Shown here: in pieces, positions 1-64,000 of the stretch
Layout: each line of letters opens with the position of its first letter
How positions within the stretch are numbered: position 1 is the stretch's first letter
DNA from: Rhodothermales bacterium
GTDB lineage: Bacteria; Bacteroidota; Rhodothermia; Rhodothermales; JANQRZ01
DNA: 64,000 nt
Direction of reading: 5' to 3'
Assembly (NCBI GenBank): GCA_039944855.1
Contig: JBDUXZ010000031.1
Coordinates: 1-64,000 of the forward strand
Translations under genes and position numbers: made by a program
The notes under the pieces: generated by a model
What the model saw: only the letters and a program-made list of their open reading frames with translations
What the model was told of the DNA's origin: nothing
Database searches by the model: none

Positions 1-137
1 CGTTCGCGTGGTTCGGCGGGTACCGCCGGCTCTCGAAGGACTACGAGCGGCTACCCGCCGTCAGCGAAGCGTTGGTCCAACTCAGTGCGATTCGGTTGAT
101 GGTTCGACGCATCGCCTAGCTTCCCCAAACAGTCTCT
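1..137 (+). mobile_element. Right end of an IS5-family insertion sequence (truncated by window edge)
   Basis: The window opens inside an insertion sequence. The last residues of a DDE transposase are encoded up to base 119, and about 18 bases later the sequence AAACAGTCTCT closes what looks like the right terminal inverted repeat (about 121-137; read outward-in it is AGAGACTGTTTGGGG, typical of IS5-family ends). The left end lies outside the window, so the repeat and any target duplication cannot be confirmed. The kinase reading frame resumes directly after this end, so the element appears to sit inside that gene. Confidence 0.6.
3..119 (+). CDS. IS5-family transposase, C-terminal fragment
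   Basis: Only the last 38 codons are in the window and they end at a TAG. The peptide contains FAWFGGYRRLSKDYERLP and then IRLMVRRIA, the highly conserved tail of IS5/IS427-group DDE transposases, where the consensus is FAWL-x-RYRRLSKDYE followed by IRLM-RRL. The catalytic D-D-E residues would lie upstream, outside the window. The family assignment is from memory of this tail and is strong. Whether the whole element is intact cannot be told. It explains the missing N-terminal half of the kinase that follows. Confidence 0.8.
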   Translation, partial: FAWFGGYRRLSKDYERLPAVSEALVQLSAIRLMVRRIA

Positions 138-144
138 AAGAGAT

Positions 145-654
145 GTGATAGATAGTGCCGCGCTCTCAGAAGCGGCGGTAGGAGCACTTGTGTACGACGT
201 GGCGGGAGCTATTGAGGCGCTATGGGAAGGCGGCAAGCGGATTGTACATCGAGATCTGAAGCCAGACAACATTATGGTTCGGTCCAACGGTCGGTACTGT
301 GTGATCGATTTAGGTGTGGCGCGGCACATTGATGAACCGACCCTAACAGCAACCGGATCGACGTGGGGAACCGTGGGCTACTTCTCACCAGAGCAGGCGA
401 AGGCGCGCAAAGCGCTGACCTCCAAGTCGGATGTCTTCGCCCTCGGCATCATTGCAGTCGAGGCGGCCCTGGGTCGCCATCCTACCCGCAGGGATCAGGG
501 GCGTGTGTTCTCGAGCGGAATGAATCATCGGTTGCCTGGCTTAGCAAATTCATTCTCCTTCGCCCCATTGATTCAAAAGATGCTTTCGCCTAGCCCCGTC
601 GGTCGACCTTCGCCGCAGAACATCATCAGCGCCCTCGCTAGTTACGCCCCCTAA
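145..654 (+). CDS. Truncated serine/threonine protein kinase (C-lobe only), cut by an IS element
   Basis: The reading frame encodes a Hanks-type kinase C-lobe: helix E, the catalytic loop HRDLKPDN (residues 35-42 from the GTG), a DLG metal-binding triplet (55-57, in place of DFG), an activation segment ending GTVGYFSPEQ (75-84), the helix F aspartate (SKSDVFALG) and the late RPS arginine. The glycine loop, the beta-3 lysine and the helix C glutamate are missing: upstream the frame runs into the end of an IS5-family element at about base 138. The GTG start is therefore probably not native. The catalytic-loop residues are intact, so either the gene was recently broken or the N-lobe lies beyond the element. 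It is followed after 5 bases by the unknown gene at 660, which suggests an operon. The base composition is lower in GC than the rest of the window. Confidence 0.75.
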   Translation: MIDSAALSEAAVGALVYDVAGAIEALWEGGKRIVHRDLKPDNIMVRSNGRYCVIDLGVARHIDEPTLTATGSTWGTVGYFSPEQAKARKALTSKSDVFALGIIAVEAALGRHPTRRDQGRVFSSGMNHRLPGLANSFSFAPLIQKMLSPSPVGRPSPQNIISALASYAP

Positions 655-659
655 ATCCA

Positions 660-1952
660 ATGGCCTTTTATCTAAATGTCGGATACTCGTTCAAAAGGCC
701 TCCGGTCAGCGGGGTTGACCGGAGCGTTGTCATTGCTTCGGCGATGCCTATGCACGTGCTCGAGAGGCGAGACATCAATGATCGATACCCCCACCTAGAT
801 CGTCGACTGTTTGATCCACAACTCTATCTCGCAGGCTTAAGCGCCTCTGCCTCGGGAGGTGCCTGCACCAACCTGGCCTCTTACCCTTGGTTCGGAGCAC
901 AAGGGCTAGATGATTTCGACAGTGCTCTCCATAAACAGAGCAGGTGGAAAAAGGACGCTGAGAAAGAGATCGTCAAACACTGGCCCGCCGCTCCCCCTAG
1001 CGATCCAAATGAGATAGAAGTCGCCGCGCAGGAGACCGTCGAGTTCCAAGTTCGACTTGGCTGCGAAGCAATCATCCTCCCCTCACCTCTAACACGCGAC
1101 CCCGGCTCTGATTACAGCTTTGAGATTCAGTGGCTAGAGAGTGGACTGCGGCAGGCTAAGGCATACGGTGACGAACTGCCTGTTTTGGCGACCATAGCAA
1201 TTCAAGACCTATGCCTGCTAGCTGCTGAACCTGACAGCAACCCACTGCTAGAAATTATTGCTGACTCTGTGTCGGCGAGGGGCGTCGATGGCGTCTACCT
1301 CGTCATAGAGCAAGGGTCAGAAGCTGCCGACACTCGACAGTGCGGCAACTTCCGGGTTCTTCAGTCGGCACTGCACCTCACACACATTCTGTCAAACGAT
1401 GCTGGTATCCGAGTCTTTATCAACTTCCTCGGAGCATTTGGCCTCGCGTGCGTAGCGGCAGGTGCGGAGTCATGGGCTTCGGGATGGTACAAAAGTTTGT
1501 ACCGAATGAAGCTGTCTGACAAGCAGGCGGGCGGGCGGGCGTTCCCGACCTATTGGTCTGACGGGATGGCTACGGACATCCATCTGCAAAGCGATCTCGA
1601 TACGCTCGCGAGTGGCAGCGCCTTCACTTCTGTAGCCACTCTGACTCCTCCCTCTGCGGGTCTGATCAAGGCTCTCAGTAGCGGCCGGGCAGTAGCGAGC
1701 GTGCCGGATTGGACATGGCGGCAGTCGAACATCTCAGCGGCCCAAGAACACTTCATTCACGCGATGGCCCGCTTCGATCAGCGTCTGCAACCGCTCACCG
1801 TCCAAGATAGAATCAACACGATTCACGAGTGGCTTAAGCAAGCCAACGCGCTTTCCTCTAGCGTTGGCCCTCAGCTAGGCAGCACAAAACTGAGTCACAT
1901 AAGCGCATGGGAAGCAGCCTTCTCCGCTTACAGGCGGGACCATAACGTATGA
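660..1952 (+). CDS. Hypothetical protein, possible alpha/beta-barrel, accessory
   Basis: I do not recognise this 430-residue protein. It is cytoplasmic-looking, with no signal peptide or membrane segment. From about residue 130 to 330 it alternates short hydrophobic strands with helices: EAIILPSPLT, LPVLATIAI, GVDGVYLVIE, then IRVFINFLGAFGLACVAAGA followed by SWASGWYKSLYRM. This pattern resembles a TIM-type barrel, and the last stretch faintly recalls the tRNA-guanine transglycosylase barrel; that is an impression, not an assignment. The ATG lies 5 bases after the kinase stop, so the two were probably co-transcribed. Its last 25 bases overlap the convergent nuclease-like gene. GC is visibly lower than in the core genes to the right, consistent with transfer. 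A kinase partner or a defence role are guesses from context only. Confidence 0.55.
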   Translation: MAFYLNVGYSFKRPPVSGVDRSVVIASAMPMHVLERRDINDRYPHLDRRLFDPQLYLAGLSASASGGACTNLASYPWFGAQGLDDFDSALHKQSRWKKDAEKEIVKHWPAAPPSDPNEIEVAAQETVEFQVRLGCEAIILPSPLTRDPGSDYSFEIQWLESGLRQAKAYGDELPVLATIAIQDLCLLAAEPDSNPLLEIIADSVSARGVDGVYLVIEQGSEAADTRQCGNFRVLQSALHLTHILSNDAGIRVFINFLGAFGLACVAAGAESWASGWYKSLYRMKLSDKQAGGRAFPTYWSDGMATDIHLQSDLDTLASGSAFTSVATLTPPSAGLIKALSSGRAVASVPDWTWRQSNISAAQEHFIHAMARFDQRLQPLTVQDRINTIHEWLKQANALSSSVGPQLGSTKLSHISAWEAAFSAYRRDHNV

Positions 1953-2599
1953 GAAGAAGTCAGAGCGGAGGTCAGTAGATACTCCCGTTCGTGTCCTCTG
2001 CCTTCGCGACGTTCTGGTTCGACTACCCACTCAGCAGAGTCGGGGGAGATTGCACACAGACCAACCCCCTGATCCGCGAACGCCTGAAGCGAACTCGCCT
2101 TCCGAGGCGTCGTCGCAGCATCCATAGCGACGACGGCGGTATCAGCGTATCGCTTGTGAGACATGGCCTGAATCAGCGCGTCTCTCCAACGAGTCAGCTT
2201 TGCCTCTACAGCAATCACTTCTGCTCTCATCTCACCCCAGAGAGTAGATAGTGACAAAGACCCGGTAGGGTTCTCTACGACAGCGCCGCTTGCAATCAGA
2301 TCCTTGAGCAGAGGCTGCAAGCGCTCAACATCGGTGTAGAGACGCTTCGCTAGTGCAGCAGGGCGAGTGCGACGGCGCTGACGGAGCGTAGCCAAGACTG
2401 CTGCGTGACGATACGTGCAGTTCTTAGGCAGCACGTCTTTGCCTGACAGGTTCTTGAAGCTTATACAGACGAAATCAGGTACCCGGTCGCCCATGGGTAC
2501 CTCGCGCCTGTAGACCCTTCGACCCTCCGAGGGCCAAATCGTCATAAGCAGGCCCTCAATCTCCTCTTGGAGTTCAGTTTCGTAGCGATAAGTGCTCAA
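1928..2599 (-). CDS. PD-(D/E)XK nuclease-like protein with an inserted winged-helix segment
   Basis: The 223-residue protein has the parts of a PD-(D/E)XK nuclease core in split form: an N-terminal helix, PDF with D42, and, after an unusually long gap, VIAVEAKL with E132 and K134, followed by a strand YADTAVVAMD. Between the two halves (about residues 62-115) lies a basic segment, LRQRRRTRPAALAKRLYT then helix and a short beta turn, that reads like a winged helix-turn-helix. This suggests a DNA-acting nuclease or a nuclease-fold regulator. The start is a TTG at 2597-2599; no ATG is available before the in-frame stop upstream, so the N-terminus is uncertain. A 12-base palindrome lies about 27 bases upstream. 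The 3' end overlaps the convergent gene by 25 bases. Low GC places it in the accessory islet. Confidence 0.6.
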   Translation of the reverse strand: MSTYRYETELQEEIEGLLMTIWPSEGRRVYRREVPMGDRVPDFVCISFKNLSGKDVLPKNCTYRHAAVLATLRQRRRTRPAALAKRLYTDVERLQPLLKDLIASGAVVENPTGSLSLSTLWGEMRAEVIAVEAKLTRWRDALIQAMSHKRYADTAVVAMDAATTPRKASSLQAFADQGVGLCAISPDSAEWVVEPERREGRGHEREYLLTSALTSSHTLWSRL

Positions 2600-2625
2600 A
2601 GCTGCTGATGGGCTATCACGTCGAT

Positions 2626-2637
2626 TGGGAATTCCCA
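2626..2637. promoter_or_regulatory. 12-base palindrome upstream of the nuclease-like gene
   Basis: TGGGAATTCCCA is perfectly self-complementary and lies 27-38 bases before the presumed TTG start of the nuclease-like gene. It could be an operator for that protein's own winged-helix segment. A 12-base palindrome can occur by chance in this window, so the call is weak. Confidence 0.25.
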
Positions 2638-2669
2638 GAAGTTAATCCATCTATCAGGACTTCGTAACG

Positions 2670-3893
2670 TCACGGGACCGGGACGGGGAGGTCGGCGGGG
2701 AGGCCGGACGAGACGATCGGGGCTTCGGCGGCGGTCTGCCACGGGAGCTCCGGCCACCAAGGCGCGGCGGGGGCATCGCCGAGGGTGACGCTTTCGCCGG
2801 GCTTCGGGAAGGCGACGGGCACGCCGGCGCGCTCGGCCGCCACGCGGATGCGCTCGGCGGGCTCTGTCCAGCCGTGCAGCGAGAGGTCGAACAGCCCCCA
2901 GTGGACGGGCACGAGGAGGCCGCCCCGCACCATCTGATGCACGGCGACGGCCTGCTCCGGTCCGAGGTGCACGTCGGCCCACGCCGCGTTGTACGCCCCC
3001 GCTTCGATGAAGCTCACGTCGAACGGCCCGAGCCGCTCACCGATCTCTTCGAACCCCGGTGTGAGTGCCGTGTCGCCGCTGTAGAACACCCGCCGCTCAT
3101 CGCCGAGGAACGCCCACCCCGACCACAGCGTCGCGTCGCGGTCGGTGAGGAAGCGGCCCGAGAAGTGCCGCGCCGGCGTGCTGACGAGCGTGATCCCGCC
3201 GACCTCGACACGCTCCCACCAGTCGATTTCGGTGATCCGGTCGGGCGCTACGCCCCAGTATTCGAGGTGCGCGCCGATGCCGAGCGGGACGAGGAAGCGC
3301 GGCACACGCCCCGCGAGGGCGCGGATCGTGGGCTCGTCGAGGTGGTCGTAGTGGTCGTGCGAGATCACGACGGCGTCGAGCGGCGGGAGGTCGGCGAGGG
3401 CGAGGGGTGGGGCGTAAAACCGCTTCGGTCCGGCGAACGACATCGGCGAGGCGCGCTCGCCCCACACCGGATCGACGAGGATGCGCGCGCCGTCGAGCTC
3501 GACGAGGAGCGTCGAGTGGCCGAGCCACGTCACGCGAAGGTCAGAGGCGGCGTCGGCGAAGTCAGCGGCCGTCCGCGTGACGACGGGGAGCGGCTGCGCC
3601 GGCTCGCGGTAGTCGCTGCCGCCGAAGAAGAACTCGCGCGTAGCTGAGAGGCTCATCCCGCTCGAAACCGTCGGGAGTGCATTCGCGAAGCGGCCGTCGC
3701 GGTACTGCGGCGACTGCGCGATGCGGGCGAGGCGTTCGCCCGAGGGCTTGGCGCCGAGGGCGGACCAGATGTCGACCATGAGGAACGTACTTGCAGCGGC
3801 GATGAGCACGAGCGCGCCGCCGACGACACGGGGCCAGGGACGCGTCCCCGAGCGGCGGCGCACGGGGGACGAGGTGGGGGCGGAGTCGGCCAC
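2670..3893 (-). CDS. Membrane-anchored metallo-beta-lactamase-fold hydrolase (RomA/NAPE-PLD-like)
   Basis: The 407-residue protein has an N-terminal membrane anchor (about 20-45) and then a metallo-beta-lactamase fold: VTWLGHSTLLVELDG, ILVDPVWGERASP, and the metal-binding HDHYDHLD near residue 180, with later DxH elements (YSGDTALTPG and the terminal HWGLFDLS). This order matches the UlaG/RomA/NAPE-PLD group, which includes bacterial proteins of outer-membrane or phospholipid function; the substrate here is unknown. The GTG start directly abuts the TAG of the RND permease gene with no intervening base, so translation is probably coupled and the hydrolase is likely the last gene of the efflux operon. 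The region downstream changes to low GC, marking the edge of the accessory islet. Confidence 0.8.
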   Translation of the reverse strand: MADSAPTSSPVRRRSGTRPWPRVVGGALVLIAAASTFLMVDIWSALGAKPSGERLARIAQSPQYRDGRFANALPTVSSGMSLSATREFFFGGSDYREPAQPLPVVTRTAADFADAASDLRVTWLGHSTLLVELDGARILVDPVWGERASPMSFAGPKRFYAPPLALADLPPLDAVVISHDHYDHLDEPTIRALAGRVPRFLVPLGIGAHLEYWGVAPDRITEIDWWERVEVGGITLVSTPARHFSGRFLTDRDATLWSGWAFLGDERRVFYSGDTALTPGFEEIGERLGPFDVSFIEAGAYNAAWADVHLGPEQAVAVHQMVRGGLLVPVHWGLFDLSLHGWTEPAERIRVAAERAGVPVAFPKPGESVTLGDAPAAPWWPELPWQTAAEAPIVSSGLPADLPVPVP

Positions 3894-6800
3894 CTAGCTG
3901 CGCGGCGCGGGGCGCTCGACGAGGGGGCCGCCGTCGCCGAAGCCGTTGCCGCCGGGAAGAGCACCGGCCGGCGCAGGGACGAGCGCATCGGGCTGCCCGC
4001 CGTCGGCGACGGCGTCGCGGGCGGAGCCCATCGCGCTCCCCAACCGCAGCGCGATCGAGTCGAACGTCGAGTACATCACCGGCACGATCACCAGCGTGAG
4101 GAACGTCGAGAACGTGAGGCCCGAGATGATCGCCGTGCCCATCGGCCCCCAGAACTGCGTGTTCTCCGAGCCGATCTGGAAGTTCGGGTCGAGGTTCGTG
4201 ATCAGCCCGACGAAGTCGATGTTGATCCCGAATGTGAGCGGGACGAGGCCGATGATCGTCGTGAAGGCCGTCAGGAGGACGGGCCGGAGCCTCGTCGCGC
4301 CGCCGTCGATCACGGCCTCCTTCTTGCCCTCGCCGCGCGCGCGGAGCTGCTCGATGTAGTCGATGAGCACGATGGCGTTGTTGACGACGATGCCCGCGAG
4401 CGAGATCACGCCGATGAACGTCATCAGCCCGAACGGCGTCCGCGTCAGGATCAGCCCGAGCATCACGCCGATGAGGCTGAGGCCCGTCGCGATCATGATG
4501 ATGAGCGGGTTCGTGATCGAGTTGAACTGGAGGAGGAGGATGAGCGTGATGAGCGAGACGCCGACGAGGAGCGCCGTCGTGAGGAAGCCGAAGCTCTCCT
4601 GCTGGTCCTCGCTCTCGCCGGTGTACTTCACGGTGTAGCCCGGCGGCAGCTCGGCGGTGTAGTCGCTGAGGTAAGTCTGGACCCGGCCGAGGAGCTCGTT
4701 GCCGTTGACGCCCTCGGCGGCCTCGCCGGAGACGGTCACGACGCGCTGCTGCTCCAGCCGCGTGATGCTCCCGAGCCCGCCGCCGACGGAGATGTCGGCG
4801 AGGGCGACGAGCGGGATCTGCGTCCCTTCGTCGAGGATCGTGAGGCTCTGGAGCGAGGCGAGGTCGGCGCGGTCGGCTTCGCGGAGGCGGACGGTGATGT
4901 CGTACTCGTCCTCGCCCGTGCGGTACGTGCTGGCCTCGATGCCGTTGATGGCGGCGCGGACGGTCTGCGCGACCTGGCTCGTCGAGAGGCCGAAGCGGGC
5001 GGCGCGCTCGCGGTCGATGTTGACCTGGAGTTCCGGTCGGCCGGTGTTGAGGTTGTCGGAGAGGTCCACGAGGCCGGCGAGCGGCGGCACGCCGTCGGAG
5101 CCGGGCTCCGTCGCGCCGCGCTCGAGCCGCGCCTTCACCTCTTTGGCGATGCGGACGATCGTCTCGAACTCCTCGCCCGAAACCTCGATGTTGACGGGGG
5201 CGCCGGTCGGCGGGCCGTTCTCGTCCTTCGTGATCGAGGTCTCGACGCCGGGGATGCCCTGGAGCTCGTTGCGGAGGCGGCGGAGCGTGACCGACGAGGG
5301 CTCGGCGCGCTGCGCGTAGTCGACCATGTTGAGTGTGATCCGGCTCTGCTCGGGGCTGGCCGAGCCGCCGCCGAACATCGCGTCGCCGCCGACGCCGACG
5401 TTCGTCAGGATGTCGCGCGTATTCGCCTCGGCGGCGGGGTTCTCCTCGACGAGGCCCTGGATCCGCTCGAAGGCGGTCTGGGCGACGCGGTTGCTCGCCT
5501 CGATGTTCGTCCCGAGCGGGGCTTCGAGGTTGACCTGGACCATGTTCGGGTCCGTGTTCGGGAAGAACTCGACGCCGGTCGGCGCGAGGACGAACAGGAG
5601 CGGGATCGCGACGAGGAGCGAGAGGGTGCTCGTGAGCAGCCGCGCGCGGTTGTCCGTCAGGATGAGCGTCTTCCGATCGCCTGCGAAGAACAGCCCGAGC
5701 ACGCCGGCCACGACGATGAACGCCGGGAGGATCAGCAGCTCGACGACCACGATCGGGTCGTCGATCCGTCCGCCGAGGAAGAGCAGGAAGAGCAGGGCGC
5801 CGATGATGGCGGCCACGATGAGCCCGGCCTTGATCGACGTCTTCCGCCCGATGAACGCCGACTCGAAGGCGTGGACGAGGATGCCGATCACGCCGACGGC
5901 GAGCAGCACGCCGGCCGGCACCATCACGACGAGGCTCCCGAGTTCCGACACCGCCCCCACCGCCGCGCCGACGATCAGGAGCAGCGCGCCGACAGTGAAG
6001 GAGCCGAGCGCGAGCGTGTTGCGGAGCATCGCGTGCTTGACTGTGTAGTCGCGCTCCAGCATCCAGCCGAGGAAGGCGCGGTAGCGCTCCGTGATGCGGG
6101 GGAGCGTCTCGTGCTGGAACCGCCGCGCTACCGGGTCGAGGAAGCGCGTGTGGAGGAGGTAGAGGACCGGGACCGCGACCGCGACGAAGACGAACGTCTT
6201 CCAGTTCGTGAGCAGCACGAGCAGGGCCGTGAACGCGACGAGGCCGTAGATGACGCGCTTGAACGCCTTGCTCTTCTTCGGCTGCTCCTCGCCGTCGAGC
6301 CGGACGAGGTAGCCCGTGATGACGGGGTTGATGATGAGCGCGACGAAGAGGCTCGCCGAGAGCGTCACGATCAGCGTCAGCGGGAGGTAGCTCATGAACT
6401 TCCCGATGATGCCCGGCCACAGCAACATCGGCGCGAACGCCGCGACCGTCGTCGCCGTGGACGCCGCGACGGCAGCGCCGACCTCGCCCGTCCCGAGCTT
6501 CGCCGCCTCCCAGCGGTCGTAGCCCTCCTCGCGGTAGCGGTAGATGTTCTCGACGATCACGACGGCGTTGTCGACGAGCATGCCGAGCGCGATGATGAGG
6601 CTGAACAGGATGATGAAGTTCAGCGTCTGCCCCATCGCCGAGAAGATGATGAAGCTGAGGAACATCGAGAGCGGGATCGCGATGCCGACGAGCGTGGCGT
6701 TGCGCACGCCGAGGAAGAACAGCAGCACCGCGATCACGAAGATGATCCCCGCGATGATGTTGTTCTCGAGGTCCTCGACGAGCGTCTTGACGTTGTCGGC

Positions 6801-7808
6801 CTCGTTCCCCGTGAACGTCACCTCGGTCCCCGTCGGGAGCGGATACGTGTCGACGGCCTCCTGCACGGCGTCGACGGTCTCGATGATGTTCTCGCCCGGC
6901 TTCTTCTTTACGACGAGCGTGATCACCTGGAGATCCTGCACCTCCTCGACCGGGACGAACTCGCCGTCCTCCTGCTCGATCTGGAAGACTTCGAGGCGGG
7001 AATACGAGGTGCGGTCTTTGAAGCCGAACTCGATCTCGGCCACGTCGCGGACGTAAATCGGCGCGCCGTTCTCCGCCTTGACGACGAGCGCTTCGATCTC
7101 GCTCGGGTCCTCGAACTCGCCGTCGATGCGGACGAGGTAGTTCAGCCGGTCGATGTCGACGGAGCCGCCGGGGATGTTCGAGTTCTCCTGCCGGATGATG
7201 TCGATGACATCGTTGAAGGTGAGGTTGTAGCCCTGCAGCGCGTTGAGGTCTACGTTGACCTGCACCTCGCGCTCGAGCCCGCCGATGAGGTTGACCTCGA
7301 GCACGCCCGCGATGCCTTCGAGCTCGTCCTGCAAGTCCTCGGCCACGTCGCGGAGCTGCGCGAGGGAGTAGTCGGCGGCGAGGTTGATGTTGATGATGGG
7401 GAACTCCGACGTGTCGAGCTCGGACACGATGGGCTCCTCGACGTCAGAGGGGAACTCGGCCTTCGCGCGGTCCACGCCGTCGCGCACATCGATCTTGGCG
7501 TCGTCCACCTCCACGTCCGGGAGGAACGTGATCACGACGGTCGAGACGCCCTCGGTCGAGGTGCTGCGGAGCTCGTCGATGCCGTCGATCGAGGCGATCT
7601 CGTTCTCGATCTCCTGCGTGATGATCGACTCGATGTCGTCGGGGCTCGCGCCGGGGTACACCGTCGTGACGATGATCGTGGCGAACTCGATCTGCGGGGC
7701 CGACTCCTTGGGGATCGCGACGTACGCCGCGAGGCCGATGATCGAGAGCAGCACCGTCAGCACGATGACGGCGATGCGGTTCTGGATGGCGAGGTTCGTG
7801 ATCTTCAT
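3894..7808 (-). CDS. RND efflux transporter permease with an enlarged central membrane region
   Basis: This 1304-residue protein is an AcrB/HAE1-type proton-driven pump subunit of the inner membrane. The N-terminus (IAVIVLTVLLSIIGLAAYVAIPKE) is TM1, followed by a porter domain, the TM2-6 block with LGMLVDNAVVIVENIYR (the conserved TM4 aspartates) and, in the second half, TM7-12. It is about 260 residues longer than the usual 1040. The excess lies between TM6 and TM7 (about residues 519-740), where roughly six additional hydrophobic segments can be read, for example FVFVAVAVPVLYLL, VVMVPAGVLLAVGVIGILV and IVVVELLILPAFIVVAGVLG. The gene follows the MFP gene after 33 bases and is joined without a gap to the hydrolase gene. 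The substrate is unknown. Confidence 0.93.
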   Translation of the reverse strand: MKITNLAIQNRIAVIVLTVLLSIIGLAAYVAIPKESAPQIEFATIIVTTVYPGASPDDIESIITQEIENEIASIDGIDELRSTSTEGVSTVVITFLPDVEVDDAKIDVRDGVDRAKAEFPSDVEEPIVSELDTSEFPIININLAADYSLAQLRDVAEDLQDELEGIAGVLEVNLIGGLEREVQVNVDLNALQGYNLTFNDVIDIIRQENSNIPGGSVDIDRLNYLVRIDGEFEDPSEIEALVVKAENGAPIYVRDVAEIEFGFKDRTSYSRLEVFQIEQEDGEFVPVEEVQDLQVITLVVKKKPGENIIETVDAVQEAVDTYPLPTGTEVTFTGNEADNVKTLVEDLENNIIAGIIFVIAVLLFFLGVRNATLVGIAIPLSMFLSFIIFSAMGQTLNFIILFSLIIALGMLVDNAVVIVENIYRYREEGYDRWEAAKLGTGEVGAAVAASTATTVAAFAPMLLWPGIIGKFMSYLPLTLIVTLSASLFVALIINPVITGYLVRLDGEEQPKKSKAFKRVIYGLVAFTALLVLLTNWKTFVFVAVAVPVLYLLHTRFLDPVARRFQHETLPRITERYRAFLGWMLERDYTVKHAMLRNTLALGSFTVGALLLIVGAAVGAVSELGSLVVMVPAGVLLAVGVIGILVHAFESAFIGRKTSIKAGLIVAAIIGALLFLLFLGGRIDDPIVVVELLILPAFIVVAGVLGLFFAGDRKTLILTDNRARLLTSTLSLLVAIPLLFVLAPTGVEFFPNTDPNMVQVNLEAPLGTNIEASNRVAQTAFERIQGLVEENPAAEANTRDILTNVGVGGDAMFGGGSASPEQSRITLNMVDYAQRAEPSSVTLRRLRNELQGIPGVETSITKDENGPPTGAPVNIEVSGEEFETIVRIAKEVKARLERGATEPGSDGVPPLAGLVDLSDNLNTGRPELQVNIDRERAARFGLSTSQVAQTVRAAINGIEASTYRTGEDEYDITVRLREADRADLASLQSLTILDEGTQIPLVALADISVGGGLGSITRLEQQRVVTVSGEAAEGVNGNELLGRVQTYLSDYTAELPPGYTVKYTGESEDQQESFGFLTTALLVGVSLITLILLLQFNSITNPLIIMIATGLSLIGVMLGLILTRTPFGLMTFIGVISLAGIVVNNAIVLIDYIEQLRARGEGKKEAVIDGGATRLRPVLLTAFTTIIGLVPLTFGINIDFVGLITNLDPNFQIGSENTQFWGPMGTAIISGLTFSTFLTLVIVPVMYSTFDSIALRLGSAMGSARDAVADGGQPDALVPAPAGALPGGNGFGDGGPLVERPAPRS

Positions 7809-7841
7809 AAGGCCCGAGGGCTGGGGCGGGAAGAGGGAGGG

Positions 7842-9020
7842 TCAGTCGGCGAGGCTGACGGGGGCGAAGCCGGAGGGGAGCTCGTCGGAGATGCGGACGC
7901 GGTCGCCTTCGGAGACGGTCGACTGGCCCGAGGCGATGACGCGGTCCCCCGGCTCGACGCCGGAGGTGACGACGACGTAGCCGCCGGACTGCGCGCCGAG
8001 CTCGGTCGGCTGCCGCTGGGCGACGAGGCCATCGCCCTCCTCACGGACGACGAGCACGCTCGTCCCGCGCTCGTCCCGCACGATCGCGGCGAGGGGCAGG
8101 GTGATGACGTTTTCGAACTGCTGGCGCTGGACTTCGAGGCGGACGATCATCTCGGGCTTGAGCTGGCCGGCCTCGTTCGGGAGCCCGACCTCGATGGGGA
8201 ACGTCCGGTTCTGCGGGTTGATGGCGCGGCCGACGAACGTGACGGTCCCGCGCATCGGGGGCACGTTGTACGCCTGCGGGACGATGCGGACGGGCGTGCC
8301 GACCTCGATGTCGCCCGCGTAGCGCTCGGGCACGCCGGCCTGCACCTTCACCTGCTCGGTCGAGACGAGGCGGACGACGGGCACCCCCGGCGCGACCTGC
8401 TCGCCGCGCTCGGCGAAGCGCTCTTCGACGGTGCCGGTGAACGGGGCCGTGACGCGGGTGTAAGCGAGCTGCTGCTGGGCCTGGGCGAGGGCGGCCCGCG
8501 CCTGGGCCACCTGCGCCCGCGCTGCCGCCCGCTGCGTGCGGACGCTCTCGAACTCCATCGCCGAGATGATGGAGTCCTGGAGCAGCGGCTCCTCGCGGCG
8601 GTAGCGGTCCTCGGCGAGGGCGGCCTGCGCCTGCGCCGCTTCGAGCGAGGCCTGCGCCTGCGCCACGCCCGCCTGCCCCATCGTCGCGTTGATCTGCGCC
8701 ACGGTCCCGCCACGGCGGATCGTCGTGCCGAGCGGGGCGAGGGCGGTGAGCGTGCCCGACGCCTCGGCCGAGAGCGTCGCGTCGTCGGGCGCCTCGATCG
8801 TGCCCGTCATCTCGATCACGTCCTCGAACGTGCTCGCCTCGGCGACGATGACCTCGACGGGGAGGGTGCGGTCGAACGCCGTGGCTTCGGAGTCGACGGG
8901 CACCTCGGCGTCGCCCCCGCACGCGGCGAGGAGTAGGACCATCGGCAGCACGAGCGCGAGCGTGGCGAGGCGGTAGCCCCGGGTGAGGTGCGCGATGCGG
9001 GCGGAGAGGGAGAAGTTCAT
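7842..9020 (-). CDS. Efflux periplasmic adaptor (membrane fusion protein), lipoprotein
   Basis: The 392-residue protein is the AcrA/HlyD-type adaptor linking the RND permease to the outer-membrane channel. Its signal peptide ends in a lipobox, LLLAAC, with the lipidated cysteine at about residue 34. Then come the first lipoyl half (EASGTLTALAPLGTTIRRG), an alpha-helical hairpin rich in alanine and glutamine (about 105-175), the second lipoyl half (TRVTAPFTGTVEERF) and the beta-barrel and membrane-proximal domains. It sits 61 bases after tolC and 33 bases before the permease, the standard order for a tripartite pump. The ATG start is well placed for the signal peptide. Confidence 0.93.
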   Translation of the reverse strand: MNFSLSARIAHLTRGYRLATLALVLPMVLLLAACGGDAEVPVDSEATAFDRTLPVEVIVAEASTFEDVIEMTGTIEAPDDATLSAEASGTLTALAPLGTTIRRGGTVAQINATMGQAGVAQAQASLEAAQAQAALAEDRYRREEPLLQDSIISAMEFESVRTQRAAARAQVAQARAALAQAQQQLAYTRVTAPFTGTVEERFAERGEQVAPGVPVVRLVSTEQVKVQAGVPERYAGDIEVGTPVRIVPQAYNVPPMRGTVTFVGRAINPQNRTFPIEVGLPNEAGQLKPEMIVRLEVQRQQFENVITLPLAAIVRDERGTSVLVVREEGDGLVAQRQPTELGAQSGGYVVVTSGVEPGDRVIASGQSTVSEGDRVRISDELPSGFAPVSLAD

Positions 9021-9081
9021 GGCGTCAAGGGGTGGCGACGCGGGGGCTGCGTCTGCACGGGGGAAGGCGTCGGGGCCGACG

Positions 9082-10731
9082 TTATTGGGCGGAGGTCAGG
9101 GTGGTGCCGTCCTCGGCGCCGATGGGCTCGGGGAGGACGAGGCCGATGGCGCGCTGGAGCGAGCTCCGGGCCACGAGGTAGTCGTAGACGGCGCGGAGGT
9201 AGCCGAGCTGAGCCTGGTCGAACTGGGCCGAGGCGAGGCGGACGTCGATCTGTGTCGCGACGCCGGTGCGGAGGCGTTCGGCGGCGAAGTCGTAGGCCAC
9301 CTGCGCCGTCTGCACGGTCTGTTCCTGCGCCGCGATCCGCTGCCGTGCCGAGGCGAGGTTTCGCAGCGCCTGCTCCACTTCGAGGACCGCGCCCTGCACG
9401 GCCCGTTCGAGCTGGACCTCGGCCTTCTGGATCTCGATCGTGTTCTGCTGCACGCGGTAGCTCGTCTGGAACCCGTTGAAGAGGTTCCAGCTCATCCGCA
9501 CGCCGACGGCCACGCTCGGATTCCAGTACGCGGTGTCGAAGAACCCGCGCGAGTCCGAGGTCACGGCGAAGGGGTCGTCGGGGTTGGCGCCCTGGATCGC
9601 GGAAGTCCGGTCGTCGGGCACGCTGCCGACGTAGTTGAGATTCGCGAACGCGCTGAGGTTGGGGTAGTACTGCGCCCGCGTGATGTCGCGCTGCACCTGC
9701 TGGAGGTCGATCGCGAGGCGGGCCTGCTCGAGGTCGGGCCGCCGCTCGAACGCCGTCGCGACGGCGTCGTCGAACGAGACCGTTTCGAGGAACACGTCGC
9801 CCGGCAGGTCGAGCTCGCCGACGAGCGCGACGCGCTGGTTCACCGGCAGGCCGAGCGCGAAGAGCAGGTTGTTCTCGGCGACGGCCGCCGCGTTCTGCGC
9901 CTCGATGAGCTGGGTCTGCTGGTTCGCCACCTCGACCTCGGCCGTGAGCCGCTCGAACTTCGGGAGGACGCCCTGCGCCACGCGCCGCGACGTCTCGTTG
10001 AGCGTCGTCTCGGTCCGCGCCACGCTCGCCCGCACGACCTCGGCCTGCTGCCGGGCGAGGAGGGCACCGTAGTAGAGCTGGCGCGTCTGGTCGATGGCGG
10101 CCTGCTGCTGCTGCGTGAGCGCGGCCTGGTTGATGTCCTTCAGGCTCTTCGCGCCTTTGATGGCTGCGAACGCGCTCCCGTTGTAGAGCGTCTGCGTGAT
10201 GGAGAGCGAGTTCTGGAACTGGTTCGCCACGCCGAACGGGTTGTCGCCACTGTCGAGCACGATGCCGGCATCCTCGAACCCTTGCTGCTGGAGTCGACGG
10301 AACTCCGCGAGCGAGATCGGCTCCGTCGCCGGGTCGTCGTCGGTGCGGGCGTCCTCGTTGAAGGCGAGCCAGTCGATCGAGCCGAGTGCGCCGAAGAGGC
10401 CGCCCGCGTCGGAGCCCGCGAAGGGGTTGGCCTCGACGATGTTCCGGGTGTACGACGAGGAGACGTCGGCGCTGGGGAGCACCTGCCCCCACGCCTCGCG
10501 GACCTGCGCGTTCGCGTTGGCGACGTCGAGCGCGGCGGTACGGACACTGTAGTTCCGTTCCAGCGCGATCTCGATCGCCTCTTCCAGCGAGAGCGGGAGC
10601 ACGGAGCCCCCGGTCGCCGTGGCGGGTTGCGCGAGCACAGGGCCGGCGAGTGTGGAGTCCGGCGTCTGAGCGACGGCCGGGTGGAGCGTCAGGGCCAGCA
10701 GGGCGAGCAGGATGGGGAGGGAGCGGTTCAT
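9082..10731 (-). CDS. TolC-like outer-membrane efflux channel protein
   Basis: The mature protein resembles TolC/OprM outer-membrane factors: two repeats of long amphipathic helices (for example LEQARLAIDLQQVQRDITRAQ and later RAVQGAVLEVEQALRNLASARQ) joined by strand segments such as SVAVGVRMSWNLFNGFQT. I chose the ATG at 10729-10731, which gives 549 residues beginning with a clear signal peptide, MNRSLPILLALLALTLHPAVAQ. The open frame extends 50 codons further upstream into the tetR end but that part lacks secretion features. The gene follows tetR by 53 bases and precedes the adaptor by 61 bases. It would form the exit duct of the RND pump. Confidence 0.9.
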   Translation of the reverse strand: MNRSLPILLALLALTLHPAVAQTPDSTLAGPVLAQPATATGGSVLPLSLEEAIEIALERNYSVRTAALDVANANAQVREAWGQVLPSADVSSSYTRNIVEANPFAGSDAGGLFGALGSIDWLAFNEDARTDDDPATEPISLAEFRRLQQQGFEDAGIVLDSGDNPFGVANQFQNSLSITQTLYNGSAFAAIKGAKSLKDINQAALTQQQQAAIDQTRQLYYGALLARQQAEVVRASVARTETTLNETSRRVAQGVLPKFERLTAEVEVANQQTQLIEAQNAAAVAENNLLFALGLPVNQRVALVGELDLPGDVFLETVSFDDAVATAFERRPDLEQARLAIDLQQVQRDITRAQYYPNLSAFANLNYVGSVPDDRTSAIQGANPDDPFAVTSDSRGFFDTAYWNPSVAVGVRMSWNLFNGFQTSYRVQQNTIEIQKAEVQLERAVQGAVLEVEQALRNLASARQRIAAQEQTVQTAQVAYDFAAERLRTGVATQIDVRLASAQFDQAQLGYLRAVYDYLVARSSLQRAIGLVLPEPIGAEDGTTLTSAQ

Positions 10732-10784
10732 GGGGCGAGTCGTGGAGGGCGTGCCGTCAGAGTAGGTGCCTGTGGTGACAGCGT

Positions 10785-11456
10785 TTAGTCGCGGGGAAGC
10801 AGGCCGTCGAAAAGAATCGTGGTGATGAAGTCGGCGGCCTCGTCGAGCGAGGCGAACTCGTCGCCGGGTTCGACGTCGCACTCAGACAGGGGCGAGGCGT
10901 ACATGAGGTACCCCTTGATATTCCCCATCAGCATGTGGGCGACGAGGATGGGCGGGAGCGGCCGCAGTTCGCTTGCCGTGATCGCGCGCTCGATCGGCTT
11001 GACGAGTTCGTCCATCGCCCGGTCGCGCCGGCGGTGCAGCGAGGGCACGTGGGCGTGCTCGGTGAGCATCAGCCGTTGCGCCTCTTTGATGAGGAGGAAG
11101 AACGTCTCGCGGTTGTCCGTGAAGTGGTGGAGCAGGCGGGCGATGAAGTCGCGGAAGTGCTCGCGCGTGGAGCGGCCGTCCCCCGCTACCTGCTCGAAGT
11201 GGGTGCGGACGAGCGCCGCCATCCCGTCGAACATCTCGTCGAGCAGTGCGAAGAGGATCGACTCCTTGCCGTCGGGGAAGTAGTTGTAGAGGGTCCCTTT
11301 CCCGAACTCAGCCCGCTCCGCGATCTCGTCGAGCGTAGCGCCGTCGTAGCCTTTGTCGGCGAAGACGACGAGCGCCGCATCGAGCATCGCGCGGCGCCGA
11401 GCGAGGCGTTCGCGGTCACGGCGGGAGAGGGTGGGGACTTCCATGTCGAGGAGCAT
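10785..11456 (-). CDS. TetR/AcrR-family transcriptional regulator
   Basis: The 223-residue protein starts with a TetR DNA-binding domain: RRRAMLDAALVVFADKGYDG, then the helix-turn-helix TLDEIAERAEFGKGTLYNYF (about residues 42-61). The C-terminal helical domain is a ligand-binding and dimer region with no recognisable ligand. It is the first gene of the efflux operon, so it very likely represses the pump genes and itself until an inducer binds. A perfect 7-base inverted repeat lies 16 bases upstream of the ATG and is the obvious operator. A second ATG four codons downstream (MEVPTLSRRD) is an alternative start. Confidence 0.9.
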   Translation of the reverse strand: MLLDMEVPTLSRRDRERLARRRAMLDAALVVFADKGYDGATLDEIAERAEFGKGTLYNYFPDGKESILFALLDEMFDGMAALVRTHFEQVAGDGRSTREHFRDFIARLLHHFTDNRETFFLLIKEAQRLMLTEHAHVPSLHRRRDRAMDELVKPIERAITASELRPLPPILVAHMLMGNIKGYLMYASPLSECDVEPGDEFASLDEAADFITTILFDGLLPRD

Positions 11457-11471
11457 GAACCGTTAGTCAGG

Positions 11472-11491
11472 ATGTGACTCGCTGGTCACAT
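11472..11491. promoter_or_regulatory. Probable TetR operator
   Basis: ATGTGAC-N6-GTCACAT is a perfect inverted repeat with 7-base arms, located 16-35 bases upstream of the tetR ATG. Size, symmetry and position fit a TetR-family dimer site that would also block the operon promoter. The assignment to this regulator is inference from position. Confidence 0.6.
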
Positions 11492-11637
11492 GCCGACTCC
11501 TACGTCACCTTCTATCCGGGGTTGCATTACGAAATGATGAAGAGCGGCACGCATGCTCGTCGCGTAGGCGCTTGTATCGCAACGAGAGAGCGGGAAGATG
11601 CGCGGCCGAGGTGAAGGTGTCGTAAAGGGTGCGCGTG

Positions 11638-11681
11638 AAAAAGGGGAGCCCACCCCGGTCGCTCCCGGTTCAGGCTCCCCT
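11638..11681 (-). terminator. Rho-independent terminator for manC
   Basis: Read on the minus strand downstream of the manC stop, AGGGGAGCC and GGCTCCCCT form a 9-base stem around a 22-base loop and run directly into TTTTT. This is a standard intrinsic terminator. Confidence 0.6.
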
Positions 11682-11716
11682 GTCCTTTCGGCTCCTGCCT
11701 GTCCTTTCGGCTCCTG
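11679..11716. repeat. Two tandem copies of a 19-base unit
   Basis: CCTGTCCTTTCGGCTCCTG occurs twice in exact head-to-tail copies between the manC stop and its terminator, sharing three bases with the terminator stem. No function is apparent; it looks like a slippage duplication. Confidence 0.6.
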
Positions 11717-11726
11717 CGATGCGGAA

Positions 11727-12821
11727 TCAGATGTACTCCTCGAGCCCATGCGAGCCGAGGTAGTCCACGATGTTCTTGACCTGCTGCGTGGACTCCATGT
11801 GGCAGACGAGCACGGCGTCGCCCGTATCGACGACGGCGGCGTCGTGGATGCCCACGAGCACGATGAGCCGGTCCTGGCTGCGGACGTAGCAGCGGCTCGC
11901 GTTGTGAACGATGACGTTGCCCTCGACGGCGTTGCCGGCTTTGTCTTTGTCGAGGATGTCGAAGACGGCGCGCCAGTCGCCGACATCGCTCCACCCGAAC
12001 GACCCGGGGACGACCCACACGTGGCCGTCGGCAGCGGCGGGCTCCATCACGCCGTAGTCGATGGAGATCTTCGGCGTGCGGCGAAAGGCGTCGTTGACAG
12101 CCTCGCCGAGCGCCGCTTCACCGTTGCTCATCGCGGCCTCAATGGGCGCGAACGCGGCCCACACGTCGGGGAGGTGGCGCTGGAGTTGGTCGAGAATGGA
12201 GTCGGCGCGCCAGATGAACATGCCGCTGTTCCAGAGGAAGTCGCCGGAGTCGAGGAAGCGCTCGGCCGTAGCGAGGTCGGGCTTCTCGGCGAAGGTGCGG
12301 ACGGGAAAAGCAGACAGGGCGGTCCCATCTTCCGTCGCCGCCGAGGCGAACTGGATGTATCCGTAGCCGGTCTCGGGGTGCGACGGCTCGATGCCGATGG
12401 TGACGAGGGCGCCGGGCTCGGCCGCTTTGTCGACGGCGGCGCGGAGCACGTCGTGGAAGGCGGCGACGTTGCGGATCACGTGGTCCGCCGGCAGCACCAC
12501 CATCACCGCCTCCGGGTCGAGGGTGTGGAGGTGGGCGGCGGCGAAGGCGATCGCCGGGGCCGTGTTGCGGCTGGCCGGCTCGGCGAGGATATTCGCCTCG
12601 GGCACGGCCGGGAGGTGCTCCTGCGTCTGCGTGACGTAGCGCTCGTTCGTCACCACGAAGCACCGCTCGGCCGGGACGAGGGGCTGGAGCCGCGCGAACG
12701 TGTTCTGGATGAGCGAGGCCTGCTCGAACACGTCGAGGAACTGCTTCGGGGACTCTTGCCGGCTGCGGGGCCAGAATCTGCTGCCGACGCCGCCGGCCAT
12801 GATTACTGCGTAGAGGGACAT
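11727..12821 (-). CDS. manC: Mannose-1-phosphate guanylyltransferase
   Basis: The enzyme makes GDP-mannose from GTP and mannose-1-phosphate for polysaccharide synthesis. The N-terminus has the signature GGVGSRFWPRSR followed by PKQFL; then LAEPASRNTAPAIAFAA, VLPADHVI and the FAEKP block follow, all typical of the family. I chose the ATG at 12819-12821 (MSLYAVIMAGG), giving 364 residues; an upstream in-frame extension is low-complexity and unlikely. The length matches the short form without a phosphomannose isomerase domain. The gene is divergent from ugd across 325 bases. A TATCTTC element about 52 bases upstream on the minus strand resembles the Bacteroidota -7 box. Confidence 0.92.
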   Translation of the reverse strand: MSLYAVIMAGGVGSRFWPRSRQESPKQFLDVFEQASLIQNTFARLQPLVPAERCFVVTNERYVTQTQEHLPAVPEANILAEPASRNTAPAIAFAAAHLHTLDPEAVMVVLPADHVIRNVAAFHDVLRAAVDKAAEPGALVTIGIEPSHPETGYGYIQFASAATEDGTALSAFPVRTFAEKPDLATAERFLDSGDFLWNSGMFIWRADSILDQLQRHLPDVWAAFAPIEAAMSNGEAALGEAVNDAFRRTPKISIDYGVMEPAAADGHVWVVPGSFGWSDVGDWRAVFDILDKDKAGNAVEGNVIVHNASRCYVRSQDRLIVLVGIHDAAVVDTGDAVLVCHMESTQQVKNIVDYLGSHGLEEYI

Positions 12822-12986
12822 GTGGGTTGCCGTCAGAACAGAGGGGAGCGAAGAGGGGACGAGGCCGCGCGGGAAGATAGGACACGCGGACGCCGGGGGT
12901 ACGGTCGGATCGGCCGGGGCCGTCGGGCGTCGAATCGGCCGGGTGAACGAGGGAGGAACGGCGCTTGCATCGGCTCTCGCGTTCGG

Positions 12987-13006
12987 GCGTAGCAGCACGC
13001 TGCGCC
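12987..13006. repeat. Degenerate GCAGC-GCTGC palindrome
   Basis: GGCGTAGC and GCTGCGCC are near-complementary arms (one mismatch). Fifteen bases of the minus strand, GGCGCAGCGTGCTGC, are identical to part of the palindrome at 63456-63475. Confidence 0.4.
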
Positions 13007-13038
13007 TGCGCTGAGTCCGGCTCTCCGCTCGTTCTTCC

Positions 13039-13069
13039 TTTGTGCTGCCGACGAGAGGTGCCTACTTTC
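13039..13069 (+). promoter_or_regulatory. Bacteroidota-type promoter candidate for ugd
   Basis: TTTG, a 20-base spacer and TACTTTC match the -33/-7 pattern TTTG-N19-21-TAnnTTTG used by the housekeeping sigma factor of Bacteroidota. It lies about 78 bases before the ugd ATG. Confidence 0.45.
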
Positions 13070-13146
13070 AGCGACCTTATCCAGTCTTTCTTGAGCTAGT
13101 GCGCGGTGCCGCCGCTTGGCCCTGCGTGTGACATCCTACTTCTGCT

Positions 13147-14550
13147 ATGAAAATCGGAGTTATCGGTACCGGCTATGTCGGCCTCGTCTCAGGCACCTGC
13201 TTTGCCGAAATGGGCAACGACGTCGTCTGCGTAGACATCGACGCGCGCAAAGTCGAGAAGCTGAGCCGGGGAGAGTTGACTCTCTTCGAGCCCGGCATCG
13301 AGCGCTTCCTGGAGCGGAACCTCCGCGAGGATCGGTTGAGCTTCACGACCGACCTCGCCGAGGCCGTCGAGGCCGCCGAGATCCTCTTCCTCGCCCTCCC
13401 GACGCCGCCCGGCGAAGACGGCTCGGCCGACCTCTCGTACGTGCTCGGCGTCGCCGGCGACATCGCCGACCTGCTGGCTGCTAACCCCTCGTGGGGCTAT
13501 CGCGTGATCGTCGACAAGAGCACGGTCCCGGTCGGGACCGCCGCCCGCGTCACGGCGATTATCGAAGAGCGCGGGCTCGAAGCCGGCAAAGATTTCGACG
13601 TGGTCTCGAACCCCGAATTCCTCCGCGAAGGCGTCGCCGTCGACGACTTCATGAAGCCGGAGCGCGTCGTGATCGGGACCGACAGCGAGCGGGCGGCCGA
13701 TCTGATGACGCTGCTCTACGAGCCGTTCGTCCGCAGCGGCAACCCCATCATCGTGATGGACGAGCGCAGCGCGGAGATGACGAAGTACGCCGCGAACTCG
13801 CTGCTCGCCACGAAGATCACGTTCATGAACGAGATCGCGAACGTCTGCGAGCGCGTCGGCGCGGATGTGGACAAGGTCCGCCACGGGATCGGGACCGACA
13901 GCCGGATCGGGACGAAGTTCCTCTACGCCGGCATCGGCTTCGGCGGCTCGTGCTTCCCCAAAGACGTGCAGGCGCTCGTCCGCACCTCACAGGAGAACGC
14001 GTACGAGTTCGAGATCCTGGAGTCCGTCCTCCGGGTCAACGAGCGGCAACGCCGCGTCCTCGCCGACCGCATCATCGAGCACTTCGGCGGCTCGCTCGAG
14101 GGCAAGCGGATCGCCGTCTGGGGCCTCGCCTTCAAGCCGAACACCGACGACGTGCGCGAAGCTCCGAGCCACACCGTCATCCAAGCGCTCACCGAGCGCG
14201 GCGCCGAGATCCTCGCCTTCGATCCCGAAGCCATCGAGACCACGCGCGACGTGCTCGGCGAGGGCGAACTCGGGACGGGCAGCCTCGCCTACGCCGCCGA
14301 CTCGTACAGCGCGCTCGTCCGCGCCGACGCCCTCGTGATCTGCACGGAGTGGCCGGAGTTTCGCCGCCCCGACTTCGAGCGGATGCAGCGCCTGCTCAGC
14401 GCGCCGCTCGTCTTCGACGGCCGCAACCTCTACGACCCCGCGCGCATGGCGGAGGCCGGGTTCGAGTACCACTCCATCGGGCGTCCGTACGTGGCCCCGG
14501 CGGGCAGCGCGACCGACTCCGCCGTCGCTGCCAACGGCCACGCTCAGTAG
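13147..14550 (+). CDS. ugd: UDP-glucose 6-dehydrogenase
   Basis: The enzyme oxidises UDP-glucose to UDP-glucuronate with two NAD. The Rossmann motif GTGYVG (about residues 7-12), the STVPVGTA and EFLREGVAVDD blocks, and the GFGGSCFPKDV active site with the catalytic cysteine at residue 269 are all present; 467 residues is normal for the TuaD/Ugd type. The ATG is preceded by a good promoter candidate. It heads the plus-strand run ugd-uxs-rmlA-rmlC-rmlD, and its product is the substrate of the next enzyme, UXS. A UDP-GlcNAc dehydrogenase role feeding the wbp-like genes is possible but less likely from the sequence. Confidence 0.92.
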   Translation: MKIGVIGTGYVGLVSGTCFAEMGNDVVCVDIDARKVEKLSRGELTLFEPGIERFLERNLREDRLSFTTDLAEAVEAAEILFLALPTPPGEDGSADLSYVLGVAGDIADLLAANPSWGYRVIVDKSTVPVGTAARVTAIIEERGLEAGKDFDVVSNPEFLREGVAVDDFMKPERVVIGTDSERAADLMTLLYEPFVRSGNPIIVMDERSAEMTKYAANSLLATKITFMNEIANVCERVGADVDKVRHGIGTDSRIGTKFLYAGIGFGGSCFPKDVQALVRTSQENAYEFEILESVLRVNERQRRVLADRIIEHFGGSLEGKRIAVWGLAFKPNTDDVREAPSHTVIQALTERGAEILAFDPEAIETTRDVLGEGELGTGSLAYAADSYSALVRADALVICTEWPEFRRPDFERMQRLLSAPLVFDGRNLYDPARMAEAGFEYHSIGRPYVAPAGSATDSAVAANGHAQ

Positions 14551-14556
14551 ACGGTA

Positions 14557-14640
14557 GACGGTGGACAGAAGGCGGCCCTGCGTTCTGTATCCACCGCTCC
14601 TCGTTTCCCGCCCACTGTCCACTTTTTTCTGTCCACCGTC
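14557..14640. repeat. Long inverted repeat in the ugd-uxs gap
   Basis: GACGGTGGACAGAA at 14557-14570 is repeated in exact inverse at 14627-14640, 14-base arms around a 56-base loop. The arms are themselves made of near-tandem words (AGACGGT-AGACGGT-GGACAGAA; CTGTCCAC-CTGTCCACC). One of five such gaps in this window. Confidence 0.6.
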
Positions 14641-14649
14641 CACCGAATC

Positions 14650-15612
<963 letters not shown>

Positions 15613-15647
15613 GTCGAGCGGAGGAGCAGACGAATCGATGAGCGGAG

Positions 15648-15691
15648 GAGGCGATGAGTCGAGGAAATCCGTTTCTTCGTCTCATCGCCTC
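15648..15691. repeat. Inverted repeat in the uxs-rmlA gap
   Basis: GAGGCGATGAG at 15648-15658 pairs exactly with CTCATCGCCTC at 15681-15691. Surrounding bases extend the imperfect match and contain repeated words (GATGAGCGGAGGAG, GCGATGAGTCGAGGA). Same build as the ugd-uxs element but unrelated sequence. Confidence 0.55.
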
Positions 15692-15709
15692 ATCCTCTCT
15701 TCGGCTCTT

Positions 15710-16570
15710 ATGAAAGGCATCATCCTCGCCGGCGGCACCGGCACCCGGCTCTACCCGCTGACGCTGGCCGTGAGCAAGCAGCTCATGCCGGTCTACGACA
15801 AGCCGCTCGTCTACTACCCGCTCTCGACGCTGATGCTCGCCGGCATCCGCGAGATCCTCGTCATCTCGACGCCACGCGACCTTCCGCTCTTCGAGCGGCT
15901 CCTCGGCGACGGCGAACAGTGGGGTCTTTCGTTCGAGTACGTCGCGCAGCCGGAGCCCAACGGGATCGCCGAAGCGTTCCTCCTCGGCGCCGACTTCATC
16001 GGTGATGACAGCGTGGCGCTCGTGCTCGGCGACAACATTTTCTACGGGCAGGGTCTCTCGGAGCGGCTCCAGCACTGCGCCCGGCTGGAGGAGGGGGCGA
16101 CGGTCTTCGGTTACTACGTCCGCGACCCCGAGCGCTACGGCGTCGTCACGTTCAACGCCGAGGGGCGGGCCGTGGACATCGTCGAGAAGCCCGAGCGCCC
16201 GACCTCGAACTACGCGGTGACGGGGCTCTACTTCTACGACAACGATGTGGTCGAGATCGCCCAGCGTCTGACGCCGTCGGCGCGGGGCGAGTTGGAGATC
16301 ACGGACGTGAACCGGGCCTATCTGGAGCGCGGTACGTTGCGCGTCGAGCAGCTCGGGCGGGGGACGGCGTGGCTCGATACAGGCACGCATGCGGCGCTCC
16401 TCGAAGCGGCCCACTTCATCGAGGTCGTCGAGAGCCGGCAGGGGCTGAAGATCGCCTGCCCGGAGGAGATCGCGTACCGGATGGGCTACATCGACGCTGC
16501 CGCGCTGGAAGCGCTCGCCCGGCCGCTCGCGGGCAACGCGTACGGGCAGTACCTTCTGGACCTGCTCTGA
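15710..16570 (+). CDS. rmlA: Glucose-1-phosphate thymidylyltransferase
   Basis: The enzyme makes dTDP-glucose, first step of dTDP-rhamnose synthesis. The 286-residue protein begins [18 protein letters not shown] with the nucleotide-binding GGTGTR loop, followed by [28 protein letters not shown] and the [21 protein letters not shown] block, all diagnostic for RmlA. I chose the ATG at 15710; an upstream extension would run through the inverted repeat. It is followed by rmlC after 77 bases, a gap containing a GCAGCATGCTGC palindrome. Confidence 0.94.
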
Positions 16571-16614
16571 GCCGGGCCGAGTGCCTGTGCCCTATCGCTC
16601 GCGCCATCCGTACG

Positions 16615-16632
16615 GACGCAGCATGCTGCGTC
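16615..16632. repeat. 18-base palindrome GACGCAGCA/TGCTGCGTC
   Basis: A perfect palindrome in the rmlA-rmlC gap, followed by TCTAC. The same 18 bases plus flanks recur between trkH and the next gene at 36836-36857. Part of the GCAGC(A/G)TGCTGC family. Confidence 0.65.
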
Positions 16633-16647
16633 TCTACCTCCCATCTG

Positions 16648-17214
16648 ATGACTGTAACTGACCTGAATATCCCCGGCCTCCGGCTGTTCGAGCCGCGCGT
16701 GTTCGAGGACGAGCGCGGCGCGTTTCTGGAGGCCTACCACGCCGCGCGTTACCGCGAGCATGGGCTCGATAGGGACTTCGTGCAGGACAACCTCTCGCGA
16801 TCGCGGCGCGGCGTCGTGCGCGGGCTCCACTTCCAGCGCCGCCACCCGCAGGGCAAGCTGATCTCCGTCGTGCGCGGCGCGATCTACGACGTGGCCGTGG
16901 ACCTCCGACCGGGCTCCGAGACCTTCGGCGAGCACGTCGGTGTCGAACTCTCGGACGCGAACGGGCGTCAGCTCTGGGTCCCACCCGGCTTCGCCCACGG
17001 CTTCGCCGCGCTGTCCGACCGGGCCGACGTGCTCTACAAATGCACGGACGTGTACCACCCCGACGACGAGGGCGGGCTCCTCTGGAACGACCCGGCGCTC
17101 GGCATCGACTGGCCCGTCGCGGAGCCGATCCTCTCCGAGCGCGATCGGATGCACCCCCCGCTCGCCGCGCTTACACCCGAGATGCTGCCCGCTGCGGAGA
17201 GCGTGGCGCTGTGA
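16648..17214 (+). CDS. rmlC: dTDP-4-dehydrorhamnose 3,5-epimerase
   Basis: Third enzyme of dTDP-rhamnose synthesis. The cupin fold is evident: IPGLRLFEPRVFEDERGAF, then VVRGLHFQ with the catalytic histidine at about residue 61, GKLISVVRGAIYDVAVDLR, and WVPPGFAHGF. I chose the ATG at 16648, which gives 188 residues, the usual size; the frame is open further upstream but overlaps rmlA. Its TGA overlaps the GTG of rmlD by 4 bases. Confidence 0.93.
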   Translation: MTVTDLNIPGLRLFEPRVFEDERGAFLEAYHAARYREHGLDRDFVQDNLSRSRRGVVRGLHFQRRHPQGKLISVVRGAIYDVAVDLRPGSETFGEHVGVELSDANGRQLWVPPGFAHGFAALSDRADVLYKCTDVYHPDDEGGLLWNDPALGIDWPVAEPILSERDRMHPPLAALTPEMLPAAESVAL

Positions 17215-18092
17215 GGGTGCTCGTCACTGGGGCGAACGGGCAGGTCGGCCGCGAATTGCTGCGCGCCGCGCCCGACTTCGGTGTCGAAGTGATCGGGCTG
17301 ACGCGGGCCGACCTCGACGTGGCGGACCGCGAAGCCGTGCAGGGAGCCGTCAAGAGACGCGCACCGGACATCGTCGTCAACGCGGCGGCGTACACAGCCG
17401 TGGATCGGGCCGAGACGGAGCCCGACCTCGCCTTCGCCGTCAACCGCGACGGCGCGGCGCACCTCGCCGAGGCTTGTGCCGACGCTGGGATTCCGCTCGT
17501 CCATTTCTCGACGGACTACGTCTTCGACGGGACGAAGGGCGCGTCGTACACCGAGGCCGATGCGCCGAACCCACTCGGGGTCTACGGGCAGAGCAAGTGG
17601 GCGGGGGAGGAGGCCGTGCGCGAGCGGATCGACCGCCACGTCATCCTCCGCACGAGTTGGGTGTTCAGCGCGCACGGGCACAACTTCGTCAAAACGATGC
17701 TCCGGCTGAGCCGTGAACGCGACGAACTCCGCGTCGTCGCCGATCAGCGCGGCAACCCGACGGCAGCGACGGACATCGCCCGGACCGCGCTCCGCATCGC
17801 GCAGCGGGCCGTTGCTGGAGAAACTGCTGCGTGGGGCACGTTCCACTTCGCGGGGACGCCCGCGACGACGTGGCACGGCCTCACCGAAGCCGGCGTTGCT
17901 GAAGCCCGGCGGCACGGCGAGGTCCGTGCCCAGCGCATCGAGCCGATCCCGACGAGCGACTATCCGACGCCGGCCCGTCGCCCGGTCGATGCGCGGCTCG
18001 ACGGCTCGCGGCTCGCCCGCGTGTGGGGCATCGAGCCGCCGCCGTGGCAGCCCGCGCTCGCCCGCGTGGTGGCCGAGGTGCTCGGGGCTTAG
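17211..18092 (+). CDS. rmlD: dTDP-4-dehydrorhamnose reductase
   Basis: Last enzyme of dTDP-rhamnose synthesis. The short-chain dehydrogenase starts VRVLVTGANGQVG, contains NAAAYTAVDRAE, FSTDYVFDG and the YGQSKWAGE catalytic tyrosine-lysine pair, and ends in a typical RmlD substrate domain; 293 residues. The GTG start overlaps the rmlC stop in GTGA, so translation is coupled. The TAG stop overlaps the convergent oxidoreductase gene by 4 bases. The RmlB dehydratase that should precede RmlC in the pathway is not in this window. Confidence 0.92.
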   Translation: MRVLVTGANGQVGRELLRAAPDFGVEVIGLTRADLDVADREAVQGAVKRRAPDIVVNAAAYTAVDRAETEPDLAFAVNRDGAAHLAEACADAGIPLVHFSTDYVFDGTKGASYTEADAPNPLGVYGQSKWAGEEAVRERIDRHVILRTSWVFSAHGHNFVKTMLRLSRERDELRVVADQRGNPTAATDIARTALRIAQRAVAGETAAWGTFHFAGTPATTWHGLTEAGVAEARRHGEVRAQRIEPIPTSDYPTPARRPVDARLDGSRLARVWGIEPPPWQPALARVVAEVLGA

Positions 18093-19117
18093 AGCTCGAC
18101 GCGGGCGCCGCCGTCGGCGAGCGAGCGCTTCGCGGCTTCGAGTAGGCGGACGACAGCGAGCCCATTCCAACCGTCCGTGCGGGGCCGCTCGCCCGTCCGC
18201 ACGCAGTCGATGAAGTGAGTGCACTCGGCGCGGAGCGGTTCCACCGACGGGATCTTCGGGATCGTGATGTCGCCCGAGCGAACGGTGATCGCCTCGGCGT
18301 AGCCGGTATAGCCGGGCTCGACCGCGTCGGCCCCTTTGTCGTAGATGCGCACCTTCTCGGCCGCCTCCACGTCATCCACGACCGCCATCTTCTTGCTCCC
18401 GACGACGGTCACTTTGCGGACCTTGTGGGGGTCGAGCCAACTCGTGTGGAGGTGCGCGATCCGGTTGTTCTCGAAGTAGACCGTCGCGAACACGACGTCT
18501 TCGACGCCGGGCTGGAGGATCGCCTGCCCCTGCGCCGCGACGGCCACGGGCGCACCGTCGATGAAGGCGAGGGCGAGGGCGAGGTCGTGCGGGGCGAGGC
18601 TCTCGAACGCGTTCTCCCGCTGCCGCACGATGCCGAGGTTGACACGCGTCGAGTAGAGGTACTGCACGTCGCCGAGCGCGCCGCTGTGGATGAGCGACTC
18701 GACGTAGCGGAAGGCGGGATGGTAGAGGAGCAGGTGCCCGACCATCAGCCGGAGATCGTTGTCCTCAGCGAGCGTGACGAGCCGCTCGGCCTGCTGCACC
18801 GTCTGCGCCATCGGCTTCTCGACGAAGACGTGTTTGCCCGCCCGCAGCGCCGCCTCTGCCATCAAGAAGTGCCGCGGCGTCTCCGTCGCCACGACGATGG
18901 CCTCGACCTCGTTCGACTCCACAAGGTCCTCGAACCGCGTCGTCGTCTTTAGGCCGGGGTGGGCGGCCTCGGCGCGGGCGAGCACGTCGGCGCTGTGGTC
19001 GCACGCGAGCACGACCTCGGCGTCCGGGAGGGCGGCGAAGTTGCGGAGCAGGTTCTGCCCCCAGTACCCGACGCCGACCTGCGCGATGCGGATGGGACGC
19101 GATGCGGTGGTGCTCAT
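18089..19117 (-). CDS. Gfo/Idh/MocA oxidoreductase, WbpB-like nucleotide-sugar 3-dehydrogenase
   Basis: The 342-residue NAD-dependent protein has the GxGxxGxN Rossmann start (VGVGYWGQNLLRNF), EKPMAQT with the conserved catalytic lysine, and the GHLLLYHPAF and HDLALALAF blocks. Among Gfo/Idh/MocA proteins this looks like WbpB/WlbA, which oxidises C3 of UDP-GlcNAc-uronate. That reading is supported by the WbpE-like aminotransferase 23 bases upstream and the WbpD-like acetyltransferase beyond: together they would make a 2,3-diacetamido or 3-acetamido sugar. The exact substrate is not determined by the sequence. Confidence 0.82.
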   Translation of the reverse strand: MSTTASRPIRIAQVGVGYWGQNLLRNFAALPDAEVVLACDHSADVLARAEAAHPGLKTTTRFEDLVESNEVEAIVVATETPRHFLMAEAALRAGKHVFVEKPMAQTVQQAERLVTLAEDNDLRLMVGHLLLYHPAFRYVESLIHSGALGDVQYLYSTRVNLGIVRQRENAFESLAPHDLALALAFIDGAPVAVAAQGQAILQPGVEDVVFATVYFENNRIAHLHTSWLDPHKVRKVTVVGSKKMAVVDDVEAAEKVRIYDKGADAVEPGYTGYAEAITVRSGDITIPKIPSVEPLRAECTHFIDCVRTGERPRTDGWNGLAVVRLLEAAKRSLADGGARVEL

Positions 19118-19140
19118 GGGCTCGGTCGAGAGGAGGAGCG

Positions 19141-20265
19141 TTACACTGGTACGTGGTCGCCGACGAACGCGCGCACCGACTCGGCGATGAAGCGGAGTTG
19201 GGCGAGCGTCAATTCAGGGTGCATCGGGAGCGAGAGCACTTCGCGGCCGGCGCGCTCGGTCTCGGGCAGGCTGCCCTCGCCGTAGCCCAGGTCCTCGTAC
19301 ACGCCGAGCCGGTGGAGCGGCACCGGATAGTAGATCATCGTCGGAATCCCGAGCGTCCGAAGGTGCGCCTGCAACTCGTCGCGGAGGGCTGCGGGGACGC
19401 GGATCGTGTATTGGTGGAAAACGTGCGTGCCGTTGGGGTCGCGGTGGGGCACCGTCACGGCGTCGCACCCGGCGAAGAGCGCGTCGTAGGCGCGGGCGGC
19501 GATCTGCCGGGCCTCCGTCCACGCGCCGAGGTGGCGGAGCTTCACCGAGAGGATCGCGCCCTGCATCCCGTCGAGCCGCGAGTTCACGCCGACGATCTCG
19601 TGGTGGTACTTCTTCCGCGCGCCGTGATTGGCGATCATCTTCGCCCGCTCGAAAAGCGCCTCTTCGTTGCCGATGATGGCGCCGCCGTCGCCGTAGGCGC
19701 CGAGGTTTTTGGAGGGGTAAAACGAGAGGCAGCCGAGGTCGCCGAGCGTGCCCGTCGGCCGGCCCTTGTATGTCGCGCCGATGGATTGCGCGCAGTCCTC
19801 GATCACGGCGAGCCCGTGCCGCTCGGCGATCGCGAGGATCGGGTCCATGTCGGCGGGCTGCCCGAAGAGGTGGACGGGCACGATGGCCTTCGTCCGTTCC
19901 GTGATCGCTGCCTCGATAAGCGCCGGGTCGAGGTTGAACGTCGCTGGGTCGATGTCGACGAAGACCGGCGTCGCGCCGAGGAGGGATGCGGCTTCGGCGG
20001 TGGCGATGAACGTGAACGCCGGGGTGATGATCTCGTCGCCCGGCCCGAGGCCGAGGGCGGCGTACGCGATCTGCAGCGCGTCTGTCCCGTTCCCCACGCC
20101 GAGGGCGAACCGCGCGTCGAGCGCCTCGCCGAGTTCGCGTTCGAAGGCGGCGACGAACGGCCCGCGCACGAACGCGCCGGATTCCAGCACGGCGCCGATC
20201 GCGGCGTCGAGTTCGTCACGGATCGCGGCGACCTGCGCGTGCAGGTCCACCATCTGAATCGTCAT
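19141..20265 (-). CDS. DegT/DnrJ/EryC1 aminotransferase, WbpE-like
   Basis: The PLP-dependent sugar aminotransferase of 374 residues carries the family blocks GNGTDALQIAYAALGLGPGDE, TFIATAEAASLLGATPVFVD, EDCAQSIGATYKG and SFYPSKNLGAYGDGGA, with the PLP lysine in the last (about residue 186). Best match in context is WbpE/WlbC, which aminates the C3-keto sugar made by the neighbouring WbpB-like enzyme. I chose the ATG at 20263-20265 (MTIQMVDLHAQ); about 38 bases upstream on the minus strand is a TAGCTTC -7-like box. The gap to the acetyltransferase contains a large inverted repeat. Confidence 0.88.
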   Translation of the reverse strand: MTIQMVDLHAQVAAIRDELDAAIGAVLESGAFVRGPFVAAFERELGEALDARFALGVGNGTDALQIAYAALGLGPGDEIITPAFTFIATAEAASLLGATPVFVDIDPATFNLDPALIEAAITERTKAIVPVHLFGQPADMDPILAIAERHGLAVIEDCAQSIGATYKGRPTGTLGDLGCLSFYPSKNLGAYGDGGAIIGNEEALFERAKMIANHGARKKYHHEIVGVNSRLDGMQGAILSVKLRHLGAWTEARQIAARAYDALFAGCDAVTVPHRDPNGTHVFHQYTIRVPAALRDELQAHLRTLGIPTMIYYPVPLHRLGVYEDLGYGEGSLPETERAGREVLSLPMHPELTLAQLRFIAESVRAFVGDHVPV

Positions 20266-20412
20266 AGGGCAGAGCGTAGGAGGGTCGTGGGACGGTCGCG
20301 CGGAAGCTACGCCGCGCGGCGACACGCCACGGCGGCCGAGCGTCGCTGCCGCACCGATCCCGCCGGATTTGCCGAACTCTCAACAGAGCTGACGCCTCCC
20401 TCCGCTCTTCCC

Positions 20413-20499
20413 GTCATCCCCGCGCAGACACGCGCGTCGGAGGCGGAGGGACCCACCGGGCTTGTAAACCCTCTGGATCCCCGCCTACGCGGGGATGAC
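20413..20499. repeat. Inverted repeat GTCATCCCCGCG ... CGCGGGGATGAC
   Basis: Perfect 12-base arms at 20413-20424 and 20488-20499 enclose 63 bases, with GGATCCCCGCCTACGCGGGGATGAC-like internal symmetry in the right half. The element sits between the wbpE-like and wbpD-like genes. From memory, very similar palindromes occur in many unrelated genomes; a genome search is needed to count copies here. Confidence 0.6.
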
Positions 20500-20533
20500 T
20501 TGTTTCTGGGGATGAGATGGGAGGAGCGGCGTG

Positions 20534-21298
20534 TTACTGCTTATCGAGCCGCTGCTCGTCGGGCACGGGCCGCACCGCTCGCGCCGGCACGCCGACGTGA
20601 ATCTGCCCGGCCTCAGCGTCGTGCGTCAGTACGGCGCCGGCGGCGACGACGGCCTCGGCGGCGACCTCTTTGTTCGGCAGCAGCACGGCGCCAACGCCGA
20701 GCCGCGCCCCGCGCCGCACCGTCGGCCCGCCGAAGTGGGCGAACCGTGCTTCCGTCCGCCCGATGTAGTTGTCGTTGCTCGTCAGCACGCCCGGCGCTAC
20801 GAACACGTCGTCCTCAATCGTCGAGTAGGCGGTGATGTACGCGTTCGTCTCCAGCTTGCACCGCGCCCCGACCGTCGACTTGTTCTCAATCGCGACGCCG
20901 CGCCCGACGATCGTGCCCGCACCGACGGTGACGTCTTCGCGGACCGTCGCGAGGTCGGCGATGAGCACGCGCTCCGCGATCCGGCACCCGGCGTAGAGCA
21001 CGGCCCCGGTGCCGACGAGGCAGCCGTCGCCGACGACCGCCGGGGGTTGATCGCCGTGCGCCGTCGTCGCGCTGCGGGCCGCGCGCATCGGCTGCTTGCC
21101 GACCGTGGCGTGATCGTCCACGCGGACGCCGTCGCCGAGCACCGTCCCGGCGTGGAGCACGACGTGGTGCCCGATCCGGCTCCCGGTTCCGATCTGCACG
21201 TCCGGGCCGACGACGGTGAAATGGCCGACTTCGACATCGTCATCGAGGGCAGCGGTGGGGTCGATCTGAGCGGTGGGGGCGATTCGGGAATCAGACAT
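20534..21298 (-). CDS. Hexapeptide-repeat N-acetyltransferase, WbpD-like
   Basis: The 254-residue protein is a left-handed beta-helix acyltransferase built of many (L/I/V)-G-x4 turns, with the SNDNYIGRTEAR stretch and the GGPTVRRGARLGVGAVLLP block resembling WbpD/WlbB, which acetylates the C3 amino group of a UDP sugar using acetyl-CoA. Its position before the WbpE-like and WbpB-like genes supports that role. I chose the ATG at 21296-21298; the open frame extends to 21451 but that part lacks hexapeptide periodicity. A TAGCTTG box lies about 40 bases upstream on the minus strand. Confidence 0.82.
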   Translation of the reverse strand: MSDSRIAPTAQIDPTAALDDDVEVGHFTVVGPDVQIGTGSRIGHHVVLHAGTVLGDGVRVDDHATVGKQPMRAARSATTAHGDQPPAVVGDGCLVGTGAVLYAGCRIAERVLIADLATVREDVTVGAGTIVGRGVAIENKSTVGARCKLETNAYITAYSTIEDDVFVAPGVLTSNDNYIGRTEARFAHFGGPTVRRGARLGVGAVLLPNKEVAAEAVVAAGAVLTHDAEAGQIHVGVPARAVRPVPDEQRLDKQ

Positions 21299-21412
21299 GC
21301 GGCGCAGCGGAATGGGGGCGGAAACGGCGGCGCAAGCTACGGCCGAGCCGGCCCCGCACCGAGCCGTCGCCGTATCTTGTCTGCTCCCCCCTCGAACCTC
21401 GCTCCCGAGCGC

Positions 21413-21547
21413 ATGAACCTGCTTCTCTCCCAACTCGCGGACGTGCCGCACGGCATCGGGCTGGAATGGATGCCGATCGCCAGCATCCTCGTCCCGGCCG
21501 TCCTGCTCCTCGTCCTGATCTACCTCGGCAGCCGCAACACGGTGTAG
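21413..21547 (+). CDS. Small membrane protein, 44 residues
   Basis: The short frame encodes MNLLLSQLADVPHGIGLEWM, then a single hydrophobic helix (about 21-38, IASILVPAVLLLVLIYLG) and the tail SRNTV. There is a TATCTTG -7-like box 34 bases before the ATG and the next gene starts 20 bases after the stop, so it looks real and co-transcribed with DUF2164. I do not recognise a family. Confidence 0.55.
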   Translation: MNLLLSQLADVPHGIGLEWMPIASILVPAVLLLVLIYLGSRNTV

Positions 21548-21567
21548 CGGAGGTACGACCGAAGACC

Positions 21568-21846
21568 ATGGCTATCGTCCTCCCCGACGAAACGCGGACC
21601 GAGCTCATCGCCGCGCTGAAGCGCTATTTCGCGGACGAACGCGACGAAGACATCGGCGACCTGCAAGCGACGTTCTTGCTCGATTTCGTCCTCAAAGAAG
21701 TCGGGCCGAGCATTTACAATCAGGCGATCAGCGATGCGCAGTCGGCCCTCAGTCGGGCCGTGGCCGATCTCGACGTGACGCTCTACGAGCCGGAGTTCGG
21801 CCATACGACGGACGCACGCACGCGGCGGAATAGAGGCAGCGACTGA
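21568..21846 (+). CDS. DUF2164 family protein
   Basis: The 92-residue protein matches DUF2164: a helix with LIAALKRYFADERDEDIGDLQATFLLDFVLKEVGP (family core), then YNQAISDAQ and the terminal LYEPEFG. The function of this family is unknown. The ATG at 21568 follows the microprotein by 20 bases. It has no signal peptide or membrane segment. A bidirectional terminator lies 38 bases downstream. Confidence 0.8.
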   Translation: MAIVLPDETRTELIAALKRYFADERDEDIGDLQATFLLDFVLKEVGPSIYNQAISDAQSALSRAVADLDVTLYEPEFGHTTDARTRRNRGSD

Positions 21847-21884
21847 GGGCGTGGCTTCGCAAGCGAATAGACGCTACATAAGAA

Positions 21885-21914
21885 AAGGCCCGCAACCGAT
21901 TGGCTGCGGGCCTT
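21885..21914. terminator. Bidirectional terminator between convergent genes
   Basis: AAGGCCCGCA (21885-21894) and TGCGGGCCTT (21905-21914) form a 10-base perfect stem with a 10-base loop; A-rich sequence lies to the left, giving a T run for the minus-strand transcript. It separates the DUF2164 gene from the TPR gene. Confidence 0.65.
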
Positions 21915-21935
21915 CCTCATGCGGAGGCGCGGGGG

Positions 21936-22940
21936 TTAGCCCTGCGCTTCGACCTGCGCGATGTAGTCGAGCTGGGCCTGGGCGCCGCTGACGATGGCGT
22001 CCTTACCGGCGCGACGGCCGTAGGTCTGAGCCTGCTGGAGCGAGCGCTTCGCGGCGGCGAGTTGCTCGGCCTTCACCTGGCTGACGCCGAGCTTGTAGTA
22101 TGCGTTCGCGTAGAGCGTGTTGAGCGTCGCGTCGTCGTCGGCGAGGAACGGAGCGGCTTTGTCGAGCCCCTCGATGGAACTGCTGAAACGGCCCGCCTGC
22201 AGTTCGGCGTAGGCGGCGCTGAGGTAGCCTTTGCCGACGGTCTCGCGGGCCTTCATCGCCATCGCTTCGTCGCCGGCGGCTTCGGCGCGCTCGGCGAGCT
22301 CGACGAGCGCGGCTTCGGAGCCTTCCGCGTCGCCGCTGCCGCGTAGCGCGACCCCGCGGACGTAGTAGTAGTTCATCTCGTCCGGGGCCATCTCGATCGC
22401 CGCGTCGAGGGCGGCGACGGCGCTCTCGAAGTCCTCGGCGCTGACGTAGGCGACGCCGGCGTTGTAGAACGTCTTGGCGCCCATCTCGGCGTCTTCGAGG
22501 TCGCGGGCGATCTCGGCGGCGCGCTGGAACTGCGCGGCGGCGTTGCCGAAGTCCTCGGCGTCGGAATAGGCGGAGCCGGCGTTGACGAACGCCTTGGCGG
22601 CGTTCCCGCGCACGTCGGTGACGCTGGCTTCGAGCTCCGTGTCGCCGGAGGAGGCGGCGATGTCGGCGGCCTGAAGGTACTGCTCGCCGGCCTCGATGTA
22701 GCTCTCGGCGGTGGCTTGCTGGCTCGCGGCCTGGGCGGCTTCGATGACCGCGCCGAACTCGGTGCGAGCCTCGGCATTCGCCGCGCCGCCTTCCGCGGGC
22801 GTCACCGCGACGTCTTCCATGTCGGTGTCGACGGCGACGGTGTCGGCGGAGGTTTGGGCGAACGCGCTGGCCGGGACGAGGGCCAGCAGCAGCGCGAAGG
22901 CGACGAGGCGGGGCAGGAGGGAGTTGGAGTTCATGTGCAT
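21936..22940 (-). CDS. Secreted tetratricopeptide-repeat protein
   Basis: The 334-residue protein has a signal peptide (LLPRLVAFALLLALVPASAFAQ) and then an alanine-rich array of helical pairs; TPR-type units are clearest at AKTFYNAGVAYVSAEDFESAVAALDAAIEMAPDEMNYYYVRGVAL and again near LYANAYYKLGVSQVKAEQLAAAKRSLQQA. Such proteins are periplasmic scaffolds; no partner is indicated. Two ATGs six bases apart could serve as start. A TAATTTAG sequence about 65 bases upstream on the minus strand resembles a -7 box. Confidence 0.78.
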   Translation of the reverse strand: MHMNSNSLLPRLVAFALLLALVPASAFAQTSADTVAVDTDMEDVAVTPAEGGAANAEARTEFGAVIEAAQAASQQATAESYIEAGEQYLQAADIAASSGDTELEASVTDVRGNAAKAFVNAGSAYSDAEDFGNAAAQFQRAAEIARDLEDAEMGAKTFYNAGVAYVSAEDFESAVAALDAAIEMAPDEMNYYYVRGVALRGSGDAEGSEAALVELAERAEAAGDEAMAMKARETVGKGYLSAAYAELQAGRFSSSIEGLDKAAPFLADDDATLNTLYANAYYKLGVSQVKAEQLAAAKRSLQQAQTYGRRAGKDAIVSGAQAQLDYIAQVEAQG

Positions 22941-23168
22941 CGGTTGGTTGCTGGTAGTTGGCGGCTTGCAGGTGCGGCCTACGCCGCGGGAAAGGAGCGG
23001 GATCCTAAATTACAAGGATCTTGCCGGAGTATTCAGGGGCATAAACGAGCCCCTCGTCGGCGATTCCTGTGTGGTGCGGTGGCCACGACTGTGCAGCCGG
23101 GTGCACGCTCGGTCCGCTCCAGAGACCCCGACAGAACGGATGGGTTGCCCACGTTCGCGTGCCGTTCG

Positions 23169-23882
23169 CTAGAAGTTCGGGAGGTGTCCGTACTCCTGAC
23201 AGAACGCGTGGATGATGTCGGCCGCCTCGCGCGGGTCGTCCGTCACCCAGAGGAGGTCGGGGTCCTCTTCCGAGATGTTGCCCGCCTCCAGGAGCGCGCC
23301 GCGGATCCAGTCCAGCAGCCCGCTCCAGAACTCCGACCCCATCAGGATTACGGGGAACCGCGTGGTCTTCTGTGTCTGAATCAGCGTCAGCGATTCGAAC
23401 AGCTCGTCGAGCGTCCCGAACCCGCCGGGGAGGACGACGAAGCCCATCGCGTATTTCACGAACATCGTCTTGCGCGCGAAGAAGAAGTCGAAGTTGATGG
23501 ACTTGTCGGGGTCCACGTAGGGGTTGCCGGACTGCTCGTGGGGGAGAGCGATGTTGAGCCCGGCCGAGACCCCGCCTGCCTCCTGCGCCCCTTTGTTCGC
23601 GGCCTCCATGATCCCCGGCCCGCCGCCGGTGATGACGCCGTAGCCGCGCTCGACGAGGGCGCGGCCGACCGCCACGCCGAGCTCGTAGTACGGCGTCCCC
23701 GGCTGTGTCCGTGCCGAGCCAAACACGCTCACGCACGGCCCGATCCGCGACATCACCTCGAACCCCTCGACGAACTCGCCCATGATGCGGAAGACCCGCC
23801 ACGTGTCTTTGATGCGGACTTCTTGCCAGACGCTCAATTCTTCCGGGGTCATCTGCACGCCGGCTGCGATGGGGGGCTTCAT
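23169..23882 (-). CDS. LOG-family protein (TIGR00730), putative cytokinin-type phosphoribohydrolase
   Basis: The 237-residue protein has the LOG signature: GSART-x-PGTPYYELG, GYGVITGGGPGIMEAANKGA and LPGGFGTLDELFE (near residue 152), a Rossmann-like fold. The family hydrolyses the N-glycosidic bond of nucleoside 5'-monophosphates and includes nucleotide pyrophosphatase PpnN-like members; the substrate here is not known. I chose the ATG at 23880-23882 (MKPPIAAG). A strong promoter candidate, TTG-N21-TAGGTTG, lies 34-64 bases upstream. Confidence 0.88.
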   Translation of the reverse strand: MKPPIAAGVQMTPEELSVWQEVRIKDTWRVFRIMGEFVEGFEVMSRIGPCVSVFGSARTQPGTPYYELGVAVGRALVERGYGVITGGGPGIMEAANKGAQEAGGVSAGLNIALPHEQSGNPYVDPDKSINFDFFFARKTMFVKYAMGFVVLPGGFGTLDELFESLTLIQTQKTTRFPVILMGSEFWSGLLDWIRGALLEAGNISEEDPDLLWVTDDPREAADIIHAFCQEYGHLPNF

Positions 23883-23915
23883 GGGAGGGGAGGGTATCGG
23901 TGGGAAGGAAGCCCG

Positions 23916-23946
23916 CAACCTAAAGCGGACACGCGTACCGCGGCAA
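23916..23946 (-). promoter_or_regulatory. Bacteroidota-type promoter candidate for the LOG gene
   Basis: On the minus strand TTG, a 21-base spacer and TAGGTTG match the -33/-7 pattern, ending 34 bases before the chosen ATG. Confidence 0.45.
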
Positions 23947-24073
23947 CGCTACGGGCCAGCGTCCACCGCATTTCGACACCGCACGCAACGAGGCGAGGGC
24001 CCCCGACCGAAGCCGAAGGCCCTCGCAGGGCGGTCGAAGCCCGGCGGTCACCGGGCGCCCGATCTATGGCCTG

Positions 24074-24769
24074 CTAGTTCTGCAGGCTCTGGCGGTACTG
24101 CTCGTTCGCGTAGAGCGCGATCTCGACGCGGCGGTTCTGCTGGCGGCCTTCCGGCGTCGCGTTCGAGGCGACGGGGTTGCTTTCGCCCATCCCCGAGATC
24201 TGCATGCGGCCGGGCGCGACGCCCTGCTGCGCGAGGTACGTAGCGACGGAGTTGGCCCGGCGCTCGGAGAGCGTCTGGTTGTACGAGTCCGATCCGGTCG
24301 CGTCCGTGTAGCCGACGACGAGGGCATCCGTGTTCGGGTAGTTGGCGAGGCTCCGCGAGAGGTCCGCGAGGTCGCTCCGGGCGCCGGCACGGAGGTCGTA
24401 GCTGTCGAAGTCGAAGAGGATCGCGTTGTCGAAGGTGATCCGGATGCCGGCCGTGTTGCCGTCTTCGCCGGGCACGGTCTCGACCGTGGCGTTCTCGAGC
24501 TCCTGGTCGAGCTCTTCGGCCTGCTCTTCCATCTGGTTGCCGATGATGGCGCCGGCGGTCCCGCCGACGGCGGCCCCGATGATGGCGCCGCGCGCCGTGG
24601 AGCCGGTGGCCTTGCCGATCACGCCGCCGACGACGGCGCCGGCACCTGCGCCGACGACGGCACCCTTACCGGTGTTGCTCATGCCCTGGCAGCCGAAGAG
24701 GGTCAGGCCGAGCATCGCGACGATGGCGAGCGGCACAGTGAGGCGGAGGCGATTGGATAACGTATTCAT
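24074..24769 (-). CDS. OmpA-family lipoprotein with glycine-zipper domain
   Basis: The 231-residue precursor has a lipoprotein signal (LTLFGC, cysteine about residue 27), then a glycine-zipper region rich in GAVVGAGAGAVVGGVIG and GAIIGAAVGGTAGAIIG repeats, a short acidic linker, and a C-terminal OmpA peptidoglycan-binding domain (FDFDSYDLRAGARSDLADL ... GYTDATGSDSYNQTLSERRA). It is probably an outer-membrane lipoprotein tethering the membrane to peptidoglycan. I chose the ATG at 24767-24769; the open frame upstream lacks signal features. Confidence 0.9.
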   Translation of the reverse strand: MNTLSNRLRLTVPLAIVAMLGLTLFGCQGMSNTGKGAVVGAGAGAVVGGVIGKATGSTARGAIIGAAVGGTAGAIIGNQMEEQAEELDQELENATVETVPGEDGNTAGIRITFDNAILFDFDSYDLRAGARSDLADLSRSLANYPNTDALVVGYTDATGSDSYNQTLSERRANSVATYLAQQGVAPGRMQISGMGESNPVASNATPEGRQQNRRVEIALYANEQYRQSLQN

Positions 24770-25095
24770 GGGTTCAGTCGATGGGTTCGTGCGGAGTGGT
24801 GGGCGGGGATGCCCCGCTTTAACCGCTATTAAGCGACTTGGTACTCTTTCAAGTTCCGTTCCTCCGCAGCCTGCGCTGCGTCTGCACGCGAAATCGAACC
24901 TGGAAACGCAGGGCGAGGCCCGAGGCCCGCACTCAATTCTGCACACCACCGTCATCCTAGCGGCACACCGCACGCCCCGCGCGTCCGTTGAGTTTATGTT
25001 AGGCCGCTTGCGCGCCCGAACCATCGGCCGAGCGCCCGGTATAGCCCTCGCGCAGTTCCACCTCCCGACTCTCTACTCCCGATCTCCGACTGAAC
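24770..25095. other. Intergenic region between divergent OmpA lipoprotein and nucleotidyltransferase genes
   Basis: The 326-base gap holds no convincing gene. The 24830-24870 part is AT-richer and on the minus strand reads TTGAAA, 15 bases, TAATAG, a possible promoter for the lipoprotein. The last 60 bases before 25096 contain repeated pyrimidine-rich words (CCCGACTCTCTACTCCCGA). Confidence 0.4.
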
Positions 25096-26109
25096 ATGAA
25101 GCTCATCATCCCGATGGCCGGGCGCGGCACCCGGCTCCGCCCGCACACCCACGTCACGCCCAAACCGCTCCTCCCCGTCCGCGGCACCTCGATGGTCGAG
25201 CGCATCTTGGACACGTTTGGGGACGTGCTCCCGCCGGGGCTCGACGAGGCCGTCTTCATCCTCGGCCCTGACTTCGGGCAGGAGGTCCGCGACCGGCTCA
25301 CCGAGATCTCCGAGCGCCACGGGCTCTCGGCCAGCTTCGGCGTGCAGGAGACCGCGCGCGGCACGGCCCACGCCGTCGCCCAGGCCGGCGACCGCCTCGA
25401 CGGTGAGTGCGTGATCGTCTTCGCCGACACGCTCTTTTACATGGATGAGAAGCCCAGCCTCGCCGACGCCGACGCTGTGATCTGGGTCAAGCACGTCGAC
25501 GATCCCCGCCGCTTCGGCGTGGTCGTGAAGAACGCGAACGACCACATCACGGACTTCGTCGAGAAGCCGTCGGAGCCGATCTCGAACGAGGCCATCATCG
25601 GGATCTACTACGTCAAGGACGGCGCTTCGCTCGGACGCGAGATCCAGTACCTGATGGATAACGACGTCACCGGCCACGGCGGCGAGTACCAACTCACCGA
25701 CGCGCTCGACCGGATGCTGAAGGCGGGCTCCGTCTTCAAGACGGCGAGCGTCTCCGAATGGCTCGACTGCGGGACGATCCCCGCGCTGAAGGAGACGACG
25801 AAGGTGATCCTCGACAAAGAGGAGACGGGGGAGAAGGAAGGGACGGTCGAGAACTGCGTCCTCATCGAGCCGGTCTACGTCGGGCCGGACGCGCACGTCA
25901 AAGACTCGGTCCTCGGGCCGTACGTCGCCGTCCACGGAGGGGCGGAGGTGACGAACTCCGTGCTCAAGAACACGATCGTATTCGCCGACGCCCGCGTCGC
26001 GGACTCGGCGCTCGACGACGCCGTCGTCGGCCACAGCGCGGAGGTGACGCGCTTCGCCGGCCCGCTCAACATCGGCGACCACGCAACGGCCGGGCCGGTG
26101 GAGGGGTAA
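25096..26109 (+). CDS. Sugar-phosphate nucleotidyltransferase
   Basis: The N-terminal domain (about 1-240) is a Rossmann-like nucleotidyltransferase: MKLIIPMAGRGTRLRPHT, TPKPLLPVRG, VIVFADTLFYMD, FVEKPSEPISNEAIIGIYY and a SEWLDCGT metal-binding segment. A C-terminal left-handed beta-helix part (about 255-337) contains hexapeptide turns such as IEPVYVGPDAHVKDSVLGPYV. This layout is shared by glucose-1-phosphate thymidylyl-, mannose-1-phosphate guanylyl- and GlcNAc-1-phosphate uridylyltransferase-like enzymes; the substrate cannot be set. No PMI domain. It is followed after 77 bases by mutS2. Confidence 0.85.
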   Translation: MKLIIPMAGRGTRLRPHTHVTPKPLLPVRGTSMVERILDTFGDVLPPGLDEAVFILGPDFGQEVRDRLTEISERHGLSASFGVQETARGTAHAVAQAGDRLDGECVIVFADTLFYMDEKPSLADADAVIWVKHVDDPRRFGVVVKNANDHITDFVEKPSEPISNEAIIGIYYVKDGASLGREIQYLMDNDVTGHGGEYQLTDALDRMLKAGSVFKTASVSEWLDCGTIPALKETTKVILDKEETGEKEGTVENCVLIEPVYVGPDAHVKDSVLGPYVAVHGGAEVTNSVLKNTIVFADARVADSALDDAVVGHSAEVTRFAGPLNIGDHATAGPVEG

Positions 26110-26186
26110 CAGGTTTGGCGTTCGGGGTTCGGAGTTGGCGGCGAACGAAGCCCTCACCTCGGACCCCATACCCAGCACCGCTTCCG

Positions 26187-28628
26187 ATGCAGCTCTTCCC
26201 CGCAGACGCAGAACACAAGCTCGGCTTCGACGCCATCCGGCGGCGGCTGGAGGGGCACGCCCTCAGCCCGCTCGGCCGGGAGCGGCTCGAAGCCATCCGG
26301 CCCTCCGCCGACCGCGCCCATGTCGAGCGCCTGCTCACGCGGACGGCCGAGCTCCAGCAGGCCCTCCGCGCCGACGACCCGATCCCGCTCGCGCCGCTCC
26401 CCGACGTCCGCGACGCGCTCCGCCGTGCCGGGCCGAAGGGCGCGTCGGTCGAGGCGGAGGACCTCGCCGACGTAGGCGCGGTGCTCGGGACGAGCCGGCG
26501 GGCACACGGCTATTTCAAGTCGCGCCGCGAGCGGTACCCTGAGGTCGCCGGGCTCGCGACGCAGATTGAGGTGCAGAAGGAACTGGAGGAGCACATCGGG
26601 CGGACGGTCGACGAGCGCGGGCAGGTCCGCGACGACGCCTCGCCGGAGCTGCGGCGGATCTCGCGCACGCTCGCCGAGCGGCAGAGCCGGCTCCGCAGCA
26701 CGCTCCTCGCCGCCCTCCGCGACGCGACCTCGCAGGGCTACGCGACCGAGGAGCAGCCGACGATCCGCAACGGCCGCGCCGTCATCCCCGTCCGCGCCGA
26801 GGCCAAGCGGAAGGTGCAGGGCTTCGTCCACGACGTGTCCGGCTCGGGGCAGACCGTCTACATCGAGCCCGCCGCCGTGCTCGACCTCAACAACGAAGTC
26901 CGCGAGCTAGAGCTCGAACGGGGCCGCGAGATCCGGCGGATCTTGCAGGAGGTCACCGGCCACGTCCGCTCGCGCCTCCCCGCGATCCGCGCCGCGCTCG
27001 ACGTGCTCGGGCGGATCGATGCGCTGCAGGCCCGCGCCCGGCTCGCGAACGAGCTCGACGCACTCGTGCCGGAGCTAAATGACGAGGGGCGCATCGGCAT
27101 CGTGCGCGGTCGGAACCCCGTCCTCGCGCTCCACTTCCGCCGCACGGCCGATGCGGACGAAGGCGCATCGGAGGCGCCGCGCTCCGTCGTCCCGCTCGAC
27201 CTCGAACTCAGCGATGCGCAGCGGACCCTCGTCATCACCGGGCCGAACGCGGGCGGGAAGTCCGTCGCGATGAAGACCGTCGGCGTGCTCGCCCTCATGG
27301 TGGCGTGCGGGCTGCCGGTCCCCGCCGCGCCCGGCACGTCGTTCGGCCTCTTCGAGCGGCTCTTCGTCGACATCGGCGATCAGCAGAGCATCGAGCAGGA
27401 CCTCTCGACGTTCACCTCCCACCTCGGCAACCTCCGCCGGATGCTCGCCGACGCCGACGACCGCACGCTCGTGCTCATCGACGAGGCGGGCACGGGCACC
27501 GATCCGGCCGAGGGCGGCGCGCTCGCGCAGTCCGTCCTCGAAACGCTCACCGCGCGCGGCGCCCGCACCGTCGCCACGACGCACCACGGCACACTGAAGG
27601 CCTTCGCCCACAACACCGACGGCGTGGAGAACGGCTCGATGCAGTTCGACCAGGCCACGCTCTCGCCGACGTACCGTTTTCAGGAGGGCATCCCCGGCTC
27701 GTCGTACGCCTTCGAGATCGCGGGCCGCGTCGGGCTCGACGGCGCCGTGCTCGACCGGGCGCGGGCGCTCGTCGGCGAAGGGAAGACGGCGCTCGAAGAC
27801 CTCATCGCGACATTCGAGGCGCAGTCGCAGGCACTTGAGGCCGAACTCGAACAGGCGCGCGACGAGGCGCAGCGGGCGAAGCGCGCGCGAAAGGAATACG
27901 AGGACCGTGCGGGCTCGCTCAAGAGCCGGAAGAGCGAGATCGTCGAGCAGGCACTCGAAGAGGCGGAGCGGATCGTCGGCGAGGCGAATGCGCGCGTGGA
28001 GCGGACGATCCGCGAGATCAAAGAGGCGCAGGCGGCGACGGACGAGACGCGCGCGGCGCGCGAGCAGCTCGAAGGGTTCAAGCAGCAGGTCGAGCGGAAG
28101 AAGCAGCGGAAGGTGCGGCGCACGCCGAAGCCGAAGCCCGACGCGGTGAAGGTGGACGGCGGCCCGATTCGCGTCGGCGATCAGGTCCGCCTCGACGACG
28201 GGCAGACGACGGGCGAGGTGCTGGAGATCGACGAGAAGGAAGCGGTCGTCGCCCTCGGGCAGATGAAGGTCCGCGCGAAGCTGAAGCGGCTGACGAAGGT
28301 CGGCGGGAAGCGGAAGCAGCGCGTCGAGGTCCGCGCCCCGCGCGGCGAGCGGGCGGGCGGGCACACGTCGATGCCCGCGCTCGACGCGCAGCGCCGCGTC
28401 GACGTCCGGGGGCAGCGCGTCGAGGAGGCGATCCCCGTCGTGATGCGGCTCGTCGATGGGGCGACGATGGCGGGGCTGCAGATGGTGGAGGTGCTGCACG
28501 GCACGGGCACCGGCGCACTCCGCGCCGCCATCCGCGAGTACCTCGACACGCGGACCGAAGTGAGCCGGTTCGGCGATGCGCCGTGGGAGGAGGGCGGGCC
28601 GGGCGTGACCGTGGTCTCGCTCCGCTGA
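26187..28628 (+). CDS. mutS2: Endonuclease MutS2
   Basis: MutS2 suppresses recombination and in some bacteria rescues stalled ribosomes. The 813-residue protein has the N-terminal lever region, Walker A GPNAGGKS near residue 351, DEAGTGTDPAEGGALAQ with Walker B, TTHHGTLK, a charged coiled coil (about 535-650) and a C-terminal Smr nuclease domain with DVRGQR and HGTGTGALR. It lacks the mismatch-binding domain, as expected. I chose the ATG at 26187 (MQLFPADAEHKLGFD), the family's normal start. No partner gene is adjacent. Confidence 0.95.
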   Translation: MQLFPADAEHKLGFDAIRRRLEGHALSPLGRERLEAIRPSADRAHVERLLTRTAELQQALRADDPIPLAPLPDVRDALRRAGPKGASVEAEDLADVGAVLGTSRRAHGYFKSRRERYPEVAGLATQIEVQKELEEHIGRTVDERGQVRDDASPELRRISRTLAERQSRLRSTLLAALRDATSQGYATEEQPTIRNGRAVIPVRAEAKRKVQGFVHDVSGSGQTVYIEPAAVLDLNNEVRELELERGREIRRILQEVTGHVRSRLPAIRAALDVLGRIDALQARARLANELDALVPELNDEGRIGIVRGRNPVLALHFRRTADADEGASEAPRSVVPLDLELSDAQRTLVITGPNAGGKSVAMKTVGVLALMVACGLPVPAAPGTSFGLFERLFVDIGDQQSIEQDLSTFTSHLGNLRRMLADADDRTLVLIDEAGTGTDPAEGGALAQSVLETLTARGARTVATTHHGTLKAFAHNTDGVENGSMQFDQATLSPTYRFQEGIPGSSYAFEIAGRVGLDGAVLDRARALVGEGKTALEDLIATFEAQSQALEAELEQARDEAQRAKRARKEYEDRAGSLKSRKSEIVEQALEEAERIVGEANARVERTIREIKEAQAATDETRAAREQLEGFKQQVERKKQRKVRRTPKPKPDAVKVDGGPIRVGDQVRLDDGQTTGEVLEIDEKEAVVALGQMKVRAKLKRLTKVGGKRKQRVEVRAPRGERAGGHTSMPALDAQRRVDVRGQRVEEAIPVVMRLVDGATMAGLQMVEVLHGTGTGALRAAIREYLDTRTEVSRFGDAPWEEGGPGVTVVSLR

Positions 28629-28807
28629 CCGAGCGCGATGGCCGCGCATCGGCGTCCGTGTGACGACAGAGTGGGGAGACAGCGGTGTAGCAAATCGAGG
28701 AGGGGGCGTCGCCGCTGGTAGGCTCCCGGTCAGCCCGCCGCGCCGCGTTGTGGGCGATACGCCGTGCCGGGCCGATTCGGGAGGGGTTGGACTATTTTTT
28801 GCCGGGC

Positions 28808-28837
28808 TTGGGCCAGCCCGCGCCCGGAGCTATTTCC
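28808..28837 (+). promoter_or_regulatory. Promoter candidate for the DUF4783 gene
   Basis: TTG, a 20-base spacer and TATTTCC fit the -33/-7 pattern weakly. A second -7-like TATATTG lies at 28849-28855, 37 bases before the ATG, without a matching upstream box. Confidence 0.3.
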
Positions 28838-28891
28838 GCTGCGTCCTCTATATTGCAGCACCTCGGCACGGCGCGCGCGCACCATCCTCCT

Positions 28892-29353
28892 ATGCGAATC
28901 TTTTCTTCTGCTGTGCTTGCCCTCGTGTTGACGCTGGCCTCGCTCGTCGGCTCGCCGCTGCCGGTCCCCCTCTCCGGGATCGCGTATGCGCAGGCGGCGG
29001 CCCCCGATTCGACGACGCTCGTCCGCGTCGAGCGCGCCTTCCGCTCGGGCGACGTCGAGAACCTGCTCGACGGATCGGCGGACCGGCTCGACGTGATCAT
29101 CTTCGGCAAGGGGGCGTCGTATAGCCGCGCGCAGGCGGCGCTCGTGCTCTCCGACTTCTTCCGCCGCAACCCGCCGGGCCGCGTGAGCTTCGAGCAGGAA
29201 GTGCTCGCCGAGGACCGCCGCTCGATGATCGGGCAGTACTGGGTGGCGAACGGCGACGGCGATCCCGTCTCCGTTTTCGTCCGGCTGCGGGCACGGGGTC
29301 CGCGCTGGCAGCTCCGCTCCATCCGCATCGAGCACGCCGGCGGGCGCCGCTAG
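28892..29353 (+). CDS. DUF4783 domain protein, secreted
   Basis: The 153-residue protein has a signal peptide ending SGIAYAQ and then a small alpha/beta domain: LVRVERAFRSGDVENLLDGSADRLDVIIFGKGASYSRAQAALVLSDFFRRNPPG, ending LRSIRIE. This matches DUF4783, an NTF2-like family found in Bacteroidota, and is part of the taxonomic evidence. The function is unknown. The next gene, the histidine kinase, starts 63 bases later. Confidence 0.75.
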   Translation: MRIFSSAVLALVLTLASLVGSPLPVPLSGIAYAQAAAPDSTTLVRVERAFRSGDVENLLDGSADRLDVIIFGKGASYSRAQAALVLSDFFRRNPPGRVSFEQEVLAEDRRSMIGQYWVANGDGDPVSVFVRLRARGPRWQLRSIRIEHAGGRR

Positions 29354-29416
29354 CGCGGAGCGGAGTCGGCGTATTTTCTCGGCCCCCGTCGCGTCCCCGA
29401 GATCCCGGCTGCAGGT

Positions 29417-32400
29417 ATGAAGCGAACTAGCGTGCGGTACGTCGCCGTCGCGGCCTTTCTGATGGCATTGCTGGGGGGGACGTACGCGGCGCAGGCGTGG
29501 CGGCTGGCCCGGATCGCGGCACAGGGCGAGGCCGCTCAGCAGGCCGCCGCGGCGCGGGCCGTGCGCGTGGTGGAGCGCGAAGTGGAGCGGCTGGAGGCGG
29601 ACCTGATGCAGCGGGCCGAGGCCCTCGCCCGGCTCCCGACGGTGCGGGCTGCGCTCCAGGACTCGTCGGCGCGCGGCGAGGCGGTGCGGCTGTTCTCCGA
29701 GCTGGCCCTGCCCGAAGGCGTCGCGGCCGAGCTGTACACGCCGACGCCGGAGCTCGTCGCGTGGAAGGGACCGAGCCTGCCGTTCGGCCCGGCTACGCGC
29801 GCGACGCGCTTCCTCTCGACGCCACAGACGTCGGCGGTGAGCGACGGGGCGCTGCGGCAGGCGATTGTCGTGTGGCTGCCCGTGCGCGAAGGGCGGCGCG
29901 TGACCGGCGCCGTCCGCGTGCTCCGCCTCGTCGAGACCCGCGTCCCTGTGCGAAACCAGTACCTCCGCGACTTCGACCTCGCCGAGCAGTGGCAGGCGCA
30001 GGCCGGCATCCCCATCGACGTCGCTTTCGGCGCGGCCTCCGGGGCGGCGGCAGACAGCGCGATGCACCTCGTGAGCGGACGCGACGGGACCGTCGTTGCC
30101 CGCGTCACTGTCTCCGCTCCACCGTTGGCGGCGCTGGAGGAGGACGTGCGCCGGGAGATGGGCGACGTGGCCGCCTTCTGGGCCGTGCTGCTCGCTGGAT
30201 GGGTTATGGCCGGGCTGTGGATGCTGAGCGAGCGGGCCCTGCCGCAGCCGATGCGGCGCATGGAAGACGAGGCGCCGCCGAGGTGGGGCCTCGCGACGCT
30301 CTCCTTCGCCGGTGCCTCCGCGGCGTGGTGGGGGCTCCGTTACGCGCTGCTGGCCCTCGGCATCCCCGCGCGGTGGTTTGCCGGCTCCGGCGCGCTCGTG
30401 GGCGGCGCCAGCGAAGTGCCGCTCTTCGACCCGGTGTACCTCGCCTCCGGGTTCGGCGGCGGCGTGCTCGGGTCGGCCGGTGAGCTGATCGTCACGGCCG
30501 TGTTCGCCGTCGTTTTCGGCGTCGCGTGGCTCCGGTTCGCGTTGTGCGCGCTCCGCCACGTGCGAAGCGCCGAGCGAGCCGATCCCGAGACGCCGGCCGA
30601 TCCCGAAGAGCGGCGCTCGGCCGTGCGGTGGGCGGCCGAGGCGTTCGTCGCCGCGTGCGTCGGCGCGGCCGTGGCCGGCGTCACGGCCCTCCTCATCCGC
30701 CGGGGCACGCTCGATGCGACGCTGCCCTATTTCGACCGCACGGACGCATTCCCGTCGGCGCTCGTGATGCTCGTCTTCGGGTCGTTCCTCCTCCTCGTCC
30801 TCACGGCGATGCTCGTGCTCACGGGGCTCGGCGTGCTCGTGCGCGTGCGGGATCGGCGGTGGTTCCTCGGCGGGGCGGCGACCGTGACCGTCGTGCTCGC
30901 GGCGACGTACGCGCTGACGGATCTCGGCCTCGGGCTCCCGTGGCCGGTGGCGGCGGCGTTCTTCGCCGTCGGCGGCGGGGCGGCGTGGTGGATGGAGCGC
31001 GGGCCCGATGCGTGGGCCGGGCCGCTGACCCTGCGCGGAACCCTCCTCGCCGTGCTCGTCCTCGCCGCGCTGACGTACCCCATCGCCTACGATGCGGCGC
31101 AGGACAAGCAGGCCGCCCGCATCGTCGACGCCGCGGAGGAGTTCGCCGACGGCGAGGACGCCCGCGTCGCGTTCGCCCTCGAGGGCGTCCTCCTCGACGC
31201 CCGCGCCTCCGACGCCGTGCACGAAGCGCTCGCGAGCCGCCGTTCCCGGTCTGCCCGGACGCGGGCCGGCGCGGTCGTCTTCGACTCGCTCGCGACGGAC
31301 CTCGTGACGGGCTCGCTGCTGGCCGCGCTCGCCGACTACACCGTGGCGCTCACCGTCCTCGGCCCGGCCAGCGACACCCTCGGGGTCTACCGCGAGCTGC
31401 CGCCGCCCGGCGACCCCGATTTCTTCGGCGCGCTCGGCGCCGCCGACCCGCTCTCGTTCAATGCACTCCGTCGCCGGTACGCGGCGGACACGGCGCCGGG
31501 CTTCGTCGTCGAGCGCGCGTCGGCGCCGGAAGGGCGGGGGAAGTACCGCTACGCCGGCATCGGCCCGATCCGGCGCGAGGACGATGGAGCGATCCTCGGG
31601 TGGGTCACGGCGCAGGCCGAGCCCAAGCCCGCCCGCTACGTCTCGGAGACGCCGTTCCCGCGCGTGCTCGTCCCGGCCGGCCTCACGAACGTCGTCGAGA
31701 GCGACCTCGCGTTCGCCGAGTTCCGCGACGGCGTGCTCGTCCGCGCCCGCGGCGATGACTACGGCCGGTTCCGGCTCCCCGCCGAGGTTCGCCGCGCGCT
31801 CGGCGAGCGCGACGTGGTGTGGCGGCGCGAGCAGGTCGGGCCCGAGCCCGTCCGCGTGTACTACCGCCGCATCGTGGAGGCCGACGGGCGCGAGCGCGTG
31901 ATCTCGGTGCGCGAGCCTGGCGTCATCGTGTTCGACCACCTCTACTTCTACCTCCGGCTGCTGCTGCCCGCGCTCGTACTCGGGCTCGTAGCCTATGCCC
32001 TCGGCGTGGTGGCGCGGCGGCGCGCGGGCGTGCTCCTCCGCCGGAGTCGCCTGCGCGACCGCGTCCTCAACCGGTTTCTCGTGGTCGGCGTGGCGTCGGT
32101 CGTGCTGACGGGGCTCGTCGGGCAGCAGGTCGTCGTCGTGCAGAACCGGCAGTCGGTGCAGGAGCAGCTCAAGCGGCGGCTCGCCCGCGTCGAGGCCGAG
32201 CTCTTCGCCGAGGCCACGGCGCGCACGGGCGGCAGCGTCCCGCTCTACCAGCTCATCGACCGCGCCCGGCCCGACCTCGTCGGCCCCCGGCTCGGGCTCG
32301 ACGTCAACCTCTACCGCGGGGCCGACCTCATCGCGTCGAGCCGGAGCCAGCTCGTCCGCCAGCAGCTCATCGACCGCCGCCTCCCGGCCGACGTCTACGA

Positions 32401-33556
32401 GGCGCTCTACGTCCGCGGCGAGCGCTACGCCTTCACCGAGGAGCGGATCGGGACGTTCGCGTACACGACGGGCTACGAGGCCCTGCCCGACGCGACGGGG
32501 CGGCCCGGCGCCGTCATCGCGATCCCGACGCTGCCGGAGCAGACGGCGATCGAGGCCGATCAGGCGCGGATGATCGCCTACCTCTTCGGCGTGCTCCTCC
32601 TCCTCCTCGTCGGCATCTTCCTCATCACGACGCTCCTCGCGAACCGGCTAACGCGGCCGTTCCGTCGGCTCCGCGCGGGGCTCCTCGCCGTCGGCGCAGG
32701 GGAGGAGCTGGCTGAGCCGATTCCCGTGGAGTCGTCGGACGAGGTGGGCGAGCTGATCGAGACGTTCAACGCGATGCGGTACCAGTTGGAGGAGAGCCGG
32801 CGGAAGCTGGCGCAGCAGGAGCGCGAACTCGCGTGGCGCGAGATGGCGCGGCAGGTGGCCCACGAGATCAAGAACCCGCTGACGCCGATGAAGCTCTCGG
32901 TCCAGCACCTCCGCCGCGCCCACCGCGCCGAGCCCGAGGCGACCGGCGACGGCGAGCCCGGCCGCTTCAGCGCGCTCCTCGACCGCATCACCGGCACGCT
33001 CATCGAGCAGATCGACGCGCTCACGCGGATCGCGAACGAGTTCTCCTCCTTCGCCCGCCTCCCCAGCCGCCACCTCGAACGGCTCGACCTCAACGCCGTC
33101 ATCCGCGAGGCCGCCGCGCTGATCGGCGAGGAGGAGCACGCCCGCATCGCGCTCGCGCTCTCCGACGACCCGCTCCCCGTCACAGCCGACCGCGAGGAGC
33201 TGCGGCGGGTCTACATCAACCTGTTCAAGAACGCGCTCCAGGCCATGCCCGAGGACGAGCACGGCACCGTCACCGTCCGCAGCGAGCAGCGCGAGGGCTC
33301 GGCCTTCAGCGCCGTCCGCGACCCCGGCACCGGCATCCCCGAGGAGGCCCGCGCCAAGGTCTTCCAGCCCAACTTCTCGACAAAGACGAGCGGGATGGGC
33401 CTCGGCCTCGCCATCACCAGAAAGGCCGTCGAGGACCTCCACGGCGAGATCCACTTCGAGACGGCCGTCGGCGTCGGAACGACGTTCTTCGTCCGGCTCC
33501 CGCTCGCGGACGAGGGCGACCGGGACGAGGGCGCGGCGGAGGAAGGGGAGGAGTGA
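29417..33556 (+). CDS. Giant NtrY-like sensor histidine kinase
   Basis: The 1379-residue protein has a very large N-terminal part with roughly ten hydrophobic segments spread over about residues 8-860 and two extracytoplasmic domains, followed by a final pair of membrane segments (about 895 and 1055), a HAMP linker (TRPFRRLRAGLLAVGAGE), a phosphoacceptor helix with H1149 in VAHEIKNPLTPMKLSVQHL, an N-box with N1272 (NLFKNALQAM), DPGTGIP and GMGLGLAI ATP-binding boxes. The catalytic part is NtrY-like. No response regulator gene is adjacent. The usual kinase is 500-750 residues, so the membrane part is unusually large. A TATTTTC box lies 39 bases upstream. Confidence 0.88.
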   Translation: MKRTSVRYVAVAAFLMALLGGTYAAQAWRLARIAAQGEAAQQAAAARAVRVVEREVERLEADLMQRAEALARLPTVRAALQDSSARGEAVRLFSELALPEGVAAELYTPTPELVAWKGPSLPFGPATRATRFLSTPQTSAVSDGALRQAIVVWLPVREGRRVTGAVRVLRLVETRVPVRNQYLRDFDLAEQWQAQAGIPIDVAFGAASGAAADSAMHLVSGRDGTVVARVTVSAPPLAALEEDVRREMGDVAAFWAVLLAGWVMAGLWMLSERALPQPMRRMEDEAPPRWGLATLSFAGASAAWWGLRYALLALGIPARWFAGSGALVGGASEVPLFDPVYLASGFGGGVLGSAGELIVTAVFAVVFGVAWLRFALCALRHVRSAERADPETPADPEERRSAVRWAAEAFVAACVGAAVAGVTALLIRRGTLDATLPYFDRTDAFPSALVMLVFGSFLLLVLTAMLVLTGLGVLVRVRDRRWFLGGAATVTVVLAATYALTDLGLGLPWPVAAAFFAVGGGAAWWMERGPDAWAGPLTLRGTLLAVLVLAALTYPIAYDAAQDKQAARIVDAAEEFADGEDARVAFALEGVLLDARASDAVHEALASRRSRSARTRAGAVVFDSLATDLVTGSLLAALADYTVALTVLGPASDTLGVYRELPPPGDPDFFGALGAADPLSFNALRRRYAADTAPGFVVERASAPEGRGKYRYAGIGPIRREDDGAILGWVTAQAEPKPARYVSETPFPRVLVPAGLTNVVESDLAFAEFRDGVLVRARGDDYGRFRLPAEVRRALGERDVVWRREQVGPEPVRVYYRRIVEADGRERVISVREPGVIVFDHLYFYLRLLLPALVLGLVAYALGVVARRRAGVLLRRSRLRDRVLNRFLVVGVASVVLTGLVGQQVVVVQNRQSVQEQLKRRLARVEAELFAEATARTGGSVPLYQLIDRARPDLVGPRLGLDVNLYRGADLIASSRSQLVRQQLIDRRLPADVYEALYVRGERYAFTEERIGTFAYTTGYEALPDATGRPGAVIAIPTLPEQTAIEADQARMIAYLFGVLLLLLVGIFLITTLLANRLTRPFRRLRAGLLAVGAGEELAEPIPVESSDEVGELIETFNAMRYQLEESRRKLAQQERELAWREMARQVAHEIKNPLTPMKLSVQHLRRAHRAEPEATGDGEPGRFSALLDRITGTLIEQIDALTRIANEFSSFARLPSRHLERLDLNAVIREAAALIGEEEHARIALALSDDPLPVTADREELRRVYINLFKNALQAMPEDEHGTVTVRSEQREGSAFSAVRDPGTGIPEEARAKVFQPNFSTKTSGMGLGLAITRKAVEDLHGEIHFETAVGVGTTFFVRLPLADEGDRDEGAAEEGEE

Positions 33557-33602
33557 CGCCGCAGTGAATTATCGCGCGCGCCATTGCCGCCGCGGCGTTG
33601 CC

Positions 33603-33633
33603 TTGCTGCGCGCGCGACGCCCGGCGTAGCTTG
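33603..33633 (+). promoter_or_regulatory. Bacteroidota-type promoter candidate for trkA
   Basis: TTG, a 21-base spacer and TAGCTTG fit the -33/-7 pattern; the -7 box lies 35 bases before the trkA ATG. Confidence 0.45.
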
Positions 33634-33667
33634 CCGACTTCCACTTTCGCCACCCACTCGCTACACC

Positions 33668-35050
33668 ATGCGCGCCATCGTCATCGGGGCCGGAGACGTC
33701 GGGTACGACGTGGCCCGGATGCTCTCGCTCCAGCGCCACGACGTCACCGTCATCGACACGGACCTCGACCGGATCAACCAGATCCGCGACTCCCTCGACG
33801 TCCTCGCCATCCGGGGTAGTGGGACCTCGATTCGGACCTTGACAGAAGCCCGCATCCTCGACGCCGACCTCCTCGTGGCCGTCACGGATGTGGACGAGGT
33901 CAACCTCGTTGCCTCGATGCTGGCCGAGCGCGTCGGGAAGGAGACCGTCACGATCGCCCGCGTCCGCAGCGAGGAGTTCGCCGGGGACGACGCCGTGTTC
34001 TCCATCAAGGACTTCGGGCTCGACCTCATCATCCACCCCGAGGAGAGCACCGCCGCCGAGGCCGTCGCCCTCCTCCGCCGCGCCTCCGCCACCGACATCA
34101 TCGAGTTCGCCGACGGGCGCGTGCAGCTCGTCGGCATCCGGATGGACCGCGACGCGCCGGTCCTCGGGCGGACGTTGCAGGAGGTGGCCGCGGCCAACGA
34201 CCACCTCACCTTCCGCATCGCCGGCATCGCGCGCGGCGCGCGCACGATCATCCCGCGCGGCGACGAGCGCATCCAGAAAGACGACCAGGTCTTCGTCCTC
34301 GTCGAGACCGGGCAGGTGCCCCAGGTGATCCACGTCCTCGGCAAGAGCGGGGCGCGGCTGGAGCACGTGATGATCCTCGGCGGGAGCAAAGTCGCCGCCC
34401 GCATCGCGGCCCGGCTGTGCGAGCGGAAGAAGCAGCACGGCCGGATGCGGATCAAGCTCATCGAGCCCGACCGCGCCACCGCCGAGCGCCTCGCCGAAGA
34501 GTTGGAGGGCGCCCTCGTGATCCACGGCGACCCGGCCGACATGGACTTGCTCGTGGTCGAAGGCGTCGGCGACATGGACGCATTCGTGGCCGTGACGAAC
34601 GACGAGGAGTCGAACCTCGTGAGCTGCCTCATGGCGAAGCACCTCGGCGTGAAGAAGACGGTCGCGATGCTCTCGAAGAGCGCGTACATCCCGATCTCGC
34701 AGTCGATCGGGCTCGACGCCGCCGTGAGCCAGAAGCTCGCCATCAGCCGCGAGGTGCTCCGCTTCCTCCGTGGCAAGCACGTCACGAGCGTCGCCACCGT
34801 CCTCGGGCTCGACGCGGAAATCCTCGAACTCGAAGCCGATCTCGACTCCCCCATCACGCGCGCGCCGCTCATGAAGCAGAAGCTGCCGAAGGGCATCCTC
34901 GTCGCCGCCGTCGTGAGCGGAGGGCGTGGCAGCGTGGAGATCGCAACGGGCACGACGCACGTGCAGCCCGGCGACCACGTCATCGTGTTCGCGACGCCGG
35001 ACCGCGTGGGCGAGGTCGAGGGCTACTTCGGCGTCGGGGTGAAGGCGTAG
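33668..35050 (+). CDS. trkA: Trk potassium uptake regulatory subunit TrkA
   Basis: The 460-residue cytoplasmic subunit gates the TrkH channel in response to nucleotide. It has two tandem RCK units, each a Rossmann NAD-binding domain (MRAIVIGAGDVGYDVARML near 1 and VMILGGSKVAARIAARL near 235) followed by a TrkA-C ligand-binding domain. I chose the ATG at 33668, after a clear promoter candidate. It is followed by trkH across 115 bases that hold a long inverted repeat, so the two genes may or may not share a transcript. Confidence 0.94.
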   Translation: MRAIVIGAGDVGYDVARMLSLQRHDVTVIDTDLDRINQIRDSLDVLAIRGSGTSIRTLTEARILDADLLVAVTDVDEVNLVASMLAERVGKETVTIARVRSEEFAGDDAVFSIKDFGLDLIIHPEESTAAEAVALLRRASATDIIEFADGRVQLVGIRMDRDAPVLGRTLQEVAAANDHLTFRIAGIARGARTIIPRGDERIQKDDQVFVLVETGQVPQVIHVLGKSGARLEHVMILGGSKVAARIAARLCERKKQHGRMRIKLIEPDRATAERLAEELEGALVIHGDPADMDLLVVEGVGDMDAFVAVTNDEESNLVSCLMAKHLGVKKTVAMLSKSAYIPISQSIGLDAAVSQKLAISREVLRFLRGKHVTSVATVLGLDAEILELEADLDSPITRAPLMKQKLPKGILVAAVVSGGRGSVEIATGTTHVQPGDHVIVFATPDRVGEVEGYFGVGVKA

Positions 35051-35150
35051 TGGTTCGTGGATGGTGGTCAGTGGATGATGGTTCGTAGGAGGAGATCGAA
35101 CCCTTCGCTGAAGCCCCTTCTCACTACCGACCACTGACCACGAACCACTA
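35049..35150. repeat. Long inverted repeat in the trkA-trkH gap
   Basis: The right arm 35131-35150 is the exact inverse of TAGTGGTTCGTGG plus TCAGTGG; the left arm has the same sequence with seven extra bases between the two parts. The words GGTTCGT and GTGGATG recur inside the left arm. The trkA stop codon TAG is the first triplet of the left arm. Confidence 0.65.
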
Positions 35151-35165
35151 ACAACCAACCCACCG

Positions 35166-36827
35166 ATGATCGTCAACCTCCGCTCCGTCGCCGGCACGCT
35201 CGGGGCGCTCCTCGTGGCGCTCGGCGTGGCGCTCCTCTTCCCGATGGGCGTCGGGCTGTGGTACGGCGAGGCCTCGTGGTGGAGCTTCGGGGTGACGGCG
35301 GTGGGGTCGCTCGCGGTGGGCGGCTGGGCGTTCGTCGCGCTCCGGCCGAAGGAGGAGGAGGACCTCCGCGTCCGCGAAGGCTTCGTCATCGTCGCCTTCG
35401 CGTGGCTGCTGCTCTCGCTCGTCGGCGCCCTCCCGTTCGTGCTCGGCGGCGTGCTCGACTCGTTCACTGACGCGTTCTTCGAGACGATGAGTGGGTTCAC
35501 GACGACGGGCGCGACGATCCTCGGCGGGGCCGACACGCCGGCGATCGAGGCGATCCCCAACGGGTTCCTATTCTGGCGGAGCCTCACGCACTGGCTCGGC
35601 GGCATGGGCATCATCGTGCTCACGCTCGCCATCCTCCCCATCCTCGGGATCGGGGGGATGCAGCTCTTCAAGGCCGAGGTCCCCGGCCCGAGCGCCGACA
35701 AGTTGACGCCGCGCGTCCGCGAGACGGCCAAGCGCCTGTGGGCGATCTACGTCGGCATCACGTTCGTGCAGGTCCTGTTCCTGCTCCCGGCGATGAGCCT
35801 CTTCGACGCCGTCAACCACGCCTTCGCCACGATGGCCACGGGCGGGTTCTCGACAGAGAACGGCTCCGTCGGGCAGTACGGCTCGGCCTACATCGACTGG
35901 GTGATCACGGTCTTCATGTTCCTCGCTGGGATGAACTTCGCGCTCCACTACGCCATGCTCCACGGCAACTGGAGCGCGCCCTGGAAGAGCGAGGAGTTCC
36001 GCGTCTATACCTGGGTGATCATCGTCGCCACGGTGCTCATCACCGTCGTGCTCTGGGAGCCGGCGCAGTCGTTCGTCCCCCCGCCGGTCACGCTCGACGG
36101 CGAGGTCGTGGTGGGGGAGGGGCTGCAGCAGGAGGCCGACGGCGTCGCGTCGGACGAGGCGACGACGGAGCCGGAGAACCGGGCGGGCGCCGAGGAGATG
36201 GGTGGCGGCGCCGAACTGGGCGAGTCCGACGAGTCCGCGACGGGCCGCACCGTCGTCCGCTATGGGGGATTCTGGGACTCCCTCCGCTACGCCGCCTTCC
36301 AGGCCACCTCGATTGTCACGACGACGGGCTTCGGCACGGCCGACTACGAGCTGTGGCCGCCGCTCGCGTTCGGGGTCATTTTCTCGCTGTTCTTCGTGGG
36401 CGGGATGGCCGGCTCGACGGGGGGCGGGGTGAAGGTGATCCGCGTGCTCCTCATCCTAAAGAACTCGTTCCGGGACGTGCAGCAGCTCCTCCACCCGCAG
36501 GCCGTCCTCCCCATCCGGCTCGACCACCGCGTCGTGCCCGAGGGCATCATGCGCAACGTGCTCTCGTTTATCGTCCTCTACATCGGGCTCATCGGCGCGG
36601 GCACGCTCGTGATGGGCTTCCTCGGGCTCGACCTCCTCAGCGCGTTCAGCGCTACGTTCTCGTGCGTCGGGAACGTCGGGCCGGCGTTCGGCTCGTTCGG
36701 CCCGACGGAGAACTACACGCACGTGCCGGCCGTCGGGAAGTGGGTGCTCGCCCTCCTGATGATGGCGGGGCGGCTCGAGATCTTCACCGTGCTCGTCCTC
36801 TTCGCCCCCGGCTTCTGGCGGCGCTGA
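35166..36827 (+). CDS. trkH: Trk potassium channel subunit TrkH
   Basis: The 553-residue inner-membrane protein forms the potassium-translocating pore with TrkA. Selectivity-filter-like loops are visible, for example ETMSGFTTTGATIL, MATGGFSTENGS, TSIVTTTGFGTADYE and SCVGNVGPAFGSFG, four P-loop repeats as expected. Between the second and third repeats (about residues 299-360) there is an acidic low-complexity insert rich in Glu, Asp, Gly and Ala (EQADGVASDEATTEPENRAG-like) that is not part of the standard TrkH fold. It is the last gene of the run; a palindrome follows the stop. Confidence 0.92.
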   Translation: MIVNLRSVAGTLGALLVALGVALLFPMGVGLWYGEASWWSFGVTAVGSLAVGGWAFVALRPKEEEDLRVREGFVIVAFAWLLLSLVGALPFVLGGVLDSFTDAFFETMSGFTTTGATILGGADTPAIEAIPNGFLFWRSLTHWLGGMGIIVLTLAILPILGIGGMQLFKAEVPGPSADKLTPRVRETAKRLWAIYVGITFVQVLFLLPAMSLFDAVNHAFATMATGGFSTENGSVGQYGSAYIDWVITVFMFLAGMNFALHYAMLHGNWSAPWKSEEFRVYTWVIIVATVLITVVLWEPAQSFVPPPVTLDGEVVVGEGLQQEADGVASDEATTEPENRAGAEEMGGGAELGESDESATGRTVVRYGGFWDSLRYAAFQATSIVTTTGFGTADYELWPPLAFGVIFSLFFVGGMAGSTGGGVKVIRVLLILKNSFRDVQQLLHPQAVLPIRLDHRVVPEGIMRNVLSFIVLYIGLIGAGTLVMGFLGLDLLSAFSATFSCVGNVGPAFGSFGPTENYTHVPAVGKWVLALLMMAGRLEIFTVLVLFAPGFWRR

Positions 36828-36835
36828 TGGCGGGT

Positions 36836-36857
36836 GAGACGCAGCATGCTGCGTCTC
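36836..36857. repeat. 22-base palindrome GAGACGCAGCA/TGCTGCGTCTC
   Basis: A perfect palindrome between the convergent trkH and nuclease-like genes, followed by TAC. Its central 18 bases are identical to the element at 16615-16632. It may act as a bidirectional terminator. Confidence 0.65.
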
Positions 36858-36875
36858 TACGGCGAGAGCAGGCGA

Positions 36876-37385
36876 CTACGATCTGTCACCGTCGATCCGC
36901 ACACGCTCCACGTCGTCGAACGAAACCGTGATCGTGCCGTCCTCGGCGATGAAGCGCTCGGCGCTGTCGGGCGGGAGGCGGAGGAGGTCGAACGGGGCGC
37001 GGCGCGGCCGGCCGTCGAGCGCCTCGCGGACAATCGCCTCGAACGGCGCGAGCGGCACGGCCCACTTCGCAATCGCGAAGTGCGTGTCGGGGTAGCGGCG
37101 GAGGAGCGAGGCGGTCTTGGCCTCGCTAACCTTCCCGGCCTCGCCCCAGAACACGGGCTCGCCGCGCAGGTCGAGCCCGACGACATCGGGCTTGTACCGA
37201 TCGCCGATGGGAATTTCGACGGTGAGGCCGGGATACGCCGGGAGGTAGAGCGCCCAGAGGAACGCCTTCATCAGCACGTGCTCGATCCCCTCCTGCCGCT
37301 TCTTGACGAAGACGACTTTCTGCGGCCCGCCCGGCGCGGGGGCGCGGAGGGTGAGCTTGCGTCGGAGGAGGAGGTCGGTGGGCAT
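36876..37385 (-). CDS. PD-(D/E)XK-superfamily-like protein (YaeQ-like), uncertain
   Basis: The 169-residue protein has no signal or membrane segment. E35, D67 (KPDVV), E82 and K85 (WGEAGK) in a strand-rich centre, followed by SEAKTASLLRRYPDTHFAIAKW, recall the split nuclease-fold arrangement of YaeQ, in which the lysine position is shifted. The spacing E-x-x-K differs from the usual E-x-K, so activity is uncertain. It is convergent with trkH and lies 42 bases before the acetyltransferase stop codon region, in the same direction as that gene's neighbour. The family is not firmly recognised. Confidence 0.5.
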   Translation of the reverse strand: MPTDLLLRRKLTLRAPAPGGPQKVVFVKKRQEGIEHVLMKAFLWALYLPAYPGLTVEIPIGDRYKPDVVGLDLRGEPVFWGEAGKVSEAKTASLLRRYPDTHFAIAKWAVPLAPFEAIVREALDGRPRRAPFDLLRLPPDSAERFIAEDGTITVSFDDVERVRIDGDRS

Positions 37386-37427
37386 CGGGAGGGGGGACGG
37401 GGCGCCCTCCCTACCGCCGAGCCCGGC

Positions 37428-37994
37428 TCAGAGTTCGCGCACGATGCGGCACGGGTTGCCCGAAGCGAAGACGCCCGCCGGGATGTCCTTGAGGACCACG
37501 CTGCCCGAGCCGATCGTCGTGCCCGCGCCGATCGTGACGCCGGGATTGAGGATGCTCCCACCGCCGATCCACACGTCGTCGCCGATGGTGATGGGGGCGG
37601 CCTGCTCGAGCCCTTCGGCACGCTGCGCCGGGTCGAGCGGGCGGGCGACGGCGTAGACGTGGACGCCCGGTCCGAAGCGCACGCGGTCGCCGATCGTGAT
37701 CTTGCCCACGTCCACGAGCACGCAGTTCGGGCCCGTCGTGAAGTCGTCGCCGGCGAAGACGTGCTGGCCGTACTCGCAGTAGAGCGGGGCGTCCACGTCG
37801 GGCCGCTCGCCGAGGCCGCCGAAGAGGCTGGCGAGGAGGCGGGTCCGGGAGAGGGTCTGGTCGTCCGGCGCGTCGTTGTACTCGCGCACGAGGCGGCGGG
37901 CCTTGTTGCGGAGGATGATCAGGCCGGTGTCGGTGCCTCGGTGGGGGAGGCCGCCGCGCAGCCTGTCGAGGGCGGAGGGAGCGGTGGTTTCCAT
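37428..37994 (-). CDS. Maa/LacA-like hexapeptide acetyltransferase with catalytic His replaced
   Basis: The 188-residue protein has the maltose/galactoside O-acetyltransferase plan: an N-terminal helical segment, PLYCEYGQHVFAGDDFTTGPNCVLVDVG, hexapeptide coils and the end ASGNPCRIVREL. In these enzymes the motif is Y-x-A-x-H-P-L-D-x-x-x-R with an essential histidine; here the encoded sequence is YAVARPLDPAQR, arginine (CGC) at that position. The protein may be inactive, have a different acceptor, or use another base. I chose the ATG at 37992-37994; it is divergent from the secreted-protein gene at 38060 across a 65-base gap. Confidence 0.8.
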   Translation of the reverse strand: METTAPSALDRLRGGLPHRGTDTGLIILRNKARRLVREYNDAPDDQTLSRTRLLASLFGGLGERPDVDAPLYCEYGQHVFAGDDFTTGPNCVLVDVGKITIGDRVRFGPGVHVYAVARPLDPAQRAEGLEQAAPITIGDDVWIGGGSILNPGVTIGAGTTIGSGSVVLKDIPAGVFASGNPCRIVREL

Positions 37995-38059
37995 AATTGG
38001 GCTTGGGCGACTACCTTTAGGTATGGTGGGCGTCCGCGAGTATCGGTCAACCGTAGCGC

Positions 38060-38998
38060 ATGATGAAAACACTCTGTTTATGTCTCGCCTTCAGCGCCCT
38101 TTGCGGCGTCTATTCGAGCGCGCCCGCACTCGCGCAGACGGCCGACACCACGAGCGCCTGGCGCTACCTCGCGTTAGACGTTGGCAACGTCTGGGAGTAC
38201 GAGCGGTGGGCGGACGTATGCGCACCGGAGCCGCCCTTCTGCGAGCCTGAGCCTGACGGCTTTACCAGGATCCGCGTTCTCGGCGACACGACGCTTGACG
38301 GCACGGCGTATTGGATTATCCGCGAGGCGCGCATCCGGCAATCGGGCACGCTGGCTTGGACGCAAGACGCGCTGGTCCGCTACGACTCCACCGAAGCCAG
38401 AGCCTACGAGTACCGACTCGACGGAGAGCTATGGGACTACTGGCCCGGTGGATTGTACTGCCCCCTCGACCTCCCATTCGAATGGGAGGAAGGGTGCCAG
38501 GATTATGGATACGCGGAGAGCTATGAGCAGGTGGTGTTCGGAGAACCCGCGCTCGTAAAGCATTTCGTCACTCAATTGGGCACCTACGCCTTCGTCGCCG
38601 ACCTCGGCCTCGTGAGCTCAAGCGGTGGCGACTTCGTCACAGCGGGAATGGACCTCACATTCGCCCGCATCGGCGGGGTGGAATACGGCTCGGAGCAGTT
38701 CCCCGTCGCCGCCGAGCCCGCGCCATCGGAGTCGGCCCTCACGCTCGCCGTCTACCCTAATCCGGTGCGCGGCGACGCCACCGTCCGCTTCGCCCTCGAC
38801 GCCCCGCAGCGGGTGACGCTCGCGGTCTTCGACGTGCTCGGCCGCCGTGTGCTCACCACCGACCTCGGGCCGCAGCCTGCTGGCGAAGTGATGCACCGGC
38901 TCGACGCGGCGCGGCTTCCGGCCGGGCTCTACGTCGTCCGCCTCACCGGCGACGCCGGGGCCTCCGCGACGGCACGTATCGTCCTCCACTCACCCTGA
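38060..38998 (+). CDS. Secreted protein with type IX secretion sorting domain, paralogue 1
   Basis: The 312-residue precursor has a signal peptide (to SAPALAQ), a central domain beginning TADTTSAWRYLALDVGNVWEYE, and a C-terminal type IX (Por) sorting domain of about 75 residues: VYPNPVRGDATVRFAL, VFDVLGRRVLTTDLG, LPAGLYVVRLTGD. The sorting domain means export through the Por machinery of Bacteroidota-type cells. The central domain has no family I recognise. The gene is paralogous to the next one; the two share near-identical ends. Confidence 0.8.
   Translation: MMKTLCLCLAFSALCGVYSSAPALAQTADTTSAWRYLALDVGNVWEYERWADVCAPEPPFCEPEPDGFTRIRVLGDTTLDGTAYWIIREARIRQSGTLAWTQDALVRYDSTEARAYEYRLDGELWDYWPGGLYCPLDLPFEWEEGCQDYGYAESYEQVVFGEPALVKHFVTQLGTYAFVADLGLVSSSGGDFVTAGMDLTFARIGGVEYGSEQFPVAAEPAPSESALTLAVYPNPVRGDATVRFALDAPQRVTLAVFDVLGRRVLTTDLGPQPAGEVMHRLDAARLPAGLYVVRLTGDAGASATARIVLHSP
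38735..38962 (+). repeat. Direct repeat, copy 1 (sorting-domain coding)
   Basis: About 220 bases encoding the sorting domain recur at 39699-39926 with about eight differences, far more similar than the middle parts of the two genes. Confidence 0.8.
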
Positions 38999-39009
38999 CC
39001 AACGACGTC

Positions 39010-39957
39010 ATGCGAACCGCTACGATAGTCCTCTGGCTTTCGATCACGGCGCCTGCCCTCGCGCAAACGGCCGACACCACGAGCGCCTGGCGCTACTTCC
39101 CCCTCGATATCGGCAACGTGTGGGAGTATGGCTATAATGGAAGTACATGCTCACCTCACGGCATTTGTCACCCAGTCCTGCGTGAGTTCAGCCGATGGAC
39201 GGTGGAACGAGATTCTACGATTGGCGACCTGACGTACAAGGTGCTGCGCCAAGACGGCTATTCTCTCGAGCGCCAATACATAGGCACCGAGCGGGCTCTC
39301 GTACGTTTCGATACGCTCTCAGCCGTGGGGGTCAAGCGTAACGCTTCGGGAGGCGAGGAAGTCTGGCCAGGATCGCTTCCTTGTCGGCTTGACGCCCCTC
39401 TCGGGGATGAGGTAGCGTGCGGTGACGACGTGGTAGCATCTACGCGTTTTTTAGATTTCTCGCTGCAGGTCGCGATTGATGGAGAGCCCGCTGAAAGAGC
39501 TATAAAGTCATTTGACCGAGTTCCCCTAGTTTCAACGCCCCATATGTACATGTGGCAGGTGCCGGATGTGGGGCTTAGGTCAGGTAGCACTTTCGAGGAG
39601 TGGGACTGGATCATACTGGAGTATGCCCGCGTCGGCGCTCTGGAGTTTGGCACCGAGCGGTTTCCCGTCGCCGCCGAGCCTACGGCACCGGAGGAAAGCG
39701 CCCTCACCCTCGCCGTCTACCCTAATCCGGTGCGCGGCGACGCCACCGTCCGCTTCGCGCTCGATGTCCCGCAGCGCGTGACGCTCGCGGTCTTCGACGT
39801 GCTCGGCCGCCGTGTGCTCACCACCGACCTCGGGCCGCAGCCTGCTGGCGAAGCGATGCACCGGCTCGACGTGGCGCGGCTTCCGGCCGGGCTCTACGTC
39901 GTCCGCCTCACCGGCGACGCCGGGACCTCCGGGACGGCGCGCATCGTGCGGCACTGA
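39010..39957 (+). CDS. Secreted protein with type IX secretion sorting domain, paralogue 2
   Basis: The 315-residue precursor starts 12 bases after paralogue 1 ends. The signal peptide ends ITAPALAQ, followed by TADTTSAWRYFPLDIGNVWEYG, where a 30-base stretch is identical to paralogue 1. The central part (about 130-600 bases into the gene) diverges and is lower in GC, with A/T-rich stretches such as TTTTTTAGATTTC. The C-terminal sorting domain is again almost identical. The pattern looks like conserved ends with a replaced middle. Substrate or role unknown. Confidence 0.8.
   Translation: MRTATIVLWLSITAPALAQTADTTSAWRYFPLDIGNVWEYGYNGSTCSPHGICHPVLREFSRWTVERDSTIGDLTYKVLRQDGYSLERQYIGTERALVRFDTLSAVGVKRNASGGEEVWPGSLPCRLDAPLGDEVACGDDVVASTRFLDFSLQVAIDGEPAERAIKSFDRVPLVSTPHMYMWQVPDVGLRSGSTFEEWDWIILEYARVGALEFGTERFPVAAEPTAPEESALTLAVYPNPVRGDATVRFALDVPQRVTLAVFDVLGRRVLTTDLGPQPAGEAMHRLDVARLPAGLYVVRLTGDAGTSGTARIVRH
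39699..39926 (+). repeat. Direct repeat, copy 2 (sorting-domain coding)
   Basis: Second copy of the near-identical sorting-domain coding segment; see the entry for the first copy. Confidence 0.8.
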
Positions 39958-39978
39958 ACCGGTCCGCCCGAAACGAAC

Positions 39979-40006
39979 GTAGGGGCGACCGGCCGGTCGC
40001 CCCTAC
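39979..40006. repeat. 28-base perfect palindrome GTAGGGGCGACCGG
   Basis: GTAGGGGCGACCGG is followed directly by its reverse complement. It lies between the second secreted-protein gene and the convergent mdh, and may act as a bidirectional terminator or be a dispersed intergenic palindrome. A degenerate relative occurs at 49246-49267. Confidence 0.7.
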
Positions 40007-40029
40007 GGAACGGTGCGCTGAGAAACGGA

Positions 40030-40965
40030 TCAGGCGTTGGCCTCGATCCGCTCCAGGTTGTCCATGTTCGCGCGGACGTGCCCGGCGGACTCGTCCATCA
40101 GCTTCTGCTCGTCGGCGTCGAGTTCGATCTCGATGATCTCCTTGATGCCTTCGCGGCCGAGCTTGACGGGGGCGCCGATGAAGATGCCGTCGCAGCCGTA
40201 CTGCCCGGTCATCCACGCCGCGGCGGGGAGCACGCGGTTGGAGTCCTTGATGATGGCCTCGACCATCTCGGCCGCGGCGGCGCCCGGCGCGTACCACGCC
40301 GACGTGCCCATGAGCCCGACGATCTCGCCGCCGCCGCCCTTCGTCCGCTCGACGATCTCGTTGATGCGGCTCTCGGGGAGGAGGTCGGTGACGGGGGTGC
40401 CGGCAACCGTCGTGTAGCGCGGGAGCGGGACCATCGTGTCGCCGTGGCCGCCGAGCAACATCGCCTGAATGTCCTTCACCGACACGTTGAGCTCGGTGGC
40501 GAGGAAGGCGCGGTAGCGAGCCGTGTCGAGCACGCCGGCCATGCCCATCACGCGGTGGCTCGGGAAGCCGCTCGTCATGTAGGCGACGTACGTCATCACG
40601 TCGAGCGGGTTCGAGACGACGATGATGATGGCATTCGGGCTGCCCTTGGCGAACTCCTCGGTGACGCTGCGGACGATGCTCGCGTTCTTGGCGAGGAGGT
40701 CGTCGCGGCTCATCCCCGGCTTGCGCGGGAGGCCGGCCGTGATGACGCAGATGTCCGAGCCCTCGGTCATGGCGTAATCGCTGCCGCCGGTGAGCTTCGT
40801 GTCGAAGAGGTGGATGGGGGCCGACTCCCAGAGGTCGAGGGCCTTGCCCTTGGCGACCCCTTCCTGGATATCGACGAGGACGACCTCGTTTGCCATGTCT
40901 TTGCGGGCGACGCACTCTGCGACGGTCGCGCCCACGTTGCCGGCGCCGACGACGGTGACTTTCAT
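40030..40965 (-). CDS. mdh: Malate dehydrogenase (LDH-like type)
   Basis: The enzyme interconverts malate and oxaloacetate with NAD in the citric acid cycle. The 311-residue protein has [11 protein letters not shown] (7-17), a substrate loop [11 protein letters not shown] with two conserved arginines, SNPLDVMTY, the arginine in DTARYRAF and the catalytic histidine in [11 protein letters not shown]. These mark the LDH-like malate dehydrogenase of Bacteroidota and Chlorobi. On the minus strand a TATCTTC box lies about 76 bases upstream of the ATG. It is monocistronic: the neighbours face other ways. Confidence 0.95.
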
Positions 40966-41204
40966 TGGATTGGGGCTTGGGTGACGGATGCGGAAAGGAG
41001 GGGGGCCGGGAGAAGAAAAGCGGGCCGGCCGAGTGATAATGAAGATAGACCGGGCCTGCCGATGCCGCGGGTGCGACGCGGAAACTCTGCGTGAATACGC
41101 CGCTGCGCGTCCCGTTCGCCCTTTCGCAGACGCGCGGAGGCAACGGCCGCGTTATACGGGCGCCGCCCGACGGACGTAGATTCCACCCCCTCTTTGCCAC
41201 GCCG

Positions 41205-42545
41205 ATGCCCCGTCTCCTCCTCGCCCTCTGCGCGCTCCTCCTCTTCGCCGCCCCGACGCGGGCGCAGGACGACGACCGCCCCCGCAACGTCATCGTGATG
41301 ATCGCCGACGGCTTCGGCCCGGCCTCGGCCACGCTCGCGCGTGAGTTCTCCGGCGCCCCGCTCGCGTTCGACGAGATCCTGCGCGGCGTCGTCCGCACGG
41401 CCTCGTCGTCGAGCCGTGTCACGGACTCGGCGGCGAGCGCCACGTCGTACGCCAGCGGCGTCAAGACGTACAACGGCGCCATCGGCGTCGACTCGCTTCA
41501 GCGGCCCGTCGGGACCGTGCTCGAAGCGGCCGAGGCGCGGGGCATGGCGACGGGGCTCGTCGCGACGAGCCGGATCACGCACGCCACGCCGGCGGCGTTC
41601 GCGGCTCACGTCCCGTACCGCGGCGCCGAGGACGAGATCGCCGCGCAGATGGTGGCGCAAGGCGTCGACGTGATCCTCGGCGGCGGCCGGCGGCACTTCG
41701 TCCCGGGCGACGCGGCCGGCGTGCGCACCGACGGGCGCGACCTCCTCGCCGAGGCGCGGGCGCAGGGCGTCGCCGTCGTCGAGGACCGCGCCGGGTTCGA
41801 GGGTGTGACCGAGACGCCCGTGCTCGGCCTCTTCGCCGCCGACCACCTGGACTACGAGATCGACCGCACGGACCAGCCGAGCCTCGCTGAGATGACACGG
41901 ACCGCGCTCGCCCTCCTCGACGGCGACGAGGACGGGTTCTTTCTCCTCGTCGAGGGCAGCCGGATCGACCACGCCGCGCACGCGAACGACCCCGTCGGCC
42001 ACGTCCACGACATCCTCGCCTACGACGCTGCCGTCCGCGTCGCGCTCGACTTCGCCCGCGCCGACGGCCGCACGCTCGTCCTCTCCACGGCCGATCACGA
42101 GACGGGTGGGATGACGCTCGGCCGCGACGGGGTGTACGCATGGGACCCGGCCGTGCTCGCCCGCGTCCGCGCGAGCGCCGACCGGATGGCAGCGCTCATC
42201 GGCGAGGGGCAGCTCGCTGCCGATGTGCTCCGGGACTTCGCCGCCGTGGACAGCCTCTCGGCGGAGGAGCGCACCGCCATCGAGCGGAGCGGCCCCGGCC
42301 CGTTCACCGTCGCCCGCGACCGCGCGATCGGCGAAGCCGTGAGCCGCCGCGCCCACGTCGGCTGGACGACGGGCGGCCACACCGGCATCGACGTCGGGCT
42401 CTACGCCTTCGGGCCGGGCGCGGCGGCGTTCCACGGCGCGATGGAGATCGACGCCGTCGGCCGCGCCCTCGCCGACGTGCTCGGGTTCGACCTCGCGCCT
42501 ATCACGGAGCGGCTCCGCACGGCCGGGGCAGCGGGGAGCCGATAG
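41205..42545 (+). CDS. phoA: Secreted alkaline phosphatase
   Basis: The 446-residue precursor has a signal peptide (MPRLLLALCALLLFAAPTRAQ) and then the alkaline phosphatase core: IVMIADGFGP with the first metal aspartate, the nucleophile serine in RVTDSAASATSYASGVKT, HATPAAFAAHVPYR, DGFFLLVEGSRIDHAAHAND, STADHETGGM and WTTGGHTG. All metal-binding blocks are present. I chose the ATG at 41205 for the signal peptide. It likely releases phosphate in the periplasm. A TAGATTC box lies 22 bases upstream. It faces away from mdh. Confidence 0.93.
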   Translation: MPRLLLALCALLLFAAPTRAQDDDRPRNVIVMIADGFGPASATLAREFSGAPLAFDEILRGVVRTASSSSRVTDSAASATSYASGVKTYNGAIGVDSLQRPVGTVLEAAEARGMATGLVATSRITHATPAAFAAHVPYRGAEDEIAAQMVAQGVDVILGGGRRHFVPGDAAGVRTDGRDLLAEARAQGVAVVEDRAGFEGVTETPVLGLFAADHLDYEIDRTDQPSLAEMTRTALALLDGDEDGFFLLVEGSRIDHAAHANDPVGHVHDILAYDAAVRVALDFARADGRTLVLSTADHETGGMTLGRDGVYAWDPAVLARVRASADRMAALIGEGQLAADVLRDFAAVDSLSAEERTAIERSGPGPFTVARDRAIGEAVSRRAHVGWTTGGHTGIDVGLYAFGPGAAAFHGAMEIDAVGRALADVLGFDLAPITERLRTAGAAGSR

Positions 42546-42641
42546 CTCGGCGGTGTCACGAGGGTTGACAGCGGGCGGCTGTAGTTTCAGGGTCGCGCCG
42601 TTCGTTCGCTGCGTTCCTCCCACGGCCCCACTCCCACGCGC

Positions 42642-44336
42642 TTGCTGCTCGAAGAAGCCACGTTCGTCGTCACCGACACCGAGACCACCGGGACTCGGGC
42701 GGACGACGACCGCCTCATCGAGATCGGCGCGGTGAAGGTGCGCGACGGCGAGGTCGTCGGGACGTTCCAGCAACTCATCGACCCGCAGCGCCACGTTCCG
42801 CGCCGGATCACGCGGATCACTGGCCTCTCGACGGCCTCTGTCTTCGGCGAGCCGACGGCGAAGGAGGTCTTGCCGGCGTTCCTCGATTTCCTCGGCGATG
42901 GCGTGCTCGTCGCGCACAACCTCCCGTTCGACCTCCGCTTTTTGCAGGCCGAGCTGGAGCGCGTCGGGCTGCCGCCCATCGAGAACGACGCCGTCTGCAC
43001 GCTCCGGCTCGCGCGGCGGCTCCTGCCCTCACTCCCGTCGCGCGGGCTGACCGCGCTCGCCGACCACTTCGGCATCACGAACTCCGCCCGCCACCGCGCC
43101 CTCGGCGACGCCGAAGCCACGGCCGAAGTCCTCCGCCGCCTGCTCGACCGGCTCCGCACCGGCTTCGGCGTCGAGACCGTCGACGACCTCATCGGCTTCC
43201 AGCGCAAGCGGTACAAAGACGCCACCGGCGAGCCGAAGCACGTGCAGCACATCCGCGAGACGTACCTGACGGGCCTGCCGAACCGGCCCGGCGTCTACTT
43301 CATGAAGCGGAAGAACGGCGAGATCCTCTACGTCGGCAAGGCGAAGAGCCTCCGCAGCCGCGTCCGCTCGTACTTCACCGGGATCGACGCGCACCCGGAG
43401 CGGCTGCGGAAGCTCGTCCGCGACGTCCGCGTCGTCGAGTGGGAGGAGACGGGGAGCGAGCTCGCCGCGCTGCTGCGCGAGTCGAAGCTGATCAAGCAGC
43501 TCCTCCCGCGCTACAACCGCGCGCAGCGGCGCTACAAGAACTACCCGTTCCTCCGGCTCGACACGGCGCACGACTTCCCGACGCTCTCGTGGACGCCGAT
43601 GATTCGGGCTGACGGCGCAGAGTATTACGGCCCCGTCGGGCGGCGGCGGACGGCGGAGGAGATCGTCGAGCTCGTCGGGCGGGTGTTCCGGCTGCGCGAG
43701 TGCGACCGGAGCACGTGGCAGACGGCGCGGATCGCGCGGCAGCCGTGCCTCTATGGGGCGATGGATCGGTGCGCCGCCCCGTGCACCGACGCCGGTGAGG
43801 CGGTGTACGAGGCCGAGGTCGAGCGCGTCCGCCGCTTCCTCACCGGGCGCGACACCGAGGTGATCGAGGCCGTCGAGGCCGCGATGCGGGCGGCGGCGGC
43901 CGACCTCCAGTTCGAGCAGGCCGGGTGGTACCGCGACCAACTCGCGCGCCTGCGCCGCGTGCTCGCTCAGCAGCGCCCCTTCGCGAGTGCCGTCCACGAC
44001 CAGCACGCCGTCCTCGTCGAGCCCGGCCTTCGCGCGGGCGAGGTCCAACTCTTCGTCCTCCGCTTCGGCCGCCTCGTCGAGACGCGCTCGCTCCCCGTCC
44101 CGACTTCGCCGGACGACGTGGCCGGACTCCGCGCCGCGCTCGCCGAGCACTTCGACCCGACGCTGGAAACGCCCGTCGTCTTCGGCCGGCCCGACGTGGA
44201 CGAGATCAACATCCTCGCCCACTGGGTCCGGCTCAACGAGGAGAGCGCGCACCACGTCCGCTGGACGCCGGAGCGCAGCGTGGACGACCTGCTGGCCGCC
44301 GTGCTCGCGCAGGCCGAGGACAGTACGGCGCACTGA
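42642..44336 (+). CDS. DnaQ-like exonuclease / UvrC-like GIY-YIG fusion protein
   Basis: The 564-residue protein joins two nuclease modules. Residues 5-170 are a DEDD 3'-5' exonuclease like the epsilon subunit: TDTETTG with D12 and E14, HNLPFDLRFL and HRALGDAEAT. From about 210 comes a GIY-YIG domain (PGVYFMK, ILYVGKAKSLRSR), a cysteine cluster (PCLYGAMDRCAAPC), and a UVR-like helical pair; the C-terminal RNase H-like nuclease and helix-hairpin-helix of true UvrC are lacking. Such fusions exist in other bacteria and are thought to act in DNA repair. The start is a TTG; no ATG is available nearby, so the N-terminus is uncertain. Confidence 0.88.
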   Translation: MLLEEATFVVTDTETTGTRADDDRLIEIGAVKVRDGEVVGTFQQLIDPQRHVPRRITRITGLSTASVFGEPTAKEVLPAFLDFLGDGVLVAHNLPFDLRFLQAELERVGLPPIENDAVCTLRLARRLLPSLPSRGLTALADHFGITNSARHRALGDAEATAEVLRRLLDRLRTGFGVETVDDLIGFQRKRYKDATGEPKHVQHIRETYLTGLPNRPGVYFMKRKNGEILYVGKAKSLRSRVRSYFTGIDAHPERLRKLVRDVRVVEWEETGSELAALLRESKLIKQLLPRYNRAQRRYKNYPFLRLDTAHDFPTLSWTPMIRADGAEYYGPVGRRRTAEEIVELVGRVFRLRECDRSTWQTARIARQPCLYGAMDRCAAPCTDAGEAVYEAEVERVRRFLTGRDTEVIEAVEAAMRAAAADLQFEQAGWYRDQLARLRRVLAQQRPFASAVHDQHAVLVEPGLRAGEVQLFVLRFGRLVETRSLPVPTSPDDVAGLRAALAEHFDPTLETPVVFGRPDVDEINILAHWVRLNEESAHHVRWTPERSVDDLLAAVLAQAEDSTAH

Positions 44337-44355
44337 ACGGCCGACCGCTGCGCGG

Positions 44356-45084
44356 CTACACCTCGTCGAGCGCGGCGTAGTCGAGGATGACCTGGCGGAT
44401 GAACGGCGGAGCCGGCATCGCCACGGGCTCGATGTCCATCTTTTGCTCGACGGCGGTCTTGGCCCGCTCGAGGAGCTGCATCGTGTGCGCGGTGCGGCCC
44501 TCGCGGCGGAAGCGCGCCTGCACGTCGCGGAGGGTCGCCACGTCCTCGTCGGTCAGCCGGTCCACGCGAGGGAATTGGATGACGTGGGCCGGGTCGGTGT
44601 TTACGAACAGCGTCTCCTCGAGCGCTACGGGCTCGGCCACCTTCACGACCGTCGTGCCCGCCGCCATGTCGCCGAGCCGCTGCCCGTGCCGCGACGCCAC
44701 GATCGCGACGACGGCCACAGTCCCGGTGAAGAGCAGGACGTCCACGATGCGCAGCACCCAGCGCAACAGGTACGCCCCGAGCGTCGGCTGCCCGCCGTCG
44801 AGCGCGACGACTTTGATTCCGACCGCTCGCTTGCCGAAGCTCTGGCCGTCGAAGAACACCTCGGAGAGGAGGTGGTAGCCGATGAGGGGGAGGGCGATGA
44901 GCACGTTCACCGCCCAGCCGGTCCCGCCGTCGGGAGCCGCGAGGCCTAGGATGAAGAGCGCCACGAACAGGTAGCAGCCGGCGACGAACGCGTCGAGGAA
45001 GTAGGCTCCGATCCGGTGGCCGACGCCCGCCGCGCGGTAGGCGATCGTGACGTTCTGGGCGGTCTGGATGTGGACGGCAGGCAC
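44356..45084 (-). CDS. RDD-family membrane protein
   Basis: The 242-residue protein has an N-terminal RDD domain with three to four membrane helices: RAAGVGHRIGAYFLDAFVAG (with the conserved R and D), LIGYHLLSEVFFDGQSFGKRAVGIKV and LLRWVLRIVDVLLFTGTVAVVAI, then a soluble C-terminal tail (about 160-242). Its function is unknown; family members occur near transport and stress genes. It is divergent from the SpoIIM gene across 161 bases and belongs to the same conserved neighbourhood. Confidence 0.85.
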   Translation of the reverse strand: MPAVHIQTAQNVTIAYRAAGVGHRIGAYFLDAFVAGCYLFVALFILGLAAPDGGTGWAVNVLIALPLIGYHLLSEVFFDGQSFGKRAVGIKVVALDGGQPTLGAYLLRWVLRIVDVLLFTGTVAVVAIVASRHGQRLGDMAAGTTVVKVAEPVALEETLFVNTDPAHVIQFPRVDRLTDEDVATLRDVQARFRREGRTAHTMQLLERAKTAVEQKMDIEPVAMPAPPFIRQVILDYAALDEV

Positions 45085-45184
45085 GGCGGGGACGCGGTCG
45101 GACGGGGGGGGCGGGGAGCGGGGCGGGTTAAAGAGTATCGGCCGGACGCCGATAGGCTAAACGTGTTGGTGGAGGGAGGCCGGC

Positions 45185-45215
45185 TTGCCCCGTTACGCCG
45201 GGCGGGCGTATCGTC
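45185..45215 (+). promoter_or_regulatory. Promoter candidate for the SpoIIM gene
   Basis: TTG, a 21-base spacer and TATCGTC fit the -33/-7 pattern loosely; the -7 box lies 30 bases before the ATG. Confidence 0.35.
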
Positions 45216-45245
45216 CGGCTCCGCAAAAATACTCGCTCGCCCGTT

Positions 45246-46229
45246 ATGCGTGAGGCCGTCTTTACCCGTCGCAGCGCCGATCGGTGGAAGCAGTTCGAGC
45301 AGGCGCTCGGCGCCCGCTCCGCCGACCCCGACGCGCTCGCGGACCTCTACGTCCACGTCACGGACGACCTCGCGTACGCCCGCACGTTCTACCCGAACTC
45401 CGCGACGACGGACTACCTGAACGGGCTCGCGGCCCGCGCGCACCACCGGATCTACCGCAGCCGGCGCGAGGACCGAGGCCGCCTCGTCCGGTTCTGGACG
45501 GACGAACTCCCCCGCCTCGTCTACGCCGAGCGCCGCGCGCTGCGAGCCGCCGCCGTCGTCTTCCTCCTCGCCTTCGCGATCGGGACGCTCTCCGCCGCCA
45601 ACGACCCCTCGTTCGTCCGGCTCATCATGGGCGATGCCTACGTCAACATGACGCTCGACAACATCGAGCGGGGGGACCCGATGGCGGTCTACAAGCAGAT
45701 GAACGAGGTCGACATGTTCCTCGGCATCACGCTGAACAACGTCTACGTCTCGTTCCTCGCTTTCGTGTTCGGGGTGTTCACCTCGTTCGGGACGGCGTAT
45801 CTGCTACTCAAGAACGGCGTGATGCTCGGGGCCTTCCAGCTCTTCTTCCACCAGCACGGCCTCCTCGCCGAGTCGGTCCTGACGATCTGGATCCACGGCA
45901 CGCTCGAGATATCGGCCATCATCCTCGCGGGCGGCGCGGGGTTCGTCGTGGGGAACAGCCTGCTCTTCCCGGGGACGTACCCCCGGCTGACGGCCTTCCG
46001 ACGCGGGGCGAAGAACGGGTTGAAGCTCGTCGTCGGTCTCGTGCCCGTCTTCGTGGCGGCGGGCTTCCTCGAAGGCTTCGTGACCCGTCACACGGAGATG
46101 CCCCTCGGGCTCAGCCTCGTCATCATCCTCGGCTCGCTCGCAGCGGTGGTGGGGTACTTCGTCGTCTATCCAATCCGCCTCCACCGCCGGGACGCGGCGG
46201 AGGCCCAACGCGCGCTCGCCCATGGTTGA
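45246..46229 (+). CDS. SpoIIM-family (DUF95) membrane protein
   Basis: The 327-residue protein has a soluble N-terminal helical part (about 1-95), then five to six membrane helices: AVVFLLAFAIGTLSA, an outside segment with VNMTLDNIERGDPMAVYK, VYVSFLAFVFGVFTSFGTAYLLLKNGVMLGAF, ILAGGAGFVVGNSLLFPG and LKLVVGLVPVFVAAGFLEGF, the last with the conserved EGFVTRH. In spore formers SpoIIM acts in septal wall degradation; non-sporulating relatives like this occur with MoxR/DUF58 genes and their role is unknown. Its end overlaps the next gene by 8 bases. Confidence 0.88.
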   Translation: MREAVFTRRSADRWKQFEQALGARSADPDALADLYVHVTDDLAYARTFYPNSATTDYLNGLAARAHHRIYRSRREDRGRLVRFWTDELPRLVYAERRALRAAAVVFLLAFAIGTLSAANDPSFVRLIMGDAYVNMTLDNIERGDPMAVYKQMNEVDMFLGITLNNVYVSFLAFVFGVFTSFGTAYLLLKNGVMLGAFQLFFHQHGLLAESVLTIWIHGTLEISAIILAGGAGFVVGNSLLFPGTYPRLTAFRRGAKNGLKLVVGLVPVFVAAGFLEGFVTRHTEMPLGLSLVIILGSLAAVVGYFVVYPIRLHRRDAAEAQRALAHG

Positions 46230-47196
46230 CCCGTACGCGTCCGACCCCATCGACTTCCTCCGCCCTCGCGATGCCGGCGACGTGCTGAGCGACTCGCTGA
46301 CGTTCATCCGCGACCACTTCGTGGAGATCGGGCGGAGCTTGTTGTACATCGCGGGGCCGCCGTTCCTGCTGTCGCTGCTCGTCAGCTTCTTCTACCAAGA
46401 CGAGGCCGTTGCGATGAACCCCCTGCTGAACCCCGGCTCCATCTTCGACCCGGAAGCGGCCGATGTGTCTCTCGGCTTCACCTACCTCCTTCTAGGCCTG
46501 CTCTCGACGGTTACGGCCCTTCTCGCTACCGGGGTCGGGTTCGCGTATACCCGGCTCTACGTGGAGGGCGACGGGACGCAGCCCATTGAGGTAGCCGAGG
46601 TCTGGCAGAAGACGAAGGGCATGCTCGCTCCCCTCTTCCTCTACCCGATCGGCCTGTATCTGCTGCTCGTGGTGAGCATGGTAATCCTGCTCGTGCCGAT
46701 CGCGGGGTGGATCGCTTGGCCCATCGGCTTCGTCTACGTCCTCCCCATCATGTGGATGGCGATCCCGACGCGCCTCGCGGGGGAGCGCGGGCTGTTCGCT
46801 TCGCTCCGCCGCGCGCGGCACCTGCTGGACGGGTACTGGTGGCAGACGCTGTGGCTGATCATCCTGGTCGTGGTGCTCTGCGTCGTCATCACTGTGGCCC
46901 TGTCGATCCCCTCAATAGCGCTCGGCGCTGCGCTGGGTGCGCTGGGAGGAGGAGAGGTCGACCTCCTGTCACGCGTGGTCCTCACGCTCAGCGGACTGGT
47001 GGGATCGCTGGTCTACGTCCTCTACGTGTTCTACGGCGTCTCGGCGATGATGCACTACTACAACCTCGTGACGAAGCAGGAGGGCGCGCCGGTGCCGGAC
47101 CTGGAGGGCCGGATCGACGCCATCGGGCGCGACGACGATGCAGGCTGGGACGATGCCGGTTGGGACGAGGGGAGGGATGCCGATCGGCTACGGTAG
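46222..47196 (+). CDS. Multi-pass membrane protein of the MoxR/DUF58 cluster, function unknown
   Basis: The 324-residue protein has a short cytoplasmic N-terminus (FLRPRDAGDVLSDSLTFIRDHF) and about six hydrophobic segments between residues 36 and 290, ending in an acidic tail with a GWDDAGWDE repeat. I do not recognise a named family; it resembles the glycerophosphodiesterase-associated membrane region type. It overlaps the SpoIIM gene by 8 bases and the next gene by about 20, so the whole run from SpoIIM to DUF58 looks like one operon. Confidence 0.75.
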   Translation: MVDPYASDPIDFLRPRDAGDVLSDSLTFIRDHFVEIGRSLLYIAGPPFLLSLLVSFFYQDEAVAMNPLLNPGSIFDPEAADVSLGFTYLLLGLLSTVTALLATGVGFAYTRLYVEGDGTQPIEVAEVWQKTKGMLAPLFLYPIGLYLLLVVSMVILLVPIAGWIAWPIGFVYVLPIMWMAIPTRLAGERGLFASLRRARHLLDGYWWQTLWLIILVVVLCVVITVALSIPSIALGAALGALGGGEVDLLSRVVLTLSGLVGSLVYVLYVFYGVSAMMHYYNLVTKQEGAPVPDLEGRIDAIGRDDDAGWDDAGWDEGRDADRLR

Positions 47197-48001
47197 CGTG
47201 CACATTCGGACGGCCCTGCGCGGGACAACACTGTGCGGGGCGATACCGCGCGGGGCGATCCTGCGCGGGGCGGTGCTGCGCGGGGCGGTGCTGCTGGTCG
47301 TGCTGGCGGGCATCCATCCAGCCGTCGCGCAACCGGTCGGTGCCCAACCGTCGCTGCGGATCGACTCGTCGGCAGTGGAGGCGCGGCCCGTTCCGACGGA
47401 GGCGCTCGACCGCTTCCGCGCGGACCCCGACTTCGCGTACGAACGGACGCCGCCGTCACCGTCCGTCTGGGGCCTCGTCTGGCGGTGGATCGAGCGGCAC
47501 ATCATCGCGCCGTTCTACGCGGCGACGTCGGAGAGCGCGCGCAGCGTGCTGTTCTACGGCCTCCTCGCGGTCGTGCTGCTCTTCGCGCTGTACCGGCTGT
47601 TCGGCGCGGATCGGCAGGGCGTCTTCGGCCGGAAAGGGCAGGCGGCGACACTCGACGGCGTGCTGGCCGAGCGGGGCATCGAGGCCGTCGACCTCGCCGC
47701 GCTCACGGACGCAGCAGCGCGCGAGGGCCGCTTCCGCGAGGCGATGCGGCTGCTGTACCTGCGCACACTCCAACTGCTCAGTGAGCACGGCCGCATCCGC
47801 TGGACGCTCGACAAGACGAACCGCGACTACGCCGCCGAGCTGCGCGGCACCGACCTCGAAGGGCCGTTCGCGGCGGCGACCCGGCTGTTCGAGCGGGCGT
47901 GGTACGGGAGCCTGCCCGTGGACGCGGGCGGATTCGAGGACGCCCGCTCGCACTTCCTTCGCTTCCACGACGCGCTCGGTCCGACGGAGGCCCGCCGATG
48001 A
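47177..48001 (+). CDS. DUF4129 domain membrane protein
   Basis: The protein has a hydrophobic N-terminal region, a linker, one membrane helix (SVLFYGLLAVVLLFALYRLFGAD) and a C-terminal DUF4129-like soluble domain: EGRFREAMRLLYLRTLQLLSEHGRIRWTLDKTNRDYAAELRG, typical of the family beside MoxR genes. I chose the ATG at 47177, preceded by a purine-rich GGGGAGGG; an earlier in-frame ATG at 47138 lies inside the previous gene. The first 40 codons include five tandem 15-base units coding LRGAV-type pentapeptides where a signal anchor would be expected. It overlaps the next gene as ATGA. Confidence 0.78.
   Translation: MPIGYGSVHIRTALRGTTLCGAIPRGAILRGAVLRGAVLLVVLAGIHPAVAQPVGAQPSLRIDSSAVEARPVPTEALDRFRADPDFAYERTPPSPSVWGLVWRWIERHIIAPFYAATSESARSVLFYGLLAVVLLFALYRLFGADRQGVFGRKGQAATLDGVLAERGIEAVDLAALTDAAAREGRFREAMRLLYLRTLQLLSEHGRIRWTLDKTNRDYAAELRGTDLEGPFAAATRLFERAWYGSLPVDAGGFEDARSHFLRFHDALGPTEARR
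47216..47290 (+). repeat. Five tandem 15-base units in the DUF4129 gene
   Basis: The unit CTGCGCGGGGCGGTG is present five times in tandem, the last two copies identical and the first three diverged. In frame it encodes LRGTT-LCGAI-PRGAI-LRGAV-LRGAV. Confidence 0.75.
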
Positions 48002-49179
48002 AACAGCGCCTCCCGCTCGTCCTGCTCGGCGCGACGTTCGCGTTGCTGCTCCTCGTCGAGTGGTTCGCCCCGCGCCCGCTCGACTGGCGCCCATCGTTCG
48101 AGGACGATGCGACGCAGCCGTACGGCGCGCGCGTGCTCTACGAGCTGCTGCCCGACCTGCTCGGCGGCGCGGAGGTCGAGCGGATGGAGCGCCCGCCGTA
48201 CCTCCACCTCGGCGACAGCACGAGCACGGCGACGACGTACTTCTTCCTCACCGACGCCTTCGCCCCCGACGACGGCGAGGCGCTCCGGCTCTATCGCTAC
48301 GCCGAGCGCGGCAACACGGTGTTCATCGCGGCGGCGACCTTTGACGGCCCGCTCGCGGACACGCTCGGCGTCGAGACGGGGGAGCGGCTGCGCGCGGTAG
48401 GCCGGATGCCGCGCGACACGACCCTCACGCTCACGAATCCCCAGCTTGATCGGCCTGGAGGGTTCTACCTCAACGAACAATTGGTTTCGGGGTATTTCGT
48501 CTCGGTCGATACGTCCCGTACCGTGGAACTAGGTGGAGCCGCAACGACCATGACGAACTACGTCCGCGTGGACGTGGGCGACGGCGCGTTTTACCTCTCG
48601 GCCGTGCCGCTCGCGTTCACGAACTACGGCCTGCTCGGCGGCGACGGGGCGGCGTACGCGGCGGCAGCGCTCGCGTATCTCCCCACGCAACCGACGTTCT
48701 GGGACGCCTACGCGAAGCCGCAACGCACGGCCGGCTCGACGCCGCTGCGCTTCGTGCTGGCGCACCCCGCGCTGCGATGGGCGTACTTCGTCGCGCTCTT
48801 CGGCGTCGTCCTCTTGGTCCTCTTCCGCGGGCGGCGGTGGCAGCGGGCGGTGCCCGTCGTCGCGCCGCCGCCGAACCGGGCGCGCGGGTTTGTCGAGACG
48901 GTCGGGCGGCTGTACCATCAGCACGGGGACGACCGCGACCTCGTCGAGAAGAAGGCGCGCTACTTCCTCGACCGCCTCCGTGGCGTGCTCAACGAGACGG
49001 CGCTCGACTTCTCCGACGCCTCGCGTGACCGCGTCGCCCGCAAGGCCGGCGTCGCCCGCGCCGACGTGGACGGGCTCTTCGACCTCTTCCTCCGCCTCCG
49101 CTCGGCCTCCCGCATCGCCGCCGCCGACCTCCTCGACCTCGACCGCCGCACCGACGCGTTCTTCCGCCGCCTGACGTGA
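47998..49179 (+). CDS. DUF4350 domain membrane protein
   Basis: The 393-residue protein has an N-terminal membrane anchor (LVLLGATFALLLLVEWF), an extracytoplasmic domain with a DUF4350-like core (YGARVLYELLPDLLGG, TYFFLTDAFAPDDGEALRLYRYAERGNTVFIAA), a second membrane helix (YFVALFGVVLLVLFRGRR) and a soluble C-terminal helical part. The family is common in clusters with MoxR and DUF58; the biochemical role is unknown. The ATG overlaps the stop of the DUF4129 gene as ATGA. A 123-base gap with a palindrome separates it from moxR. Confidence 0.8.
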   Translation: MKQRLPLVLLGATFALLLLVEWFAPRPLDWRPSFEDDATQPYGARVLYELLPDLLGGAEVERMERPPYLHLGDSTSTATTYFFLTDAFAPDDGEALRLYRYAERGNTVFIAAATFDGPLADTLGVETGERLRAVGRMPRDTTLTLTNPQLDRPGGFYLNEQLVSGYFVSVDTSRTVELGGAATTMTNYVRVDVGDGAFYLSAVPLAFTNYGLLGGDGAAYAAAALAYLPTQPTFWDAYAKPQRTAGSTPLRFVLAHPALRWAYFVALFGVVLLVLFRGRRWQRAVPVVAPPPNRARGFVETVGRLYHQHGDDRDLVEKKARYFLDRLRGVLNETALDFSDASRDRVARKAGVARADVDGLFDLFLRLRSASRIAAADLLDLDRRTDAFFRRLT

Positions 49180-49245
49180 CACCCCATCCGTAGACACCCC
49201 ATCCGCAGACCCACATGTCTGCCCTCGTGACGCCCGCCCCGACGA

Positions 49246-49267
49246 GGGCGACCACATGGGGTCGCCC
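49246..49267. repeat. GGGCGACC ... GGTCGCCC hairpin
   Basis: Eight-base arms around a 6-base loop, followed by CCTACG, between the DUF4350 and moxR genes. The arms match those of the 28-base palindrome at 39979-40006. Confidence 0.55.
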
Positions 49268-49302
49268 CTACGACGGCCTTTCCAAACGGACTCTGATCGC
49301 AT

Positions 49303-50340
49303 ATGCACGACACGCCCGACCCCGCCGACCTCCACGATTCTCCCGCCGCCGCCCCGCCCGCTGCCGCCCCGCCAACTGCTGAGCCGCGCGCCGACGTGGC
49401 CCGCGTCGAAGCCGCCGTCGAGCACGTCCGCGCCGAGCTTCGGAAGCTCGTCGTGGGGCAGGACGAACTCGTCGACCTCCTCATCGCCACCGTGCTCGCG
49501 GGCGGGCACGTGCTGATCGAGGGCGTGCCCGGCATCGCCAAGACGCTCTCGGCGAAGCTGCTCGCGCAGACGATGGAGGCCGCGTTCTCGCGCATCCAGT
49601 TCACCCCGGACCTCATGCCCTCCGACGTGCTCGGCACAACCGTCTTCAACCCGAAGACGACGGAGTTCTCGTTCCACCCCGGCCCGATCTTCGCCAACCT
49701 CGTCCTCATCGACGAGATCAACCGGGCGCCGGCCAAGACGCAGGCCGCGCTCTTCGAGGTGATGGAGGAGCGGCAGGTGACGATCGAGGGCGAGGCGCAC
49801 CCGATGGCCCCGCCGTTCCACGTGCTCGCCACGCAGAACCCGCTCGAACACGAGGGCACGTACCGCCTGCCCGAAGCCCAGCTCGACCGGTTCCTGTTCA
49901 AGATCGAGGTCGGCTACCCGTCGCTCGACGAGGAGGTGCGGATCCTCGACGGGTTCCAGCGCCACGGCGGCCGGCTCGACCTCGCGCTCGTAGAGCCGGT
50001 GTGGACGGCGGACGAGGTCGCGGCGGCGCAGGCCGAGGTCCGCAGCGTCCACGTCGAGCCGGGACTGCTGCGCTACGTCGCCGAGATCGTGGCGGCGACG
50101 CGGGGGCACCGGGCGCTCATGCTCGGCGCGTCGCCGCGCGCGTCGCTCGCCATGCTGACCGGGGCAAAGGCCTTCGCGGCGATGCGCGGGCGCGACTTCG
50201 TGACGCCGGAGGACGTCCGCGACGTGACGGCGCCGGTGCTCCGCCACCGAATCCTGCTCACGCCGGAGCGCGAGATGGAAGGGCTGCGGCCCGACGCCGT
50301 GATCCGCCGCATCGTCGAAGGCGTCGAGGTGCCGCGCTAG
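49303..50340 (+). CDS. MoxR-family AAA+ ATPase
   Basis: The 345-residue protein is a MoxR ATPase: a proline/alanine-rich N-terminus, Walker A GVPGIAKT near residue 74, Walker B LVLIDEINRAP near 134, TQAALFEVMEERQVTIEG, ATQNPLEHEGTYRLPEAQLDRF with the sensor and arginine finger region, and a helical lid. MoxR proteins act as chaperone-like ATPases with DUF58/vWA partners; the neighbouring DUF58 gene, 15 bases downstream, is the expected partner. Client unknown. Confidence 0.93.
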   Translation: MHDTPDPADLHDSPAAAPPAAAPPTAEPRADVARVEAAVEHVRAELRKLVVGQDELVDLLIATVLAGGHVLIEGVPGIAKTLSAKLLAQTMEAAFSRIQFTPDLMPSDVLGTTVFNPKTTEFSFHPGPIFANLVLIDEINRAPAKTQAALFEVMEERQVTIEGEAHPMAPPFHVLATQNPLEHEGTYRLPEAQLDRFLFKIEVGYPSLDEEVRILDGFQRHGGRLDLALVEPVWTADEVAAAQAEVRSVHVEPGLLRYVAEIVAATRGHRALMLGASPRASLAMLTGAKAFAAMRGRDFVTPEDVRDVTAPVLRHRILLTPEREMEGLRPDAVIRRIVEGVEVPR

Positions 50341-50355
50341 CCGCGCGCCAATCGC

Positions 50356-51687
50356 ATGGTCCGCTTCCTCCGTAGCCTCTACCTCAGCACGCGGCTGTTC
50401 TGGCTGCTCGGCGGGCTCGTGCTCGGGTTCGTCGTGGGCTTCTTCGTGCCGTGGGTGACGGCGCTCGCGAAGGGGGGCGTGCTCGCCCTCGCGGCGGCAT
50501 CGCTCGTAGACGCGTGGATGCTGTGGCGGAGCGGCGGCATCCGCGCCCGCCGCGAGGCCCCGGACCGCTTCTCAAACGGCGACGAGAACCCCGTCGACCT
50601 CGTCCTCGCGAATGACTACGGCTTCCCCGTCCGGCTCGACGTGATCGACGAGGTGCCGGTGCAGTTCCAGGTCCGCGACGAGCGGTTTGGCCTCGCGCTC
50701 GGCGCGGGAGAGGAGCGGCGGTTCCGCTACACGCTCCGCCCGACGGAGCGCGGCGAATACCACTTCGGCGCCGTGCTCGCGTATGCGGCCGGACCCATCG
50801 GCCTGCTCCTACGCCGGTTCCGGGCCGAAGCCGACCAGCAGGTTCAGGTGTACCCGTCGTTCATTCAGATGCGTCGCTACGCCTTCCTCGCCACCAGCAA
50901 CCGGCTCGAAGAGGTCGGCGTCAAGCGCGTCCGGCGGCTCGGGCGCACGATGGAGTTCGACCAGATCCGCGAGTACGTCGCCGGCGACGACCCCCGCACG
51001 ATCAACTGGCAGGCGACGGCGCGGCGCGGCGGGCTCCACGTGAACCAGTACCAGGACGAGCGCTCGCAGCCGGTCTACGCCGTGATCGACATGGGACGGA
51101 CGATGGAGGCGCCGTTCGAGGGCATGACGCTGCTCGACTACGCCATCAACGCGTCGCTCGTCCTGCTCAACACGGCGCTCCTGAAGAACGACCGTGCCGG
51201 GCTCGTCACGTTCGGGTCGAGCGTCGAGACGGTCGTGCGGGCGGAGCGGAGGCCGGCGCACATCTACCGCATCCTCGAAGCGCTCTACAACCAGGAGACC
51301 ACGTTCCGCGAGCCGAACTTCGAAGCGCTCTACGCGACGACGCGGCAGCACGTCCACGGGCGGGGCCTGCTCCTCCTGTTCACGAATTTCGAGACGCGGG
51401 CCGGGCTCGAACGGCAACTCCCGTACCTCCGGGCGCTCGCCCGCTCCCACCTCGTCGTGGTCGTGTTCTTCGAGAACACCGGGCTCCACGAGCTGCGCAC
51501 CGCGCCGGCGAAGACGACCGAGGACCTCTACGTCAAAACCGTCGCCGAGAAGCTCGATTGGGAGAAGCGCGAGATCGTCCGCGAGCTCAACCGCCACGGG
51601 GTGCAAGCGCTCCTCACGACGCCCGACGCGCTGACGGTGGACACGATCAACCGCTACCTCGAAGTCAAAGCGCGCGGGCTGCTTTAG
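50356..51687 (+). CDS. DUF58 domain protein
   Basis: The 443-residue protein starts with two membrane helices (LFWLLGGLVLGFVVGFFVPWV and LAKGGVLALAAASLVDAWML), followed by an immunoglobulin-like segment and a DUF58/vWA-like domain with the signature MEFDQIREYVAGDDPRTINW near residue 198, then VYAVIDMGRTMEAPFEGMTLLDYAI. The vWA-like part probably binds a metal and works with the MoxR ATPase just upstream. It ends the cluster; a long inverted repeat lies downstream. Confidence 0.9.
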   Translation: MVRFLRSLYLSTRLFWLLGGLVLGFVVGFFVPWVTALAKGGVLALAAASLVDAWMLWRSGGIRARREAPDRFSNGDENPVDLVLANDYGFPVRLDVIDEVPVQFQVRDERFGLALGAGEERRFRYTLRPTERGEYHFGAVLAYAAGPIGLLLRRFRAEADQQVQVYPSFIQMRRYAFLATSNRLEEVGVKRVRRLGRTMEFDQIREYVAGDDPRTINWQATARRGGLHVNQYQDERSQPVYAVIDMGRTMEAPFEGMTLLDYAINASLVLLNTALLKNDRAGLVTFGSSVETVVRAERRPAHIYRILEALYNQETTFREPNFEALYATTRQHVHGRGLLLLFTNFETRAGLERQLPYLRALARSHLVVVVFFENTGLHELRTAPAKTTEDLYVKTVAEKLDWEKREIVRELNRHGVQALLTTPDALTVDTINRYLEVKARGLL

Positions 51688-51692
51688 ACCGA

Positions 51693-51845
51693 CTAACAAA
51701 ACCTCAATCCGTCATTGCGAGCGACTGAAAGGAGCGCGGCAACCCCGCAGGGCTCGGCGCAGCCCATCTCCTCCGGTTTGCTGGGGTCGAGAGATTGCCG
51801 CGTCGCTGCGCTCCTCGCAATGACAAGGTGGAGGGGTTTTGGTAG
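51693..51845. repeat. 153-base inverted repeat with CATTGCGAG core
   Basis: The left arm 51693-51742 and right arm 51795-51845 are imperfect inverse copies, matching best at CTAaCAAAACC, GTCATTGCGAG and GCGGCAA. It sits between the DUF58 gene and the convergent acyltransferase gene. From memory, palindromes with the core GTCATTGCGAG occur in many bacterial lineages; a genome-wide search is needed to confirm copies here. Confidence 0.65.
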
Positions 51846-51851
51846 GGACCC

Positions 51852-52463
51852 TTAGCCTGCGCCTTCCGGCTTCAGCGGCGTCGCGGCGGCGTAGAACGTC
51901 CGCATCGGCGCGAGGTCGGCGTCGAGGTCGCCGGTGGGGACGACGGGCGGGGCGGCGACGATCCGGCGACGGCCGTAGTCGAACGTGACGGGGACGATGG
52001 GGATGCCCGCGCCGCGCGCGATGTGGTAGAACCCCGTCCGCCACGTCGTCACCCGTTGGCGCGTGCCCTCCGGCGCGAGGCCGAGCACGAAGGCGTCGTG
52101 CGTCTGGAATTTCTCGACGACCTGCTGCACGACGCCGCCCGCCACGTCCCGCCGCACCGGCGTCCCGCCGAGCCACCGCATCAGCCAGCCCAGCGGCGGG
52201 GCGAAGAGGGTGTGCTTGCCGAGGAAGTACGCCTCCAGCCCGAGCGCCCGCCGCGCAAGCACGCCGACGATGAAGTCCCAGTTCGACGTGTGCGGGGCCA
52301 CGGCGACGATGAACTTCGGCGCGTCGGGGAAGGCGCCATCGAACCCCCACCCCGCTGCGCGCAGCACGGCGCGGCTGAGCTGCCGCGTGACGGCGTTCCG
52401 CTTGCGCGGCACGCGCGGGCCGAGGTCGGGCAGGGGGACGAGATCGGCTGCGGGCGGCGCCAT
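51852..52463 (-). CDS. 1-acylglycerol-3-phosphate acyltransferase-like (PlsC family)
   Basis: The 203-residue protein has the acyltransferase motifs: HTSNWD (the H-x4-D catalytic pair), GLEAYFLGKHTLF, and EGTR in a VLGLAPEGTRQRVTTWRTGFYHIA context, then IPIVPVTFDYG. It is a compact PlsC-type protein of phospholipid synthesis, possibly with an unusual acyl acceptor. I chose the ATG at 52461-52463, which overlaps the upstream gene's TGA by one base (TGATG), so translation is coupled. Longer open frames upstream lie inside the esterase gene and are not credible. Confidence 0.85.
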   Translation of the reverse strand: MAPPAADLVPLPDLGPRVPRKRNAVTRQLSRAVLRAAGWGFDGAFPDAPKFIVAVAPHTSNWDFIVGVLARRALGLEAYFLGKHTLFAPPLGWLMRWLGGTPVRRDVAGGVVQQVVEKFQTHDAFVLGLAPEGTRQRVTTWRTGFYHIARGAGIPIVPVTFDYGRRRIVAAPPVVPTGDLDADLAPMRTFYAAATPLKPEGAG

Positions 52464-53983
52464 CAGTTCACGAGCGTGACGAGGCGCGACGCCGTGCGCT
52501 CGCCGTCGGAAAGCCGGCAGACATAGACGCCGGCCGCGCCGATCCGCTCGGCGTCGACGGCGACGGTGTGGGGACCGGCCGGCAGCGCCGCACCGCCGGC
52601 GAGGTCGGCGACGAGCCGGCCGCCGAGGTCGTAGCAGCGGAGAGCGACGGGCGACGGGGCGTCGAGGGCGAACTGAAACGTGACGCTGTCGCGGGCGGGG
52701 TTGGGGTAGGGCGTGAGGCGGAGATCGGGCACCGCGCCGTTGCTGTCCTCGGCGTCGGTGGCCGTGGCGGGGAGGAGGGCGGCGAGCATCTCGTCGAGGA
52801 GCGCGCGCCAGTTCCCCCACGAGTGACCCTCGGGCACCTCGCGGTAGACGAGCGCGTGGTCGTTCGACTCGAATACGGTCCGCATCTGCCGGGCGCCGTC
52901 CTCGGTGTCGTTGATCGTGCCCGTCGACATGTACACGTCGAACAGTCCGTCCTCCGCCTCAGCCACGAGGGTATAAATCGACGGTCCCTCCCATCCGAGC
53001 GCGCCCTGCTCGCTCACCCAGAACGCGGGCGACTGGATCGCGAGCTTGCCGAACGTGTCGGGGTGGAGCAGGCCGAGGTAGGCCGAGAACAGCCCGCCGA
53101 GCGAGGTCCCGAGGATCACGCGGCCGTCTCGGTCGGTGCGCGTCCGGTACGCCGCGTCGACGGCAGGCACGAGCTCGTCGGCGACGAATGCGGCGAAGTC
53201 GGGGTTCTGGACGTACTGCTCCTGCCGGCGATTCTGCCCGTTCACGCGTGGGTCGATGAACACGGCGATCGCGGGCTCGGCGCGGCCCTCCGCGATCAGG
53301 TTGTCGAGGACGATGCGGAACGCGCCGAGCCGGTCGTCGGCGTACTCGTGCCCGTCGGTGACGTAGACGACGGGGAGGTTCGAGAGGTCGTCGTAGCCGG
53401 GGGGCGTGTAGACGCGGTAGCGGACGGTGTAGCCGAGCGCGGCGCTGGCGAGCGAGAGATTCGGGGTGAACGCGCCGGCCGGCACCTGGGGGTCGCGGAC
53501 GGTCTCGGCGGGGAAGACCCACGCGGGCATCCGCAACTCGGAGTTCGGGCCGAACCCGCTCCACTGCTGGTGCGGGTTCGCCGGGTCGAGGATCCACGTG
53601 CCGCTGCGGACGAGCTTGTAGTCGAGCCGGGCGGCCCCGGGGAAGCGGTAGACCCGCATCCACACGTCGCTCAGCCCGACGCGGCCGAGGGGCCCCGCGC
53701 TCGGGTTCCAGCCGTTGAGGTCGCCCGCGACGGCGAGCGAGGAGGCCGATCCGCGGTAGAGGAACGCGGCCGAGTCGCCGAGCGCGAACGGGACCTGCTC
53801 CGCCGCGATGAGGTCGGCCCACAGCGCGTCGAGGGCGGCGTCGCGTTCGTCCGCGTCCCCGATGCCGCCGATCGTGGCGAGGCTGTCGGTGAACTGCGCG
53901 AAGGTGGCGAAGGGGAGCGGGCTCTGCGCCTGCGCCGGGGCGGCGATCAGGGCGAGCAGGAGGAGGGCGGAGCGGATCAACAC
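52463..53983 (-). CDS. Secreted esterase with type IX sorting domain
   Basis: The 506-residue precursor has a signal peptide (to APAQAQ), an N-terminal beta-sandwich segment resembling an early-set carbohydrate-binding domain (about 70-170; SLAVAGDLNGWNPSA), an alpha/beta-hydrolase domain with TLGTSLGGLFSAYLG (nucleophile serine), aspartate and histidine (EGHSWGNW), and a C-terminal sorting domain, LTPYPNPARDSVTFQF to the end. The layout matches IroE/Fes-like and feruloyl-esterase-like secreted enzymes. It is translationally joined to the PlsC-like gene. Substrate unknown. Confidence 0.85.
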   Translation of the reverse strand: MLIRSALLLLALIAAPAQAQSPLPFATFAQFTDSLATIGGIGDADERDAALDALWADLIAAEQVPFALGDSAAFLYRGSASSLAVAGDLNGWNPSAGPLGRVGLSDVWMRVYRFPGAARLDYKLVRSGTWILDPANPHQQWSGFGPNSELRMPAWVFPAETVRDPQVPAGAFTPNLSLASAALGYTVRYRVYTPPGYDDLSNLPVVYVTDGHEYADDRLGAFRIVLDNLIAEGRAEPAIAVFIDPRVNGQNRRQEQYVQNPDFAAFVADELVPAVDAAYRTRTDRDGRVILGTSLGGLFSAYLGLLHPDTFGKLAIQSPAFWVSEQGALGWEGPSIYTLVAEAEDGLFDVYMSTGTINDTEDGARQMRTVFESNDHALVYREVPEGHSWGNWRALLDEMLAALLPATATDAEDSNGAVPDLRLTPYPNPARDSVTFQFALDAPSPVALRCYDLGGRLVADLAGGAALPAGPHTVAVDAERIGAAGVYVCRLSDGERTASRLVTLVN

Positions 53984-54075
53984 GGGAAGCTGGACCGTTT
54001 GCGGGGAGCGTGGGAGACGATGCCGAAAGATACTCCCATGCGCTCCCTTCTCCCGTCCCCTCGTCTCCCCGCCCG

Positions 54076-55248
54076 ATGCTCACCGCGCTCCTCCTCGACC
54101 TCGACGGCACGCTCCTCGACACCAACCGCTTCCACGTCACCGCCTTCGTCGAGGCGTTCGCGGCCCACGGCTACGGCGTCGCCCGCGACCGGATCGACCG
54201 GGCCGTGGGGATGGGCGGCGACAAGCTCATCGCCGACGTACTCGGCGAGGCTGCGGAGCGCGAGCACGGCGACGCCATCCGCGCAACCTACGGCGAGAGC
54301 TTCGAGCGGCTCGCCACCGAGCACGCCTTCGCCCTCTTTTCCGGCGCGCTCGACCTCATCGCCACCGCGAAAGACCGCGGGCTGAAAGTGGCGATCGCCA
54401 CGTCGTCCGGCGAGGACGACCTCGAAACCATCTTCGAGAGCGCGGGCGTCGATCTCCGCGAACGTGTGGACGTGGTGACGACGAAGAGCGACGTGGACGA
54501 GTCCAAGCCGGCGGCGGACGTGGTCGAGGCCGTGCTCGCCAAACTCGGCGTCGCTGCCACCGAAGCAGCGCTCGTCGGCGACACGCGCTACGACTTCGAG
54601 GCCTGCACCCGCGTCGGCGTCGCCGGCATCGGCGTCGCAACGTGGGTCTTCGACGCCGACGCCCTGCGCCGGGCCGGCGCTCGCGTGGTCTACGCCGATG
54701 CCGCCGACCTCCTCGCCCATCTCGACGACGCGCTCGCCGCCGTCTCGCCCGGCCCCGATGTGCTGACGCAGGGCCGACTCGACACGCTGATGGGCGAGGC
54801 GCTCTCCGAGGCCACGCGCGGCTTCGCGGCAGGCGAGGTGCCGATCGGAGCGGTCGTGGCGCGGTGGGACGGCACGGTCGTCGCTCGCGGGCACAACGAG
54901 GCACGCGAGACGGGGACGAACCTCGCCCACGCCGAACTCCTCGCGCTCCAACACGCCGCCGTCGAAGGCGGCGGGCGGGCGGAGGATCTCGTGCTCGTCA
55001 CCACCCTCGAGCCGTGCGCGATGTGCCTCGGCGCGGCGGTCGAGGCCGGGATCGACACGGTCGTGTTCGCGCTCGGCGCGCCGCCGAACGGAGCGACGGG
55101 CAAGCTGCAGACGATGCCCGAACGGCGGATGCCGCGCATCGTCGGCGGAGTGAAGGCGGGGGAGAGTCGGGCCCTTTTGGAGCGGTGGCTCGCCTCGCAG
55201 CCGGAGGGCGAAGGCGGGTTCGTGCGCGACCTGCTGAGCCAAGGTTGA
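54076..55248 (+). CDS. HAD hydrolase fused to a TadA-type deaminase domain
   Basis: The 390-residue protein joins two enzymes. Residues 1-225 are a HAD phosphatase: LLLDLDGTLLD with D8 and D10, ATSSGEDD and KPAADVVEAVLAKLG with VGDTRYDFEA. Residues 235-390 are a cytidine/adenosine deaminase-like domain: AVVARWDGTVVARGHNE, AHAELLAL with H285 and E287, and LEPCAMCLGA with C314 and C317, all zinc-site residues. The deaminase resembles nucleoside deaminases of the TadA/GuaD type. The ATG at 54076 is chosen because it starts the HAD core; the frame extends 22 codons upstream without features. A fusion of the two is uncommon in my experience. No frame shift is visible. Confidence 0.85.
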   Translation: MLTALLLDLDGTLLDTNRFHVTAFVEAFAAHGYGVARDRIDRAVGMGGDKLIADVLGEAAEREHGDAIRATYGESFERLATEHAFALFSGALDLIATAKDRGLKVAIATSSGEDDLETIFESAGVDLRERVDVVTTKSDVDESKPAADVVEAVLAKLGVAATEAALVGDTRYDFEACTRVGVAGIGVATWVFDADALRRAGARVVYADAADLLAHLDDALAAVSPGPDVLTQGRLDTLMGEALSEATRGFAAGEVPIGAVVARWDGTVVARGHNEARETGTNLAHAELLALQHAAVEGGGRAEDLVLVTTLEPCAMCLGAAVEAGIDTVVFALGAPPNGATGKLQTMPERRMPRIVGGVKAGESRALLERWLASQPEGEGGFVRDLLSQG

Positions 55249-55509
55249 GAGAGCCGCGTCGCGCATTGTCGGGGCGCAAGCAATTATCGTGCTTCGGGTA
55301 ACGAAGAGGGGAATGGCGGGGCGATCCGTCCGTGAGGTGATTTTTTTGATCGTGAACATTGTGTGGAGGGGCATGTGTGCGTACCCTGGTCCCGGTCGCG
55401 CACGGTCGCCGTATCTGTGGTGTTCATTCGAGTTGCGAACACACGTAGCGGAATCGATCGGGGTGCGGCTCTTCTCGTTCCTGCTCCTCTCAGCCACGGA
55501 GACCTCTCC

Positions 55510-58302
55510 ATGCCTCGGACCGCTACCCCACCACGCTTCTTCCCCGCGCTCCTGTGCGGGCTCCTGCTAGCGACCACCTTCGCCCCTGCCCACGCCCAAG
55601 ACAAGCGTCCCGCCCTCGACGCCGCCTTCGCCGGAGCCCTCACCGAAGTGACGTGGAGCGCGGAGCGCGACGTGCCGCTCTTCCTCTCGGGCGACCTCCG
55701 CGCTGCCGACGGTAAGCGCGGCGTCGACGCCGCCACGGCCTTCCTTGCCGAGCGCGCCCCGCTCTTCGGCCTCGCGGATGCCGAGGCGTTCCGCCCGACC
55801 CGTACTGAGGTCGGCGACCTCGGCGACACGCACGTCCGCGTGCAGCAGACCGTCGACGGCGTGCCCGTCTTCGGGGCCGAGTCGATCGTCCACCTCGACC
55901 GGAGCGGGGCCGTCTACGCCTTCAACGGCGACGTCTACCCCGAGGCCGCGCGCGTCGCCACGCGGCCGGGGCTCTCCGCCGCCGCCGCGATCTCCGCCGC
56001 GCAGGCCAACCTCGCCCCCGGCACGGTCTACCGCGCCACGAACGTCTCGCGCGCCGCCGACGCCTTCGCCGCCGCCGAGCAGCCCGACTGGGCGCCCACG
56101 GCCGAACTCGTCGTCTACCCGCTCGGCAAAGCCTTCGTGCTTGCGTACCACGTCCGCCTCTTCGTCGACGCGCCCGCGCCCGCCAACTGGGAAGTGTTCG
56201 TCGACGCCGCCACGGGCGAGATCGTCGACCGCTACAACTCGATCCACACGACGGACGCGCACGCCGAGTCGGCGAGCCCTGTGTCGGTGATGATGCAGGA
56301 CGGCATCGGCAGCGGGTCCAGCCTCTTCGGCGGCACGCTCGCGATCCCGACGTTCCTCTCCGGCGGGAACTACTACCTCTACAACACCACGCGCGGGCCG
56401 AGCTACATCCGCACGATGACCGCCAACAACGGGACGAGCCTCCCCGGCTCCTACGTCACCGACCCCGACAACAACTTCACGTCGCAGGTGCAGAAGGCCG
56501 CCGTCGACGCGCACTACGGCGCGATCACGACGTTCGACTACTTCAAGAACACCCACAACCGCAGCTCCTACAACAACAACAACGCGACGATTACGAGCAC
56601 GGTCCACTACTCGAACAACTACAACAACGCGTTCTGGAACGGCTCGCAGATGGTCTACGGCGACGGCGACGGCAGCCAGTTCATCGCCCTCGTCTCGCTC
56701 GACATCGCGGCGCACGAGCTGACGCACGCCGTCACGAGCGCCTCGGCCGGGCTGATCTACCAGAACGAGTCCGGCGCGCTCAACGAGGCCGTCTCCGACA
56801 TCTTCGCGGCGATGGTGGACCGCGACGACTGGAAGGTCGGCGAGGACAGCTACACGCCGGGTGTCTCGGGCGACGCGCTCCGCTACCTCAACAACCCGCC
56901 GCTCGGCAACCAGCCCGACCGCTACGCCGACCGCTACACCGGCTCCGGGGACAACGGCGGCGTCCACATCAACTCCGGGATTCCGAACAAGGTGGCCTAC
57001 CTCATGGCCGACGGCGGCACGCACTACGGTCAGGCCGTCGCCGCGATCGGCCGCGCCAAGACCGAGGCGATCTGGTACCGCGCCCTCACGGTCTACTTCA
57101 CGCAGTCGACGAACTTCGCCGCCGCGCGGACCGGCGTGCTCCAGGCCACGGCCGACCTCTACGGCACGAGCGGGACGGAGTATTCGACGGTGCAGAACGC
57201 GTGGGCGTCCGTCGGCATCGGGAGCCCGGCCGGTGGGGGGAACCCGCCGCCCTCGAACGACACGTACGAGCCCAACGACTCGTTCGCCACCGCCCACGGC
57301 CCGCTCACGTCCGGCACGGCGATCTCTTCGTTCATCGCCTCGTCCTCCGACGACGACTACTACACGTTCACGTCCACGGCGACAGGCACGATCAACGTCA
57401 CGCTCGGCGGGTTCTCCGGCGACTACGACGTATTCCTCTACAACAGCGCCCAAGCCGAACTCGGCCGCGGCTACACGACGAACAACCCCGAGACGATCTC
57501 CGTCACGAACGCCGCCGCCGGGACCTACTACGTCCGCGTCGACGGCTACAACGGCGCCTCGTCCACGACCGACGACTACCAGCTCACCGTCACCTTCCCG
57601 ACGGGCGGGGGCGGCGGCACGCCGCAGTGGTACTACGAGGACCTCGTCTACGAGTCGCCGCACAACTACCCCAACAACTACAACAACTCGAAGACCTACA
57701 CGAAGGCCGGCGCGCAGCGCGTGGCGATGTACTTCTCGCAGTTCAACACGGAAGCGAACTACGACTTCGTCTACATCAAGGACGCGGGCGGCACGACGCG
57801 GGCGACCTACCACGGCAGCAAGTCCGCGTTCTGGGCGATCGTGGACGGCGCGAGCATCACGGCCAATCTCGTCAGCGACTACAGCGTGACGCGCTACGGC
57901 TACAAGGTGACGCGTGTGGCCTACTTCAGCCCGAACCCGCTCTTCGCGGGTGGGGAAGAGGGCACGCCGATGGCGTTCGCGCCGGACGCAGCCGAGAGCG
58001 TGCCGGTCGAGGTCGGTGCGAAGTCGCTCACCGGCCCGGTGGAGTTCGGCCTCGGGCAGAACCGGCCGAACCCGCTCACCTCATCGGCGACGATTAGCTA
58101 CGGGCTCGACGCGACGAGCGCCGTCCGGCTCGTGGTCTACGACGTGCTCGGCCGCGAGGTGGCCGTGCTCGCCGACGACGTGCGCGAGGCGGGGTCGTAC
58201 GAGGTGCGCTTCGACGCGACGGACCTCCCGGCGGGGACGTACTTCTACCGCCTGACGGCGGGGGACCACGTCGAGACGAAGCAGATGACGATCGTGCGCT
58301 AG
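55510..58302 (+). CDS. Secreted M4-family metalloprotease with PPC and sorting domains
   Basis: The 930-residue precursor has a signal peptide (to APAHAQ), a FTP/PepSY-like propeptide (about 25-250), a thermolysin-type catalytic domain with AAHELTHAV (zinc histidines H402 and H406, E403) and LNEAVSD with zinc ligand E426, then a PPC domain (EPNDSFATAHGPL to about 690), a beta-sandwich domain with a CUB-like look (about 700-800), and a C-terminal type IX sorting domain (NRPNPLTSSATISYGL, VVYDVLGREVAVL, LPAGTYFYRL). I chose the ATG at 55510 for the signal peptide. It is a secreted protease. A terminator follows. Confidence 0.92.
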   Translation: MPRTATPPRFFPALLCGLLLATTFAPAHAQDKRPALDAAFAGALTEVTWSAERDVPLFLSGDLRAADGKRGVDAATAFLAERAPLFGLADAEAFRPTRTEVGDLGDTHVRVQQTVDGVPVFGAESIVHLDRSGAVYAFNGDVYPEAARVATRPGLSAAAAISAAQANLAPGTVYRATNVSRAADAFAAAEQPDWAPTAELVVYPLGKAFVLAYHVRLFVDAPAPANWEVFVDAATGEIVDRYNSIHTTDAHAESASPVSVMMQDGIGSGSSLFGGTLAIPTFLSGGNYYLYNTTRGPSYIRTMTANNGTSLPGSYVTDPDNNFTSQVQKAAVDAHYGAITTFDYFKNTHNRSSYNNNNATITSTVHYSNNYNNAFWNGSQMVYGDGDGSQFIALVSLDIAAHELTHAVTSASAGLIYQNESGALNEAVSDIFAAMVDRDDWKVGEDSYTPGVSGDALRYLNNPPLGNQPDRYADRYTGSGDNGGVHINSGIPNKVAYLMADGGTHYGQAVAAIGRAKTEAIWYRALTVYFTQSTNFAAARTGVLQATADLYGTSGTEYSTVQNAWASVGIGSPAGGGNPPPSNDTYEPNDSFATAHGPLTSGTAISSFIASSSDDDYYTFTSTATGTINVTLGGFSGDYDVFLYNSAQAELGRGYTTNNPETISVTNAAAGTYYVRVDGYNGASSTTDDYQLTVTFPTGGGGGTPQWYYEDLVYESPHNYPNNYNNSKTYTKAGAQRVAMYFSQFNTEANYDFVYIKDAGGTTRATYHGSKSAFWAIVDGASITANLVSDYSVTRYGYKVTRVAYFSPNPLFAGGEEGTPMAFAPDAAESVPVEVGAKSLTGPVEFGLGQNRPNPLTSSATISYGLDATSAVRLVVYDVLGREVAVLADDVREAGSYEVRFDATDLPAGTYFYRLTAGDHVETKQMTIVR

Positions 58303-58327
58303 CACAGCACGTTCGCTGAGGGGTAGC

Positions 58328-58366
58328 GAGGGGGCGTTCCGATATCGGGGCGCCCCCTCTTTCGTT
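58328..58366 (+). terminator. Rho-independent terminator after the M4 protease gene
   Basis: GAGGGGGCG (58328-58336) and CGCCCCCTC (58351-58359) form a 9-base stem with a 14-base loop, followed by TTTCGTT. Confidence 0.6.
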
Positions 58367-58415
58367 GGCGGACCCCCTGTCCGTCTCGTGGTCGGTCTGC
58401 TCCCGACTTCGACGA

Positions 58416-58440
58416 GCTGTCCCCCTTCAAGGGGGACAGC
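58416..58440. repeat. Perfect inverted repeat GCTGTCCCCCTT / AAGGGGGACAGC
   Basis: Twelve-base arms around a single C form a perfect hairpin 100 bases before the ppx ATG. It may be a second terminator or a dispersed palindrome. Confidence 0.6.
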
Positions 58441-58540
58441 CCCGTGAGCGTTGAGCGCGTCAGTGTGATGCGAACGGGGCGGGGGGTCCCGCCGCGGCGT
58501 AGCTTGCGGTCCTCGGCCAGCCCTTCTGCCTCAGCGCTCC

Positions 58541-60151
58541 ATGCCTGTCCCGCTCTACCCGACGACGGACGCCACCCTCGACCCCGCCCCCGGCGTCGAG
58601 ACCAGCGCCGTACCCGGCGCGATCCGGCTCTGCGTCATCGACATCGGCTCGAACTCGTTCCACGCCGTCGTCTTCGACGCCTTCCCCGACGGCACGTTCG
58701 CGATCGTCGCCACGCTCAAGGAGATGGTGCAGCTCGGCGAGGGCGGGTTCACGACGCACCAGTTGACCGAGGCGGCGCAGGCGCGCGGGCTCGCCGCCCT
58801 CGCCAGCATCCGCGAGATGGCCGACGGCTACGGCGTGTCCGACTACGTCGCCTGCGCCACGAGCGCGGTGCGCGAGGCCGAGAACGGCGGCGAGTTCATC
58901 GAGCGGGCGCGCGAGGAGACCGGGATCTACATCCGCACGATCTCGGGCGAGATCGAGGCCGAGCTGATCTACAAAGCCGTCCGCCACGCCGTCGACCTCG
59001 CCGAGCCGTCGCTCCTCGTCGACATCGGCGGCGGCTCGACGGAGTTCATCGTGGCCGACCGCGACGGGATGCACTTCGCCACGAGCCTCAAGCTTGGCGC
59101 GGCGCGGATGACGGAGCAGTTCGTCACGACCGATCCCGTGGAGGCGCCGGAGTTCCAGGCGCTCCGGGCGCACATCCGCCGCGAGCTCGGGCCGGTCTTC
59201 CGCGTGGCGCACGAGCGCGGCGTCCGCCGCGTCATCGGCAGCTCGGGCACGCTGCAGAACCTCGCCACGCTCGCGTCGTCGTCGTTCGGCGAGGCCGGGC
59301 AGATCTTCGACTACGTCTTCGACGCCGTCAACATCCGGCGCGCGACGAAGCTCGTCATGCGCTCCGACCGCGCAGAGCGGCTGGGGATGCCTGGCCTGCT
59401 GGAGAAGCGCGTGGACCAGATCGTCGCCGGGGCCACGCTCATCGACGTCGTGCTGAAGGACCTCGGGATCAAGCGGTTCGAGGTCAGCCCCGACGCGCTC
59501 CGCGAGGGGATCGTGGTCGACTTCGTCGAGCGGAACTACAAGTGGATCAAGCGGCTCGCGCCGTTCCGCAGCGTGCGGCGGCGGAGCGTCTACGACCTCG
59601 CGATCCGGCTCCGGTGGGACGAGGCCCACGCCCGCCACGTCACCCGCCTCGCCCTCCGCCTCTTCGACGCGACCGAGCCGCTCCACAGCCGGGGCGAGCA
59701 CGCGCGCGAGCTGCTCGAATACGCCGCGATCCTCCGCGACGTGGGCTACGCCGTCAGCCGCCGGAGCCACCACAAGCACTCACTCTACGTCATCAAAAAC
59801 GCTGACCTCAAGGGGTTCACGCCCGACGAGATCGCCGTCATCGCGAATGTTGCCCGCTACCACCGCGCTGGCCTCCCGAGCGAGCGCCACGCCGACTACG
59901 CCCGGCTCGACGGCGAGCAGCGGCGCCTCGTCGACGAACTCGCCGCGATCCTCCGCCTCGCGAACGGCCTCGACCGCAGCCACTTCCAGAACGTCATCCA
60001 CTTCGACGCCCACTGCGAGGACGACCGGCTCCGCCTCGTCGTGCAGACGAAAGCCGACCCGCAGCTCGACGTGTGGGCGGCGGGCCGGGGCGCGGGGCTG
60101 TTCCGCCGCACGTTTGGTCTGCCTGTCCGCGTCGAGGTAGAAGGGGCGTAG
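58541..60151 (+). CDS. ppx: Exopolyphosphatase / GppA phosphatase family protein
   Basis: The 536-residue protein has the ASKHA-fold start CVIDIGSNSFHAVVFD (near residue 32), ACATSAVREAENG, DIGGGSTEFIV (about 160) and SSGTLQNLATLAS, typical of Ppx/GppA, and a C-terminal HD-type helical domain (RGEHARELLEYAAILRDVGYAVSRRSHHKHSLYVIKNA). It hydrolyses polyphosphate or (p)ppGpp pentaphosphate. The ATG at 58541 is 40 bases after a TAGCTTG -7-like box. Its first 27 residues are a variable leader. It is monocistronic with 232 bases to the next gene. Confidence 0.88.
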   Translation: MPVPLYPTTDATLDPAPGVETSAVPGAIRLCVIDIGSNSFHAVVFDAFPDGTFAIVATLKEMVQLGEGGFTTHQLTEAAQARGLAALASIREMADGYGVSDYVACATSAVREAENGGEFIERAREETGIYIRTISGEIEAELIYKAVRHAVDLAEPSLLVDIGGGSTEFIVADRDGMHFATSLKLGAARMTEQFVTTDPVEAPEFQALRAHIRRELGPVFRVAHERGVRRVIGSSGTLQNLATLASSSFGEAGQIFDYVFDAVNIRRATKLVMRSDRAERLGMPGLLEKRVDQIVAGATLIDVVLKDLGIKRFEVSPDALREGIVVDFVERNYKWIKRLAPFRSVRRRSVYDLAIRLRWDEAHARHVTRLALRLFDATEPLHSRGEHARELLEYAAILRDVGYAVSRRSHHKHSLYVIKNADLKGFTPDEIAVIANVARYHRAGLPSERHADYARLDGEQRRLVDELAAILRLANGLDRSHFQNVIHFDAHCEDDRLRLVVQTKADPQLDVWAAGRGAGLFRRTFGLPVRVEVEGA

Positions 60152-60256
60152 GGGGAGGCGCGCCGTCGCAGCCCGCGCGGCGGTATCTTGTGCGATGCCG
60201 CTACGGGCTATGGCGGGCCTTTCTTGCATTCTTCCGCTCTTCGCGTGGGAGGCCGG

Positions 60257-60286
60257 TTGATGCTCTGGCGTCCTTTCTCTAACTTC
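60257..60286 (+). promoter_or_regulatory. Promoter candidate for the nuo genes
   Basis: TTG, a 20-base spacer and TAACTTC fit the -33/-7 pattern, about 98 bases before the nuoJ ATG. A further -7-like TATCTTG lies at 60184-60190. Confidence 0.4.
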
Positions 60287-60383
60287 CGTCGATCTGCGCG
60301 GGAGCCCTCACCCCCTCGTCGTCTCGTCCCCCGCGCCGCCCGTTTTCGTGCGCTTCGCTCGCGCCCGCCCGACCCCTCACCCG

Positions 60384-60893
60384 ATGATCGGACCCCTCCT
60401 GTTTTTCCTGTTTGCCGTCCTCGCGATTGTCGGCGCGCTCGGCATGCTGATCGCGCGCAACCCGGTGTCGAGCGCGCTGTGGATGGTGATGAACCTGTTC
60501 TCGATCGCGTGCCTCTACCTCACGCTGCACGCGCAGTTCATCGCCATCATCCAGATCCTCGTCTACGCCGGGGCGATCATGGTGCTGTTCCTCTTCGTGA
60601 TCATGCTCCTCAACCTCGGCGAAGTCCCGCGCCTGCCGGCCTTCGACTGGCGGAAGGGCGTGGCCTTCCTCCTCGGCGTCGCCGTTCTCGCGCAGATCCT
60701 CTACGTCGTCGCCCTCGGCCTCGACGTGGTGCCGACGACGACGACGCCTTTCGAGGCGAGCGTGAACGGCTCGGCCGAGGCCGTCGGCCTCGTGCTCTTC
60801 ACCGACTACGCCTTCACGATCCAGATCATCGGCGTGCTCCTGCTCGCGGCCACGATCGGCGCCGTCCTCCTCGCCAAGAAGCGATTCGTTTGA
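60384..60893 (+). CDS. nuoJ: NADH-quinone oxidoreductase subunit J
   Basis: The 169-residue membrane subunit of complex I has five hydrophobic segments: LLFFLFAVLAIVGALGMLI, SALWMVMNLFSIACLYLTL (with the NPVSSAL start), FIAIIQILVYAGAIMVLFLFVIMLL (the most conserved NuoJ stretch), FLLGVAVLAQILYVVAL and IQIIGVLLLAATIGAVLLAKK. I chose the ATG at 60384. It begins a plus-strand nuoJ-K-L-M run; nuoH and nuoI are not just upstream, so the operon is split or extends elsewhere. Confidence 0.93.
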   Translation: MIGPLLFFLFAVLAIVGALGMLIARNPVSSALWMVMNLFSIACLYLTLHAQFIAIIQILVYAGAIMVLFLFVIMLLNLGEVPRLPAFDWRKGVAFLLGVAVLAQILYVVALGLDVVPTTTTPFEASVNGSAEAVGLVLFTDYAFTIQIIGVLLLAATIGAVLLAKKRFV

Positions 60894-60895
60894 GT

Positions 60896-60970
60896 CGAGC
60901 GTCGGGGGTCGGGCGTCCATTGCTCCTGAGCCTCGACCCCCGACTCCCGACCCCTGACTCCCGACGCTCG
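60896..60970. repeat. Inverted repeat in the nuoJ-nuoK gap
   Basis: CGAGCGTCGGG (60896-60906) pairs with CCCGACGCTCG (60960-60970), 11 exact bases, and the right arm touches the GTG of nuoK. Inside are tandem words CCGACTCCCGACCCCTGA. Same build as the other gap elements, unrelated sequence. Confidence 0.6.
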
Positions 60971-61275
60971 TGGAACTCACCCTCAACTGGTACCTCTCGC
61001 TCTCGGCCGTGCTGTTCGTGATCGGCGTGCTCGGGGTGCTCCTCCGGCGCAACGCGATCGTGATCTTCCTCTCGATCGAGCTCATGCTCAACGCGGTGAA
61101 CCTCACGCTCGTCGCCTTCGCCCAGAGCTTCGCGGACGTGGACGGGCTGATCCTGGTGTTCTTCGTGATGAGCGTGGCCGCGGCCGAGGCCGCCGTCGGG
61201 CTCGCCATCGTGATCGCGCTCTTCCGCAACAAGACGACCGTGAACGTCAACGAGATCAACCTCTTTCGCGGCTAG
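60970..61275 (+). CDS. nuoK: NADH-quinone oxidoreductase subunit K
   Basis: The 101-residue membrane subunit has three helices: [42 protein letters not shown] with the conserved glutamate and asparagine, and [28 protein letters not shown] with the second conserved glutamate. Both carboxylates for proton transfer are present. The start is GTG (MELTLNWYL), read into the right arm of the gap repeat. It is in the usual J-K-L order. Confidence 0.93.
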
Positions 61276-61294
61276 CGCCGCGAGTCATTTGTCC

Positions 61295-61342
61295 GTAGTC
61301 ATTTGTCCGTTGCTATACCGCGGACCACGGACAACGGACTAC
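61295..61342. repeat. Inverted repeat in the nuoK-nuoL gap
   Basis: The 15 bases at 61295-61309 and their inverse at 61328-61342 match at 13 positions (GTAGTC--TTGTCCG type). The word GTCATTTGTCCGT is tandemly doubled in the left arm. Another gap with the same build. Confidence 0.55.
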
Positions 61343-61353
61343 TGACCAACAGC

Positions 61354-63432
61354 ATGGAAACTTCCGTACGGCTCATCCTCCTCCTGCCGCTCTTCGGCGC
61401 GGCCCTCATCGGGCTGATGGGGCTCTTCGCCCCGGCCTTCCGGAAGCAGGAGAAGCTCATCGGGATCATCGGGACGGCGGCCGTGGCGATCCCGTTCGTG
61501 CTCACCGTCATGCTGTTCCTCGGGCAGCACGGCGGGTTCGAGGTCGTCCGGACGTACACGTGGATGGTGGCGGGCGACCTCTCGCTCGCGTTCGACTACC
61601 GGATCGACGCGCTCTCGCTCCTGATGACGCTGATCGTGACGGGCATCGGCGCGCTGATCCACCTGTACTCGATCGGGTACATGCACGGCGATGACGGGTT
61701 CTGGCGCTTCTTCGCGTACCTGAACCTGTTCATCTTCGCGATGCTCAACCTCGTGCTCGCGGAGAACCTCGTCGTCCTCTTCCTCGGGTGGGAGGGCGTC
61801 GGGCTGTGCTCGTACCTCCTCATCGGGTTCTGGTACACCGACCTCAAGAACTCGGCGGCGGCGAACAAGGCGTTCATCGTCAACCGCATCGGCGACTTCG
61901 CCTTCCTCCTCGGGATGTTCGTGCTCTACAAGGCGATGGTAGGCGCGGGCGTGACGCCGTTCGGGCTCGACTTCACGACGATCTTCGAGAACATGGACGT
62001 GCTGACGGCGGGGACGGCCTCCGTCATCGTCCTCCTCATGTTCATCGGGGCAACGGGCAAGAGCGCGCAGATCCCGCTCTTCGTGTGGCTCCCCGACGCC
62101 ATGGCCGGCCCGACGCCGGTGTCGGCGCTGATCCACGCGGCGACGATGGTGACGAGCGGGCTCTACCTCCTGGCCCGCCTCAGCCCGGTCGTGCTCGAAG
62201 CGCCCGGCGTGATGATCCTCATCGCTTTCGTCGGCGCGATCACGGCGATCATGGCGGCGACGATCGCGATCACGCAGAACGACATCAAGAAGGTCCTCGC
62301 GTACTCGACCGTCTCGCAGCTCGGCTACATGTTCGTCGCGGCGGGCGTCGGCGCGTTCTTCGTCGCGATCTTCCACGTGATGACGCACGCCTTCTTCAAG
62401 GCCTGTCTCTTCCTCGGCTCCGGCTCGGTGATCCACGCGATGCACCACGTCGAGCACGAACTCGAGCACAAGGGCGTGATCCCGAAGCACCACGGCGACC
62501 ACGACACCCCGCTCGACTCGGAGAAGCACCAGGACCCGCTCCGCAACAACCCGCTGCCGTACGACGGGCCGTTCGACGCGCAGGACATGCGGACGATGGG
62601 CGGCCTCCGCAAGCACATGCCGATCACGGCGATCACCTTCCTCATCTCTACCGCCGCCATTGCTGGTTTCCCTTTTCTCTCTGGGTTCTTCTCGAAGGAC
62701 GAGATCCTGTTCAAGGCGTTCGAACTGGGCTACGACGGCGCGTTCTGGGCGTACATCGTATGGGGCATCGGGATCGTGACGGCGCTCCTGACGGCCGTGT
62801 ACATGACGCGGGCGTACGTGCTTACGTTCGAGGGCCGCGAGCGCTGGCCCGACGCCGTGGACACGAAGCCGCACGAGAGCCCATGGACGATGACGGTCCC
62901 GCTCGTCGTACTCGCTTTCTTCGCCGCGATCGCTGGGTTCTTTGGGCTGCCGGCCGTGCTCGGCGAGAGCTGGATCCACCACTACCTCGGCGCGGCGTAC
63001 GGCGGGCCGGTGGCCGAAGCGGAGACCGTGCACCACGTCTCGCACGCCATCGAGTGGGGGCTGCTCGGGCTCGGTGGCCTGATAGCCATCGTCGGCATGG
63101 GCTTCGCGTGGCTGAACTATAAAACGAGCGGGGTGCAGACGGACAACACGGTCCGCCGCAAGCTCGGCGCGGTCTACACCCTCCTCGCGAACAAGTACTA
63201 CGTCGACGAGGCCTACGACGCGACCATCGTCCGCCCGATCACCGAGGGCTCGCGCCGCGGCCTCGCCCCGTTCGATGCGAAGGTCGTGGACGGCGCGGTG
63301 AACGGCACCGCGAGCCTCGTCCGCCGCCTCAGCGGGTGGGGACGTGGGATGCAGACCGGCGTCGTGCAGAACTACGCCCTCGCCCTCGTGCTCGGCGTCG
63401 TCGTCGTCGTCGCCCTCATGATCTTCGTTTAG
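61354..63432 (+). CDS. nuoL: NADH-quinone oxidoreductase subunit L
   Basis: The 692-residue antiporter-like subunit has the expected many helices and motifs: YMHGDDGFWRFFAYLNLFIFAML, LGWEGVGLCSYLLIGFW (conserved glutamate), IPLFVWLPDAMAGPTPVSALIHAATMV (conserved lysine-to-histidine path), KKVLAYSTVSQLGYM and HAFFKACLFLGSGSVIHAMH, then a charged loop (HKGVIPKHHGDHDTPLDSEKHQ) before the last helices and the long lateral helix. The ATG at 61354 starts METSVRLILLLPL. It lies between K and M in normal order. Confidence 0.94.
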   Translation: METSVRLILLLPLFGAALIGLMGLFAPAFRKQEKLIGIIGTAAVAIPFVLTVMLFLGQHGGFEVVRTYTWMVAGDLSLAFDYRIDALSLLMTLIVTGIGALIHLYSIGYMHGDDGFWRFFAYLNLFIFAMLNLVLAENLVVLFLGWEGVGLCSYLLIGFWYTDLKNSAAANKAFIVNRIGDFAFLLGMFVLYKAMVGAGVTPFGLDFTTIFENMDVLTAGTASVIVLLMFIGATGKSAQIPLFVWLPDAMAGPTPVSALIHAATMVTSGLYLLARLSPVVLEAPGVMILIAFVGAITAIMAATIAITQNDIKKVLAYSTVSQLGYMFVAAGVGAFFVAIFHVMTHAFFKACLFLGSGSVIHAMHHVEHELEHKGVIPKHHGDHDTPLDSEKHQDPLRNNPLPYDGPFDAQDMRTMGGLRKHMPITAITFLISTAAIAGFPFLSGFFSKDEILFKAFELGYDGAFWAYIVWGIGIVTALLTAVYMTRAYVLTFEGRERWPDAVDTKPHESPWTMTVPLVVLAFFAAIAGFFGLPAVLGESWIHHYLGAAYGGPVAEAETVHHVSHAIEWGLLGLGGLIAIVGMGFAWLNYKTSGVQTDNTVRRKLGAVYTLLANKYYVDEAYDATIVRPITEGSRRGLAPFDAKVVDGAVNGTASLVRRLSGWGRGMQTGVVQNYALALVLGVVVVVALMIFV

Positions 63433-63455
63433 ACGCAGCGCCATTTTTGTAGTAC

Positions 63456-63475
63456 GGGCGCAGCGTGCTGCGCCC
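63456..63475. repeat. Palindrome GGGCGCAGC/GCTGCGCCC in the nuoL-nuoM gap
   Basis: Nine-base arms around GT, flanked by GTA on the left and CCTAC on the right. It shares the GCAGCGTGCTGC core with the degenerate element at 12987-13006. Confidence 0.65.
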
Positions 63476-63491
63476 CTACCCACCGCCCAAC

Positions 63492-64000
63492 ATGGACCTT
63501 CTCGCTGGCCTCTCGCACCTCGTCTCGTGGGTGATCTTCCTGCCCGCGCTCGGCGCGCTCGTCACCCTTCTCATGCCGAGCGACGGGGCCGTGCGCTGGG
63601 CCGCGCTCGGCACGACGCTCGTGACGTTCGTCGTCTCGCTCGGGCTGTGGTTCGGGTTCGACCCGGCGGTCTCGACGGGAGAGGGGCCGCAGCTCGTCGA
63701 GCAGACGTTGAACTGGTTCCCCGGTGTCGATATCACCTACTTCGTCGGCGTGGACGGGCTGAACCTGCTGCTGTTGCTCCTGACGACACTGCTCGGGCCG
63801 ATCATCGTGCTCTCGTCGTGGACCTACATCGGCAAGCACGTCAAGGGGTACTTCGCGCTCCTGCTGATCCTCGAGACCGGCGTGCTCGGCGTGTTCGCCT
63901 CGTTCGACCTCTTCCTGTTCTACATCTTCTTCGAGCTGACGCTGATCCCGATGTACTTCATCATCGGCATCTGGGGTGGCGAGAACCGGGTCTACGCCGC
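63492..64000 (+). CDS. nuoM: NADH-quinone oxidoreductase subunit M, 5' part
   Basis: The window ends inside the gene; 169 full codons are present. They encode MDLLAGLSHLVSWVIFLPALG, several hydrophobic helices, VGVDGLNLLLLLLTTLLGPII, and FYIFFELTLIPMYFIIGIWGG, the most conserved NuoM helix with the essential glutamate. The ATG is 59 bases after the nuoL stop, after a palindrome. The order J-K-L-M is the standard complex I order; nuoN would be expected next. Confidence 0.9.
   Translation, partial: MDLLAGLSHLVSWVIFLPALGALVTLLMPSDGAVRWAALGTTLVTFVVSLGLWFGFDPAVSTGEGPQLVEQTLNWFPGVDITYFVGVDGLNLLLLLLTTLLGPIIVLSSWTYIGKHVKGYFALLLILETGVLGVFASFDLFLFYIFFELTLIPMYFIIGIWGGENRVYA

Follow-up and report, generated by a model that had tools for sequence, protein, structure and literature searches.

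Among the described systems closest to the locus reported here, DpdA exchanges a base in DNA for 7-deazaguanine. The BREX-related capture (BRC) systems contain a homologue of tRNA-guanine transglycosylase (TGT) and a GNAT protein (PMC12839542). The CapK/CapS regulators have a VapC toxin-antitoxin variant (PMC13373217), and anti-phage defense by a DNA glycosylase has been reported (PMC11078745).

We analyzed a window, by which we mean the whole 64-kb stretch of DNA from the first base of contig C31 onward, in a Rhodothermales genome (G000; 4.6 Mb, 41 contigs). The initial annotation of this DNA had described a three-gene islet of deviating base composition next to an insertion sequence (IS) end, encoding the C-lobe of a Hanks-type kinase, an unrecognized barrel-like protein of 430 residues and a convergent PD-(D/E)XK-like protein with a winged-helix insert. 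It had also suggested that the genes form one defense system. We refer to the three genes and their families as K, X and N.

Results

An Islet Interrupted by an Insertion Sequence

The features of the islet are as follows.

1-139, plus strand: right end of an IS5-like insertion sequence, which splits the kinase gene (transposase C-terminus with stop at 117-119; terminal repeat TTCCCCAAACAGTCTC at 121-136; target duplication TAA at 137-139)
140-654, plus strand: K, C-lobe half of a Hanks-type Ser/Thr kinase, HRD motif at about 247-255
660-1952, plus strand: X, 430 aa, predicted TGT-type TIM barrel with C-terminal helices (AlphaFold, Foldseek, conservation)
1928-1952, no strand: 25-bp tail-to-tail overlap of the convergent genes X and N
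1928-2599, minus strand: N, 223-aa PD-(D/E)XK nuclease (AF2 model, structure matches, invariant motif)
2225-2425, minus strand: MarR-like winged-helix insert, residues 59-125 of N (MarR/OhrR structure matches)
2679-2778, minus strand: islet border, 3' end of an MBL-fold hydrolase gene, with a copy at the other border
Contig C10 of the same genome, about 137-464, minus strand: N-lobe half of K (match to the orthologue in locus L005)

The islet consists of K (the kinase C-lobe), X and N, with open reading frames at 145-654 (+), 660-1952 (+) and 1928-2599 (−). Its deviating composition was borne out: the GC content of positions 140-2660 is 56.3%, against 69.3% for the rest of the window and at least 64.8% in each of 589 equal-sized windows outside the islet. 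A direct repeat of 100 bp with 91% identity flanks the islet (window 2679-2778 and C10 638-737). Both copies correspond to the 3' end of the MBL-fold hydrolase gene and lie in direct orientation, and we infer from this arrangement that the islet looks as if it had been inserted where that gene ends. We saw no integrase within the islet, and its route of entry is unexplained. An empty site was sought in the two nearest genomes and none could be shown, because in these the MBL gene and the gene from the other side lie on separate contigs.

Bases 1-136 are indeed the right end of a repeated IS, followed by TAA. Identical ends are found at the termini of contigs C3 (1-139) and C12 (4-142), and a complete copy in C5 (about 411674-412546) has the inverted end GAGACTGTTTGGGGAA and a TCA duplication. 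The IS5-like element is thus present in multiple copies, and the assembly is broken at several of them (contig ends of C3, C12 and C31).

The identification of K as a Hanks-kinase C-lobe was correct, since K matched Pfam Pkinase (1.2e-23) over profile positions 93-258 only. The intact orthologous kinase of L005 matched this genome in two pieces, residues 31-125 on C10 and residues 122-291 in the window. C10 begins with the other IS end, and TAA is present at both junctions (C10 and C31). Because of the two-contig match and the shared TAA, the sequences are most likely explained by a single IS insertion, with a 3-bp duplication, that split K. A naturally short K was ruled out, as the N-lobe sits across the IS on C10. 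The N-lobe piece has the Gly-rich loop, the VAIK-type ATP-binding lysine and the helix-C glutamate, and the C-lobe piece has the HRD motif and the DFG-type aspartate; the Hanks-type Ser/Thr kinase motif set (Gly-loop, VAIK lysine, HRD, DFG-type aspartate) is therefore met, divided here between two contigs. Six generic kinases encoded in this genome fall outside the group formed by the kinases of the system (support 99/98). As the IS lies inside K, it arrived after the cassette. With K interrupted, the cassette in this genome is probably inactive, or at least not under the control of K, and X may be silenced by the IS.

X Is Predicted to Adopt the TGT Fold

X starts five bases after K. An AlphaFold (AF2) model built from 13 homologues (pLDDT 87.3, pTM 0.90) predicts a TIM barrel of the TGT type. 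The best PDB matches of the model in Foldseek were queuine/guanine tRNA transglycosylases (QTRT1/TGT) at 1e-4, and the VIA aligner matched X to TGT with a Z-score of 22.1 over 301 residues at 3.4 Å. All 50 matches listed by VIA were TGTs, with Z-scores of 21.5-22.1 over about 300 residues and 11% identity. The 430-residue protein, for which only a barrel-like character had been proposed, can thus be assigned a fold by model, Foldseek and VIA.

Sequence profiles did not detect this relationship. Pfam TGT (PF01702) did not match any of 13 X proteins at E 5, hhalign of the X profile with TGT gave a non-significant probability of 0.7%, and no significant alignment was obtained with canonical TGTs or with DpdA2 of Vibrio phage nt-1. 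No credible match to X was found in Pfam, NCBIfam, PADLOC, PHROGs or PDB sequences; a weak match of Psu to the C-terminal helices (E 0.023) was taken as chance. Foldseek against viral models returned only weak TIM-barrel matches, and tblastn of X relatives against a phage collection found nothing. Because the profile alignments are not significant, the link of X to TGT rests on the fold and on a group of divergent X relatives with a CxCxxC motif resembling the TGT zinc site. These relatives (G172 locus L083, viral L087, Priestia L092 and Haloarcula L096) give a profile that joins X with a probability of 99.5% and an E value of 1.7e-22, and a D-P dipeptide is kept in both groups. The zinc site, CxCxxC...H, is absent from 15 X proteins, the window copy included.

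A D52-P-Q-x-Y motif (window 810-830) is invariant in 15 X homologues. The TGT residue numbers used here (D102, Y106, D280) are those of the Zymomonas enzyme. By strand order alone, without superposition, D52 falls at the position of D102, from which we infer that this strand of X corresponds to the TGT strand with D102 and Y106. No conserved aspartate was found in the 15 X proteins at the place of the TGT nucleophile, D280, where strand 271-275 holds Ala, Gly or Ser. The register of the nucleophile was set by strand order together with weak hhalign profile alignments, and not by coordinate superposition.

N Belongs to the PD-(D/E)XK Nucleases and Carries a Winged-helix Insert

The AF2 model of N (pLDDT 93.2) matched 3dnx (SPO1766) with a Z-score of 11.7 and the type IIS restriction enzyme PaqCI with a Z-score of 11.2. 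Glu-7, Glu-33, Asp-42, Glu-132-x-Lys-134 and Gln-144 are invariant in 14 homologues. N thus shows the PD-(D/E)XK fold in its structure matches and a complete D...E-x-K catalytic signature in these residues. MarR/OhrR structures matched residues 59-125, in agreement with the winged-helix insert described initially. The compact N proteins of L016 and L055 are without this insert. Structure searches with the 430- and 223-residue proteins, proposed with the initial annotation, have returned a TGT fold for the one and a PD-(D/E)XK nuclease for the other.

K, X and N Form a Conserved Unit

The initial annotation had set beforehand that co-occurrence of at least two of the families elsewhere would support a system. 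When the genomes of 84,980 species were scanned with the X alignment, 12 loci were detected, distributed over Chloroflexota, Calditrichota, Acidobacteriota, Bacillota/Halanaerobiales, Planctomycetota, Myxococcota, Rhodothermota and Pseudomonadota. Relatives of K and N lie beside X in nearly all 12; the remaining loci are decayed or truncated at a contig end. Further complete sets were found in G139 and G255, in viral contigs (L017, L085, L086 and L090) and on plasmids of Polaromonas and the archaeon Natribaculum. All three families occur together in 20 loci from distant phyla, so the test was passed by all three families and not two; the bacterial loci represent at least eight phyla, and others are on a haloarchaeal plasmid and on viral contigs. 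They are the window, L005, L007, L008, L010-L014, L016, L017, L055, L056, L082, L084, L085, L086, L090, L092 and L097. L005 is counted although its N is cut by a contig end; L006 and L009, which are cut by contig ends, and the decayed L015 are not.

Two gene arrangements are seen repeatedly: K>X with a convergent N, and N>K>X with all three genes codirectional. Where N is convergent, the gene tails overlap in 10 loci, by 6-52 bp. In complete copies K and X are always adjacent. They are fused twice, on a Priestia and a Kocuria plasmid, into a single protein of about 675 aa that has a convergent N next to it. K, X and N are therefore a conserved unit, within which K and X are a pair.

Since a scan based on X could bias the count, the N profile was also searched alone. 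In 240 genomes of the class its strong matches were G000, G143 and G139, the same three that the X profiles match; three weak partial matches in Rhodothermia genomes (E 3e-4 to 8e-4) were taken as chance. Among seven N relatives in viral contigs, four are accompanied by K and X, one by an X-type gene without K, and two by no recognized X or K. In L089 (3984-4412) a compact N relative stands alone between phage terminase and portal genes.

Variant Loci and Neighboring Genes

K is missing from some relatives. In G172 (L083:6528-8843) an X relative with a CKCAVC motif is found with a PIN-domain protein and N. In L087 and on Haloarcula pHsi540 an X relative and a compact N are paired with a SocA/Panacea-like gene, assigned on weak Pfam scores below cut-off, and Arthrobacter pSI-1 has a similar gene order without a SocA/Panacea Pfam match. 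Because these few relatives have a SocA/Panacea-like gene or a PIN protein instead of K, X and N appear to be the core and K an exchangeable regulator, an inference from few cases.

Several other arrangements were observed. At L087:3589-6620, L096:2592-4769 and L098:1973-4801, SocA/Panacea-like or unassigned genes lie ahead of compact N and X-type genes, and in the Haloarcula variant a SIR2 protein follows this pair. In G139 (L082:6746-7405) a PP2C-type phosphatase gene, a possible counterpart of the kinase, overlaps and follows N. On a Gordonia plasmid (L093:5457-8332) an X relative lies beside a MbcA/ParS/Xre-type antitoxin gene and an aminoglycoside-phosphotransferase-like kinase, and no N was found.

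Copies of the cassette frequently have defense genes as neighbors. A type III methyltransferase and restriction enzyme precede L005, and a type IIG enzyme precedes the Natribaculum copy. L015 is surrounded by AbiH, AbiEi, AbiEii and DarG, and L013 has LmuB on one side and a PDC-M62A-type ATPase on the other. Among the carriers are a phage, in which the cassette lies between the terminase and portal genes, a VapE-like/integrase element, TniB/TniQ DNA and plasmids. Defense neighbors together with mobile carriage are the usual signature of anti-phage defense; there was no control comparison, and activity is inferred. The defense-island or mobile-DNA setting initially proposed is thus supported by the neighbors and by phage, plasmid and transposon carriage. 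Of the proposal that the genes form one defense system, the conserved three-family unit stands, and protection against phage remains an inference.

Discussion

Recurrence in unrelated bacteria, an archaeon and phages, often beside anti-virus genes, suggests that the cassette is probably a new immune system. We regard the locus, with slightly better than even confidence, as a mobile three-gene conflict cassette in a copy broken by the IS. The cassette is most likely a defense system against phages or plasmids, and its antiviral activity is inferred. X would then be a repurposed TGT that recognizes a nucleobase or nucleic-acid feature of the invader without base exchange; alternatively, its target may be tRNA or DNA of the infected cell. 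K would read or relay the state of X by phosphorylating X, N or both, and N would be brought to DNA by its winged helix, a domain of DNA-binding type, and then cut. A wider proposal, which we offer only tentatively, is that of a superfamily in bacteria, archaea and phages, in which a TGT-fold protein that no longer exchanges bases senses nucleobases or excises them and in this way licenses a winged-helix PD-(D/E)XK nuclease, under an exchangeable regulator (Hanks kinase, SocA/Panacea-like protein or PIN protein).

The occurrence of N alone in two viral contigs, and of an X relative without N on the Gordonia plasmid, speaks against a defense unit. The conserved mobile cassette could alternatively be an addiction module or a phage-encoded superinfection or competition device.

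X might instead be a nucleobase glycosylase that uses D52 as acid/base, forms no covalent intermediate and strips modified bases from tRNA or from the DNA of an invader, so that N can cut the damaged site. The invariant D-P-Q-x-Y motif at the inferred TGT acid/base position and the loss of the nucleophile would suit such an enzyme, for which the glycosylase defense mentioned above offers a precedent (PMC11078745). We nevertheless consider it unlikely, there being no direct evidence of activity and no assignment for the other conserved pocket residues.

The same low but appreciable credence is given to a toxin-antitoxin or addiction module in which N or X is toxic and is neutralized by K, or by SocA/Panacea in the variants. 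The SocA/Panacea-like genes beside the X-type and compact N pair, the PIN protein in place of K in G172 and the carriage on plasmids and phages all point in this direction. In the present genome, however, the X and N frames stay open with K interrupted, which means that N, as expressed here, can be survived without K; the possible silencing of X by the IS tempers this objection.

Dpd-like restriction-modification, in which X would exchange a base in host DNA, N would cut unmodified DNA and K would set the timing, is improbable. It would account for the TGT fold of X, the nuclease partner and the restriction-modification neighbors, but in X the nucleophile position holds no conserved aspartate, and profile comparison with TGT or Pfam TGT gave no significant match. 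Moreover, X does not have the DSGG motif that is retained in DpdA2 of Vibrio phage nt-1, and no preQ0-synthesis gene was recognized in the flanks when the lists of open reading frames were read by eye, without a profile scan. That unrelated cargo genes were trapped beside the IS, as its place at the border might suggest, can practically be discarded, since the same set occurs in 20 loci of distant phyla in two layouts and the IS, lying inside K, is later than the cassette.

If the defense reading is true, the cassette would be an immune system based on a fold familiar from RNA/DNA base exchange, with a nuclease effector and a protein kinase switch. Small intact copies of about 3 kb exist and are directly testable.

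Comparison with Known Systems

Neither X, N nor the K-X-N set is named in Pfam, NCBIfam (June 2026) or PADLOC (2023). X and N had no match in PADLOC-DB 2.0.0 at E 1, and the partner genes of named systems are not present. K shows only generic kinase-domain similarity to the kinases of PD-T4-6, Stk2, MADS (MAD6) and BREX (PglW), scoring far below the NCBIfam cut-offs, with the reservation that the window K is only half a gene. The early impression that none of the proteins belongs to a named defense module is thereby sustained. No system of this composition was found in the open-licence papers searched; subscription papers and newer defense model sets were outside the scope of the search. The folds are known and the three-gene set is apparently undescribed, though a prior description elsewhere is possible.

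X shares with TGT (QTRT1) and DpdA a TIM-barrel fold over about 300 residues (Z 22) and, by inference from strand order, an aspartate of D-P-Q-x-Y at the place of TGT D102; its divergent relatives have the CxCxxC motif in common with the TGT zinc site. It differs in its identity of about 11%, the lack of a Pfam TGT match and of a conserved nucleophile aspartate, the absence of the zinc motif from the window copy, and its partners, a kinase and a nuclease. BRC systems resemble the cassette in placing a TGT homologue in a defense locus, but they are built on PglZ, HerA/FtsK and ATPases, whereas the cassette consists of three small genes without these (PMC12839542). CapK resembles anti-sigma-factor kinases and not Hanks kinases, and CapS is a STAS-like repressor and not a nuclease; in common with the cassette, a kinase switches a DNA-binding partner, and a VapC-like nuclease is co-opted in one locus type (PMC13373217). 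N has the same fold and motif as 3dnx (SPO1766) and PaqCI and is set apart from both by the MarR-like winged helix between its Asp strand and its E-x-K strand.
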